Assembly: GCA_950295325.1 (NCBI GenBank)
Contig: OX485805.1
Location: 24,973,501-25,037,500, forward strand
DNA length: 64,000 nucleotides
From: Polytrichum commune
Taxonomy: Eukaryota > Streptophyta > Polytrichopsida > Polytrichales > Polytrichaceae
Reading direction: 5' to 3'
Position 1 is the stretch's first letter. Every line of letters begins with the position of its first letter. The notes beneath the pieces were generated by a model. It did not search any database, was not told the origin of the DNA, and was given only the letters and a program-made list of their open reading frames with translations. A program made the position numbers and the translations under genes. Shown in pieces: positions 1-64,000 of the stretch.

Positions 1-23
1 CTATGGTAGGTGTCAAATATCAA

Positions 24-130
24 GCACCGCGGGCCTTGGCTTGGTGGTTAGGGCTCATGGCCCCCAATGAGGAGGTCGTGGGTTCTATTCCCCATGCCGG
101 CGTGGTGCTCACCACCTTTGTACACGGCCT
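24..130 (+). repeat. tRNA-derived SINE head, truncated copy
   Basis: This block is nearly identical to 231-330 and holds the same RNA polymerase III promoter pair: an A-box-like TGGCTTGGTGG and a B-box-like GGTTCTATTCC about 33 bases further on. After about position 125 the sequence departs from the fuller copy and runs into a GC-rich palindromic stretch (GGCCGGCCGGAGCACCGGCC). It is best read as a 5' fragment or nested copy of the SINE at 231-608. Confidence 0.55.
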
Positions 131-230
131 GGGGCCGGCCGGAGCACCGGCCCGATTGAGGCCTCAATCGGGACGCACTTTATGAACTTTTTTTTCGGCC
201 CAACCTTGTCGCATGTAAAGTGGTGAGGCC

Positions 231-608
231 CAAGGCACCACGGGCCTTGGCTTGGTGGTTAGGGCTCATGGCCCCCAATGAGGAGGTTGTGGGTTCTATT
301 CCCCATGCCGGCGTGGTGCTCACCACCTTAGTCCACCCAACTATGGTGGGGGGTCCTTGGACCTTGTTGTATGGGTACCTCAAAGCCCTTTGGGGGGATA
401 CCATGTCCGGTATCTTCAAGGCACTAGTGGCTAGCTAGGAACTAGTATAGTGTGTCACTATAGTGTCCATCCTTGAAAGGGGAGAGTAGTATTGCCCCAA
501 TGTCCCCTTGTCCAGTGGGCATCGGGTCATTGACATTACGAACGGACACTTTATTCACGCCGGCCCCTTGCAAAAAAGGGACCGGAGTTTCTATCTATCT
601 ATCTATCT
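231..608 (+). mobile_element. tRNA-related SINE, near full-length copy
   Basis: The 5' part carries an A-box-like TGGCTTGGTGG (248-258) and a B-box-like GGTTCTATTCC (292-302), spaced as in tRNA-derived SINE heads. A unique body of about 260 bp follows from 331, and the element ends in a (TCTA)n tail at about 590-608. The body and tail recur at 1891-2166. No protein is encoded, so mobility would depend on an unseen LINE. The B box differs from the consensus GGTTCGANTCC, so current Pol III activity is uncertain. A conserved GC-rich repeat of another kind is the alternative. Confidence 0.6.
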
Positions 609-1261
609 GGTGAGGCCCGATTGTAGGGCCCGATGGTCTTGAGGGTTAAGTTTCATGGAACTTACCGTGGTCAATGCCCGGTGCTCTTGAGCATTAGTTA
701 CACGGCTTTTACTATGGGGGATGATCTCTATAGGCTTATCGTTAGGGGGTCAACCTTGGGTCCCATTAGACTATATCGAGCCCTTTGAATCTAACTCCGG
801 TATCAAAATGCTCATATAAATTCACCTACCATGTACAATGGAATAACCGATGTACCCGGTAACAAAAAAAAAACCAGAGTTGCAATGATACAATATTCAT
901 TATAGAGTAATCTATGTTTGTAGATATTAATTGGCTTCGTTCCGTTCGGGAACATGACGACATTGAGCATATATTTTGGTGTGGGTTACTGATTGTAAGT
1001 AGGCATTGCGCCAACATTGCTGTCATGCTTTTTATTTTTCAAGCTACATAAATTTATAGACTTAATCAACCTTTCTAAAGCCTCAATTAACTTTCTCTTT
1101 ATAGATAAGAGATTTTATTTAAAAAATAATAATTCTAACCATAGTATAAGTTTACATTATTGTTGGATCTAAGTGCGTGTAAACTTTTGAGCATGGTTCC
1201 ACTTGGAAACTATCTTTGGCTTATTTTTGGAATGTGTTTGTTATGGTTAAAATTGTGGAGT
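609..1261. other. Intergenic, nothing recognised
   Basis: No credible coding potential on either strand. The sequence is AT-rich with short A-runs; I see no repeat shared with the rest of the window. Confidence 0.6.
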
Positions 1262-1430
1262 CACTACACTAAACATGATATTTAGTGTGAGATACTATAA
1301 ATACGATCACTAGACTAAATATCACTAACCCTATGAAAGTAAGTAACATTAAATGTAAAATCAAACACTAAATATCATCCATGGTAATATGTGAAAGTTA
1401 CATGCACGAATTTAGTGTTAGGAAGGATAT
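1262..1430 (+). repeat. MITE family A, 5' part only
   Basis: It begins with a terminal-repeat-like CACTACACTAAACATGATAT. It then shares an interior with 10998-11295, including the phrase CCTATGAAAGTAAGTAACAT and the segment around GGTAATATGTG. The matching right terminus is not found; the sequence changes at about 1435 into a purine-rich stretch (1440-1590). It appears truncated or interrupted. Confidence 0.55.
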
Positions 1431-1890
1431 GAAAAAAAATTAACAATGAGAAAAAGAGAAGGGACATGGTAGTAGGGAAGGTGATGGCGCATTTATGTCT
1501 AACACTAATTCTATGAAAAAATAATTAAGGGGAAGGTGGAAGGTGAGAAGGGGAAGGTGGAGGGGAGAGTAGTAAGGAGGAGAGGAAATGCTTTTACCCC
1601 TCCTATTGATTGACGGACAAGATTGGAACAATCCAACGGAGGAGCCCCATCCGGCCCTAGATGGGAGTTTGGGACGAGGAAAAGCTCGTCCCGAAATCTC
1701 ATCTAGGGCCCGATGGTTTGGCGCCAAAATTGTGCCACCTAAGATGCCACATGGGATAGGTGAGTGTTCGGGCCGGCCCCAAGTATAAAGCCCTTGGGCC
1801 CGATTTGATGAAATCGAGCGATCCTATTGGTTCAAATTTTGAGAGTTCCGGCCGGCCCTCAATCCGGCCCCAAGTATAAAGTGGCCCTTA
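1431..1890. other. Purine-rich tract and GC-rich spacer
   Basis: 1440-1590 is strongly G/A-rich (GGGGAAGGTGGA-like units). 1690-1880 contains CCGGCCGG and GGGCCCGAT motifs and ends in AAAGTGGCCCTTA, a terminal-like motif that also ends other elements in this window (28.8 and 31.2 kb). No gene seen. Confidence 0.4.
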
Positions 1891-2166
1891 GTCCACCCAA
1901 TTATGGTGGGGGGGTCCTTGGACCTTGTTGTATGGGTACCTCAAAGCCCTTTGGGGGGATACCATGTCCGGTATCTTCAAGGCACTAGTGGCTAGCTAGG
2001 AACTAGTATAGTGTGTCACTATAGTGTCCATCCTCGAAAGGGGAGAGTAGTGTTGTCCCAATGTCCCCTTGTCCGGTGGGCATCGGGTCATTGGCATTAC
2101 AAACGGACACTTTATTCACGCCGGCCCCTTGCTGAGAAGGGACTAGAGTTTCTATCTATCTATCTG
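1891..2166 (+). repeat. SINE body, second copy
   Basis: This is a direct repeat of 331-608, differing at only a few positions. It includes the GGATACCATGTCCGG segment and the terminal (TCTA)n run. The tRNA-like head is missing, which is the 5' truncation expected of SINE insertions. High similarity to the upstream copy suggests recent activity or a local duplication. Confidence 0.65.
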
Positions 2167-2948
2167 TCAAATATCTATACCCCACATATGGTAAGCGAGT
2201 CGGAGTACAGACATCAATTGTAAAGTGGTTAGGATCTTTTGAAATGCAACATGTCTTGTCATTGTGAAAAACAATTATAGGAGAGTTGGATATTGATATC
2301 CATTCTAGAAAATGTATGTTTTAGTTTCACATACTGTAAGGCATGTTCACACTAAGTGATGACGGACCATAACCACTGCTTTCTAAACTGTCTCCTTGGT
2401 TGAGAAATGAGTGGGCAGTCCCACTTTGCTCCACACAAAGTCATCAACAACAATAACGACCATGTCAAAAACTGAACAATAAAATGACATGGAATCCTAC
2501 ATGTCCATAATTGGATAATGTTTGGCAATCACCTAGATTTTGCAATGAGACAATTCAATTAAATTGTCTTATCATAAACTGAAGGAGATTCCGAGGGAAA
2601 AAAAAAACTTCTTTTAGGAGGTTCTAATTTTGGTAACATTATTCTCTTCAAATTACAACATATTCTTAATTAAAACACCTCGTATCAGATTAAGTGCACT
2701 TCACCCTATCTCCTGTGACTAGGGCTTAAAAAAAATAGAATGTTTCTCATGGTCATGTGCAAACTTGGCCTTAGTGGGGCTTGAGAGAGTAACTTTCTAT
2801 AAGAATAAAATAAAATAAAATATGGTTATGTTTGTTTGTAGTATAGACGATATGTTGTCTCAACCAAAAACGATGGTGATTGTTAAGGAATAAACTTATT
2901 ATAGAACTACCTAAGCTTAGTAACAACATATTTATCCATTACTTAATT
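2167..2948. other. Intergenic, nothing recognised
   Basis: AT-rich sequence without coding signal or a repeat I could match. Confidence 0.5.
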
Positions 2949-3230
2949 GGAGTTTTGGTAAGGAGTTGGTTGTTTTGAATACAAATCTTTCCATATTTGA
3001 TAGGATTTTTGGTGCATGTTCAAAGTTGGTGTGGAGGTTTGAACAAAGAACTTTCTATATCGGTTCATTAACAGTCAAATTCATTTTGGCATGCCGTGTA
3101 GGAGATGCCAAAATGAATTTGGCACCCAGTCAATCGATGTACAATGTGCTTCATTCAAACCTCAACACCAACTCCAAGCATGCACCGCAAACTTAATGAA
3201 CATGGAAAGATTTAAATGCAAAACAACATA
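2949..3230. repeat. Foldback (hairpin) element, diverged copy
   Basis: The sequence is an imperfect palindrome centred at about 3098, where CATTTTGGCAT (3082-3092) pairs with ATGCCAAAATG (3105-3115). The arms carry the same words as the nearly perfect hairpin at 32095-32434 (GGAGTTGGTTGTTTTG, GTGGAGGTTTGAAC, AAGCATGCACC), so it belongs to that family, but many mismatches show it is older. Confidence 0.75.
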
Positions 3231-4224
3231 AATAATAAATAAATAAAAGCAACGTCTGGGTTTCTTTTACCCTGACGTGAATGGGAGCCCCTTCTTCAAT
3301 GCAAAACAACAACTCCAATTGAGCTAAATGACGACTCTCATATTCTCCATTGGATATTGAAGTTTTCATTAGAAACACTAAATCACGATCTATGTCCACA
3401 TCACACTATGCCTAATGATATGGCTTTGAAACAAATAATATGATTTCATATGGCCATGGGTTTTGGACTGCCAAACATGACCAGGACAAGCCCCAATCAA
3501 CTTTTATCACGACCTTTGGTCACATGTGTAAACCAACCCTTAGTGGGGCATCAAAGGGTACCTTGTCATGAGAAAAATTTCTTTTAGCAATGCCTATGTG
3601 TAGTAACTATATTCTCCACCAACTATTGAAGTTTTTTCATTAAAAACACTACATCTTCATTTGATTCTGCTTCATTGTGACCAAAGTTAATCAAAACCTA
3701 TTTGGAGTTTCTCGTGGTCATGGCTTCTGACTGCTTCCGTCAAGAATTAAACTTTTTTTTTCTTTCTCAAGTCTTTGGTCACATGTGCAAATTGGTCCTA
3801 AAGAATACCTACCTTTTAAGAAAAAAAAAAGTATAGATGATAAAGAACACCTAGTATTATAGTGTAGGCTAGGACCATCGGTAACACCATAGTTTCTCAT
3901 TAAAACAATGAATCATTCCTACGACTAGGGCTGGACGCCTACCTTTTTGAGCTGAGCCCCCAACACTATTACCGAGGTTAAGGGGAGTTGATGAAGAACA
4001 CGACCCCCCTAGTTTTGATAGTCAATTCACTCCAAGTGTGTCCACCTAGCTACTGTCGAGGCATGTGATGCTAATTTCCGGGTCAAATTGTCCAAACAAA
4101 AAAAAAATCAAAATCAAAATTTGCATGCTATGATAGAGCTGCTTGTGTTTTCACTTTGGCCCAGTTAATAATGGTATGGGCCCATGTCAAAGAGGTGGGC
4201 GCCTAGCCATGGCCTATTCTCGAC
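3231..4224. other. Intergenic, nothing recognised
   Basis: AT-rich with A/T homopolymers; short ORFs without family features. Confidence 0.5.
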
Positions 4225-4345
4225 TACACTAAATATTGTGTTTTAGTGTCTTATGATATTTTATGTCATTGTGGTAACTTTTCTAACGGCGCTACATGTG
4301 AATAAGTTTACAAAGAATGTCATGGATGATTGAAACTTGGATGAA
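4225..4345 (-). repeat. MITE family B, terminal fragment
   Basis: It begins TACACTAAATATTGTG and continues with the GATATTTTATGTCATTGTGG segment. In reverse orientation this matches the 3' half of the elements at 12010-12346 and 23302-23699. The other terminus is not evident. Confidence 0.45.
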
Positions 4346-4559
4346 ATCCATGCCAATTAATTACTAGAACAAAAGGTATGATATTTTTTGCACCCTAACA
4401 ATCATGTGTTGAAATAATGTCAAGGATGACTGAGCTTCGGCCAATAAATCGCATAATAAGTGACATTAATTAATGACAACGTGATATGATATGTAATATA
4501 CATCACATGATAAGAGTTGTAACCGTAGGCTAAGTTAAGAATAGTAGGCGCCCAAGGTC

Positions 4560-7200
4560 AAAGCGGTGGCCGTCTGGCCATGGCGCATTTCTTATAACTA
4601 CTCCTTGACATCGTCATGTGATTATAGGAAAGCCTTTAGAGAGAACGAATATAACGGCACGTGTGTTGCATTAGGTAATCCAGTCAAGATGATCTCCGAA
4701 GCATGCGCTTCGCGAGATCCAACTCTCGGTGCGTCGAAACATCGAGAGAACTAGCATAAGCTTCTTAAGCTCCGGAGAACAATGTATCTTGAACCCTAAA
4801 ATTCTGCACGGAGATGCGGAGGTGCATCGGACGGTCAAGGAGCTTGCGAGGTACGTGCCAAGCTCGAGGGAAGAACTTATTTAGAAGACGAGCCGACTAT
4901 TTTGTCCTATTCTTCGTTGCGAAGCTGTTCCGGAAATTATGATTGCATCTTTTCAAAGGCTGCTGCAGGGGAGGTGGACAAGCCTGCGGGAGGGTTGAGT
5001 GATTTTGTTGCTTTTTCGATATCTTACTAGTTCTTAATGATGAGAAGATGATTATGCCTGCGACTGCTGTGTGTTTGCGCTGTGAAGACGAGAATCATCG
5101 TCAGAGGTGCTTAAGTAAACTTAAGGCTCGAGTTCTGAGGTCACGGTTGGGCAACTGTGATATTTTTGCCAACCTTTTCGGAACGGACAAACCTGGAGGC
5201 TGAGAGTGTCTTATTGCTTTCTGTTCAGTAGTTCTTGTTGCGACGATGCCTGCTGCTTTGTGTTGCACGGCATGTGGCTTGGAAGAAGGCGAGAGGAATT
5301 ATCGGGGATGTTTAGAGGTCGGGTTCTGCGTCAGGCGTTGCGCACTAGTTGAGGAAGGAGGCGACAACGGCAGGTGAAACATGTTTGACGGGGATGGATA
5401 CAGTGTAAGTGTACTGGTGGATTTGGAGGTCACTTAGCCTTCCCTCTGCAATCAACGCACGTGGCAGTGTCAGACGCTAGTATCTGCGTCCCTGCTGCTT
5501 GAAATTTGGAGCTAGATGTGAGATTTCTTGCTTAGGTTGTGCTTGCTTGAAAGTTGTGTGTGTATGTGTGTGTTTTATGATTCTGATTCGCAGATTCTCT
5601 TGTATTGCGAAACGCTCCTGAAACATGTTTAGAGAGCTGTGAAACAAATTGTGCCTCTGGAGACTCTCCTTAAAGGTTATTGAGGTTGAGCTCTCGGAGA
5701 CAAGAATGATACCTGCACCGCTATCTGCGTCCTTGCTTCTTGCAATTTGGAGCTAGATGTGAGACTCTTGCTTAGGTTACGCAATTGTGTGCTTAATTTA
5801 AACTTGTGCGTATGTGTGTTACAATCATGGTCGCAGATTCTCTTGTACTCCTAAAACATTCCTGAAACATGTTTGGAGCTATGAAACAAATTCTGCTTTG
5901 AAATGTTCCTTTTCTGCAGAGTCTCTTTAAGGTTATTGAAGATGAGCTCTTGGAGAACAAGAATGACACGTGCATTTATTGTGTGATTTATTTCGGCGCA
6001 CTATTGAGCCAGTGCAATTCTTTTTTTGTTATGGTTGGATTGCAATTATTGATGGAGGCATTTTTGTGCACGCCTAAGTATTGTAAGTTTAATCGTCATC
6101 AGAACTCCTCATTCATTAACATCCAGGAGGAGGAAGTCGTTTATCCTGTGAGCCTTATGAGCAAATCTGATGTGGTTGCCAGGTGCTCTCCAAGCGGAGT
6201 TGTCATAGTAACACACTTACCAGTACTCAGCCTCGCATGTTCGAGGTATGGTGAAATATGATCAACTTTGACACTCTTTATATCTTTAGCAGAGAGGATA
6301 TTGAAACATGATGCCACAGGGAATTAGATCTCTTGTTGAGTCTCTCAGTCTGGACAGGGACTAACAAACAGCGTGAGTTCTGCTTTCATTGGAATTTAAG
6401 ACTGATTCTGTTGTGCTACTTAAAGAGGAATCAATCTCTCAGAGCGACCAATTGTTTGTCACACTATATGGCCGTGTTAGAAGCGGACATGTCTACCGAC
6501 GACATAAATCTTTTAGCTCAGTATGCCTTTTCTTTACTGAAACTGATAGTAAGAATTGACTGTGTGTGCCCTTTTTTGGTTGTTGTGTTTACATACCGAA
6601 TCGCCCATTTCCCAATGTCATCAAATAAAATAATCCTATTGTGATATGTCTTAGTTTTTTTAATCAACACGGTAACTTACATTTGACATTTCTATGCTCT
6701 CTGTTCTTTACCTGTTACCTTCTTAGACCACGTGTTCTACTACTCTATAAACTATAGTTATTCGAACTTCGCTGACTCCCTTGCTTTTTTTACAACGAAA
6801 GCAAGTAACCTGACTCTTACTGTCACAATATCTTTCTATTTATGATCCAAGCATTTTAAAACCTAGTAAGTACTCTGATTCGGGAATATCAAACGAATAA
6901 TCGGTAGCACATGTGCATTCGGACTTGAGTACAGGATATCGGGATTGTAAGCAATGAGAAGTTGAATAGAGAAGTCTGTTTTCTGATAGATATGAAACAA
7001 CTTCCAATGAATTAGTCACCTGAGCAATCGGAGGCGTACATAGTGTTCCACAGATTTTGTGGGTCCATCATAAGGCGGGGAAAAGAGGAAGAGAGTCCCG
7101 GGTGCTGATAATGAGAAGTTTGCCTATATCAATCAAAAATCAAGTATCTGAATGGTTGTTTCATCTAGTTGTCTTCAGAATGGTGACTAAACTTCTGAAT
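4560..7200 (+). other. Unexplained region upstream of the F-box gene, with coding-like fragments
   Basis: This stretch differs from the surrounding AT-rich repeats and has a higher GC content to about 5.7 kb. One frame reads through 4793-4998 with a coding-like composition but has a TAG at 4882-4884. Another frame encodes a short cysteine-containing peptide at 5048-5203 (CLRCEDENHRQRC). Part of the region is a tandem duplication (5481-5967). A further open stretch lies at 6333-6644. No family was recognised. It may be the long 5' leader and promoter of the F-box gene, a decayed gene, or both. Confidence 0.35.
5481..5967 (+). repeat. Imperfect tandem duplication (two units of about 230-245 bp)
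   Basis: Unit 1 (5481-5709) and unit 2 (5722-5967) both begin TATCTGCGTCC and share GGAGCTAGATGTGAGA, GCAGATTCTCTTGTA and CTGAAACATGTTT. Both end in GAGCTCT(C/T)GGAGA followed by CAAGAATGA. Unit 2 has an extra pyrimidine-rich stretch ending in CTGCAG that resembles a 3' splice site. Confidence 0.8.
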
Positions 7201-7205
7201 TTTAG

Positions 7206-9034
7206 ATGGGCTCGTCAGTACTCTTCAGTGGCAACTTCTGTCCTCTTAGCTTAAGTAGGATGAGAATGAAGGTTGCGGGTGTTTTTGATTTGGTGCATTG
7301 GAAGCAGAGAACTGACAGGTTTGTGTGCCAGCTGCAGGTGCTTCCTGAGTATCTACAAGAGGATATAATTAATCGGCTTGAAAATGCAAAGAACATTGCA
7401 TTGGCAAGTTGTGTGTGCACATCCTTCAGGGAGGCTGGTAAAAGAATCAAGTCACTTCGAATAGTCTGTTTGAATGAGTATCATGTTGGAGCTAGGGCTG
7501 AAAGACCACCCTCCAACTTAAACCAAAGATGTGATTCCAGTGCGTCAACTTCTTCACAGATTGTAAATGACGGTGCATCAAGTTCTTCACATATCCTACA
7601 CAATTCAGCTACAAACGTTGACGACGACGGATATTCATCTGCAGATGAGAGAAGACCCTTGATTTTCAGGGATCTGGTGGTAAAAGTTCTGAAAGATAAA
7701 CACTTTTTGGTCCAACTCCGCATTGAAATTGAACCAAGACTACAGTCAAAATCTGTCCCAGAGGGTGAGAGGAGAAAGACAGACCATTGGTTGAGTGATC
7801 CATTACATCTGAAGCAATGGATACCTTCTGTAAAAGATACTTTACAGCATCTGTGCATTGTGGACTATGGACAGCAGGCCATCATGCGAAGGACACAAAT
7901 TTTGAAGTTATTGTCACAGAATTGTGAGTGGCTCTTTCTGCAGATAAGATCAGAAGAGATTTGAGATTACTGCTGTAATATCCCACTTGTAATGATAATT
8001 AGATAGTTAGACGGTGTCATGTTGGCAGGATCATTGGTAGGTCATTAGTAGACCATCGTGTCATTGTGTTGGAAAATTGACTGCTGTTGTCCTTTGTATA
8101 TGTGCTATTGACAGGCAAATTATTGAAGACCTTAGATCTGAGGAATATGTTCATTGATACACAAGATCTGCAAGAAATGCCTCTGATGACAAGCTTTACA
8201 ATGCGATGTGTGAAAGTGAATGGGGGGGCCTTACAGGACATCAACGATCGTATGCAAAACCTATTGACCTTGGCACTCCTAGGAGTATTTGGAGTAACAA
8301 ATGGAAATTTGACTTTCCCAAATATGAAGGTTCTGTGCCTAGGCCTATCAACCATGGCCAAAGATGTGACCATCTGTTTACCTACTCTTGTGAAGTTGCA
8401 GCTGAAGATGCAGTGTCCTGAGAAACTGAGCCTCAATGCTCCCAGCTTGCAGTTCATTGCATTCAACTTAGAAGTTCCAGAAATGATGAGGTTGGAGCTG
8501 AAGAATATTTGTAATTTGCAGGAGGTGCTCTATGGTGCCTCCAATTTTGATACACTCGTAAAAATAATCAGGACGAATCGGAATATAGACAAAGTCTTCC
8601 TGGATATTCCCTGCATGGCTCTTGGTGAAGATGGAAAGTGGTTGGGAGTTCTGAAAGGTATTCCTCTGAACTTACCCAGTTTTGCTCAACTACACAAGTG
8701 CGAAAAGCTGGGTGTTCTAAATATTGGGCCTGGGTTATGGCATTCCATGGAGGAGAATCTGGACTTGGTGGTGACAGCGGACAAGTGGCCCCCTGTGAAG
8801 AGATTGATAGTTCATATGATACCTCAGAATTTGGACACATGTCTAGCCATTTTTCATATTCTACTGAAGTCAACATTAACCTCCTTAGAGATCAATGTGC
8901 ATACCAATAGTCCAGTTGAATATGATGTCATTATCCCCAGAGTGAAGGATATGGTTACAGGCTATGGACCGTGCTTCATTTTCAACCCCAAGCTGTGGAC
9001 AAAGAGTTTGGACTTCTCGTGCTTCACATTCTAG
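7206..9034 (+). CDS. F-box/LRR protein, two exons (7206-7923, 8115-9034)
   Basis: Predicted substrate-recruiting subunit of an SCF (Skp1-Cullin1-F-box) ubiquitin ligase. The F-box lies at about residues 45-80 (LPEYLQEDIINRL, then a CVCTSFREAGKRI helix). A serine-rich linker follows, then irregular leucine-rich repeats from about residue 215 to the C terminus. Exon 1 ends at the donor GTGAGT (7924) and exon 2 starts after ACAG (8114). Joining them restores a codon and gives LLSQNCKLLKTLDLRN, an ideal LRR, which supports the 191-bp intron. The total is 1,638 nt, about 545 aa. By memory, the pattern resembles the Arabidopsis At4g29420 F-box/LRR group, including its tryptophan-containing segment before the LRRs. 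An in-frame TAG precedes ATG 7206; an internal ATG (7261) or an unseen 5' exon is possible, so the start is uncertain. The substrate is unknown. Confidence 0.8.
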
Positions 9035-9240
9035 CACTATGGAGGGACTATGGAGGGAAACGGAAACAACTGGAGAGTGATTGCAATTCACACAATAGAT
9101 GTGATTTGTTATTTTGGAGAGTAACAACAGTGTATACAAATGAATCTGGGCTTATCCTGACGCTCCCTGGACTCTTCAACAATGTGGAGGATAGTTACAA
9201 ATGGATTTATATTTTTGAAGAATTCAATCGTCATTTTTAA

Positions 9241-10997
9241 GTCATGTGGGATCAAGCCAGCCAGTGTTCAATTTGAGGTTTGTAATCAGATTGGACCCTA
9301 CCTCATATTAGACCAATGCTAAATTGAGCTAGCCAATACTAATCTGATTTAAATCCTGCGTCCTGAATATGATTTGTATGATACGTGATTTGACATTAAT
9401 GCTAGTCAGATTCAAATCCCATGTAATACGAAATTTCCAGTAACTCCCTTGGAGAGATTTAGCAGATATACTAATAAGAGCTATGCTTGCTTTCTGTACA
9501 GGTTGTAAACTCATTGGGCTTTTGGTGGACTTCCTGGGGGGTATAAAGGTTCAACCTTGCCACTTCCCTTAATTGGAAATGCATGATCTAGTTCCAAATT
9601 TAGATGTTAATCACCACTGAGGTACTTGACAGAGTCGGGAGTCACATTGATTCCAAGTTCGAAGAAAAATCGTCCAGTGGTCTTGAATATTGATAGAGAT
9701 TCTTGACTTCAACAATCTGTCATGTTATTCCTTTTTTTTCACCTTACCTTCAAGGTGCTATCTGTCAGTGGAATGGCATTTTTTTCCATCTCTATGGGAG
9801 TTGTTGGAAGTCCACTAAATTCATCTTTTTTATTTTCTTCAATTCCATGTTTGCACAGTAACAATCTGAACTGAGGCCATCTTTCTGGATTCTCTCTTTA
9901 ATTCCACCTCCTGACCAACATAGAGTCGTTCAGTGAGTGATCATGTGGCCATTCTCATACTATCATAAGAAATTCCTAGGTTGGAGATAAGAAGTTTGCA
10001 TTTCTCTCCATCCCAGATCTTACATTTGACTCGTTTCATGACCGCACTTTAAGTTAGTTAGCAACCAAGCCTATCGCTATGGACACACATCTTTCCATGT
10101 GAGATGTGCAGGATAACCTCCATTTCCCACCTGCAGAAATTCCATAACTTAGACACATTGACATATATGGCAGTTGGGAACCCCTTATAGCTTGGAATTT
10201 TATAGGGGGGCTAGGTGTTGGTCTCATCAAATCCAACTCCAGTTCAAGAATGTTATGTTCCTAGAAAGTAACATTGCTCAAAAGTAGGTTATCAAGTTAT
10301 GTGTCAACTTGACATAAACCGTCCACCCTCTTTCACCCTCATGGCTTTGTCATACTTGGTTCGGCCATCATTTCAAGCTATCATTTATGGCTTGAAATTT
10401 ATGGCTTGAAATGGTAGTTGGCTCTCCATGTCTCAAACAACAGGTTATAGATGTCAAAACGAATTAATCATAAAGAACACAACATTGGAAGGCACCTATT
10501 TGAAATGTGCTTGTCAATTTGATTATTACAATAATATCAACAACATTGGGTGAAAGCATTGGCGATGTTGATTGGTTCCTTAGTTTGTTCACCTTGTTCA
10601 ATTATTCAATTAGAATGTACTTAGTGAGCTGGGACCATCCAAAGAAGTTTGCTCAACTACCTTAGACCCAACTTCCATTTGTGACAATTGGGGTCGGCAT
10701 CTAGCATATTGGCCACTAGTACCACCCTCTCTTATAGCCTAGCCACACCAAGCCGGTGGCCCCACACCAGCCTGCCCTCTGGCTGGGTTATTGAGGGGCC
10801 CTGCCCGGCCCTGAACTGGATTTTCTAAACCATGCTTGGCATAGGGATAAAGCGGGATCGAATTTGGACAATTAAAAAAAAATTAAAGTAGCCCGACCGG
10901 GCCTAATTTTTTGCTGCCCGGTCAGAGGTATCAGGCAGGCACCCCAGTTGGTTGGCTGCAAGGAGGGTGCCTTGCAACCAGCCAATCGAAACAGCTA
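9241..10997. other. Intergenic, nothing recognised
   Basis: It begins as the presumed 3' flank of the F-box gene; no clear polyadenylation hexamer was identified. 10740-10960 is unusually GC-rich (repeated CCCGGCC words) compared with its surroundings. Short ORFs lack family features. Confidence 0.45.
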
Positions 10998-11295
10998 CAC
11001 AAAATATGATAATTAGTGTTTGATACACTAAATACGAACGCATACACTAAATATCAATAGCCCTATGAAAGTAAGTAACATTAGATGTAAACTCAAACAC
11101 TAGTTATCAACTATGGTAATATGTGGAAGTTACATGCTTGAATTTAGTGTTAGTAAGGATATGAAAAAAAGAAGGATAAAATAATCGGCACATTTATGTC
11201 TAACACTAATTGTCAAAGAATTGAAAATTAATGTTGAGCATGGTAGGATGGTAATGACACTAAATATAATCAAACACTAAATATCATATTTTGTG
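10998..11295. mobile_element. MITE family A, complete copy with TIRs
   Basis: It is 298 bp with terminal inverted repeats of about 22 bp (CACAAAATATGATAATTAGTG against its reverse complement at the right end), flanked by TA on both sides. That suits a Tc1/mariner-like non-autonomous element. The interior has no coding capacity and is shared with 1262-1430 and, inverted, with 29317-29651. Confidence 0.7.
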
Positions 11296-12009
11296 TACCT
11301 GGCTTTGGCCGAAATGGTAACGTTGCATCGGCTGTTGCTGGCTGCAGGGCCCCTTGGACCAACCATGATGGGTGGCTGGGCGCTTGGCTGCCTCGATGTG
11401 GCCAAGCTATTAGTTGATGGTTGCCAACAATACAGGGGCCAAGCCTTCACTGAAACGAAAAATTGATATTTAGATCATTTTAGATTTTTTGGCTAATTCC
11501 ATATACGTTGTTGGCTCACACCCTCTTTAATATCTCCACTATGATGCCAAATGTTGGCACACATCGTGTTCACGGTCATTTAGTATACAATCACCTAAAT
11601 GGAAAATACAAATATCATCATCTGAAGGAGAAGTGTTGACATTTACAAAAATTGCTTGCTTATTTCCAAACTCATCAAAAAGTTCGGAACCACCTAAAAC
11701 ACCACCTACTATGTGATGTGAGCTCTTTGGACATAACCGAGGTTATTTTGTTTGTATTTTGTACGATCTTTGATCTTTGTGTTCTATCTTAATATTTGTG
11801 AATTCAGAAATCTTAGTATTAATAAATACATAAATAGATATTTTCATTTGATTTGGAAGCCTTCTTCTCCCTTGTCGACTAGGATGTGTGCCCAAATCAC
11901 TCGAATTTGCTCTACTAAACACCACATGTGTCAATACCACCTTCTAAATTTTGACATGAAAGCTCTTCATGTCAAAGTGGAGTGCAAAACGGACCCCCTT
12001 ATTGTCCTA
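11296..12009. other. Intergenic, nothing recognised
   Basis: GC-rich for the first 150 bases, then AT-rich. No gene or matched repeat. Confidence 0.45.
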
Positions 12010-12346
12010 CACTAAATAACGTATTTAACGTCACCAATTCTATTTTTCTTGCTCCATACTAATTGTAAACACCCCACCCCACCCCGAGGAAATGTACACC
12101 TAACATTATTTGTCATTCCGTGTATAAAAAGTTACAATGTTATGAAATTTGTCACTGGCAATCGTGTATTACAAAATTTCATTACAAAAATGTTAGGATG
12201 ATGAATATACCAAATTTTGTAAGTAATTCATTGCATAAAGGTAAGTTGGTATGACATTACTTGTAAACTTATTCGTAAAAAGTGTCATTAGCTAGGTTAC
12301 CACGGTGACATAAAATACCACATGACATTCATTACAATATTTAGTG
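12010..12346. mobile_element. MITE family B, complete copy with TIRs
   Basis: It is 337 bp and starts CACTAAATA and ends TATTTAGTG, with TA flanking both sides. The interior contains the GCTCCATACTAATTGTAAA and TGACATAAAATACCACATGACA segments, both found again at 18249-18622 and, inverted, at 23302-23699. No ORF. Confidence 0.65.
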
Positions 12347-13796
12347 TAGGCAGTGGATTGAGAAGTAATGAAACACCTAACATATCAAGTGTGTCAAATG
12401 TCGATAAGTTCTCAAGATAAACTCTATATTGTATTGGATGCAAACCGCAATTGTCCATCTTTGACAAGATTTGAGCACTTTGGGCAATGGTTACATTTTT
12501 ATAAGAATTATGTGTTATCGTGTCAATAGCCATAACCATATATAGTATGTCTTATTGTGTGAATTTTTGTTGTGTTTATAGGCCACCTACACATACAATC
12601 TAAAATATGTAACACACACATTACATTGGCTTGGGGTTTGTGACGTCATTGTAAACTCTTCCATCTTGGATGAAGGGGTTCTTATTGTAAACAAGTCCCC
12701 TAGATGTTGAGGGCCAATTTATCTCAATTAAATTTTAATAGAGTAATTTGGCATTCTTAAGGCCACCTTTGGAATCAAACAGTCTTAAAATAGTTGCCTG
12801 AAAGCTATACACACAAACACACAAACATATTAGTTCGTTGCGTTTTCATTTTCCGGTCATGGACGGGCTCAAGTAGATTCCACAAGAAATTGCCATTATA
12901 TCACATAGGTAAAAACTTATGTGAAAACAAATGGCACTGTAAAATATGCATAAGAAAGTGTAACCTCATAAAGCGCAATATCATGGGGTGGACTCTTCAT
13001 TGGAAACTTAAATGATGTGCATGGGTCACTATGAAATTAAACCCCCTGTACATGAGAAGTTTATAGAGAATAAAAGATGTATATGTACTAACAACATGCT
13101 AGAAAATGAACTCATGTATTTATACTAAGCTTTTCAATTTGATGGGATATATGCCTGTAGTACATATACAAACTATTCATCATGAAAAAAATAATCATTT
13201 ATTACATATAGAATCCACTTTCCCTTTCCAATGAGAAAGTCACTGACTGATTTTTTTAACCATGGCATGTAACTCAACAATGATATCGTACAATCATACT
13301 TAAGAGCTCAATAACTCGGCCAAAATCTTGAGGGAAAAATTAAAGGAAGCCCATGAGAGCTCCAAGAGCCTCTAGTTTGTTAGAAAACTAAACCCTAGTA
13401 GATGCAAACCCTAACAAGAAGAGACATGGTAGTCATTGAGGACTACGACCATGTGAAAACAAAGGATGAAACGTGCAGTGGATGGAACTAACACATGTAT
13501 TGTTAATTTTTTCTCTAAATCTTAGGCCCCCTTTTGCATATCTACCCTCACTATTGCATATTGGCCCTTGCATAAAAGTCAATAGCCTTTTTGGATGTAC
13601 ACACTAGAGAAAAACAATATCTCTCCCTTGATGTATACTATGTATGCTAATGCCTCAAACTTACACTCCGTTGCTTCATGCATGGTATGAAGAGTCCACC
13701 CCCTAGGCACACAATACTCTAATATAAACATGCATACTCATTAGTGCTTTGACGTAGATATGCTTATTCTAGTTACTTTTCCTAATTAGATACATG
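12347..13796. other. Intergenic, nothing recognised
   Basis: AT-rich; no coding evidence and no matched repeat. Confidence 0.5.
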
Positions 13797-14153
13797 TACA
13801 CTCTGAACTCCATAATATCAACCTCCTTAATGTCACTCCTCTTATATCTTGAAACCCTAGGGAACACATGTTCTCAATTTAAATCTCACTCCTTATTGTC
13901 ACAATTCCTTCCATATATCATAGTTTTTGACATTCAAACAAACCACCAAAGACTTCAATCCACATGCTTGGGTGTATCGCATTGTCATCATTGTAATTAA
14001 TGTCATTCTTGCAATATTGACTTGTGTTGTTCCATAATGTCACATGCTACGTTAGTTCTATTTTATCATGCATCCATGTTTACACTACATAACTCCTTAA
14101 TATCATGTGCACTTTAGTTGCCACAAGCATGGTAATACGGAGTTTAGGGTGTA
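13797..14153. mobile_element. MITE family C with TIRs, copy 1
   Basis: The left end TACACTCTGAACTCCATAAT is complementary to the right end TAATACGGAGTTTAGGGTGTA with few mismatches. The 357-bp element shares its interior (for example ACCTCCTTAATGTCACTC and GTGTTGTTCCATAATGTCAC) with a 453-bp copy at 60203-60655. Non-coding. Confidence 0.75.
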
Positions 14154-16229
14154 TTTAAATGATATGTGGTAAAATTTGGCTTCAAGAATGAATACCAACA
14201 AGAGATATGTTAACTAGATATTGGATTGCATGGTCAAAATATGATACCCATTCTAGATTCAATAATCAATTATAACACTACCTAGCTCCTTGGTTGTGTT
14301 TCACAGGACCATGCATCAAGAATGCATAATTCTCACTCAAGTTGTGTACTGTAGAGTTGTCAACAAACAACTATAATCTATCATAATTTTTTAGTTGGAG
14401 CCTTTTTCTTCGGAAAGAGACCATCATCTAGGTGCTTAGTAATATTATGATATAACTGGAGAGACATGTAATGACTCTCTAATGAACACAAGAATCTTCT
14501 AGTCCCATAAGCTTTATGGCTTCTTGGACTTTAAAAATCAATTTCACTTTAATAATGAGTGAATTATTCATATGAGCTCTTTCTTCTTCTTCTTCTTCTT
14601 CTTCTTTCCCTCCTTTTTGAGAAGAGTTGCTATGACCTCAATTTGGATTTGCTAACCATCCCGTACTAATCACGTATTTCATGTCCTAGGAGAATTGGGG
14701 TAGTTGGAAAAAATTGACCATTTAAGACCCATCTACCTTAAGATGTCTCCCTTACCTAATTTGCTCCAATACAATTATGGCAAGTAAGACAAGTGACTCT
14801 TTAAGGTGACAAGCCTTAGATACTTAAATTTTGACGATTAGGTTTGTGAAAATGACTATAGTCCAAGTTTGAACATCATGCACTCATAGTAACATTCTAG
14901 TAGATATGTTACTTAAATATGTCATCATTTACAAAGATCTTGGTTGAGGCGATGTCATTTCTTTTGTTCAAGTAGGAGCTACACGTCGAACATTAAATTG
15001 AGGTTGGGGTCAAAGAATTGGCTTTCCCTTTTGAAATTGAGATAATATGAGGTGGAAAAAGAGAATGTAGAATGAGCATTCGTATGATTCCCCTCCAACC
15101 TACTTTGCACATCCTAATTGTCATTCTCATTATATATTGGCGGAGAAAGTTTCCCCTACCGTAAGGCAAGATGAGTGAAATCTTTATAATGTAAAGTTTT
15201 GCCCACACTTACTGGTGGGCACGGTCACTGGACAACTTCCACCGATATGGGTTACTTTTCGGTCAATTTAAGCTAGCGACTAGATGTAACGTACTCAAGC
15301 GTTTGCTAGCTAAAAGCGAACATAAGGTGCCCGTACTGGTGGGAGTTGTTTGCTAGCTATGCCCCGCACTTACTGGTGGGCATGACATAAGTTAACGTTA
15401 ACGTTTATGATTAATAAGGTCTACAGTGACCATTTGTAGGTACACCATTCTTACGCCTACTAATGTGTGTTGAAAGTTAGTGTGAGTAGAGAATACCTTG
15501 ACCTGCTATATTTTATGTGTGGCTTGAAAATTTGAGGTAGTGCACTAATAATATACATGTTTAGAACCTAAACCCTAAAGTGAGCCCCTAAAGGACTATG
15601 ACGTTACCGCATTCACTACAATGAGCCACATTTCGTTCACTCAATTTTTGAAAAAAATTAAACTGTGAATCTCCTTTTACCAATCAAATATAGTTGAGTA
15701 TCCAAAGTTAATGCTAAAACATGATGTAAAATGGTTCAAGAATCTCAACCATCCCTCAATTTAGTTGTAGCGAATCATAGGTTCTTTACTATTGTACTGA
15801 TCTCAACTCTTTATGGATATAATTGCACATATTCTAAGCTTGGATGACTACAAATCATGTTCTTAGATTGGATGCTTGCCAAACTTGATTTAGAATAGAT
15901 TATTGCCGAGGTGACATTCACATCAACTTCACCAACTAGTGTTAATTGGGTAGCTAAGATAGTTGGGTCTTAAATGGTTACCGTTGTGAATTGTTGTATT
16001 ATTGTCCTCCCCCTCTTCCTCTCTTGATTAGCTCACTTCTCCTAGAATTGAGCTACGACTTGCTTAAACTACTGTAGGATGATAGCACGTTGGTCAGAAA
16101 ATGTCCGATAATTAAGTAATTACAAAAATATTTAGGTGTTCCGTAAAAATATTTATGAAAAATAAGTGACTATGTATACATATATTTATTTATTTAGGCA
16201 CATAACATGTCTTACATACAAATCCATTA
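14154..16229. other. Intergenic with a (TTC)n tract and a short repeated motif
   Basis: (TTC)n lies at 14581-14607. 15200-15390 carries three copies of a TACTGGTGGG motif (near 15210, 15333 and 15370) and several GCTAGC-type words, so it is a small internally repetitive segment of unknown kind. The rest shows nothing. Confidence 0.45.
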
Positions 16230-16237
16230 ACTATAAC

Positions 16238-16541
16238 CAGGGGCGTCACCAACCTTGATTTTCAAGGTAGGCCCGCTCGGGAAATCAAATTTTATCCAGT
16301 GCATATTTCTTCAAGAAAAATGTCATTTCATCCAATGCGTATTTCTCCTGGTAAATTTCATTATATTAAGTGCACTTATTAGGACCTAGGACGTCTTGTT
16401 AAACACGTTTTCGGGAGTATATGGACTGCTTGCCCAATATAGGGCTTATGTAGGCTCTTTATATGACCTAGGCTTTCAGGTGGGTCCTTCGGGCCCAAGG
16501 TAGGCCCGGCCTACCCGGGCCTAGGCCTCGCAATGCCCCTG
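16238..16541. mobile_element. hAT-like MITE with 8-bp target site duplication
   Basis: This 304-bp element starts CAGGGGC and ends GCCCCTG, the terminal pattern common in hAT superfamily MITEs. The eight bases on its left (ACTATAAC, 16230-16237) and right (ACTGTAAC, 16542-16549) match with one substitution, the 8-bp target duplication expected of hAT. There is no transposase. The right third is rich in GGCCCGG/CCGGGCC. Confidence 0.8.
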
Positions 16542-16549
16542 ACTGTAAC

Positions 16550-18248
16550 TTATCCATTCATTCATGGTGGTTAAGTATGTGATGTTAACCTCTGGGGTTT
16601 AGCTTAAGTCATCTTAGTGTGATAATTAAGGTTTTGAGCAATGTTTTCTATCGTTTTGTGCTCATGTTCAAAAATTTACAAACTTGGCTAAGAGATAGAG
16701 ACGAATCAATCATATGCTCCATCCTATTGACAAAGTTGAGAAAGTATTAAGTGTTGAGAAATTTCCTAATATTTAGGCTTTTTGACTAATTATTTTCCTT
16801 CCATTTAGGCCACTTGACTCATTAATTTCAAAAAAATTGGGCTCGATTTTTAAAATTATTTTCCGCCCAACACGCTATCAGCCTATGATGTACAACTTGT
16901 TTAGTTCTAAGAGTCATAATATTACTCAAAACCCTCTATATGTTCTTGTTCCTATTTTAAAGTAGTGTGGTGTGGGGAGATTCAAATTCAGTCTGGTTGA
17001 CTATAGATTCCAACATCTTAGTTATTTGTACCCAAATCTTATGTGTTGATTTGTTGGGCCCATGGAAAAGCTAAGGGACCTTGAGTAATGTTATGGATGA
17101 TTTGGATTTGTCATGAGGATTCAAATTTATGAGATGTTTTTATGACTTGCCCACATCTCGTATTGGTCGTTTATATGTAATGATTAGTGAATCCAAATCA
17201 AGTCCGCAATAGTGTCTATTTTCTTTATATGAAAATGAAGGTCATATGCATATTTCATTCATAGTCAAAGTGAAGAACATGCCTCTTAATAAATGACCGT
17301 ATAGTTTTCCTTAATTAAGTCACCTATTTAACTTATAATAGTTAATAAAAAATTTAAGCACATAGTCCAATTTTTGAATACGTGTCTTCTCGGAGTGTTT
17401 TTTTAAAGATAGATAACTAACCACACATCATTCAAAATATATTAAGTGTTTGATTTAAGATATGTATCGTATCAGGTTTATTCTACCTAGACCTAAGACA
17501 TTTTGATGCACGATAATAAATTGTGCAAAGTGCACTTTATGTTTAAAACAATACAAAGGGCACACGATCACACTAATGGTGCGTTCATACTAGTGTCACA
17601 TTGGTATACTTATGAATGCATGTAATCAACAAATAACGTCAATGCCGGTATTATAAGCTAACATGATTGGTATCAAAATCAAGATACTAGTCAAACTGCA
17701 TGGATATAGAACCAAATGAAACATTCTAGTGATTCCAATATCATTTACATAGGTCGATGGTGAACACAGTGGATGACACTAAATCACATGTATAGTGTAG
17801 TTGAACAACAACCTCTAGACCCACAAAGGTCATGAGCCCTTTGGTGTTAGATGTACTCTAGAGGGGGCTTCCACCCGCCCCACTCAGCCCCACATGTTGA
17901 CATCGTCAATGGGGTGGGAGATGTGAGAGTGAAGGAGAAGGCAAAGGAAAACACAATCAAAGGCGATATGAAGGTAGTAAGGGGGGAGGTAAGGGGAGTA
18001 ATGTTAAAAATTGGCCAATGCCTTGGGAAGAGAAATGATAGGTTATGTCAATCACGACATCTCAAATATTAATGTATTGCTAGGCATTGGACAAGTGGCT
18101 TTCTCTCCTTCAAGCTCAAGATGATCCTCACCACTGCAAACCCACCTTCAAGAAACACCTATATATTCTTTGCAACTTCTTTGCACAATGCCATCTCTTT
18201 CAAATCTTTCTATTTTTTCATGAACATGTATTGCATCTTGTAGAACTA
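16550..18248. other. Intergenic, nothing recognised
   Basis: AT-rich. A 73-codon ORF at 17851-18072 lies in a G/A-rich patch and has no family features. Confidence 0.45.
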
Positions 18249-18622
18249 CACTAAATATGATATTTAGTGTCACCAATTCTAATTGTCTTGCTCCATACTA
18301 ATTGTAAAATTGCGGTACAGTGTCAACAACACTAAATGTTAACCCAACATTATTTGTCACTCCTTGTAAGTTATTTTCAGGAGTTGTAGATTTATAGTGT
18401 TGCAATTACTATTGGTTACCAAATGAGTTTTCATCCAAATTTCAATCATCCATGACAATATTTCATCACAAGTTGCTGACAAATGAAGGCAGGGTTTTGG
18501 CCAATGGATGAACTCATCCATCATCCATGACAATATTTGTTCACTTTATTCATAAGAAGTGTCATCCAAAGAGTTGCCATGGTGACATTAAATACCATAT
18601 GACACTACATAACATATTTTAC
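18249..18622. mobile_element. MITE family B, second copy
   Basis: It begins CACTAAATATGATATTTAGTG after TA and shares GTCACCAATTCTAATTGTCTTGCTCC and the GTGACATTAAATACCATATGACA segment with the 12.0-kb copy. The right TIR is degenerate, so the end is approximate. Confidence 0.55.
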
Positions 18623-19339
18623 TTTACTACTTGAAATCTTTTTATAGTAGACACCATGTTTAACTCCCAAGTCTTACCCCTTTGAATGCAATGACCATTC
18701 CAAGACCAATTATGCCCTCAACTCTTGAAGCTAGGGAGCAAGCTTGGACTCTATAGAACGCAATTTTTAGATCTTTAAGCTCACACCTTGCCTATGATTT
18801 GAAGCGCAAGTATGAACACATAGCGAGTGATTGAAGATTTGGGTGTGTAGGTGGTGGCGTCAAGGGCATTTGCCACCCCAAATTGCCATGCCACGTCATG
18901 GTGTAAGTATTTATGGTGTTTGGTCTTGTTTCAAGGGGGCGACATGTAAATTGGAGTTGGATATAGAGTGTAGGGACCAATTCTCTCGACTTGGCATAAA
19001 ATACGTCATTACACCAACCAACTATTGTATGATAGTGTACAAGTTGTTTTACAGACAAGCTAAGCCTAGTGTGAAGCCACACAACAACCCCTTGGTTGAC
19101 GTCATCTTTCTCTAGTGATATTTTTAGGGTTTATGTTGACGTGTTCCTCAGAATTGTTCAATGACGTGTAGCTTGTACAAATCAACATTGTAATTTATCC
19201 CTTAAAGACTCGAAGCTACCACTGCTCGGTCTAAGTAATTGTTCATACAAGCCCAACAAGTACATTTGAAATTGTTCCTCACGTGCTCTCCAAGGTTGCA
19301 AGGAATTGTTTGACTTAACCAATTACAAAGACGTGAAAA

Positions 19340-19375
<36 letters not shown>

Positions 19376-20154
19376 GAGATCGTCGATATGAACCTAATTA
19401 TCTTCACACTTTCTATTGATACATATATTGGAGCTCCAATTCAAAGAATGCAATTGATAAATGAGTTAAATTTAAACACGTTTAATTATATTTCTTTAAG
19501 GCCCCTATAATACTATGTCTTAGTGTACACCAATATCAATATGTACTACGAGTTCAATTTGTACATATTTGTAACATTGGTTCAACTTATGCCATTGGAT
19601 GCAAACACATACATTGTATCAAAGTATGAACCTTTTTCCTTTTCCTTTTCCTTTTCCTTTTGTTCCCCTAATATAATTCGAAGTAAATAGAGGGTTTTAG
19701 ACCCACAAATAAATAAATACATAAAAATGGTTCATACACTTGGCGAAGCTCTTATAAATTGTGCATGGAATCCTATTTGGAGACCATGATTTCTTTAAGG
19801 GCTCATGAGAGCTTTGAGGTTAGATTGTCCAAGGTCACAATACAACACAGATAAGTGACATCCTTGGCATTTGATTTTCGCATGCACTCTACCACTATGA
19901 CCAACACAATCATAGCTAGGGTATCAAGGTACTAGATATTTTCAACCAACTATGTGGGAACCCACGGACTTACTCTTGGGGAAGACACGTACCTAACATT
20001 GGTTTGTCCCCATATATTCAAGGTGTTCACATTTGGAAAGAGGCAATAGTCTTCTAGGGTCTTATTATTCTTGTGATGCCCGTTCCATAAATACATGTAA
20101 AATTAGATGAATTCCGGATAAAGCAACACCCTAATTCATGCCAATGACAACATT

Positions 20155-20186
<32 letters not shown>

Positions 20187-20450
20187 GATTTTGCCTTTGA
20201 GATATAATTAAATGTAACATTCTTGAAGAATTGATTAAAACCTTCTAGTAAGACTAGGACACTTAGTAGAATCTACACCACAGTTAAAACATTAAACTAA
20301 ACCTAACCATGAGTTAACTTACCATGGTAACGGAAAGTTACCACGCTCCACGTTTTAGGGTTTTCAATGAGCTAAAGCGGCCACTATACCTTACTAAACC
20401 AATACTTAAACCCTAAGCTCCTCCATGTGAAAACTCTTTTACATGCTTGA
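18623..20450. other. Intergenic with (CT)n microsatellites
   Basis: (CT)n tracts lie at 19342-19371 and 20154-20185, and a (TTTTCC)n-like run at 19634-19662. An overlapping pair of ORFs at 18792-19115 on opposite strands has no recognisable features. No other structure seen. Confidence 0.5.
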
Positions 20451-20499
20451 AGGAGCAAACTCTTGGCTTAGAATGTGGACACAAGACTAGTGTGGAAGT

Positions 20500-22269
20500 G
20501 CATGGTGTTTGGTGTACTAAAGATTGTTACTATCCAAGAAGTTACACAATATGGCAAAAGAGCATGTTTGTATACTCATTGTTTTGTAGTGAGTATTGGT
20601 ATTTACAAATTCAATGGACTTGATAGGTGAGGTAAATGTGTGACATGGATTGCAATTGAGCTTAGCTGAAGACACCTGACACACGCCTTTCTAACACACA
20701 ATTGTATGTTTGGGTTGGCACGGGTGCAGGTGAGGCTAGCTCTTCACATTTTCAACACCAACAATAGTACATTACTCATGTTTGGATTTTTTTTCACTTT
20801 ATGATCTTATACTTGTGAAAGTTACTATATTACTTTGAACTAGTATCTTGATATGTACACAAACTCTGGAAAGTAGTTGAGATATTGAGAATACATACAA
20901 GTGAGGTATGTAAGTTTACATATTACATCCTTAACTTATTACTTGGTTGTAACAATAGTTATTATGCACAATGCAATGACATACTAGACTATGTTTTGAA
21001 CTCAGCTGCCATATGTAATGTGTTTTTGTGACCATGACACACATCATTACTTTTTAATACTTTATGCTATCAAACTTTGATTTGAAAGGAAGGGAACATG
21101 ATAGCATATCTAACCACTCTAATGAGAATACACACTCCTTGTTGAAAGTTCAAACTACTTCATATGATGTAGAACATAGCACTACATCCATAGCTACAAT
21201 GATGGATACTATGCTTTGGTGAGTAATAGACTTGTGATGAAAGAAAATCCCACCCACCCACCCTTGCTTTATTCTGATGAAAAATAAAAAGGAAAAGGCC
21301 TCTGAAAAGAGGAAGATCAAGCTTTGGAAAAAGAAAACTCTCTCTACTTTGCCATAAAAGACTCGCACAAGTAATAAATTATAACCCCAAATGAGTATTT
21401 ACTTTAGGGTTCAGTAAATCTTACCTAGAAAATATCCACCATAGATATGATTCTATGCATCTACGGACAAGGATGTTTATCTAATCCTATGTTAAGTGAA
21501 AGGAGACATGAGAATATCCTTTCAAAGGTTAAGCCGCTTTGACAATTTACCCTAAGTAACTTATGGGATTAGTGCAAAGTGTGCAGACTTGTGGGAGGTG
21601 TATGCTAACAACCTCATTTTCGGTCACACAAGTCTCAAATGGCTAAGGAACACGTAGAGTACTCAATGTTAGTGTGGGTATGCACTGATACAAAATGTGT
21701 GATCATGCCGTACTTGATTGTGTGACAACGGGTCTTATTGGGTTTTATTGTTATTCACCTCGTGTACGTTACGAACTTTCTCTTTGGTTTTGGTTGATGG
21801 CATGGGCAGAGGTGAGGCATACCCTTCACAACTTTGACAACTCTCTTAGGTTTTGTATTCCATCTTCTTTCAGAAATAGAGTGTCTATAATGTATAGACA
21901 TTCTACAAAGTAATGTAGAATACAAGACATTTTTGAGTTGTGATTGAACCTTGAATTGTCTCAAAATGCCTTATTGAGTTTGATTGTGCGCATATTAGAT
22001 ATGAAATGCAATACATTACGTAAAGGTGCAAATGTTACAACCTTAGTAGTTTGATGCTCAAAGGTTTAACCCCGCTAGACACATACCAAGATGAGATAGT
22101 TGCAAGAGTATAGAGATAGCTATGCATTGATATGGCCATGAGGGATGGTCCCACCCACCCTCCTGGGTCTTGAAAGGTACATAGATATGTAGGAAAATGG
22201 TTTGGCCTCTAAACAAGAGGATGTTGTAAGAAAGAACTATGCTTGAATATAGGCATAGATATACTCAAG

Positions 22270-22333
<64 letters not shown>

Positions 22334-23280
22334 TGATTCCACCCAATGACCAAAAATAACCCAAAAAAATTACTTTAATGTTGGGTAAAATCTACCCGAC
22401 AAACGTCCGATGTAGATCCGTTTCTATGAATCTATGGTCAAGGGTACTTACCTAGTTCTATAGCAAGTAAACGGGAAACCATGAGAGTTTTCTCTCATAG
22501 TTTAAGCAACATCGGTTGTTTACTCTAAGTAACCTTGAGATTAGGTTAAGAAGTTAGGACTAGTAAATGTGGAAGGCGTGTGTAACCTGCCACAAAGCTC
22601 ATCCTCACATGGTTCAAATGGCTAAAAAATAGGTAGAATACTCAATGGCAACATGTGTATGTAGTGATACAAAATGGATGTTTATGTTGTACATGATTGT
22701 GTGACATAGATAACAATTGGGTTCTGCTATTTTACCTCATGTACATTACTCACCCTCTATGTGGACTTGGTTGGTGGCATGGGCACATGTGAGGCAAACT
22801 TTTCCCAAATTTGGTAGCACTCCTAAGTTTTGTATCTCATCTTTCTTGAAAAAATTGTGTATATGTTGCTTAGGTATTCTACAAGAAGATTCATAATATA
22901 ATACATATGGATCTAAGGTAGACTTTTGAAGCTCCATTGATTTTGTCTTGCACACGTTTTGAACTTGAACATGTGAGCTTTGGATATTAAGCACAACACT
23001 TAACCTAAGTGTGAAGAGGGTACAACCCTACTAGATTCTTGATTGAGGTTATAACTTTTTACTTTTAGGAGGCAAACCTATACGGGAAAGTACCAAATTT
23101 GGAAAGACAGTTAGACAAAGATTTTCCTTGAGGGATGGTCCCACCCACCCTCCAGGGTATTGCAGGTTACACAAGTATGCAGGAGAATGGAATGGCCTCT
23201 AAACAAGAGGATGCACTAAGAAGTGACTAAGCTTGAAAGTAAGCATAGAATTGCTTAAGAAATGCCCAAATCTCTCTCTT
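20500..23280 (+). repeat. Tandem array of about 1-kb units (at least three diverged copies)
   Basis: Matching landmarks recur at roughly 0.9-1.1 kb intervals. GGCA(T/C)GGG..GGTGAGGC-like words occur near 20714, 21796 and 22772. TCCCACCCACCC occurs near 21248, 22150 and 23142. The GGCCTCTAAACAAGAGGATG segment is at about 22204 and 23193, and TTTTGTAT(T/C)(C/T)CATCTT at about 21853 and 22834. Identity is moderate, so the duplications are old. No ORF is conserved between units, which argues against a gene array. Confidence 0.65.
22273..22328. repeat. (CT)n microsatellite, about 28 units
   Basis: This uninterrupted CT run is the longest simple repeat in the window apart from the AT tract at 63.1 kb. 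It lies within the 1-kb tandem array; the neighbouring unit has only a short TCTCTCTC at the equivalent place, so it has expanded in one unit. Confidence 0.95.
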
Positions 23281-23301
23281 CAACATGCGCTAATATTATC
23301 A

Positions 23302-23699
23302 CACTAAATAGTGTTATCAGTGTCATATGATATTTTATGTCGTTGTGGTAAATTTTCCAGTGACACTTTCTTTGAACAAGTTTACAAGTATTGTCATCCC
23401 AAGTTAGTTTTAGTTCATCGAGTTACCAATCATGGAAATAAAGTTAGGCATATATTATGCATCCTACCATTTTTGTAATGAGATATTGTCATGGATGATT
23501 GAAATATGGACAAAAAATCACTTGGTATGTGACAATAATTGCAACATTGTAAATCTACAATTCCCCCCAAAAAAACTTACAAGAAATGACAAATTATGTT
23601 GGGTTTACATTAAGTGTTGAGGACACAATACCACAACTTTACAATTAGGATTGAGCAGGACAATTAGAATTGGTGACACTAAATATCGTAAGTTTAGTG
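23302..23699. mobile_element. MITE family B, inverted copy
   Basis: It runs from CACTAAATAGTG to TAAGTTTAGTG. In reverse complement it matches the 12.0 and 18.2-kb elements (GTCATATGATATTTTATGTC, GACAATTAGAATTGGTGACA). Non-coding. Confidence 0.6.
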
Positions 23700-23890
23700 T
23701 TGTGTTTCCAAGACCAGCCGGTTACACGTTGACATCTTTCGCTTTTTCTTAATTTGCATGAAGAATACTGCGTAAAATTCCTCTAACTGGATCCGTAATT
23801 CTCCTAAAGCTTTACTTTTGAATCGGTTATTTCTCAAACTCAACCGGTCCATTTTTATTTACTGTAGGCTACAGGGACGGTTCTTCCCGT
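23700..23890 (+). repeat. Dispersed repeat D (AACCGGTT family), copy 1
   Basis: It opens with a CCGGTTACACGTTGACATCTTTC motif, then CAAACTCAACCGG, and ends near a CCGTTCATTG segment. Related copies lie at 30160-30310, 31180-31360, 31915-32094 and 33335-33450, all in the same orientation. Confidence 0.6.
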
Positions 23891-25629
23891 TCATTGTGAA
23901 GGCCTCTGCTTCCGATAGTGATCCCCATACACATAAACTTAGAGAGAGATTAATTTATGGAGGTGGCCTACCCGAGTCATTGAGGCATTGAAAACGCCCC
24001 CCATCAACTAGGAAGATCTCGGTCGTCAATTGTAATCGGAGAGATCTAAAGGTTTTTATGTTGTCCCAGCTTTTGGCTTCTCTTCCCACCAGGTAGAGCT
24101 TGAAAAACTTCACATTGGATGAAATCTCTACCTCCGTCTACTTATGAATCTGGGATGAAAATTTCCAAACTCAATCCTTCATTAATAAGGACTTGTGGAA
24201 GAGATGGTGCCAACGGAGGGAATCCAACCCTTACCTCTTCCCTACCCTAAGGTAGAGCCAAGGGTGATGGCCACCAACTTCAAGTCCCTTGTGACAACCA
24301 AACTTGAAATGAAACTTTCATTGGGAACTTTGGGGAACCTTCAAATCCCACACAAATGCTCTCATACAACTGGATGAACAATCAACCCCTTCATCTTGCA
24401 AACATTGGTTTTCCATCCGCTAAAATTTCATCTATTGGTAGATTTTTTTTTGGCTTACCGAGAAGTTTTGTAGACTGTAGGATGGGGCGCTGTGAATGAA
24501 TGGCTTGGATGTGGTTTGCCCACAAAACCACACCCTCCATTCACAACGCATCAGTGACATGGGTGGCCTACCCTTACCTACCCTCCCTCCCTCCCTCCCT
24601 TCCTTCATGTCATGCTCTCTCCCTCACTTCCTACCCACCTTATTGATTGCATGGGTCTTCCTTAGCCAAGGCTACACACCCACTAGGCCACCAAAACCCT
24701 AAACCCTAAACTCTAAGAAGCAATGTTTTTACTAGACTCCCTCTTACCTTAGTAATAGTTGTGGGGGCCCAACTCAAAGAGTTGGGTGTTTAGCCTTGGT
24801 TGTCTTTCCTTTTCCTCATACTTAGTGATGGCCCACGCCAAACACTGCCTTGGTGACTATATCATTCGATGAAAAGTATTGATTTTGATACAAAATTATA
24901 ATGAATTTTTCATTTTGCACTAACGTTTGAATAAAGTTCTTCTTGAGAATAATGCTCATGTGAAGACAATTCTAACAGCACTCTAATCTTGCTATTCTTA
25001 GCCAATTTAAACTTCTTGGCATGTTTGTGTAACTGGGAGGTTTTTGAAGGTATAGGTACAACTAGCAAACTATACATTATAAGTTGATATGAGCCCAAAA
25101 TGAGTGCTCATATTTGTTTTATGTTTAGAATTTATTTAGAATTACATTTGGAGTGTTATTGAAACAATCAAAAGTATAAAAAGAGTGAGGCTTGGTGTGG
25201 TTTATGTTTTAGGCTTTAAGCCTATTTTGTGTGGTTAAGTAGAAGCTTAGTGATATTAGGGAGTGTTGTGGTTAAGTGAGTAGTGTTTGATGAAGCAAGA
25301 GGAAGGGCCTTGGATTTGAATGTTTGATTTAGAACATGCTTTTGTTGGTTTAGAGGGTGAGGATTTAGTGGATAGGATAAGGTCCTACTAAGTAGGAGAA
25401 GGTTAAGGGGTTTGTGGTCTTGGGTGCCCTCTCCTCCTCCTCCTCTCCTCTCTTCATTTCTTTTCTCTTCTTCTTGCTCTCTCTCTCTCTCTCTCTCTCC
25501 CCTCTAGAAGTTCTTGAGCTCTTAGAGCTAGGAAAATGTATGAATTAGGTAAGGATGTTTTAGGGAATTAGTGAAGTTATTTGGCGGGATTAGTTAGGGG
25601 CTTAGTGGGATTAACTAGCAAATTGTGGA
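23891..25629. other. Intergenic with telomere-like and CT/CCCT runs
   Basis: (CCCT)n lies at about 24580-24600. A short plant-telomere-like stretch (ACCCTAAACCCTAAA) is at about 24695-24710. A CT-rich patch at 25430-25500 precedes the minisatellite. No gene recognised. Confidence 0.5.
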
Positions 25630-25639
25630 TTAGACTACA

Positions 25640-26015
25640 ACCCGAGGTGTTGGATTACTGTTTTTGCCTAAGGTTGTTGGGTTACTGTTGCGGCCTAAGG
25701 TTGCTGGATTAATGTTGCGGCCTAAGGTTGTTGGGTTACTGTTTTTGCCTAAGGTTGTTGGGTTACTGTTGCGGCCTAAGGTTGCTGGATTAATGTTGCG
25801 GCCTAAGGTTGTTGGGTTACTGTTGCGACCTAAGGTTGCTGGATTACTGTTGCGGCCTAAGGTTGCTGGATTAATGTTGCGGCCTAAGGTTGTTGGATTA
25901 CTGTTGCGGCCTAAGGTGTTGGATTATTGTTTCTGCCTAAGGTTGCTGGATTATTGTTGCGGCCTAAGGTTGCTGGATTAATGTTGTTGCCTAAGGTGCT
26001 GGATTACTGCAGCGG
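25640..26015 (+). repeat. 27-bp minisatellite, about 14 units
   Basis: The unit is approximately GCGGCCTAAGGTTGYTGG followed by RTTAMTGTT, repeated head to tail with variants (GTT/GCT, GGGTTA/GGATTA, and TTTTTGCC for TTGCGGCC). Because the period is a multiple of three, an ORF at 25664-25981 stays open and reads as a nine-residue repeat. There is no plausible start context, splice structure or non-repetitive flanking protein, so I treat it as non-coding satellite DNA. Confidence 0.9.
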
Positions 26016-28303
26016 CCTAATGGTTGAGAGGCTGGGCCGCGAGAGGACTGGGTGGATGCCTAAAGGGGTCGAGACCGATGTGATATAAGGGGGGGGGGGA
26101 AGCCCAAGGTGATACAATAGATGATGGAATAGTTAGTTACTTAGATTATGACGTAATATTGATTTACGGTGTGTTAGGATTGAAATAATAGAGAAGAGCG
26201 TTTTTCAACGCTTGTACTCAGGTCATGGAATAAATTGGTGTGCAATGATTGATGGGAAATGTAAGGAATTCTTACGAGTTGAGAAGAAGGAGTTATGTGA
26301 ACATGAATGTGATCCCCATTCCCTCACCCGGACTAGGATGCTTAAGGGTGGGCGGTTTGGCCTCACATTTGAATGGTACACCCCGTATGGTATCTAATGT
26401 CACTTACTATTTGGAACTAAGCAAGGTCATAACTCCTTATTATAGATTTTATGTTTGATAAAAAAAGGTTAAATAGGTTATATGGATTTTACTTCATAAA
26501 AACTTATATTTTCAGCAAGAAGTTAGAGCATTGCGTAACCCCATGTAATATTTAGCACTAAAGACCACAAAGTTAAACTCAACAAAACTAATAAATAAGT
26601 TGAAGTTGGGCTTGACCATTTGGTGTGGTCAGTCTAACCCTGATTTCCCACACCCAATTGCCCTCAAATGTGCCAATAAAATGACCTCAGTTTTAGCGAC
26701 TATAGCTAAAAATCTAAAGTTTTTTTTTGACAAATCCAATTATATGGATGTTTGGAGGTTAGAGGTGACTACTTACAATCCAAATTTTAAATATTGAAGT
26801 TCTAGTATGTAACAGATTAATACGAATGTCAATACTGGTCTTGACAGGCAACAATTTTAGGATTTATATTGGGGTTGGTTTTTCTTTATCAAACCTCCAT
26901 TGAAATCATCTCCAAATGACAAAATGTTACCCTCATCCAAAAGAGGGGCAACTTACCTACTCAAATCAACTCACAAATCTTGAACCATTATCTTTTGATT
27001 TTTTGGGGAGCCTTGCAATTTGAGACGGTGGTGCCACAATTGCGCACCTTCCACATGGGTTTTCAACTGCAACACATGTCCAACTAAAAAATCCAACAGT
27101 AGATGTTTAGGATATGTTATGTTTGTGGGTCATGCAATTTTTCAAATCAATTAGGACAATTACTAAGGTTGTACTGCATCCGAGAGACGGGTTCTTTTTT
27201 CCATGGCCATAACCGTCATCCGCTCACAAACAAGAAGCATTGTTCCTCCATGTATAAGAGATATATTATGTTGAGAAGTTTTAGTAAGTTAGAAAAATTA
27301 TGGCTACATGTGCTAGGGAATAACGGAAGGCATGCAAGGGGTGATGAAATATCCAAGGAGAGTGAAAGACAAGCTTTGATTATTAGTAGAGAGAGAGAGA
27401 GGAATGAATGAGGGAAGCTTGGTCATACACGCAAACTCATATGTGAACATGTAGCGAGTCTATTTAGTATGGTTATGGGACAAGTATAATTGACTCATGT
27501 CAAAGCCGATCCTATTTAGTAACAAAAATTGATTACATTGACGGCCGTGATTGTCCATTGCATCCTTAACTCTATTATTTAGGGTTTAGGGTTGTCCAAG
27601 GAATGTACGTATGTGGCTCCTTCTCCCAATTTTGTAGCCTTGCTCTCATTGATTGCTACTAATGGTTTCCTAAATATTCTTCGGGCTCTCCAATCAATGA
27701 CCCCACATTGAACAAGGCCCTCATCATGCCTTGTGATCAAAGCTTAATCAATGGTCCTTAATCCCTAGAAATCACGCAAGACCATGCCTCTCATCCATCC
27801 ATGCTTACAAGAATTTGTTTATTATAGGTCGCGACGGCTACTTCACTGCACAAATTTTGAAGTTTTGAAATTAATTATGATGTCAAATTATATATATGAA
27901 ACGTAATTTCCAACTCAAGAATGTTATATTGACTTGGCCACCAGAAAAAAAACTTCATATACCAACCAAATGCTAAATCTAAGGTGCCCAATTTGGGTGC
28001 CACATGGGACTCTTCTTAAGTTGCAACCAATAGGAGATTAACACATGGCAAAATAAAAGAAAAATAGGGATGCTATTAGCTTTTTGGCAAAAGAGATAGC
28101 CTTGCATAGTGTGCTGAGCAAACTCTATAATGGGTTAAGTTTTAAATTACAATTGTGACAGCTACATGTTCAAGCCATGTTTACAACAAACCTTATTAGA
28201 GCTCATTATAGCTTATTGTATATGAGGCTTGTTAAGAGTCACTTCACTTGTCTTACTTTGCTAAAATTGAATTGAAACAAATTGAGTTAGGTATAGGTGG
28301 GTA
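26016..28303. other. Intergenic, nothing recognised
   Basis: A poly-G run lies at about 26090 and a TTTAGGGTTTAGGG telomere-like pair at about 27578-27591. ORFs at 26212-26458 and 27103-27411 have no family features. Confidence 0.45.
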
Positions 28304-28810
28304 TTAGGGCTGCCTCACGCTATGGCCGTCCAAGTCAAGTGGCCATGGGATTGAATGGCCAAACTTTGTTGAGAGTCCAAAGAAATGGGCTGAAAATAGA
28401 TAGCCAATAAAATATAGGAATTGGAGCCTTTGGTCGCGCATAGTGTGAAGCTTCCAAAGGCCAAGCCTAAAGTCCAAAGGAAGAAGGAGCATCCCACTTT
28501 ACTCCTTGGCCGACACAACCCTCCAATATAATGACCAAGAACTTGCCAATTTTTTTAAAATTTTTATGAAAAAAAATCGATGGCCTCTCGACCATAGTTT
28601 GGGTTTCCATTCCTATCCAGCCCAAACTTCCTTCAAAAGTCCGTTGCCTTGGTAAAAAAGTATTGCCATGTGGGCATTTCAAAGAGCGACAACCTTTGGA
28701 CTTTGGCCTCTGGTGTGAAGGGTCAAGAGGCCGAATTCTTGGTTTCTTGTAATCTGATTGGTAGAATCAATAGCCTCTCAACCTTCAACCATAGAGTGAA
28801 GCGGCCCTTA
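28304..28810. mobile_element. TIR element family E, copy 1
   Basis: The left end TTAGGGCTGCCTCACGCTATGG is complementary, with a few mismatches, to the right end CCATAGAGTGAAGCGGCCCTTA. The 507-bp interior (AACTTTGTTGAGAGTCCAAAG, AATAAAATATAGGAATTGGA) is repeated at 61396-61925. No transposase; short ORFs inside are chance. Confidence 0.7.
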
Positions 28811-29316
28811 CTTTACTAACCTTTCTCATTGCATCTTTTAAACAACCTTAATTTCTTATTTAAAGACTACACTGATTATCCCAATTAGGGTGTGTTACTA
28901 TTCAAAATTATGCAATGAAATAGCGTCTTACCATAAATGCCTATAACATTATATAATGCAATTTGCGTCTAGTACAATAAGATTGTTACATGTTAGTATT
29001 AACACTATTTACTTTTTATTTTCACATAAATTCACATATGTGTTATAACATGTGTGTGCTACACGATTTTACGTTGTGTGCTAATGTGGAAATTGACACT
29101 ATAAGCACTACATTCTTTATAAGCCACACTATGGACCATTGTTTGTAAATTGCCAAATTTATAGATATGTTCATGTGTAGATTTGTATATGAGCTTGAAT
29201 CCTATATTTAGGACAAAAGGTTGCAAAAAGAAAGAAAGAAAACGTATGATCATGCATCACGGCGCTGAGCATATATTGTGTAACACTAGGTCGGGATTAG
29301 AATTAACACTAATTAA
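28811..29316. other. Intergenic, nothing recognised
   Basis: AT-rich; nothing beyond short random ORFs. Confidence 0.5.
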
Positions 29317-29651
29317 CACTATACTAAAAAGGATATTTAGCGTTTAATTATAATGTTGTTACCACCCTACCCTGCTCAACATTAATTTCCAATTCCTTGA
29401 CAATTTATGTTAGACATAAATGTGCCGCTACCTTCCCTACTGCCACCTCCCTTCCTAACAATAATTGTTATTTATTTTTCCATGTCCTTACTAACACTAA
29501 AATAAAACATGTAACTTCCACATATTATCATAGTTTATATTTAGTGTTTGAGTTTACATTTGATATTACTTACTTTCATAGGGTTATTCACATTTAATGT
29601 ATGTGTTCGTATTTAGTGTAGCAAACACTTAATATCCTTTCTAGTGTAGTG
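29317..29651. mobile_element. MITE family A, inverted copy
   Basis: The ends CACTATACTAAAAAGGATAT and its complement (ATATCCTTTCTAGTGTAGTG) form TIRs of about 25-30 bp. The interior is the reverse complement of the 11.0-kb element (for example TACTTACTTTCATAGGGTTA and TTAGACATAAATGTGCC). Confidence 0.65.
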
Positions 29652-31180
29652 TATTTATTTGTATTGGAATCCTTTAAATTTGTGGATTGCACCGGACAAA
29701 AGAGTTGAAAGCAAGACCATCATAAGTTAACATTATTCAACAAGCATATTGTGTGCTCTTTCTAGTATGGGAGAGCATATCCAAAGCATATTGTGGAATC
29801 ATTTTGGCCATTTTGTGCTTAATGTTCCCAATTAGTTCGATCAACTTCATATTAAAAATATCGATGTGAGTGTGAAGTAGAAGTAGAAAGATGTACTAGA
29901 TTCATGTGGAACAAAACTACATTGATTATCCCAATTAGCGGGGGTTACTATGTAGAGTTACAAAGGGCAATAACATCTTACTCACAAGTTCAAATTTCTA
30001 CTAGCGAAAGTTCTATAGGTTGTTTGGATATTATAGAACATAAACGACTTTGCTTGGTAAAATAGTACATTCTCATTAAATATTATAGCACTGCGTAACT
30101 CTCAATAGGAACACGCACAAATTGGGATAATCAATGTACTCGGCACAAACTGGAGGTTGTTACCATTCCAAGTCCAACCGGTTACATGTTGACATCTTTC
30201 AGTTTTCCTTCATTAATTTCATAAATTCTTCTAAAATGATTAGTAATTTTCCCAAAGTCTTGAACTTCAAACTCAACCGGTTCAACTTCAATAACATTAT
30301 CATTTTTATTTTACCAACGAAGTTATATCGTATTCTTCGGTGTGCATACTAACTACACTAAATATGATATTCATTGTCACTTGCTATTTAGAACTACGCA
30401 ATGCTATATCTATGTACTGCATATCTCATACTCTACCAACAAATGTCAAGTCGGTTGCTTGGAAACTACATAACACCAACAACTTTACTTGGTAAAAAAT
30501 TACATCAATAGTTAAAAATACAACATTGTGTAACTCCAAACAGTAAGTGTCACTACACATCATGTATAATATACATATGTTATTTGGGTAAAAAACAATA
30601 CTCTCTGCAAAATGCTATAACAATGCGTAACTCCAAATAGTAAACCATGTTTCTAACTCATGTTTCTAACTCCAATGTTTCTAACTTCACACATGAGTCA
30701 AGAGCCATGACCATGAAATTGTGAGAGCCCAAAAGAAAGTGTCCGAAGGCTGTCCCAACACACCTCCAAAATCATGTAGAGTGGTCACGGACCCTCAAGT
30801 GTAATGTGAAGTCATATGCGACCGGACCCTCAACCGAATTCTATTTCAATGAATTTCTATTCATACAGGTCCTCACACATGATAAAATAGAATAAACTAA
30901 CGGTTGTGAACATTCGGACTGCCATGGTCTCCTGGTTTTGTGTTAGGCCTACCTCCAAGAGGTGGTTTTTGAAAATAGTCCAAGTGACCATGAAACACGA
31001 TCCATTCGATGCCATGTAGGAATCCATGTAGACTTTACATCCATCTTGCATTCACATACTCCGTTGCTCCCCCCAAGCGTAGTGTGAAGTGAACTTGGAC
31101 TGGCTCCGCCTTTTCCACCAATGAGAGTGCTTGAAGTGTAATGGTCACGGGCTCTCAGTCTCATGTGTGAAGTGGCCCTT
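29652..31180. other. Intergenic, with a dispersed repeat D copy at 30160-30310
   Basis: The repeat D copy starts CCAACCGGTTACATGTTGACA. 30740-31180 has duplicated words (GGTCACGG, CTCAAGTGTAATG) and ends GTGAAGTGGCCCTTA, resembling the right terminus of family E, but I could not fix a left end. No gene. Confidence 0.45.
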
Positions 31181-31475
31181 ACATGTTGACATCTTCCAGG
31201 GTTTTCTTTATTAAAATGAGGAGGAATATTCCATAGATTCCTCTAAAAACAAACAGTAAAATTCTCCTGAAGCCTTGAACTGCAACTGATCATTTCTCAA
31301 CCTCCATCTTATGCTTCATCTGTAACTACTGGCAGTCGGTCCTTTCCGTTCATTGCCCCATTCTTCATAAGGAGGGGGGGGGGGCTTGCCGGAGAGAATA
31401 TTCCCGACATGGACCCGAGCTTATTCCCGGGCCCATGGAACGAGGTGTGGAGAGTTTTAATTTTATATAGAACAA
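31181..31475 (+). repeat. Dispersed repeat D, copy followed by hairpin-family sequence
   Basis: ACATGTTGACATCTTCCAGG opens a copy that continues to about 31360. A poly-G run (about 31375-31384) follows, then the half-hairpin at 31476. The order repeat D then hairpin element is the same as at 31915-32434. Confidence 0.5.
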
Positions 31476-31644
31476 TAGAGTTATTCATCAACTCAACCGG
31501 AGTTTTAGTAAGGAGTCGGTTGTTTCGCATGCATAACTTTCCATGTTTGGTAAGTTTTGGGTGCATGCTGGGAATCAATGTGGAGGTTTGAACGCAGGTT
31601 ATTCCATATTGGTTCATTGGATACCAAACTCATTCTGGCATCTC
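31476..31644 (+). repeat. Half copy of the hairpin element
   Basis: It begins TAGAGTTATTCATCAACTCA and tracks the left arm of the 32095-32434 hairpin, including GTTGTTTCGCATGCATAACT and GTGGAGGTTTGAACG, to ACTCATTCTGGCAT. The right arm is absent. It would be a solo arm left by deletion, or the ancestral unit before inverted duplication. Confidence 0.7.
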
Positions 31645-32094
31645 TTTGCAGAAATCCCAATCCGGCCTCCTTTCACAATTCATGGGCACAAAAGTGAATC
31701 TCCACCCACTTCGTGAACACACTATGTCCACTAGAGGGAGCTCGGTGGGGCCCGCAAAAGACTCGAAAAGTGAGGATATTCAAATGTGCCTATTCATTAT
31801 ACATACTTTCTTCCTAGTTCTTGTTAAACCCAGAACCCTGGCGGCCTATGGGCCAAGCTTTGAACCACTTGTCGGGGGAGATTTTCGGGCATTAACCGGT
31901 AAAAATCCTTGTGTTTCCAAGTCCAACCGGTTACGTGGTGTGATTGTTTGTCTTTTCTTTTACTAATGTGAGGTATATTTCATAGATTCCTCTGACACGA
32001 TGGGTAGATTTTCGTGAAGTCTTGAACTTTAACCGGTTATTTTTCAAACTCAACCGGTTCATTTGTAACTAGTGGTTGGTTCTCCCCTGTTCAT
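31645..32094 (+). other. Spacer plus dispersed repeat D copy (31915-32094)
   Basis: 31645-31910 holds nothing recognised. 31915-32094 is a repeat D copy (CCAACCGGTTACGTGG, CAAACTCAACCGGTTCATTT) that abuts the hairpin. Confidence 0.5.
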
Positions 32095-32434
32095 TAGAGT
32101 TATCCTTTAACTCAACCGGAGATTTAGTAGGGAGTTGGTTGTTTTGCATGCATAACTTTCCATGTTCGGTAAGTTGTGGGTGCATGCTTGGAGTCAATGT
32201 GGAGGTTTGAACGAAGAACCTTCCATATTAGTTCATTGGGTATCAAACTCATTTTGGCATGCCAAGAGACGCCAAAATGAGTTTGATACCCAATGAACTA
32301 ATATGGAAGGTTCTTCGTTCAAACCTCCACATTGACTCCAAGCATGCACCCACAACTTACCGAACATGGAAAGTTATGCATGCGAAACAACCAACTCCCT
32401 ACTAAATCTCCGGTTGAGTTAAAGGATAACTCTA
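32095..32434. repeat. Nearly perfect 340-bp inverted repeat (hairpin)
   Basis: Arms of 164 bases (32095-32258 and 32271-32434) are complementary, with only one mismatch found by eye (TTTTGCATG against CGAAACAA, near 32144 and 32384). They flank a 12-base loop at 32259-32270. Related diverged palindromes lie at 2949-3230, 41860-42105 and 45218-45460. Such a structure is typical of foldback MITEs; if transcribed it would make a long double-stranded RNA suitable for Dicer-like processing. Transcription is not shown. Confidence 0.9.
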
Positions 32435-33334
32435 TTGTCCTAAACCAATGTATGGGGAGCTTTTTGGACCCCTAAACACTCAAGCTTTCACATGCCATTT
32501 TCGGGCACTTCCAGCACCAATGCTTTAAATTTATGTTATGGAGAAAAGTAGGCTATGTTTTCTTGATATCTAGCTGTACGAATGTGAACTGGACTACTAT
32601 ATATTCTTTCCATGGAAAATTGAAGTCGATCAGACCACATTTGCTAGGTCAGATTCGACAAATGAACATGGCCTCCATCCGTGGGGCAGCTAGAGAAAAC
32701 TCTGAAATTTTTCGTTTCATGACTATTTCGGTCCTTCCACAAATTTCAGAATGTTGACAACTTTGTCATAATATGTTATGTGGATGACAAATGAGCTACT
32801 CCCAAACATTTGGACTTGTTTGAGCAAATTTAGATGAAGTCTGTCACCCTTAAAGTTGGAGGGGCCACATGGGGTCTTTTTGAGAGATTTCCCCTTTTTG
32901 CAACATGTACACTAAGTTGTTGTTGTTGTTGTTATTTTTTTTTTAATTTTTTTTTAAAAAAAATAAAAAAATAAAATAAAAAAAATTCAAATCCATTTTG
33001 TCAAGTTGTACATATCCGTCACCTTGACCTAAGGAGAAAGACCCCACCCAAATTGGCCGTCATATGTGAAAGACATTGGCTCCTAACTTTGGCTCATGCA
33101 TTTGAGCAACACATGGAACTGCTCCCCAAAACATGCAATGCCAACCTCACGAAAAATCCTACATGCTTGGGGTTTGAGTTTTTTCTATGTGATTTTAACC
33201 CAGATGGTAGTGGACACCACCCTACACCAATAAATACCTTTTCATCCACGTAGATTGCCACCTAGTGAATTGCAAACCCAAGTAAAATATTAGGTGGCGG
33301 CCCAGTTCGGGTTGCTTGAGCGTTGAAGAATGAA
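32435..33334. other. Intergenic; dispersed repeat F at 32466-32640
   Basis: 32466-32640 (CTAAACACTCAAGCTTTCACA and AATGTGAACTGGACT) recurs at 63824-64000, where it runs off the window. 32930-32990 is a T-run followed by an A-run that could fold. No gene. Confidence 0.45.
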
Positions 33335-33780
33335 TCGGCCAAGTCCAAGCGGTTGCATGTTGACATCTTTCGGTTGTTCTTTATTAATCTGAGGTATACA
33401 TTCTCCAAATGCCTCCAAAACGAGCAGGGATTTTCCCATTGCCCTGATCCAATTCAGCTTGCACAGGAAGCTTGATGGACATTCCTAGCTTAGCTTAGCT
33501 TTGCTTAGCTAGCTAGCTAGCTTTGGCTTCTTCCCCAATCCTGTATGTAGACATGGGCAAGACTGGGCTCTTGGACATGTCGGTAAATCTCTCATAGCTT
33601 TGCCTCTCTGGACCTGTGTCAGTCTACAACTGAAGATTATATGTGCGGATGGTGGCTGATATGCCCAGCAATTTGCATTTGAGGTTTGAAAGAGAGCTTC
33701 GGTGAATGCAAAGCTAAGCTAAGCTAGCAGACTCTTCTCCTTCTTCACACCTAGGTGAAAGATCTTGAAGCGTCAACTAA
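33335..33780. repeat. Repeat D copy and AGCTTAGCT inverted pair
   Basis: 33335-33450 is a repeat D copy. The (AGCTT)n/(TAGC)n run at 33487-33525 is complementary to GCAAAGCTAAGCTAAGCTAG at 33707-33726, so the 180 bp between could be looped. Function unknown. Confidence 0.5.
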
Positions 33781-34421
33781 GTGCCAACTGTAAGTGCTCA
33801 CATGGAGAATTGGAGTGGTTTTGATCTTCTGAGCAGATCAAGAGGTTTTAAAGCGGGTTGAAGGAGAAGTAAGGATTTGTGTGTGCATTTCCTGTGTTTC
33901 GAAGTATGTGGATGTGGGTTAGGAGCTTCTCATCATAGCTTGCCAACTGTAAGTGGGCAAAAGAAAATTGGAGTGGTTTTTTTGGTTCTGAGCAGATCAA
34001 GCGGTTGAAGGGGTTTAAGGAGAAGTAAGGATTTTTGTGTGCGACTCCTGTGCTTTGAAGTATGTGGGTGCGGGCTAGGAGATTGTCATCATAGCTTGGT
34101 GAAATATCTTGGAGCATCAAGTAAGCACCAATTCTAAGTGCACAATACAGAATTGGAGTGGTTTTTATGTTTTGAGCAGATCAAGAGGTGATCATAGCCC
34201 AGCGAGCGATCTTGGGGCCTCATGTAAGCGCCAATTGCAAGTGTATGTAGAAAATTGGAGAGTGAACGATATTGAAGCGTCAAGTAAGTGCCAATTGTAG
34301 GTGCGCAGAGTGAATTGGAGTGCTATCTTTCTTGTTCTGACCAGATCTATCGGTTTAAGCGGTTCAAGGAGAAATGAGAAATTGTGAGTGCTTTTCCTGT
34401 CTTTCGAAGTATGTGGGTTGG
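33779..34421 (+). repeat. Degenerate tandem array, five units, upstream of the helicase gene
   Basis: Units of 60-180 bp start at about 33779, 33941, 34124, 34228 and 34289. Each starts with a variant of GCCAATTGTAAGTG and carries a GAATTGGAGTGGTTTT-like segment; longer units add TCTGAGCAGATCAAG and GAAGTATGTGGGTG. Several junctions read CAAGTAAGTG, a good 5' splice-site match. The array may be the promoter or 5' untranslated region of the downstream gene. Confidence 0.65.
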
Positions 34422-36253
34422 GAGGTTTCTGGGATGAAGAGTTTCGAGTAGGGGAATGGAATTGAGTTTGGAGACGCATAGCCTATCATAATCTGGTGCT
34501 TGACGACATTCCTTGCGCGAACTTGAGAATCAATCATCTCTATGTAGTTTTATGTTTGTGCTTTCTTCAACTTGTATGTAAGGATAGATGAGTGCCGATC
34601 GAGAGATTGAGGCGCGGCTGCTTGGGCCATTTCATAGCAGAGGAAGGCTAAAAGTCATAAGTTTCAAACGACAGGAAATTAAGGCTCTCCGAGTCTTTGA
34701 AGGTTGGGGATCCGGTATGGGAAGGTCCCTGGCATTTATAATGTAGCAGATCCAATAGCTCTATAGAGCTTCTTGAAGGGGTTTTAGGAATGACATTCTA
34801 AGAATTGCAAGGGCTGGTTGGGAATTGAGAGGATCATCGCTTCTAAACTGGTGACATCTCTTTCTTTCTTGCTGCGTTGATGAATTCTGTGTTGTGTTGT
34901 GTGACTGAGAAACCTAAATTGTCCCGCTGTCTGCAACAGGGTGCTGCACCGCTTGTTGGTTAAGAGGGACAAGGCATGGCTATGGAGCTCAACTTCCCTG
35001 AATGTCTGAGTATCCGGAATTTTTGAAGATATCTTTCAAATGAGGAATCCTCCCGAGATCCAAGGAATAAAGGTATTTCATACTTATTAAGGGAAAGTAG
35101 ACGAAGTTATTGCAGTAACATTGAGTACAGAGCAGGTGGCAGCTCTCTCTGTTTTGGGCAGAAGGAATGGATGTAGTCCTGTAGACAGAGCATTTAAGTT
35201 CTCTAATTTCCTTAATACTAAAGATGGAATACAGGGTGTATTTTCCTTATGCATCTTTATGTTTCGGTGTTCGTTGACAATGAGGTCGGTTCATGTCTGG
35301 GGGCCTCAGATATTGTCACCATTTTTCCATCCTCTTTGACATGGTATTTTGTATGCTCAACTTGCGAAGAGGGTTTTGATCCAGGTTTTGTGACAGGAGC
35401 ACACTAATTCTGGTGCGACGACTTCATCAATTGGTTCCTGTAAGTTTTCTTTCTCTATCTAAGAAATCTCAAATCTTAAGTGCACCCCTGCACAATCCAT
35501 CTCAAATTGTATATGCTAGATTATTTATTTTTATCAATTCTGAGAGGACGTGCATGTTATCTTTATTTCATGGTGCCAGTGCAGTTTTCGCAACCAAAAC
35601 TGTAGTGAATGTGGTCAATTGCAGATATTAGGGGTGTCCGTGCTTTTCAAAGGTATTTAAGAGTTCTGGATGGGCCTGTACCTGAAACTGTGCAAAAATT
35701 GTACCTCTGAGCTACAGCTAAATTAAGATGTTTTCTCGAATAAACTATAACTGTTGGCTTCTGTTTTCCTACTTCAGGGTTTTGTCTTATCTCTTTTGGT
35801 TTCCTTGTGTCGATGAAATTGAGGTCTTACAAGAAAACATGCTATTAAACAATCTGCTCGAGTCTTCCCGCTTACCTCTGGACATCAGTAGCAGAGACTC
35901 AAGACAAGGATATATCCATTGTCAGGAAGTGATGAAATACAGTCAGTGTTCCATACACATAGATTGGTCTGGATGGCCCTTGGTTTAATGGCTTGCCACC
36001 ATTTGGCAGTTGCCGCATGTGATTTATTTTTCTTTTCCATTCTAGTTTCTGATTGCTTCATTTTGATTTATCTGTACTGAGTATGTAACTCTAAAGCTTT
36101 GGATTCACTCTCCCTCTTGATTCTTTATTTATGTCTACTCTTTACCTTTCTCTGTAAGTGTTGATGTTTGAATGTCGATTTACTTACAAGGATATATTCT
36201 GGGCTGCAGCACATTTCATCTTGGAAGGCAAAAGCCGTACATATCCTTCAACG
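34422..36253 (+). other. Presumed promoter and 5' UTR of the helicase gene
   Basis: No credible coding sequence. A pyrimidine-rich tract followed by GGGCTGCAG at 36201-36209 looks like a 3' splice site, so the start codon at 36254 probably sits 44 bases into a second exon after a 5'-UTR intron. The transcription start was not located. Confidence 0.4.
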
Positions 36254-36766
36254 ATGGATGAAAGAGCAGCTTCGACCATGGAGGAGAATGAATTGACCTG
36301 GGTGGATCCCAAGTTGATAAAGTACTCACAAGCTAGCATTAGCCATAAATTCCGCAACAATGATAAGAGGTGGACTGGTGAGAATAATAAAAGTGCATCA
36401 TACGCCGAGGCTGTTAGTGCGAACCGACCTTTGGAGTTGGAAACTACTTTGGAGCTCCTCAAAGCTGGAAAACTGAAGGTGACTGACTTTCCACCAATTC
36501 GCGTAGTGCCCCACGAGAATATCTTGTACACTCTCGATAATCGACGACTCTGGGTTTTCAGATCTTACGGGGCTTTGATTCCAGTACTGCTCAAGGAGGT
36601 GGGCAAAGAATTTTTCCAGAAGCTATCGAGGGAAGGCGATGGGGAGACTGTTACATTCATCACTGCAGATAATGCCAAAGATTACAAAATGAAGCGGACG
36701 TTGCCGTCGGTTGTGTTGAAGTGGTCCCTGGAGGACATTTTGAATGATAAGCTCCTTGTGAACAAG
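36254..36766 (+). other. Exon 1: ParB/Srx-like N-terminal domain
   Basis: Residues 16-103 carry [18 protein letters not shown], then [14 protein letters not shown], and DNRRLWVF at 95-102. This order (an I-x-x-S-Q entry strand, a PPIRVV strand, and a Y-x-L-D-N-R-R-L loop) resembles ParB/sulfiredoxin-fold proteins and small eukaryotic ParB-like proteins. The end of the exon ([15 protein letters not shown]) already belongs to the Sen1-like helicase and continues seamlessly into exon 2. ATG 36254 is chosen because it follows a good acceptor (36209). The intron opens with GTG TGA, so unspliced RNA would end one codon past the exon. Confidence 0.65.
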
Positions 36767-39700
36767 GTGTGACTTGATATTCTCGGATCTTCGCTTTATG
36801 TGCAGGGTGAGGTCTTTTGTAGTGATGTGCATTGATTCCCATTTAGAAACAAGTGGTAGGCAAGAGAAATATAAACTCTGAATCCATTTATCTTCACTAA
36901 CATTGGTCATCTTGAGAGTAGTTGATCCTCATCAAACTTAAGGTCTGTGGGCCTTATGTGGTCACTCTTCTAAATAGGACACGTCTGTTTAAGTGGTATA
37001 TCAAGGCTTGTAGTAAAAAACGGACAGCAAATAGACATGTGTTACGATGAGATTGGACCATGTGCTCAAAATATAGACATCATAAAATTAATGGCTAACA
37101 AAATTGGTAGGGCTTATGTGATCACTTTAAGAGAAAATATTCACTCTCACCCCTGATAAGTTTTCAATCTCGATTCCCATTCTGAGAAATAATATGACAA
37201 TTTTCATGATGCACAATTACTAACCAGATGAGACAATTCCCATGCCGATCCACACAGCCAAAAATGTTTGTGGAGTTGGAAGCCCAGAATACGACCACAG
37301 ACCCTACACAGTTTTGGGCATTACTTGGACGTGTTTCTGTAGACTCTTTGTGCGAATTTGGCACATGAATTGACAGATTCCTTTAATGCAGGTGCAACCC
37401 ATTCCCATGCGGTTCAATTCCCTTTCAAATTATTTGGAGTGCTTCAAGGACCCCTTGGTGGAAGAAATCCGTGCGATGCTTCAGCATTCGTTGGAGGAAA
37501 TTCAATCAGCATCTTATATACCGCTCGAAAGGGCAGAAGAGAGAAAAAAGGGAAGGACATCTGATTCAGACACACAAAATTTAAAGACTTTCATGCTCAT
37601 GTGGGACCCAGATAAACCTATTGTAAAGAGGGGAAAGAAGGGCAAATTGGCTTGGAAGCCGAAGCCGACAGACATAATTCTGTTAACAACTGAGGTGCCA
37701 CAGAGTGAGTACAAGGAGCTACAGAGATCCGGAGTTTTATATACTCTCGGAATCCTCAAGGGCAGTTGCGAGGATGACGACCATGTTGTATCAGCAAATG
37801 TTTATGCTCCATCGGAAAGCCCAGAATACAAGGCCTTGCGTGACGGCAAGGAGTTTTTTGCTGTACAAATGGGCAACCTGGCAACAGGCAAGCGCATCTG
37901 GGAAGCATTGGTTCGAGCTTTGCCAGAGAAGAACCATAATATGAGCCTTCCAATTTTAAATGAGCTTTTATATTCAGAGTTGGTATGCATCAAAAACCTC
38001 ACTATGATGACTTCTGTGAAGTATTTTACAATCTTATCAGCTTGTGGAGGTAGTTTGTGATCATCACGTTTTCTGAGATACTTTCTGGAATCCTTAACCT
38101 CTTGTTCACTGAATGCTCTCACTGCCCACCCATGTTGAATAATGTGCTTTGATGAATACACAATTTCAGTATCCATTGTGTATGTGCATCTCATGAGAAT
38201 GCAGCCTTTTAGAAGAGGGCTTAGTGTATGGAGAAATTTGATGTTGTTGTGCTGCTAGCTGTGAATCCATTTGAATGAGTACAGAATGAGTACAGAATGA
38301 GTACAGAAATGGCTCTACTGTAGAATTACCTTTCATTTCTTTCATGAAAGTCCATGTTCTTTCAGCACAATCCGCTCCGTCTGGGTGGTCGTGGGTGGCT
38401 GAAATTTCTTTCTGAATTGCTTAAGTCTCCCTCTCTTCAAATTCATATGTTCCTTTCAGAAGTGTAATCTCTTTTAAAACCGATGCCATTCAACTATCAC
38501 CTAGTTTGAGCTTCAGAGAAGCTTACACATATTATGGCTTTGTTGCTTAGCAATGGGTTGGAAATTCCTTGTGTTACAAGCTGCCTCCTAACTACAAGCA
38601 GTTCTTCTTTCCCTGTCTCTGGTTTTGCAGGATGGAGACTCGAGGGTTTTAGAAAGGAGTGAGAATCTTCCCAATAAAAACATTGAGGAAAAGGAACTGA
38701 TTGACGGGTATTGCGTGTACAGAGGGCTCAACGAGTCACAGTCTACGGCTCTGAAAACTTCAGTAACTGGTCTCTTGCTTGAGCTGAAACCCCATATCCG
38801 CCTGATTCAAGGTCCTCCAGGCACAGGCAAAACCGCAACCCTTGCAACTCTCCTGTCCATTTTGAGCTGTCTTAAGCAGAGAACACTCGTGTGCGCACCT
38901 ACAAACGTCGCGATTTCTGAAGTGATACTCCGGTTCTTGGAATTTTTCACTGCCAAACCTCCTGCTGCAAGCAAGAACTGTCTCCTCTTTGGTCAATTCC
39001 GCGGCCTTTACAGACCGGCGGAGGGTGAAGATTGTGTACAGCTGGGTGATTTGGTTTTAATTGGGAACAACGACCGGCTCAATTTCGACGGACCGCTTGA
39101 ACAAGTGTTTCTTGACCGGCGGGTCGACCGGCTCATTGATGCTTTTTCTCCAGTTTGTGGATGGAGGGCTTCAACATCATCCCTGCTGGAGTTTCTAAGA
39201 TCCTCAACCATGCAGTATGAGATTTACAAGGAGACCCAGACAAATGAAGTGGGTGGGCTGAGTTTTATCGAGTTTCTTAAGAAGAAGTTGAAACTTTTGG
39301 CAGAGAAGTTTTTAAATCACTGCCATGTTCTGGGCAATGACTTGCCAAGCAGTTTTACATCAGCGAGTGTTGTCTCTGTTTTGAGAAAGTGTTCTATGTT
39401 GGTGAAAAGATTTTTGGAAAAAGTAATGCAATCTGAATCGAAAGTAGCGGACGACATGCTACGGTGCTTTCGAGGTTCCTCCGGCGTCCAAATCAAGGAA
39501 GCTACAAATAATAAGAGTGCTTCAGGTTTTGCCAAGCTTATGCATGAACTTCAAGATGCATTGGCTGCAATGCCGGATGATGTGACCTGTCTCAAAGTTC
39601 CTAACAAACCCGGCAAGGAATGGATGCATGAGAAATGCCTTGAACATGCAAGGCTTGTGTTTAGCACATTGTCATCAGCTGGGAGGCACATCTTATTGAA

Positions 39701-42700
39701 GAGCAAGCCTTTCCAGTGTGTTATTGTTGATGAAGCTTCGCAATGTGTGGAGGCGGAAACAGTGATTGTTACAAGTATGAAGGGAGTGAAGCAGATGGTT
39801 TTAGTTGGGGATCAAATGCAGCTTCCAGCTACTGTCATAAGCCAGGTAGATCCTAATCGAAGAATATGCAATGCTTGAAATAAATTGAGATGAAGCAGTC
39901 AAATCTGTCATGAACCATAAAATCCGAGTGGACTTTAGTGGGTCTCGAGCACTATGAGACTACCATGCGATTTGAGAAAGCCAAACCAGAAAGCACTCGA
40001 CGGTAGTGCACTAGCCCTTTAACCAATTGAAAAAGAACAGTAACTTTAGCTCACAAGATCTTAACTGATGGATGGTGTTTGAGTCGCGAATTTAGATGCA
40101 GGTTGCACTTGGTAGATCCTTATCGAAGGAATTGCAATGTTTGAAATGAAATGAAATGAAGCAGTCAAAATTTATTACGAACTTTAATTTTCATGTGGGA
40201 TTTGAATGGTCTCGAGCAGTATGAGATTGCCATGTGGCAATTTTTTTTCCTCCCAGAATAATCCTCTAATAAAAGCCAAAGCAGAAAGCTCTCGATGGTA
40301 TTGCACCAGCCCATTAACCAATCGTAAAAGAACATTGACTTTTAAGCTCCAAGATCATAAAGGATGGATGAGGGTGTTTGGCTGCCGAATTTGGATGCAG
40401 GTTGCACAGGGCTGTGGCTACGGAAGGAGCTTATTTGAAAGACTACATGGTGTAGGCCATCCAGTTAACCTCCTGGATGTTCAATATCGTATGCACCCTG
40501 AGATAAGTATGTTCCCTAATGCTCAGTTTTATGGTGGCAAAATTCAAGACGGCAATAACGTTTGGAAAGGTCGGTACAACACTGAGGCATGTCAACAGAT
40601 TTTCTCCGGGCCATACAAGTTCATCAATATCCAGGAGGGAAGAGAGCAGAGAGATGAAGGGCAGACCAAGTCCTGGAAGAACCTTCTGGAAGTGGAGATT
40701 GTGGTTTTGTTAATCTCAAGGATACAGAAAGGTCAGTAATAAGTGCAGCTGCGATAATGGGTCCATGTAGACGCATGCAATCACAGTTTGACACGTGGTC
40801 CATTATCAGACCTTCAGCTACCTGTGACCTTCATTACCTCAGTCTAAGTTTTGGCTCTGCTTTGTTGTCTGCTCATCCGCTTCTAGTGACATAGATGGTC
40901 TTAGACAATAACAGATTAAATTTGACAAATCTGTGATGAAGCATAATTCTGTCATAAAAAATTTCATGGATTTATTTAAAATTTTCATGTGACAGCAGCT
41001 TGTGAGAAGGCTAAAGTGGAGAGACTGAGTATTGGCGTGATCTCTCCGTATCAAAGCCAAGTGGACAACCTGGAGAGGAGGCTAAGCCACTACATGAAAA
41101 TGGACGACATTACTGTGGAGGTCAAGTCTGTGGACGGTTTTCAAGGGAGAGAGAAAGATATCATAGTATTTTCTACGGTTAGAGCCAACAGAGATGGAAA
41201 CATTGGGTTCTTAGACGATCATCGCCGCCTCAATGTTGCCATTACACGTGCAAAGTAAAATCTGGGTCCCTTCTTTTACATCCTCAGAAGACAAATTTCC
41301 TGTTGTATTGTTGAAATACAAATTGATTACTTTCTCTTGAAGGCTTTTGGAAAAGACCAAACAAGTTCTAGCTGTATGCATATTTCCATGAATGCTAGTG
41401 TTCTCAATGCATTCACCTTAATTTCAGTTAAAACAACAGACAGACTGGAACCTAAATATCTCCAAATCTGCTGATTTGGTTGGAACAGATATTGTATGTG
41501 GATTGTTGGAAACGGGAACACGTTGACAGCAAAGGATGCAGTTTGGAAAGCTCTGTTTGAAGATGCAAAGCAGAGAAGGTGCATTCTAGACCCAGGGTCC
41601 GATTCAGAAATGACAAAGAAAATCAGGAAGGTTATGCAGGAGCTCGACCAGCTTGCAGATCTTCTTCGTCCTAATTCAGTCCTGTTCAATGGCACTTTAT
41701 GGAAGGTACACTCAAGGCCTTCCTGATTTCAAAAGTGGAACCTTTCTTCTTGTTGCTAATTCATATTCCTTTGCGGTCATATTAGAGTACTCCTTTTCTT
41801 TGGGAGTTGGTCCCCTGTAATTTTTTATTTGGAGTTTTGCGTACAGAATTGATGATTTTATTTCCACTTGTGGTGCATGCTCGGAGGTAGTGCTTGAATC
41901 TGAACGAAAAGCAACCAATTTGGGTTCATTCAGGGCCAAACTCGTTTTAGCACCTCATGGCATGCCAAAATGAGTTTGACCCTCAATGAATCGCTATGGA
42001 ATCCTCTTCGTTCAATTCTTCAGACTACCTCCAAGCATGCGCCGAAAACTTACCATACTTGGAAGGTATTGTATGCAAAACAACCAATTCCTGAATAGAG
42101 AATGACTCAATTTTTATTTCCTATTTGTATTTTGTGACACAATGATTTTGGGCCTTTTAAAAAAAACAAAAATAAAAATCTGTCATGACAATTATTCCCT
42201 AAGTGAGTGAAAGCTTGTTGATGATGTTGTTTACTCCTTACCAAGGTCCAATACTTCTGTCAAGGTCACTAAGGAAGCCATTTTGCATGTGCAGGTTCTA
42301 TTTGCTAGGGAAATGAAAACCACAATCACAAGCATCAAGTCGAGGGAAACCAGGCAACACTTATTGAACAAAATGGTGCATCTTGCAAATGGCAAAAGAT
42401 CTCCGTTAAAACCCACAGATTTAGCCAGTGCAAGATATAAAAAACTCATTCAAGTCGAGCCAGTAATAGATTATTTTTTGGTGTGGACAGTTGATGTGGA
42501 GAATGGCACGCAGATCATTAAAGTTTGGAATGCAGTTCAGATCTCCGGGTTAAGTTCTCTAGTGCGGCGGCTTGAAGGTGGGTTCTCCATGTGCACAGAC
42601 AATTACATTGACCGTTGTACAAGGAAACAAGTAGATCAATTCAAGAAAAGCCTTGTCGTTCCTGCAAAATGGAGCTCAGAGCATTCTATTGCCAAATACA

Positions 42701-45700
42701 AATCCTTGGAGGAAATGAAGCATAAGCCTGTGAGTGGCGTCGAAGGTGTTGTGGACGACACCAAACTTCCCCTTGAAAAATCGGATGTGGATGACAGTGT
42801 GTTGCTCATGAAATTTTACTCTTTATCCTCAGGGATTGCACACCAACTTCTGACAGCTTCAGATGGGTCTCAGCTGTCCCTACCTTTTGAGGTGAATGAG
42901 CAGGAGGCAGGTATAATTAAGTACCCAAGAAGTTCTTTTATCATCGGTCGATCCGGGACAGGCAAGACCACTGTGATCACAACAAAATTACTGCAGCGAG
43001 AGCAGGAATTTTGGATTGCATCGAATGGCATCGCAAGCCCGGGTGATGAAGGCGAGGAAGAAGGTGAAGAAGGAGAAGGCGAGGAAGAAGGCGCTTTGAA
43101 TCCAGAGGCCACAGGGTTTCTTAAGCAAGCTTTGGTTACTTTGTCACCGAAATTGTGTGCCGCAGTGAAGCATAACATCTCCAAAACACGCCGGTATGCA
43201 CTGCTTGAGGAGACATTATTGTCGAGATCATCCATCACTAAACAGGGCCACATCAAACTGTATTTAGTTCATTGGGTTGATGTTTTTCCAATCTTTCACT
43301 CCGAGCAATTGGGTTATCAGGAATGGAATTTTCTATACTGCTCACAGGACCTGCACCTGTATTGGATTAGACCACTTTTGATGTTGTTGCATTCACAGCA
43401 TCCACCGACAAGTAGGCATGAACTATTGAAGGTTTTATCAGGAAACATTGTGATTTTCAAAGATAACAACCTTCTAACAACCAAAGCTTGCCCATTGTGC
43501 ACATATACCAAAATCTTGCACATTGTTCTCTATATCAAGATCCTCACAGTTTCGATGTCCCATCTACAGATCGATGCAACAAGCGGCGGGTGGTGCTGCA
43601 AATGCAGACACCAACAGTGATGATATTTCTGAGGAGATAATGCTAGATGACGAGGCAGAAGCCAAGCTCATGGGAGCCATTCCTGATAACTTCACGCACA
43701 TCCCACGCGACTGCTATCCTCTGGTCATCACATTCCGCAAGCTACTCACCATGCTTGACGGCAGCATTTCAAGGTCATTCTTCTCGTTGAATGTGGAAGA
43801 CCAACAAGAAGATGCACTCATCATGAGAGTCAACACCGCCCCAGACACGGTGAAGGTTGAAAAGCAGACAGCGGAAGTGAGAATCGGCGAAAATGGCGAA
43901 GTAGTCGAAGTTGGTGGTGATCACGGAGACAATGATAGCAGGCAAGAGGATGCGGACTTTAGTGATGTTGACGAGGAACGGAGCTTCAGCGAGGGAGATG
44001 ATGATGAGGATGGGTTGTCGCAAGATGGAAAAGGCCAAGAAGTGAGCAAACATGGAAAATGGGAGGGTACCGAAGTTGAATTTGACCGGTTTGCATGGAC
44101 ATATTGGCCGCATTTCGACATGAAGTTGACGAAGAATCTTGACCCATCAATGGTATACACAGAAATCATGTCCCACATCAAAGGTAGTGTTGAGGCGCTT
44201 CGAAGTCCTCATGGGAGGCTAACCCGGGAGGATTATGTTGCCATGGCAGAACGCCGATCCTCACTCTACACTGAACAACAAAGAGACAACATCTACTCTT
44301 TGTTTTTGAAGTACGAGAAGCAGAAGAGGGAGACTTATGAATATGATGTCGCCGACCTTGTCACACATCTGTACTTGGAGCTTCAGAAGAGTGGAGGATT
44401 TCTGGGTGAGAAAATGCACTTCCTGTATGTCGACGAAGTCCAGGACTTTACCCAGGCGCAAATTGCTCTGCTTAAATTTATCTGTAGCAATTTAGAGCAA
44501 GGCTTTGTATTTGCTGGTGACACGGCACAAACAATTGCACGTGGTGTTGGTTTCCGGTTCGAAGATGCCCGCCGCCTCTATTACGAAGAGTTTCTTGGGA
44601 AGACAGAACAATTTGCAGTACCACAAAAAGCATCCTTGGAAAAGAAAGTCCCTGACCTCTTCCAGCTGACCATGAACTTTCGTACGCACATGGGGGTGGT
44701 TGCCATAGCTGACAGTGTGGTGAAGCTATTGCACCGATTTTTCCCAAACTCGCTTGACAAGCTGGATCCAGAGAGAAGTTTATTGCATGGTGATGTCCCA
44801 GTGTTTTTGAAGACGGAGGAAAATCGTGGGCTTGTCACCAGTCTCTTTGATATGGGGGGAACTGCAGGGGGAGGCGGCTGTGAATTTGGAGCGGAACAAG
44901 TGATACTGGTGCGCAATAATGAGATCAAGCATCAAATCCTCACCCAGATCGGACACCAGGGGCTTGTTTTAACTGTGCACGAGTGCAAAGGGCTCGAATT
45001 TCAGGTACCCTTCCCAAAGAATTTAGACATCATGCGTTTCTAATCCTACAATGCTGTGAAGCTGATTGGATCCGTGAAAGCTTTTCTTATCCCCAGAGGT
45101 GCAGTCGAGAAAGATGGTCAGGCGAATTGCAAGGAGAATGTAATAAGATCAGAGTTGGAACTCTGCAACCCATGATTTCATGCAGAATGACACAATAGCA
45201 ATACAATATCAATAATTTTCCACCACTTGTAGTGCATGCTCGGAGGTAGTGCTTGAATTTGAACGAATGGCAACCTATTTCGGTTCATTGAGGGCCAAAC
45301 GCATTCAGCACCTCTTGGCATGCAAAATTGAGTTTAGCTCTCAATGAACCAATACAGAATGTTCTTCGTTCAAACCTCTACACTATCCTCCAAGCATGCA
45401 CCAACAACTTTACCGGACATTGAAAGGTCTCATATGCAAAACAACCAACTCCCGACAAAAAATCATGCTGAGATATAATATAACTTCAATATTTCAATGG
45501 TTACTATGGGATACCTGGTCATAACAAAGTCATCATCAGCATTTCTCAGTTTAAAGGATGTGAATCCCTAATATAGGTGTTGAAGCGTTGGTTGGTTTTG
45601 CAGGACGTTCTTCTGTATAACTTCTTTGCAGACTCCCCACTACGAAACAAGTGGCGGGTGATAATCGCCTACATGGTTGAGCAAGACTTGGTGAAAAATG

Positions 45701-48700
45701 TGACATTCCCTCAATTTGATGTCAAACACCACAACCTCCTGTGCAGTGAGCTGAAGCAGCTGTACGTGATGTTGACACGGGCACGGCAGAGGCTGTGGAT
45801 CTACGATGAGTGCTTCGAGAATCACCAGCCCATGTTAGATTACTGGGAGGCTTCTGGGTTGGTGAAAGTCAGGCAACTTGATGCTTCTCTTGCTGAAGAG
45901 TTGCAGGGCAAAAGCTCTGCCGACGATTGGAATAAGCGAGGTGTGAAGGTAATGTGTAGGATCAACTTTGTATGAGGTAGATGGACCTTACTTGGTTACT
46001 CTCTCCTGTTTTCTACCTTATACTACTTGGATTCGCAAGGCTGAAATCTTCTGTGTCCACATATGTATCTTAAGAGGCTCAGATCAACCCCATAAAATTT
46101 TGAAGCTAATCTCGAATTGTTATGAACTCTCAAAGTCACCTCAGAAATCCATGTAATTACCGTCTCATTGTTTATATGTGAAGTGGGTGTATAAACCCTA
46201 CACTCCCTCTGCACATTTTGTTAATGACTTGGGATTTTTTTTGACACAAATGTTTTTGCTCAAATGAACAGATGTTTAATGAGCACCACTACGACGCCGC
46301 GAAGCTGTGTTTTGACAGGGCAGGTGATGCTCCGAAAGCTCGACATGCATCGGCTGCAAGTCTTCAGCAAAAAGCGGAGAAGCTTCAGGTCACAAATCCA
46401 AAGGAATCAATACGTATTTTGCGAGAAGCAGCGGAGCTTTACATCTTGATTGGCAAAGGAGAAAATGCTGCGAAATGCTACAAGAATTTCCGAGAGTACA
46501 AAAGAGCTGGTAGCTAACCTATCACCAAGATCGTGCTCTCAGAGTTCCCAACTTTATAAAATGATGACATTGAATAATCAAAAAGGTTGAGAAGAGCTAT
46601 GAGTCTGTTATTATACACTTGATTTGATGAGCCCTCATTGTTTTTGTGTTGATTCAGGTTTTGTGTACCTCGATGATTGTAAGCCTCCGAACTTGGAAGC
46701 TGCAGGCGACTGCTTCGCGGAAGCAAAGTGCTGGCAAGAGGCAGCTAATGCGTATTCACGGATCAACATGGTTAAATGCCTTACCATGTGCTGGCGGGGG
46801 AAACTTTTGGATGAGGGTCTTAAATTCATCGAGGAGTGGGAGGAATGGAGAAAAAGAAAACCTGAAACTCATAATTCATCAATCAGTGCAGCACGTGATA
46901 AGAAAGAGAAATTAGAATTTGAAGCCACAAAAACTTTAGAGTTTTTAAAGAAAGCCGCTGCACACTACCACATGGGAAAAAATGTGGGGGAGATGATGAA
47001 GTTTGTGTTCTCGTTTCCAAGTCTCGCGGTGCGGCGCTCGTTCCTCAAGCGACGAGATTATATGGATCAGTTGCAGTTCATTGAGGAAGGTGCCGGGAAT
47101 TTTGAAAAGGCCGCCGAGTTGGCCGAGGCAAGGGGAAACCTAAAATATGCAGCGACACTCTTTGAGAAAGCAGGTTCAATCTCGTTGGCAGTGGAGAAGC
47201 TCCTCCATTTTGCAGCCTTGGAGATTTTATGGAAAGATGGCAACAAAGGTTGGCCAAAGCTCCTCACACATGAAGTAATCCAAGTACTTGAGCATGCAAA
47301 CTCTCTGGTGGTGCAACATAAATCCAATGTGGATGCTGCCATCATACAGGAACTGCACATTTTTCAGTCTGTGTCCTCTGCCAAAATTGAGATCTACGAA
47401 AAAAGCTACGAGCAAGCGCGAAAGTCGAAAGTCATAAGGCTGCAGCTATTAAGCTCTTATCTTCTACTTCAGGAGCTTGGACGCATTGTAATTGAAAAGT
47501 GCGCAATTGAACAGCAAGGGGACGATAACACAGTTATTACTAGCTTGCTGAGGGATCAGGTCCCAAATCTTAGGAAGGTTTGGAACGACTGGAGCGAGTG
47601 CATTGTGTCTTTCATTAATGCATTGGATAGGCTTCAGAAGGGAAGGGGGAGAGAAGAAGATGAGCCAATGTTGGAATGTATAAATTCCTATTTAGGTGTG
47701 ACGAGACAACTGCGTACTGTCACTGTTGAGTACTCAAAAGCCCATTGGCTGGTGAATTCTTCTCTCAGTGCATTAGGAAAGAAAAACAGTAAGCAGACAC
47801 TGTCTGTTTGGGAATTTGCAGATTTAGCCTCCCAATTCTTTGATAGCCAACTACTTGAGGTTGGTGACCTTCTCGAGAAGGTTTTCTCAGACCTCAAGAA
47901 AGTAGTGAGCAACATCATGGACATGAACGTCAGATTTAGCAACCTTGTTCGAGTTCTACTACTCAGGTTCAATGTCTTATGGTTCGTGTTGAACGCGAAA
48001 ACACGCCATGGAAATACAAGAGTGCAGTTGAAGATGAAAATCATAGAGGTTGCTACACAGCTTTACGATTTGCTATTTATTGACATGCCAGCTCACAGCA
48101 TGAAGGAGGTGGCAGTCATCCGAGGGTCACCAGATGCACAGCTCGTATTTGAGACACTGGCAAAAGACCTGAGTCAGACAGAGGTTGAAATGACATCAGG
48201 AATCATGTCCTATGATCAACTGGGGAAACTTGTGACCATGCAACCTTTTCTGGGGAATGACTGGGCTTTGGGGGAGGCTTTCAAGAAAATTGAGGGAATA
48301 TTGCAAAAATTAATGCCCCCAAAAAAATCCTCCTGGCCAGAGTATCACCCTAAACTTGCACTCTGGCAAGGGTCGCAGTCGCAGCACAGTGCGGTGCTGA
48401 AGTCCATACCCAAGCCCATACCCAAGCCCGAGTCTCAGTGCTATCACTGGTCTGAAAGGATCCAGTGGTTTATGTTGTCTTTGAGAGATATCTACACCTG
48501 GGAGGACTTTCGTGCACCAGGATACCTCTCCCCAATGGTGTTTCTGGGCCTTTTTGAGAGAGGAGTTATCGCAGCATGTGCATATTGCACACACCTGAAG
48601 AGCATGCTCGTTACAGAGAGTATGGCACTGTGTTACATGGGCGGCAAGCATTATGAACCTTACTATTCTTTTCTGCTTAACTCGACGTGTGTTGGTGACC

Positions 48701-51700
48701 ACTGGATTCTGCAAGGTAAAGAGCTCATGCAGTGCTTTTTAATTTTGTTTATACTTTCACGAATCCGATTATTCTGTACGTTCCTATGGTGGAATTTCCT
48801 TTTGAAGCTTTGTTGTCCACTCTTTGAGTCTCATGGCGACTTTGATCTATGTATGTCATTCTGCTGGTGGAAGAATGGTAGCAGATGATGTAAGATAATA
48901 CAAGATGCTAAATCCTTCTTCAGAATTCATCTAGTGTAGGAGACTCATAAGAGTATTAGTGGTAGAAATTCAATGAAGAAGTTGTATTTGTGGGAAATTT
49001 GTCCATTTGTCCATGGGATGTAGAGTTGTAGGATTGTAGAGCTTTGGTACTCTAATCAAGGAGTCGATGTTGAAACCTATACACCTGCATATATTGTACT
49101 CACCACAACGCCTGGAGGTCAGAGGCTAAACACAACATCTGATATAGTGTGACTCACAAAATTTGTCTTGCAACCATGGGTGGCAATGAGTCAGGCTGTC
49201 AAATGACACTTGGTGCTACATGACAAGTTAGGAAGCCCACGTTAAATACCATAGCACACTAATATTCGTGCCACACTAATTCAGATGTTTAGTGTAGCAT
49301 GGAGGTTCTTTTGGACATTGAGAAGCTTTCTAGCATAGTTCTGATGAGCTATATAACAAGCTCTATTTGCAATGCTGCAGATTTGCTAGAGGGTGCTGCT
49401 GACCTTAGCCTTGACCTTCTCTTCAAAGATTTAAAGCTTGAGAAGTGGTTCAATGACTCCAAAGTAGACAAAGGGATGTACTGGCCATTGGTGATTCTGC
49501 GCCTGTTCAAGCTAGTGATCACAATTTGTATCAATACTGACCAGGGCCGAATCCATAGGAGAGTCCTTGGAGGCTTGATTGCGCTCTTTCGAAAGCAGTC
49601 TCGAGTCCTAGCCGAGCTTTCACCTCATTTGAAAGAAGAACTACAAAAAGTCTTTCCCAAAACTTCGGAACAGAATCCGCCGATAGCAAAACTCGTCGAT
49701 GCCTTCTCCTTGGCAATGAAAGCCATGGGGGATCCATTGATTGTGCTCCGGAAAAATGGACGTCCACATGCAGGTATGAGTTGGCATACTACGGCTCAAA
49801 AGAATTTGAGAGTGGTTTGGGTGGAGGACCGGTTGCAGACATACTCAACGTTCAATCTTACTGCACTGGAGCAAAAGACAGTTACTGTGGGTGCCAATGA
49901 AACTGTCAGTAAAACAGGCATGGAAAAAATGGGCTCTGAAGATGAAAAGGAGCTTAAGATGGAAGATGAGGGTGAGGGATTCTCTGATTGCAACAAAGTC
50001 ATCGAGGACGAAGAAGGTGCACAGAAGACCTCACATTTAATATCCGAAAATTCCTTGCAATTGGATTCGTTGAGCAGTTTCAGAAAACCAGGTATTTATC
50101 TATCACTCCAACTTGTGTGGATACATCTGAAGTTTTCCTCTGGGAACAGTCTGTGAAGGTCATCATTGTGACTCGCCTGAATATGAAGGTCTCAGTCCCC
50201 TTGACACTTCAAAAGAAAATGTTGGAATATGTGTAATAGAAACATGAAGGAATTCACAGCTTAAGAGTAGATTGAGTTGGCTTTGACCTTGGTATCTTAG
50301 TATGCCATTCTGGTATTGGAATGTCATTTCAAGCTATACAGGTCACAGGGGAACAGCTGGCATTTTCTCAATTTCAAATTATTTGTGGCCAATTGCAATG
50401 GCTTCTTATACATGTTGAACTCCAAACTACCGTAGAGTGCTGTGTGCAGAGAGGCAATTTCCATGTGGCGCGACACATGAATAACCAATTGGTGTTAACT
50501 AATGTAAATATGACACGAGGCAAAATTATTCCAATGCATTAATTATTGTGTCGACCAAACAACACTCTATGGTATTTGTAATGAATTGTCTGGTAACTGC
50601 TCTAATGCCTTTTTGAATGCTCATGTACTATATAGGTCACGAAGTCAGTAAAGTAGCACCAAGCTCCATGACATCAGATAGTGTGATATTGGAGGATGGC
50701 ACAAGACTCTCAAGAGCAATTGTTGAGCAGCTGAAGAGGCTACTTGCAGCAGCGAGAGAGAATATCCAAATTCCCTTGACTCCTGTGGAGACTTACCAGC
50801 GTGAGGCGCGCTCCGTCTTCCTACGGAAATGCATAACGGATAAAGTGTACATTGAGTTATTCAACTCTAAGGCTTGCTCGCTCTTGGTATTGGTCCTTAC
50901 CTACCCTCTTGATAATAGAGTTATTCTTAGAGTAAAAACCAGTGTTTTAAGGAAATCAGGACCCATTAAGTGGGTTCCAGGGGTGAGATTGAGCTTATTT
51001 GGAAAGAAAAGGCACTTTAGAGATTTCTATATGTAACTCGTGCAGCCTAATCAATGGACCCCCTCTTTTAGACCTTGAACAACAAAAGGGTGACATCAAA
51101 GTGTAATGGAGGGTGGGGGTGGTTCAATGACTCAAACTCAAGATTGGGCCCAAACTCGTGAATCCTCTCTTGTTGACCCAAAACTCAATCTTCCTTGAGT
51201 TTATCTTATGACTAAATAGAGGACGCTATAAACGCGATCTTGAGAAGATTCCTATAAAACTCATGGTTTCAACCCTCCCTTTTGGCACTTCACAAATAAC
51301 TTTCATATCTCCATTTTTTGTAAACATGACAGAAGATTGCAAACCCTAAGGCCTGGGACGCTGACCAGGTTACAGAGGAGATGGTTGTGGGTTGTGAATA
51401 TAATATGACCCAAAGAATCTAGTGCCCCATCAATACTGAGGTCAAGGATAATAGAATTTTGTAAAATTTTGCAATTATCTGTCTGTAATCAAATCTAACC
51501 ATACGGAACCCTAAGTGGCAAGGTGAAATTTCTCTTTGTCGTTAATCTGGTTGTCCTGATGACAGGCTCATGTGGATGAGCATTTGATGAAACTCAATAA
51601 GGCGCTGGACATCATCAAAGACAATGAAAAGCTCGATGACGAAGGCGAGTTGTTGGAGAGATTTAGTGATGCCAAGGAAACGCTCGAAGGAGCTGTAGGG

Positions 51701-52588
51701 GACTTAAATTCAAAGTGAGTACCTCATTCCTTTGAGCCATTAATTTGACGGTTTTCAATGCTAAAGTAGATTACAGCCTGAACCGGCATTTCTTAAAACA
51801 CTCGATTTATGCACTAAGGGGCACATTACACTAGAGCTTGAGGGCCCGTGACCATTGAACACCGAACCTATGACCGCCCAAATGAATGGGAAGGCTTCAT
51901 TTTAGAATGCAAATCTAGGACCTCCAAAAATCTCCCATTTAGTCAACTGCCTCCTGTGCTTTGGCGCTGGCCTGTCGGCCTTCTGTCTCAAAAAATTCTC
52001 CCATTTTTTAAGTCTCATTAATGAGAGATCCTTGGGTGTCATATCTTACTATTTTAAAATGAAGCCCAGGCTTTCAATTGGGTGGTTATAGGTTGACCTA
52101 TCTTACACTTGTGGTATTGGGTTGACCTAGCTTACACTTGGAAGGCCCGGGACTACACAAATCTCAATTTCAATCTTCCATGGTACGGCGTTTGGACAAG
52201 TTTAAAGGCCCTCAGAATTTCATGGTCACTGCGCTTGGTCACACTGTAAAGTGGCTCTTCTATAATTTACACTGTCTATCAAACCTGAAAATTTGATTCA
52301 TGTACCTTCAATGTGGCAATGTGTGGCAGGTCCGAATTACACGAGGAGATGGGTCAATACTGGCTGCATGAAAAAATCGAGGAGGTCGAGAAGTTGCTCA
52401 AGAATAGCAAGACGGAACTGCGAGGGCCGTTGAAGAAACTTTTCAAGGAAGCCGGGGTTGCAGTGGACAGTCAGGAGCCTCCCCAGTCTGGACCCACACC
52501 CAAGTCGGGCCAAGCCCAGAATTTGCCCAAACCAAACAACAAAGGAAACAAAAACAAGAAAAGCAAGAAAAACAAGAAGAAGAAATAG
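36254..52588 (+). CDS. ParB-like/Sen1-like/UvrD-like (TRANK1-type) giant double helicase, 15 exons
   Basis: Reconstructed exons: 36254-36766, 37392-37982, 38631-39845, 40401-40731, 40996-41254, 41489-41705, 42295-43193, 43570-45004, 45604-45948, 46272-46509, 46658-48715, 49381-50091, 50636-50886, 51566-51714, 52330-52588. Every border is GT-AG with matching phase; the sum is 9,471 nt, about 3,156 aa. Domains: ParB/Srx-like (about 16-103), Sen1/Upf1-type SF1B helicase (about 160-1042, GPPGTGKT 429-436), UvrD/Rep-type SF1A helicase (about 1043-1935, GRSGTGKT 1260-1267), TPR-like TRANK1-type region (1936-2940), coiled coil and lysine-rich tail. Plants have related uncharacterised TRANK1-like proteins in which the two helicases are fused. 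All helicase motifs are intact, so ATP-driven RNA/DNA unwinding or remodelling in the nucleus is inferred. The least certain borders are the start and the end of exon 13 (donor at 50887). A split into two genes at about 42 kb is unlikely because the junction is in phase. Confidence 0.85.
38273..38305 (+). repeat. 11-bp tandem repeat in intron 2
   Basis: GAATGAGTACA is repeated three times head to tail within the 648-bp intron between exons 2 and 3. Confidence 0.9.
39845..40408 (+). repeat. Tandem duplication of an entire intron (intron 3) with both splice borders
   Basis: Unit 1 (39845-40110) opens GGTAGATCCTAATCGAAG at the exon 3 donor and ends GATGCAGGTTGCAC. Unit 2 (40111-40408) opens GGTAGATCCTTATCGAAGG and ends GATGCAGGTTGCAC at the real exon 4 acceptor. 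Shared words include GAAGCAGTCAAA, GGTCTCGAGCA and GATGGATG. The middle junction is therefore an acceptor, ten exon-like bases (40102-40111) and a donor. Confidence 0.85.
41860..42105. mobile_element. Hairpin-family MITE in intron 6
   Basis: Imperfect palindrome centred near GGCATGCC (about 41960). The arms carry GTGCATGCTCGGAGGTAGT and ACTACCTCCAAGCATGCGCC. Clearly related to the element in intron 8 (45218-45460) and, more distantly, to 32095-32434. Confidence 0.7.
42295..45948 (+). other. Exons 7-9: UvrD/Rep-type SF1A helicase module (TRANK1-like)
   Basis: Motif [10 protein letters not shown] is at 1260. A low-complexity Asp/Glu/Gly stretch at about 1290-1306 forms an inserted acidic loop. 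Motif II DEVQD is at 1630-1634, and motif III begins [12 protein letters not shown]. Motif IV is in TMNFRTH, motif V is [15 protein letters not shown] across the exon 8/9 junction, and motif VI is [13 protein letters not shown]. Exon 8 also has a long acidic segment (about residues 1455-1495). The motif set is that of the TRANK1-like branch and looks catalytically competent. Confidence 0.88.
45218..45460. mobile_element. Hairpin-family MITE in intron 8
   Basis: It shares AGTGCATGCTCGGAGGTAGTGCTTGAAT and CTCAATGAA(C/T)C words with the intron 6 element and folds about the GGCATGC centre. It ends ATGCAAAACAACCAACTCCCG, like the hairpin family at 32.4 kb. It lies between the exons encoding helicase motif V. 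Confidence 0.7.
46272..52588 (+). other. Exons 10-15: TPR-like C-terminal half, coiled coil and lysine-rich tail
   Basis: Exon 10 starts [18 protein letters not shown], and exon 11 has [20 protein letters not shown] and [20 protein letters not shown], helical repeats like TPRs. Exons 11-12 are long helical sequence typical of TRANK1-like C-termini. Exon 14 and the start of exon 15 are rich in charged heptads (a probable coiled coil), and the last 16 residues are almost all Lys/Asn/Gly/Ser. The tail could be a nuclear/nucleolar signal or bind nucleic acid. The exon 13 end is the weakest call: the frame stays open to 51036, but a donor at 50887 keeps phase 0 into exon 14. Confidence 0.75.
51816..52259. 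mobile_element. TIR element in the last intron
   Basis: The left end AAGGGGCACATTACACTAGAG and right end ACACTGTAAAGTGGCTCTT are imperfect inverted repeats resembling the family E termini. The interior repeats GGTTGACCTA(T/G)CTTACACTTG twice (near 52093 and 52121). Non-coding, 444 bp. Confidence 0.5.
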
Positions 52589-55500
52589 ATCCTGTGGGTC
52601 TGTAAATATGCTCCACTAGCCCATGGATCCAACATGAGTACTGGAATCCAAGAGGCAGGTTCTATTCTGTACAGTCTTCACATACATTTTGCCTTCCCTT
52701 GTATCCTTACAGGACGTCTGTATCAGCAAAGAACCATTACTCAGTAGCAGCATCTCAATTTTTATTACAGAGATTCTGCAGTCTTCTTACTTGAAATATA
52801 GGAAGATGAAGCTTTGTATGCACATTTTCACCCAATTCCTAAGAGAAAACAAATGGATTTTGGATCATTCGCCGCAGTCTCTTGGGATATGAGTTCTTGT
52901 GATTCTGTTCCGCCCAGTTACAAGAGAATACCTCACAAGCAGGTTTGACATCAAAATATAAGGGTTGGGCCATAAGCTTATTGCAGTAGAAACAAGGCAG
53001 TGAGGGTTTTGCGCTCACCGTGTAGATGTCTTCACATATGATCATTCTCTTAAAACGCTTCTACCAGTAATTTTGTGTTTATCATTCTCTGTTCTGATTG
53101 TAAGGTAGATGGGTCTTTAAAGCTTACTTTTCCGCCTAGCCCACTTACTCCTAGGATATGGAACACACGATGAGTACAAGATGGAGAGCAAATTCACTGT
53201 CAAGGCCATAGCCACTTTCCTCATAATTTTTGGAGCTCAAATGAATATCTTATTCATTGTAAAAGTAAAGATTCTTGTGCTAATTAAGTGGCCATGTAGG
53301 TCCCTCCCACTTATGTTGACTATTGAGTCTAGAATGGTTATTATTATTGAAAGACTTCTACAACAAGATGCATATTACTCACATAAAAGGACTCTTAACA
53401 CATTCTATGACTTGAACTTAGGTTAGAAACAGATGAAGAAGCTTAACCAAGCATCAAACAACATTGTGAAGTAAGCTCCCTCTTTACTACATTGTGTACC
53501 GCAAGGCTGCAGTATCACACACAACCAAAACCTACATAGGCAGCACCTTGCCATACACTCCTAGGCAAGAACTCAAGACACACACCAAAACCTAACTACT
53601 CACATTCCCGTGTGTACTTAAAGGGTACTAAAGAGAGAGATGAAATCATTACTTGAAGAGGGAAGGCCACTACCACAGTCCTTTCAAACGAGAGCAGGGA
53701 AGACTGAGGGTGAGATGGCAAACTGATTACATGGACATCCTAATTGGCAAGTTCTAGTCAACAAAGTGATGATCTGGACAAACCCTAAACAATAATTATA
53801 TTTTGAGCATGTAGTTCGATCTCCCTTACATGCATGTCTTTTGGTATCTATTTTTGGAGCCATGCCAACCACATACCACTCAAGAATAGGTGTCCAAAAA
53901 AGTAATCGAATTATCCACATCTACCTTACATGACAATACAAAGTCTTATCCTCCCTCAATCATTCTAAATAAAAGAGATGTCATGTTCTATAAGCACCTT
54001 GCCACGGCACCAAGATTGATATTGTCGTTTTCCTTTAATCATATTTATTAAACAGGCCTTTGGCCAAACTATTCTCTTGCCTAAGGTAAATGGCAGACAA
54101 TGTTCATAGGTTAGTAACGCTTTGACCAACCAATCAAGGCAAACCATCAAAGCTCCATCACAGAGGTAGGTATATTACATCGACCCCCTCCACAAATTGA
54201 CACCATAAGCCACCCCACAAGCATATTTGGTGAGGTGTGGACAACTCGAACCTAAGATCTTAACCCAAACCACGTGGACACTCCAAGGTTAGACTATCAA
54301 AGGCTAGAATAATGCTTGGATGAAAGACCTTCCTTGATTTAGTTATGATTATCAAAAGTACATGTGTGTTGATTCTTTAAAACGAATACCTAGGTCCCCC
54401 CCCCCCCAATTATGTCAATTATAACGTGTTTTAAGTAGTTAAACAAATCGTAGTCCAATCTCTTATAAACATGTGTCTTTTTGTGTTTGTTCTTAGATCC
54501 ATACATAATCACAAATTGCTCAAACATAGGTGTCCCGTTAAGAAAACTAATTGAATTAGGTTCTCGTACTTTTGGTATCAAGACATTCATGATAGATTCT
54601 AGAACTCTCCTCCTTACATGCTATCTAGTGTTGTATGTCAATTTGGCGGGAGTTTGTGAAATATTGGCTAAACTAGGATTTAAATATATTTGGATTTATG
54701 CATGAAGTTTGGACATTTCCAACTGCCAACATGACACACACTAGTTGCAAAACTACACAAATATGATGGTTGGGAAACATGGAATACAAACATTCAAAGT
54801 TGTGGTTGTGTGTTATTGCTTTTGTTGTTGTCATTTGATGTTTTTGTCCCCACAAGTACACATCCCTTATTGTTTTTGGACAAGTGGAATGAGAATATTT
54901 CTATAATGATGATAGCCACTTTGACTACTACAACAATTTAAATGAGCATACATTGCTACCTGAGGCAGTTGAGCCTTAAAGCGACACTTTCATAAACTTT
55001 TTCTATTCCAAGTAGGCAAAATAAGTTGGAAATTTTTCATAAAATAATAAATTTAATGTGGAACCTCCATAAATTCATAGAGCCAAATAATGAGCATCTT
55101 TACTCTCCACTAGGAGGTGGTCATTGATGTTGGATTGCTAGGTGTGATCAGCCTTTGTTGCAGGTGAGAGCCTTCTATTAAAACAAATGTGTCGTCCCCC
55201 TGTTGTGGTTCACTTCTTACACCACCTCGTCGACCAGATAAATCCCCCAATTAGCCATGCTCTTCTCAACACATTCTTGCATTCTTCTTCCACTGCTACT
55301 ATGAATAGCCACAATGATGTTATTTTACACTTTATGTCCCAAATGAATAACCGTTTGTGACAATGACTCACTCGACGGCATTGTCACACTCACTCGTTGA
55401 CGGTTTAAGGATGAAAAATAGGTGTTGCCAAAAGTAAGGTGTTACTTTAAGACACTGCTACCTTAGTATATCATTATAAAAAAAAGAAACCATAGCCCCA

Positions 55501-57656
55501 AGGCAATTCCTACAAACCAGTGTCAAATTATTTATTTATGTCAAAAAAAATTATACATGGAATATTCCGTTAGATTCCCATATTTTCTTTACAAAATCGA
55601 TACTTAGGGACCAAAGAACTTTCAAAACTTTCAACAAATCCCCAAATACAATACAATAAACCCCGAGAGCAGCATGGTACCAAAGATCATGGGTTCACGG
55701 TAGGCTGAGAGCGGCAATCACAAAGCCGGTGAGGGAAAAGTTTGTGAAGTCCTGGCCATTTGTTTCTTTTGGAGTCGGCCGCGCCACCTTCACTTATTAT
55801 TAAAAAGTCTACACTAGTATGTGCATGACGCTTATCAAAGCACGGGTGGACCGACCACTTGTCAAAACCCTATTGGTGGCCACAAAAGCATCATTCTCTG
55901 GGACCGTGTGGCAGTTGAACATCTCCGTAGACCCGCACGAACAAAGGAATGATAACTTCCGTTCATCCATCGGATGGATAGAAGATAGATCGTATCTCGA
56001 GGTCCTTCCCATCACCACATGACTTGGGAATTCTCGCCCAACTCTCCAAAAGGAGTTGGAGGGAGTACGAATATGAGGTAGGAGCACCTTAACCCAACAC
56101 CCTCACAATCTTGCATCATAGGTACATGTTGATTTGGGGAATGTTCGCCATGTGAACATCAAGGTCTCCTAATGGTTTCGGGTGTCAATACAATCTTCAT
56201 TTCGAAAGAGTTTTTGTATTTATTTCAATACTAAAGGGGGGGAGGGAGGGATAAACAAATCATAATACACTTGATTTTATTTTTTTACTTGGGTTTTTAA
56301 AAAAACATTTATGGGGCTCATATGGCTGCCACGTGTATGCCAACTACCTTAACTTTGTGAATGAAGGTGCTCTTACCTTGATGATAACAAGCGCCTAGTT
56401 GCAAAGAGTGTTATGCCCTAGTATTCTCTTGCACACATGGCCAATTTTGGTTGGTTGTCCGAACTTTGGTGAACACCAAAGTTGGGTTCGTTTGAGAGAC
56501 CACTTTACATCAACAAGCAATTGCAATTGGATTGCACTTGAAGAAGCGAGTTACAAACACCATATGTGGTTAGTTTTAGTTGATTGTCAAACTTTGGCCC
56601 ATTTCAAAGACCACCCCTAGGTCTTCTCCCACATGGCAAAGCCAATAAACTCATGGACTGTGTTATTATATTGTGATTCACTGAAATAAACAATGCTCAG
56701 TTGTAGGTCAATGCACTGTGGGGCCAGGGATTTGATGGGCATTTTGCCCCATTTATTATGTGTGTTCCTTTGTAAAATGTATAGTACGCAGCTTGAGTGT
56801 ATTTGAATGCACAACAATGTGACTATCCAATAGCAAAATTCGGACGGGGATTACAAAAATGATCACAACAAGATTTTTAATTTTTAATTTATATTTATAA
56901 TATTTTATTCAAAACTAATTGCCTTCATGTGCAGCAGGCGAGGGGCCCATGTGGCACCCTAAATTTGTTGTGCATTTGCTAGGCATGTCTCTCTTATAAT
57001 AATTTTCCATGATTTTATGTGGAATATTCACTGGCATCTAGTCTCTTGTTATGCACTTTTATTTGAGAAAGGGAGCATAGCCAAAAGGTTGTGTAATGTT
57101 ATAGAGTTACATAGCATAGATATTGAGCATGTGTAACGACATTATCTCTTTCTATTCTACATCGACATCTATGTGCAATCAGGTTGACCCAAGGCTAATG
57201 AAGTCGTAAACATGTATGTTGGAGGAAAATCATTAAATATTGGACCCCTTAGAAGAAAACACTGTAATTTTTTATTACATAAACATGTGGTTGAAGCCTA
57301 GGCACATAATTCTCACCTCAAAAATGAGCTTGGGTGGCAACCACAAATATTTACAAACTAATAAGATCCTAATTCAAATAACATTGACAAGAAGAATTCA
57401 GAGGAGGACAAGAGATCATTTCCGGGTCTCACATCTAATCGTTCTTTCTTCAATTGAGTGCAAGATTACACAAAATTGGCAAACTAACTATAATCAAGTA
57501 AACATAACAAAATGAGAGTAAATAATTATTCCTTCCTACCTACCTCCCTCACTCTCCTCCTAATCTTTCCTTTCTCCCCTTAGACTCCCACCTCATATCT
57601 TCCTTGGGTCTTCCTTGCCCTCACATACATTGTGTTCATTGAAGCTCTAATACTCA
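52589..57656. other. Gene-free stretch downstream of the helicase gene
   Basis: The first few hundred bases are the presumed 3' UTR; no clear polyadenylation signal was chosen. Beyond that there is AT-rich sequence with short ORFs lacking family features, a poly-C run (about 54396-54405), and no repeat I could match with confidence. Confidence 0.4.
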
Positions 57657-58604
57657 TTTGGTAAGATGAATTCAAAGAAGTGCAAACTCAATTTCATGAA
57701 TTCACACACCAATTCAGCAATGGGTTTTTCATTGGAATCATGAACCAAGTTCACTATATAGACAACAACTTGAATGTTCAACCAATTTCACTACATGTTG
57801 TGAACAAATTCATGATTAGGTACCCATGTTCACAACTTCAAACTCAATTTCATGAACTATACAACTTAATTTCACAAAGAACGGCACATCATATATAAGA
57901 TTATTCTAATCATTCCCCACGATTAGCTCTACCAAAATTTTGATTAACCTCTCTTATCCAACCTTGGACCATGTATGCAATGATTGATTGTAGATCGTCA
58001 TCAATGCTAGTACGAAGACAATGTTTGGAGTCTCTCACCAACAACTAGATGTTGCAACAACCATACACCATTCTCTAAACACATTTTCCACTCTGCTCAC
58101 GCGGCCAATACTCTCGAATCCATGAGATTGCACACTCTAACTACATTGGGTTTGTGTTGCATGCTTCACTGTACAACAATCAAAGACCAAAGAAGAACCG
58201 GCATTGCTTGCTTCCAGCTTTGAGGGAGTGTAATGAAAGACTGAAGGAAATCCGACATCAAGGCTAGAGGCTTCCAGGAAAACATAGAACAAAGAGGAAC
58301 CAATGAACAACAAAATAGCAAAGAATGTGAAACGAGGAAGTGAGAAGTTGTGAATATGAAAACCATAGAGTGCAAAAAGGTTAATGAAATTGGTTTGAAT
58401 GATCTGTGAAGTTGCTAAAGGTAAAGGTCCACTATCATGAAATTGAGATGCGCCACACATCAAGTTGGTTTAGAAGAACTATGAACTAATTTAGAAGGTT
58501 CATGAAATTGGTAAACACTTAGGTAATATTGGGTGGAAGGTTCATGAACTAGCTTGGACCTTCATGAAAACAAGTTTGCACTTCTATGAAGTCACCTTAC
58601 CAAA
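57657..58604. mobile_element. 948-bp TIR element with TTCATGAA-type subterminal motifs
   Basis: The left end TTTGGTAAGATGAATTCAAA is continued by a GAAGTGCAAACT segment and TTTCATGA. It pairs over about 45 bp with the right end, which reads TTCATGAA, AGTTTGCACTTC, CACCTTACCAAA. Both halves contain several TTCATGAA/CATGAAATT words, the kind of clustered subterminal motif bound by transposases. No transposase ORF; the short ORF at 58137-58463 has none of the usual catalytic residues. Confidence 0.75.
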
Positions 58605-60202
58605 GGAGTAAGTAGAGGTATGCAAAGCGCGATGATATAACCAAGGAACATAGAACTCAATATAATAGTACTAGTCAACAAGGGAATGTGGCTTTGGCTC
58701 GGGAGGCTCTATCCTAAAATGACATCTTAGAAGTAAGTATTTCTTAGTACTGATTTTTCCATATTAAATTGGAAATTTCACTAAGCTTCCACTAAGCTTC
58801 ACCAAATCTTATCCATTAAGTTTTCACATGCATTACCCAGGCCCTGTTACTACTCAAAGGCAATCTCCACAATGCATGTATCCCCACTTCCAATGACACT
58901 TCACCTCTAAAGTAGAGAACGGAAAACGGTGAATGGCCACTACTAATGCCCTAGACTAGGAGTAGAAATATTCTTGTGTGGACCCAAAATAGGTAATTGT
59001 AAAAATTGGTGGCCTGGAAAGGATGCAATGAGAGGCCATATGCAGTGATTGGCCAGATAAGTCATGTGTCACACCACTTGGGATCACTTTTGGGTGCCAT
59101 TGAGTTACCCGTTTTGTGTGCATCCGTATGCAAAGTAGGATATTTCATGCTCAAATTAGGGAGGTTCTACCGTACAAGTAGGGGGGGGGGCTTGATTTAT
59201 TTACCTCTTTGGGGAATTGTAACTAAATATTCTTAGAGAATAAAATTATGAAAGAACTTACATTCCTCAACATTCCCTCTACTCCTATCTCTGAGAAATA
59301 TTGCACAAATTTCAAGCCACTCTTTTTGGGCGAATTAGCTTAATTTCATTGTTTTCCATGTCTACCTTACTAAGACTTCACCTCTACTTCACAAAGATAT
59401 GGCACACAAAGGATGACATTCATATGTCAGTCCTCCCCTTGGATTGGCCACTGCCAATTAATGCTAAATATCTATGGTATCTCCTCAACTAATGACCTAT
59501 TATTGAACAAGGGGAATCATATTCATTGACATTTCACATTGTTTTGAATATTTATCACCACAATATTAACATACATGATTTTTTGTATATTGTGATTGTT
59601 ATATGGATGAATGAACAAAGAGATAAGTGTTTGAGATTCAGTTTTGACACAAGGTGATCTACATGGATAAAGAAGAGTCAACCTATTTGTGAGGTCAACC
59701 TAATTGCACATATCAATGTAGCTTTCAAGAACAAATCCAAGAATCAAGGTCCTTGATTACATGCATGAAACCAAGCATAGTCAAGTGGCAAGCTCTCATT
59801 AGTTGAGACCTCATTAGAGCTATATGTATAGAGGACAAAACTGTGGGTCCTTCATTGAGAAAATTTTCTATTAAGAATTTGTTAGCTCATCATATATTGG
59901 AACCTATTTTGAAAGTTGGGTGAAATTTTTGGGCCCTTTTTTTTCCACCTCAAATATATAAGATCCAAAATAGGGTATGCACATGGGACCCACTATCCTA
60001 AATCCCAAATCATCTTATGCAAGGCTAGCTTGGCCCACCAATCCTAGTAGGACAAATTTAAAACTTTTTTATTTCAAATAACCCAACATCATTCTTTGTG
60101 TATGGTATTTAAGCATTAAGACAACTTGGATGACTTTGGGTTAACTCTCATAAACTAGGGGTTTGGGACTAAACCCATGATTTCATCTTCTTTACTTACA
60201 AA
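58605..60202. other. Intergenic, nothing recognised
   Basis: AT-rich; a poly-G run at about 59181-59190. No gene. Confidence 0.5.
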
Positions 60203-60655
60203 TACACCCTAAACTCCGTAATATCAACCTCCATAATGTCACTCAATCTCTAATATCCCGAAACCCTAGTAGTTCAAATCTCACTCCATATTGTCACCTC
60301 TCTCTCCTCTATATCACGAATTTTGTCATCTATGCAAACCACCGATGAAGTCAACCCACACCCTCACACTGCACCACGTGTCAACACGTGGAGTGTCACC
60401 TTCTTATTCTTATTCTTCTTCTTCTTCTCATGCCACTTGTTGAATGTTGATGCATGCATATGCCACATCGCCCAGGAAGACCAAGTGAAGTGAACCACAC
60501 CACACCATTTAATACGTTACACTTTGTGCTATTCCATAGTGTCACATGCTACATTAATCCTATAATATCACGTATCCATGTTAACACTACAAAACTCCGT
60601 ACTATCACGTGCACTTTGGTTGCCACGGGTGTGATAATACGGAATTTAAAGTGTA
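60203..60655. mobile_element. MITE family C with TIRs, copy 2
   Basis: The ends TACACCCTAAACTCCGTAAT and ATAATACGGAATTTAAAGTGTA are inverted repeats. It is longer than the 13.8-kb copy because of about 100 extra bases in the middle, including (TTC)n at about 60405-60428 and a CACGTGTCAACACGTG palindrome. Confidence 0.75.
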
Positions 60656-61395
60656 ACTCTATTGTTACTTTTCTTTGGACTAAACGTTCTCCTATCTACC
60701 AAGATTCAACTTAAAGCACCTTGCTCAATAGAATCTCACCTAAGTTAGTGTATTGTCTCTGAGATGTTCATCTACTAGCTAGGGAGAACACCCACTGCAC
60801 CATTTATATAATGCTATGTGCACTATTAAAGTGAGGTACGTAATAATTGTATTCAATATTTGAAATTTCCCCAAGAATCGTTTGTTGTAGGCTGTATATT
60901 ACAATATACAGTGGGTGTCCACCAGTGTGAATGGGTCGGGTCTATGTAGATGTCTTGCTCTTTCAACTAGGCCCCTCACAATCTTTACCTAAGGTGACAA
61001 CGCAACTTAACCATATTATGACACAATAATATCTTCCTTATATGATATAAGGTAGAAATACCATAACCCGTGAAAACAAGGTGATTCGCATTGAAGATAT
61101 GGTCTTACAATCATTAGGTAATTCTTCAAGATAGACGAGAATGATTCATGAAGAATGCAAGTTGTTTCATATTTTTTTGTCATGAAAAGAAAATCATAAA
61201 ATTTTTCAAAGTGGAAAGTTGTCAAACATCCTACTTGTTCACTAGATTCTCCCTACACCGAACACGGTAATCCGCATTTCTATACAAGACATCACCTAAA
61301 CTGGTTAACTCATGAGTACATTAAACTTGACCTCCCATTGGCTACACTAAGTGTACACACATTGAAGTTGCCACCTCACCATGATCAGTTTCAGA
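60656..61395. other. Intergenic, nothing recognised
   Basis: A small palindrome CTGTATATTACAATATACAG lies at about 60892. Nothing else supported. Confidence 0.45.
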
Positions 61396-61925
61396 AATGG
61401 CACTTCACTATTATGACGGCGGTCTAGTGCATGGGTAAAGGGTGGTTAACGGGTTTAGGTATTTCTACGTTAAGGTTGTGCGATGCTCCACCCTGAACCA
61501 GGGATGACGATATAAGGGCCCATCCAAGTTGAGAGGTTGTGGGATTCAATGGCCGAACTTTGTTGAGAGTCCAAAGAAATGGGTTGAAAATAGCCAATAA
61601 AATATAGGAATTGGAGCCTTCAGATGGGCATAGTGTGAAGCCTCCAAAGGCCAAACCCAAAGTCCAAGAGAGAGAGAAGAAGAAGGAGCATCCCACTTTA
61701 TTCCATGTCCAAAACAACCCCCTCCAATCTAATGGCTAAGATCTTGTCAATTTATAAATTTTGAATGAAAAAGAATCGACGGCCCCCACAACCATAGTCG
61801 AGGTTTCCATTCCTGACTGACCCGAACTTCCTTTGAGAGTCCGTCACCTTGGTCCTCAGTCTTGTAATTTGATTGGTAGAAATCGACAGCCTCTCGACCT
61901 TCGGCCATAATGTGAAGCAACGCTA
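61396..61925. mobile_element. TIR element family E, copy 2
   Basis: It shares with 28304-28810 the segments AACTTTGTTGAGAGTCCAAAG, AATAAAATATAGGAATTGGAGCC and AAGGAGCATCCCACTTTA in the same order. The ends (TGGCACTTCACTATTATG and CATAATGTGAAGCAACGC) are diverged inverted repeats. Confidence 0.65.
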
Positions 61926-62479
61926 AGACTTTGGTAGGAGGGAAAAACCCAAATAAAATTGACATATTATTTAAATTTTATGATTTGTATATTGAGACCG
62001 ATTCTAAAATTATGATTTGAATATTGACATGTACCGTGGGGCGGGGAGTGAAATTGACCCCAACATGTTCATTGTGAAAAATCATTTTCAAAATAATGAT
62101 AATAAAATTTCATATTTTGTGATATTACCCTACTGTATATGAACTCAAATAATTTAGGGGGTAAAAGGATTGTTTAAAAGCATTGAGGTCCAAGTCAAAT
62201 CAAAGATGTATTATAAGATGTATTTTAATAATATAAATGATTGCTTTGAAGTGAACATATTGAAGAAATTTGTACAAGGTGGAATTTAAACTACATGCAT
62301 ACATTTGGGACTAGCAACATCATTGTTGACATCTTTCATCAACCTTTTCATAAACATTTGACTACAAACAAAAGTGTATCAATTGATCCAGTCCTTCTAG
62401 TAAGATTCGAAGATGGGTAGTACTTAATGTATTGCTAATCCTTGATATTTGTTGTTCCACCGCTTTTGCACATGAGCAT
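61926..62479. other. Intergenic, nothing recognised
   Basis: Very AT-rich; no gene or matched repeat. Confidence 0.5.
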
Positions 62480-62910
62480 CGTATCCCCTCCTTTTCACTT
62501 CATCTCTCCTCTTTCCATCCCCACACCTCCACCTATTCCTCCATAACTACTACAAATATGAAGAACATGGTCAACTCAACCCTAGTGCCATATCTATACT
62601 TTGAAATGTAACTGTATAGAACATGCCCACAAATGGTGGTTGTAATTAAATGGCTGAGCACTTTAACATTCATCACAAAGGGCACAATTCATGTGCATAG
62701 GAGTAGTTTATCTCCTCTTCACTTTATCTATCCTACGCCTTCACCTATTCTACCACAACTACTACAAATGTGAAGAACATGTTCAACGCTAGTGTCAATA
62801 TCTAAAACATGAAATGTATATGAATAAATCACACCCAAGAATGGTGGCTAAAACTTTAATAGTTGAGCACTTCGGAGTTCATGACAATTCACAAAGGGCA
62901 TAAGCCATCT
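62480..62910 (+). repeat. Imperfect tandem duplication (about 210-bp units)
   Basis: Unit 1 (about 62480-62690) and unit 2 (about 62705-62910) share CTCCTTTTCACTT/CTCTTCACTTTATC, CCTATTC, ACTACTACAAAT followed by GTGAAGAACATG, AATGGTGG, TGAGCACTT and CACAAAGGGCA, in the same order. Confidence 0.75.
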
Positions 62911-63125
62911 CTGACTTTAGGTTGTCAATGAAATTAAACTCCATAGTAACAACAAAGCCCTTATGCTACTCTTAGAGAACATGATTAGGATGAATTAATC
63001 ACAAACCTATGGAGGGTAGGATTTTTTAGTGGTGTTAAATTGGAATTGCTTTTTTTACTTCAGTCATAAACATGTATAAGGAGGATTCTACATTAGTTTC
63101 AAGACCGTTAAGGTACATATATTTA

Positions 63126-63130
<5 letters not shown>

Positions 63131-63177
<47 letters not shown>
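63131..63177. repeat. (TA)n microsatellite
   Basis: An uninterrupted TA run of about 23 units. Such tracts are unstable and often cruciform-prone. Confidence 0.95.
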
Positions 63178-63178
<1 letters not shown>

Positions 63179-64000
63179 TTCAAGTGTATATACCATTCAA
63201 GACCCTTCATACCTAAATAAAATTCTTAAGAAAATTTCCAAGTATCAGTACGTCATTTGGATGATTTTCACCCAAATAATGACATCAAGGATTTGTGACA
63301 TCCATATAAGTTGAAGTTGAAAACTTTAGCATCCCTATAGTTCAAAGAATATTTTTCGAAGAAAAAAGTATCCCCATAAGCAATTGATAGTGAGATCAAG
63401 TGAGGGCAAATCAACTATAAATCTACATGGAATAGGTTTATCCAAACCCCCAAACACAATTGCCACAAATCCTAAGCCAAGCAATGACTTGCACATCGAA
63501 GTTTCTCTCATCTTGTGATACCCGACCCCTATCATGGTTTGATTAGTATACAAATTTTGATACAACTCGGTTACGTTCTTTGATATCGATATTGAGGATA
63601 TTGTGAATTGGTACTATGCATTCACCTATATAGTAGTCCAACATTGATTTCTCTCAAATGCCCTTCACCTCGATAAGATCGGTTGCGATCTAGACTTGGC
63701 ACGGCAACAACTCGATGAATGCATTAAATTATCCTAAACACTTTAGCTTCATAAACTCTGAATACATCTTGTGATATAAAGTGAGAATGAATCAACATAA
63801 AACTATGGCATATAGGCTTCAACCCCTAAACACTCTAAGCCTTCACATTCCAATTTTGGGCGTTTTTAGCACTAGAGATGAATATTTTTGTTATGTAGCA
63901 ACATAGGCTTTGTTTATCTTTGTTTATATTTTTCTTTTGAAATCCAATTGTATAAATGTGAACTAGACTGTCATAAATTATTCTAGAAAATTTGAAGTCA
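63178..64000. other. Intergenic; repeat F copy at the window edge
   Basis: From about 63824 the sequence (CCTAAACACTCTAAGCCTTCACA, then AATGTGAACTAGACT) matches 32466-32640 and continues past the window end. Nothing else recognised. Confidence 0.5.

What the first reader, a model, noticed from the sequence alone, without database searches (positions are those of the whole stretch)
36254..36766. ParB/Srx-like domain fused to the N terminus of a double helicase
Seen: exon 1 encodes a ParB-like segment ending in DNRRLWVF and, in the same open exon, the first residues of a Sen1-like helicase, which join exon 2 in phase. Known: eukaryotic ParB-like proteins exist as small proteins, and plant TRANK1-like proteins join two helicases; I do not recall a published ParB-plus-Sen1-plus-UvrD protein. 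ParB-fold domains bind or hydrolyse nucleotides, so this could be a nucleotide-gated clamp on a nucleic-acid motor.
Basis: partly seen in the sequence, partly recalled or inferred. Interest (0 to 1): 0.8.

Follow-up and report, generated by a model that had tools for sequence, protein, structure and literature searches.

The report
Toxin-derived domain on a plant helicase
A large helicase, probably of a plant, begins with a small ParB-fold domain whose bacterial relatives look like the toxic tips of weapon proteins, which suggests that an old toxin part was taken over as the working end of a protein that handles DNA or RNA.

Summary
Exon 1 (36254-36766) encodes a ParB-fold domain and, in the same frame, the first residues of a Sen1-like helicase; it joins exon 2 (37392) in phase 0. 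A profile of six bacterial relatives alone finds this exon among 1210 window ORFs at E 4.3e-17, next 0.19. It is neither sulfiredoxin nor partition ParB. Five of the six bacterial relatives lie directly before a DUF7660 gene, presumably immunity, the layout of polymorphic toxin tips; it best fits Tox-ParBL1 (Zhang et al. 2012), though the type sequence was not compared. A model of one bacterial relative matches ParB and sulfiredoxin structures. A second gene in the genome has the same exon order and a shared insertion, and its domain groups with this one (94/92), so the fusion is not a one-off. The window gene adds a UvrD-type helicase. A CTP-gated clamp is not supported: HTH, dimerisation domain and GERR motif were not found. 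I favour a domesticated toxin effector positioned by a nucleic-acid motor; the effector role is inference. No transcript or other plant genome could be tested.

The parts
36254..36766 (+). Exon 1: ParBL1-type domain plus the first residues of the helicase; 171 codons, ends phase 0 before GT at 36767
36293..36670 (+). ParBL1-type (ParB-fold) domain core, about residues 14-139 of the exon
   Evidence: HMM of six bacterial relatives E 4.3e-17; 11-sequence HMM 1.5e-36, which includes this sequence
36365..36433 (+). Insertion of about 23 residues between the first motif and the helix; paralog L002 has one of about 18 at the same place; absent in solo and bacterial relatives
   Evidence: alignments
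36536..36547 (+). DNRR motif (residues 95-98), at the place of ParB's GERR / P motif
   Evidence: invariant in 11 of 11 rows; aligned to GERR by hhalign
36710..36766 (+). [19 protein letters not shown]: helicase N-terminal tail in the same exon as the ParB-fold domain
   Evidence: a like tail and the same phase-0 intron place in helicase genes L013/L014, in which no ParB-fold domain was detected
37392..37982 (+). Exon 2, Sen1-like helicase N-terminal region with DUF6469 (just under cut-off)
38631..41705 (+). Exons 3-6, Sen1-like SF1 helicase (AAA_11, AAA_12), inferred exons 38631-39845, 40401-40731, 40996-41254, 41489-41705
   Evidence: AAA_11 3e-45, AAA_12 6e-63
42295..45972 (+). UvrD-type helicase part (P-loop GRSGTGKTT in the exon from 42295, UvrD match in the frame 43478-45040, C-terminal piece 45577-45972); joins exon 6 in phase at 41705|42295
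   Evidence: UvrD-helicase 2.1e-9; UvrD_C_2 6.8e-4, below cut-off; later exon borders not resolved
46245..48885 (+). Probable helical, TPR-like tail of the gene (weak RPN7/SNAP matches at 46245-46514 only; no match at 46603-48885)
   Evidence: below curated cut-offs; that it belongs to the same gene is inferred

Best explanation
The N-terminal part of this helicase is a domesticated effector domain of the Tox-ParBL1 type, a ParB-fold family that in bacteria forms the toxic tips of polymorphic toxins. In this gene it sits in the same exon as the start of a Sen1-like RNA/DNA helicase, which is followed by a UvrD-type helicase and probably a helical tail. Shown here: the homology, the fold (through a relative), the in-phase junction in the DNA, the second gene with the same order. 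Inferred: the helicase motors bind and move along unusual or foreign nucleic acid, and the ParB-fold domain, using its conserved Ser/Thr and DNRR residues to hold a phosphate or nucleotide, acts on that nucleic acid or on a nearby target (cleavage or phosphoryl/nucleotidyl transfer), so that the protein works as a sensor with an attached effector, probably in nucleic-acid surveillance or defence.
For: Exon 1 homology to bacterial relatives. Five of six bacterial relatives are directly followed by a DUF7660 gene; L022 has a pretoxin HINT domain in the same frame (1.6e-16), L021 a weak PT-TG match (7e-4, below cut-off) and an RHS-like start (motif recalled). The Haliovirga copy lies on a plasmid within a few kb of RHS and RelE/ParE genes. 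Zhang et al. 2012 (PMC3482391; section 25, part 1 of section 47 and passages seen) define Tox-ParBL1 by a predicted ParB fold, an N-terminal Ser/Thr and [NT][RT][RT], list viridiplantae among its holders and propose transfer to eukaryotes. Fold: AF2 of L051 pLDDT 79.9, pTM 0.75; PDB matches are ParB, Noc, KorB, Spo0J and Srx, viral-library matches include proteins named ParB/Sulfiredoxin. Motif residues kept in both fused copies. Fusion found twice, domains group at 94/92, insertion at the same place. The closest PADLOC model for the Sen1-like exon is MkoA, E 6.9e-22, which may only reflect general helicase kinship; that Mokosh pairs such a helicase with an effector is recalled.
Against: No tested activity of a ParBL1 domain appeared in the parts of papers I read. 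The effector role, the target and the defence setting are inference. Toxin-delivery or pretoxin features were found in only two of the frames scanned (L021 weak, L022); L018 and L020 gave none, L019 is cut short and L051 was not scanned upstream. No immunity partner was seen in this genome: DUF7660 gave no match in G000, but the control rang nowhere, so that is not evidence of absence. The C-terminal KFTTRNEG-type motif of bacterial members is only loosely kept (KLSREGDG). In the other fused copy (L002) the junction needs a GC donor and the helicase exon begins with ATG, so its splicing is unproven. Helicase genes without a detected domain exist in the same genome, so the motor does not need it.
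Confidence: 0.45

Rival explanations
1. The domain is a non-catalytic regulatory module: it binds a nucleotide (ATP, GTP or CTP) or a nucleic-acid phosphate and tunes the helicase, without toxin-like chemistry.
For: ParB-fold domains can bind ATP, GTP or CTP through the P-motif arginine and may be scaffolds (PMC12704722, section 8 and passages of section 10; there 11 of 28 purified proteins bound). Both arginines of DNRR are kept. The bacterial tail motif is only loosely kept in the fused copies.
Against: The bacterial relatives found are probable toxin tips, not regulators; the Ser/Thr and DNRR residues are as conserved here as in them.
Confidence: 0.33
2. One reading: a CTP-type nucleotide-gated clamp that closes around nucleic acid and keeps the motor on it.
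For: Same fold as ParB and arginines in the same place.
Against: No HTH, dimerisation or ParB_N Pfam match in the parts scanned; GERR replaced by DNRR; the relatives found are not in partition operons.
Confidence: 0.1
3. Exon 1 is a separate small gene and not part of the helicase transcript.
For: Unspliced, the frame stops one codon after the donor; solo ParBL1 copies exist in this genome; in L002 the helicase exon starts with an ATG.
Against: Exon 1 carries a helicase tail (LKW.....I......K|V) like that found before the same phase-0 intron place in L013/L014, helicase genes with no detected ParB-fold domain; in the window exon 2 starts with GTG behind a good acceptor.
Confidence: 0.05
4. The domain is a sulfiredoxin-like reductase.
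For: Arabidopsis and human sulfiredoxin are among the best structural matches of the relative.
Against: The catalytic Cys of sulfiredoxin's GGCHR motif (recalled) is absent: the place is DNRR in 11 of 11 rows and exon 1 has no Cys at all.
Confidence: 0.02

Closest known systems
Tox-ParBL1 domain of polymorphic toxins (Zhang et al. 2012, PMC3482391)
   Same: ParB fold, N-terminal Ser/Thr, NRR motif, presence in plants stated there; bacterial relatives found here lie beside presumed immunity genes
   Different: Here in front of a helicase inside a eukaryotic gene, with an extra insertion; immunity genes of the relatives are DUF7660, not the SUKH or Imm44 listed there; the type sequence was not compared directly
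ParB / Spo0J / Noc CTPase clamps
   Same: Fold, motif position, arginines
   Different: No HTH or dimerisation domain found, DNRR instead of GERR, no Pfam match
Sulfiredoxin
   Same: Fold; small solo eukaryotic ParB-fold protein
   Different: No catalytic Cys motif
Plant TRANK1-like Sen1-plus-UvrD double helicases (recalled)
   Same: Order Sen1-like, UvrD-like, helical tail; N-terminal helicase tail
   Different: Extra ParB-fold domain in exon 1; that known plant members lack it is recalled, not tested
Mokosh-type bacterial defence helicases (MkoA, PADLOC)
   Same: Best PADLOC model for the Sen1-like exon (E 6.9e-22); helicase paired with an effector (recalled)
   Different: Different partner domains (recalled); bacterial

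Membership tests
Tox-ParBL1 | ParB fold | tested here: met
   Model of relative L051, with the window as an alignment row (three of five models about 77-80 pLDDT, two about 40): best PDB matches ParB, Noc, KorB, Spo0J and Srx, probabilities near 1 at the top, query TM 0.43-0.54, E 0.006-0.94, none below 0.001. Not shown on the window protein itself: its single-sequence model failed, pLDDT 36
Tox-ParBL1 | Conserved N-terminal Ser/Thr | tested here: met
   Ser or Thr in the [FY]-[ST]-[QE] column in 11 of the 11 rows that cover it (12 rows, L019 is cut short); that this is the serine meant in the paper is my reading
Tox-ParBL1 | [NT][RT][RT] motif | tested here: met
   DNRR in 11 of 11 rows of A2 and also in L051
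Tox-ParBL1 | Direct homology to the type sequence of the family | not tested
   The type sequence was not fetched; the link rests on motif, fold, context and taxa named in PMC3482391
Tox-ParBL1 | Toxin tip with immunity neighbour (bacterial members) | tested here: met
   DUF7660 next door in L018-L022, five of six; L051 has another small neighbour with no Pfam match passing its cut-off. That DUF7660 is an immunity protein is inferred. For the plant gene no such partner was found, without a working control
Canonical ParB clamp | HTH and C-terminal dimerisation domain | tested here: not met
   No such Pfam match in exon 1, in the first 1287 residues of the joined model, or in the later frames scanned
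Canonical ParB clamp | ParB_N (PF02195) with GERR-type P motif | tested here: not met
   No Pfam match with the limit at E 10; DNRR instead
Canonical ParB clamp | CTP binding and hydrolysis | not testable with these tools
   Needs DRaCALA or similar
Sulfiredoxin | Catalytic Cys in GGCHR (recalled) | tested here: not met
   Position is DNRR; no Cys in exon 1
Sen1-like SF1 helicase | AAA_11 and AAA_12 domains | tested here: met
   3e-45 and 6e-63
TRANK1-like double helicase | UvrD-type helicase downstream in the same frame | tested here: met
   In-phase junction 41705|42295 and UvrD-helicase 2.1e-9; transcript not seen; one match only in G000

The most novel reading that the evidence does not exclude
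A land plant carries an intracellular nucleic-acid sensor whose effector is a captured bacterial polymorphic-toxin domain: a Sen1-UvrD motor that recognises foreign or aberrant RNA/DNA and triggers a ParBL1 phosphoryl-transfer or nuclease head, a plant counterpart of bacterial helicase-effector defence systems.
Probability: 0.27. Interest if true: 0.85.

Novelty: new variant of a known kind. Interest (0 to 1): 0.6.

Why it matters
ParBL1 domains in eukaryotes were listed in 2012, and the parts I read give them no tested function. A copy wired to a helicase gives a context that predicts one: action on nucleic acid. If the domain is active, it would show a toxin part turned into the working end of a plant nucleic-acid machine; if not, it shows the ParB fold reused as a helicase regulator. 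Either way the prediction is testable with one domain and two arginine mutants.

Tried and rejected
Family libraries: Pfam, NCBIfam, PADLOC and PHROGs gave no family for the exon 1 domain. PDB by sequence gave only chance matches, for the single protein and for the 11-sequence profile. PF02195 in G000 matched four places on contigs C10, C12 and C23 and none of the ParBL1 copies; I take these for contamination, but did not see the contig sizes. The structure of the window protein alone failed (pLDDT 36.1) and was not searched.

hhalign: the profile of five bacterial sequences (L018-L022) against canonical ParB_N gave score 28.1 with 0 of 300 column shuffles reaching it; the trimmed 11-sequence profile gave 19.8 with 1 of 300 reaching it; probabilities were only 54% and 6%; the untrimmed 11-sequence profile gave 28%. 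So sequence profiles alone support the ParB link only moderately. The ParB set was 22 loci (L047 came out empty) and L007-L010.

The 11-sequence profile also gave a marginal match at window 46228-46446 (E 0.0036); the bacterial profile does not support it (E 1; 0.19 for the overlapping frame 46245-46514), and I take it for chance. I suspected a degenerate ParB domain upstream in L013/L014 from one SSNRRLL stretch; the profile found nothing there. Seven viral-contig scans gave one bacterial-type relative, L051/L052 from one contig. Phage records: no match. 377 genomes of the phylum of L018: only its own genome. A rooted helicase tree, which would tell whether L013/L014 lost the domain, was not made.

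Ten literature searches listed no paper on a ParB-plus-helicase protein in plants; I saw listings only, several capped at 12-20 of 100 or more papers, and subscription papers and preprints are not held. Papers opened: PMC12704722 (abstract, sections 6, 7 and 8, passages) and PMC3482391 (section 25, part 1 of section 47, passages).

Full report
Observation. The exon at 36254-36766 is open for 171 codons within a 204-codon frame. It ends AAG|GTGTGA; the next exon starts at 37392 after ...TTTAATGCAG; both are phase 0. The joined model of exons 1-7 reads on in one frame through AAA_11 (3e-45) and AAA_12 (6e-63) to a second P-loop, GRSGTGKTT. UvrD-helicase is matched in the frame 43478-45040 (2.1e-9). 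No transcript was available, so all splice sites are inferred.

What the domain is. Pfam has no family for it. Relatives were found in bacteria: L018 and L019 (2 of 50 pattern matches in genome contigs), three plasmids and one contig of the viral collection, L051. With the window exon itself as query the plasmid matches have E 2e-5 to 7e-4. A profile made from the six bacterial sequences alone finds the window exon at E 4.3e-17 among 1210 ORFs, next 0.19.

Bacterial context. Five of the six bacterial copies (L018-L022) are followed directly by a gene matching DUF7660, E 3.8e-16 to 6.2e-28. L022 has a pretoxin HINT domain in the same frame (1.6e-16); L021 has an RHS-like start (motif recalled) and a weak PT-TG match (7e-4, below cut-off). 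The frames of L018 and L020 gave no such family. L051 has a different small neighbour with no Pfam match above cut-off. This is the layout of polymorphic toxin tips and immunity genes. That DUF7660 is an immunity protein is my inference from its place. The features agree with Tox-ParBL1 of Zhang et al. 2012 (PMC3482391; I read section 25, part 1 of section 47 and passages): ParB fold, N-terminal Ser/Thr, NRR, with plants among the holders. The type sequence was not compared.

Fold. A four-row alignment headed by L051, with the window domain as one row, gave a best model with pLDDT 79.9 and pTM 0.75, weak in residues 91-102; two of the five models stayed near 40. Of the 32 best PDB matches 31 belong to ParB, Noc, KorB, Spo0J or sulfiredoxin entries; rank 24 is an uncharacterised Agrobacterium protein. 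Probabilities are near 1 at the top, but no E-value is below 0.001 and query TM-scores are 0.43-0.54 (50 of 180 matches listed). In the viral library the named matches listed are mostly ParB or sulfiredoxin-like proteins, again none below 0.001 (50 of 310 listed). Profile comparison puts DNRR on GERR of ParB; 0 of 300 column shuffles reach the score of the five-sequence bacterial profile, 1 of 300 for the trimmed mixed profile. The window protein folded alone failed.

Is the fusion real? L002 on another chromosome has a ParBL1 exon (40% identical) followed by a Sen1-like helicase. Both have an insertion at the same place, and their domains group with support 94/92, just under the tool's star of 95/80. 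Two near-identical helicase genes, L013 and L014, have a tail LKW..R.IADPTFLETK and the same phase-0 intron place but no detected ParBL1. So the end of exon 1 belongs to the helicase, and the ParBL1 part has been added to it or lost from the others. L002 needs a GC donor, and its helicase exon begins with ATG, so its splicing is less sure. By my grouping of the 35 AAA_12 matches, G000 has about 19 such helicase loci; 2 of 19 have a ParBL1 match just upstream (places). Of six ParBL1 places, two are fused and four have no helicase seen in the stretch of about 3 kb fetched; of these four L003 has an in-frame stop relative to its kin and L005 a short frame, so some may be pseudogenes. One search adds one short piece. 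These counts are lower bounds. The UvrD part had one match only, the window itself; none was seen in the 20 kb around L002.

Mechanism. ParB-fold proteins can bind ATP, GTP or CTP, and an R-to-A change in the P motif abolished binding (PMC12704722, section 8); 17 of 28 purified proteins there showed no binding. Both arginines are kept here. In that paper a term search gave helicase twice and plant not at all, and sections 6 and 7 name no such fusion. I propose a toxin-derived effector placed by the helicase on nucleic acid. The chemistry, target and defence role are inferred. A pure regulator is nearly as likely; a ParB-like clamp is unlikely because its defining parts were not found.

Novelty. 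ParBL1 in plants is known (2012). Ten literature searches listed no report of its fusion to a helicase (capped listings). I rate it a new variant of a known kind.

Noticed in passing
G000 C2:58673646-58727245 and C3:56281807-56368681 (L003-L006): Four solo ParBL1-like copies in two near-duplicate pairs (blocks of DNA identity about 93-99%); L006 and L004 run on into long tails without a Pfam match, L003 has an in-frame stop and L005 a short frame.
   Followed up: partly
window 41864-42027 and 45223-45385: Two copies of a repeat of about 165 nt in two apparent introns of the same gene, 77-89% identical, with inverted arms, as in a small transposon.
   Followed up: no
window 7206-9031: Another open stretch on the + strand with a weak F-box match at its start (E 0.06, below cut-off).
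   Followed up: no
G000 contigs C10, C12, C23 (L007-L010): The only ParB_N matches found in the assembly lie on these contigs, perhaps bacterial contamination; contig sizes not seen.
   Followed up: no
L013 and L014 (C2:15.97 and 16.02 Mb): Near-identical Sen1-like helicase genes (92% DNA identity over 2.7 kb) about 50 kb apart on opposite strands, within 0.4 Mb of L002.
   Followed up: partly
L021 (Haliovirga plasmid pHIC): RelE/ParE pair, replication protein, integrase and a small protein occur twice in tandem in 12 kb, each unit followed by a different last protein (the ParBL1 tip after the first), as if tips were swapped by a mobile unit.
   Followed up: no
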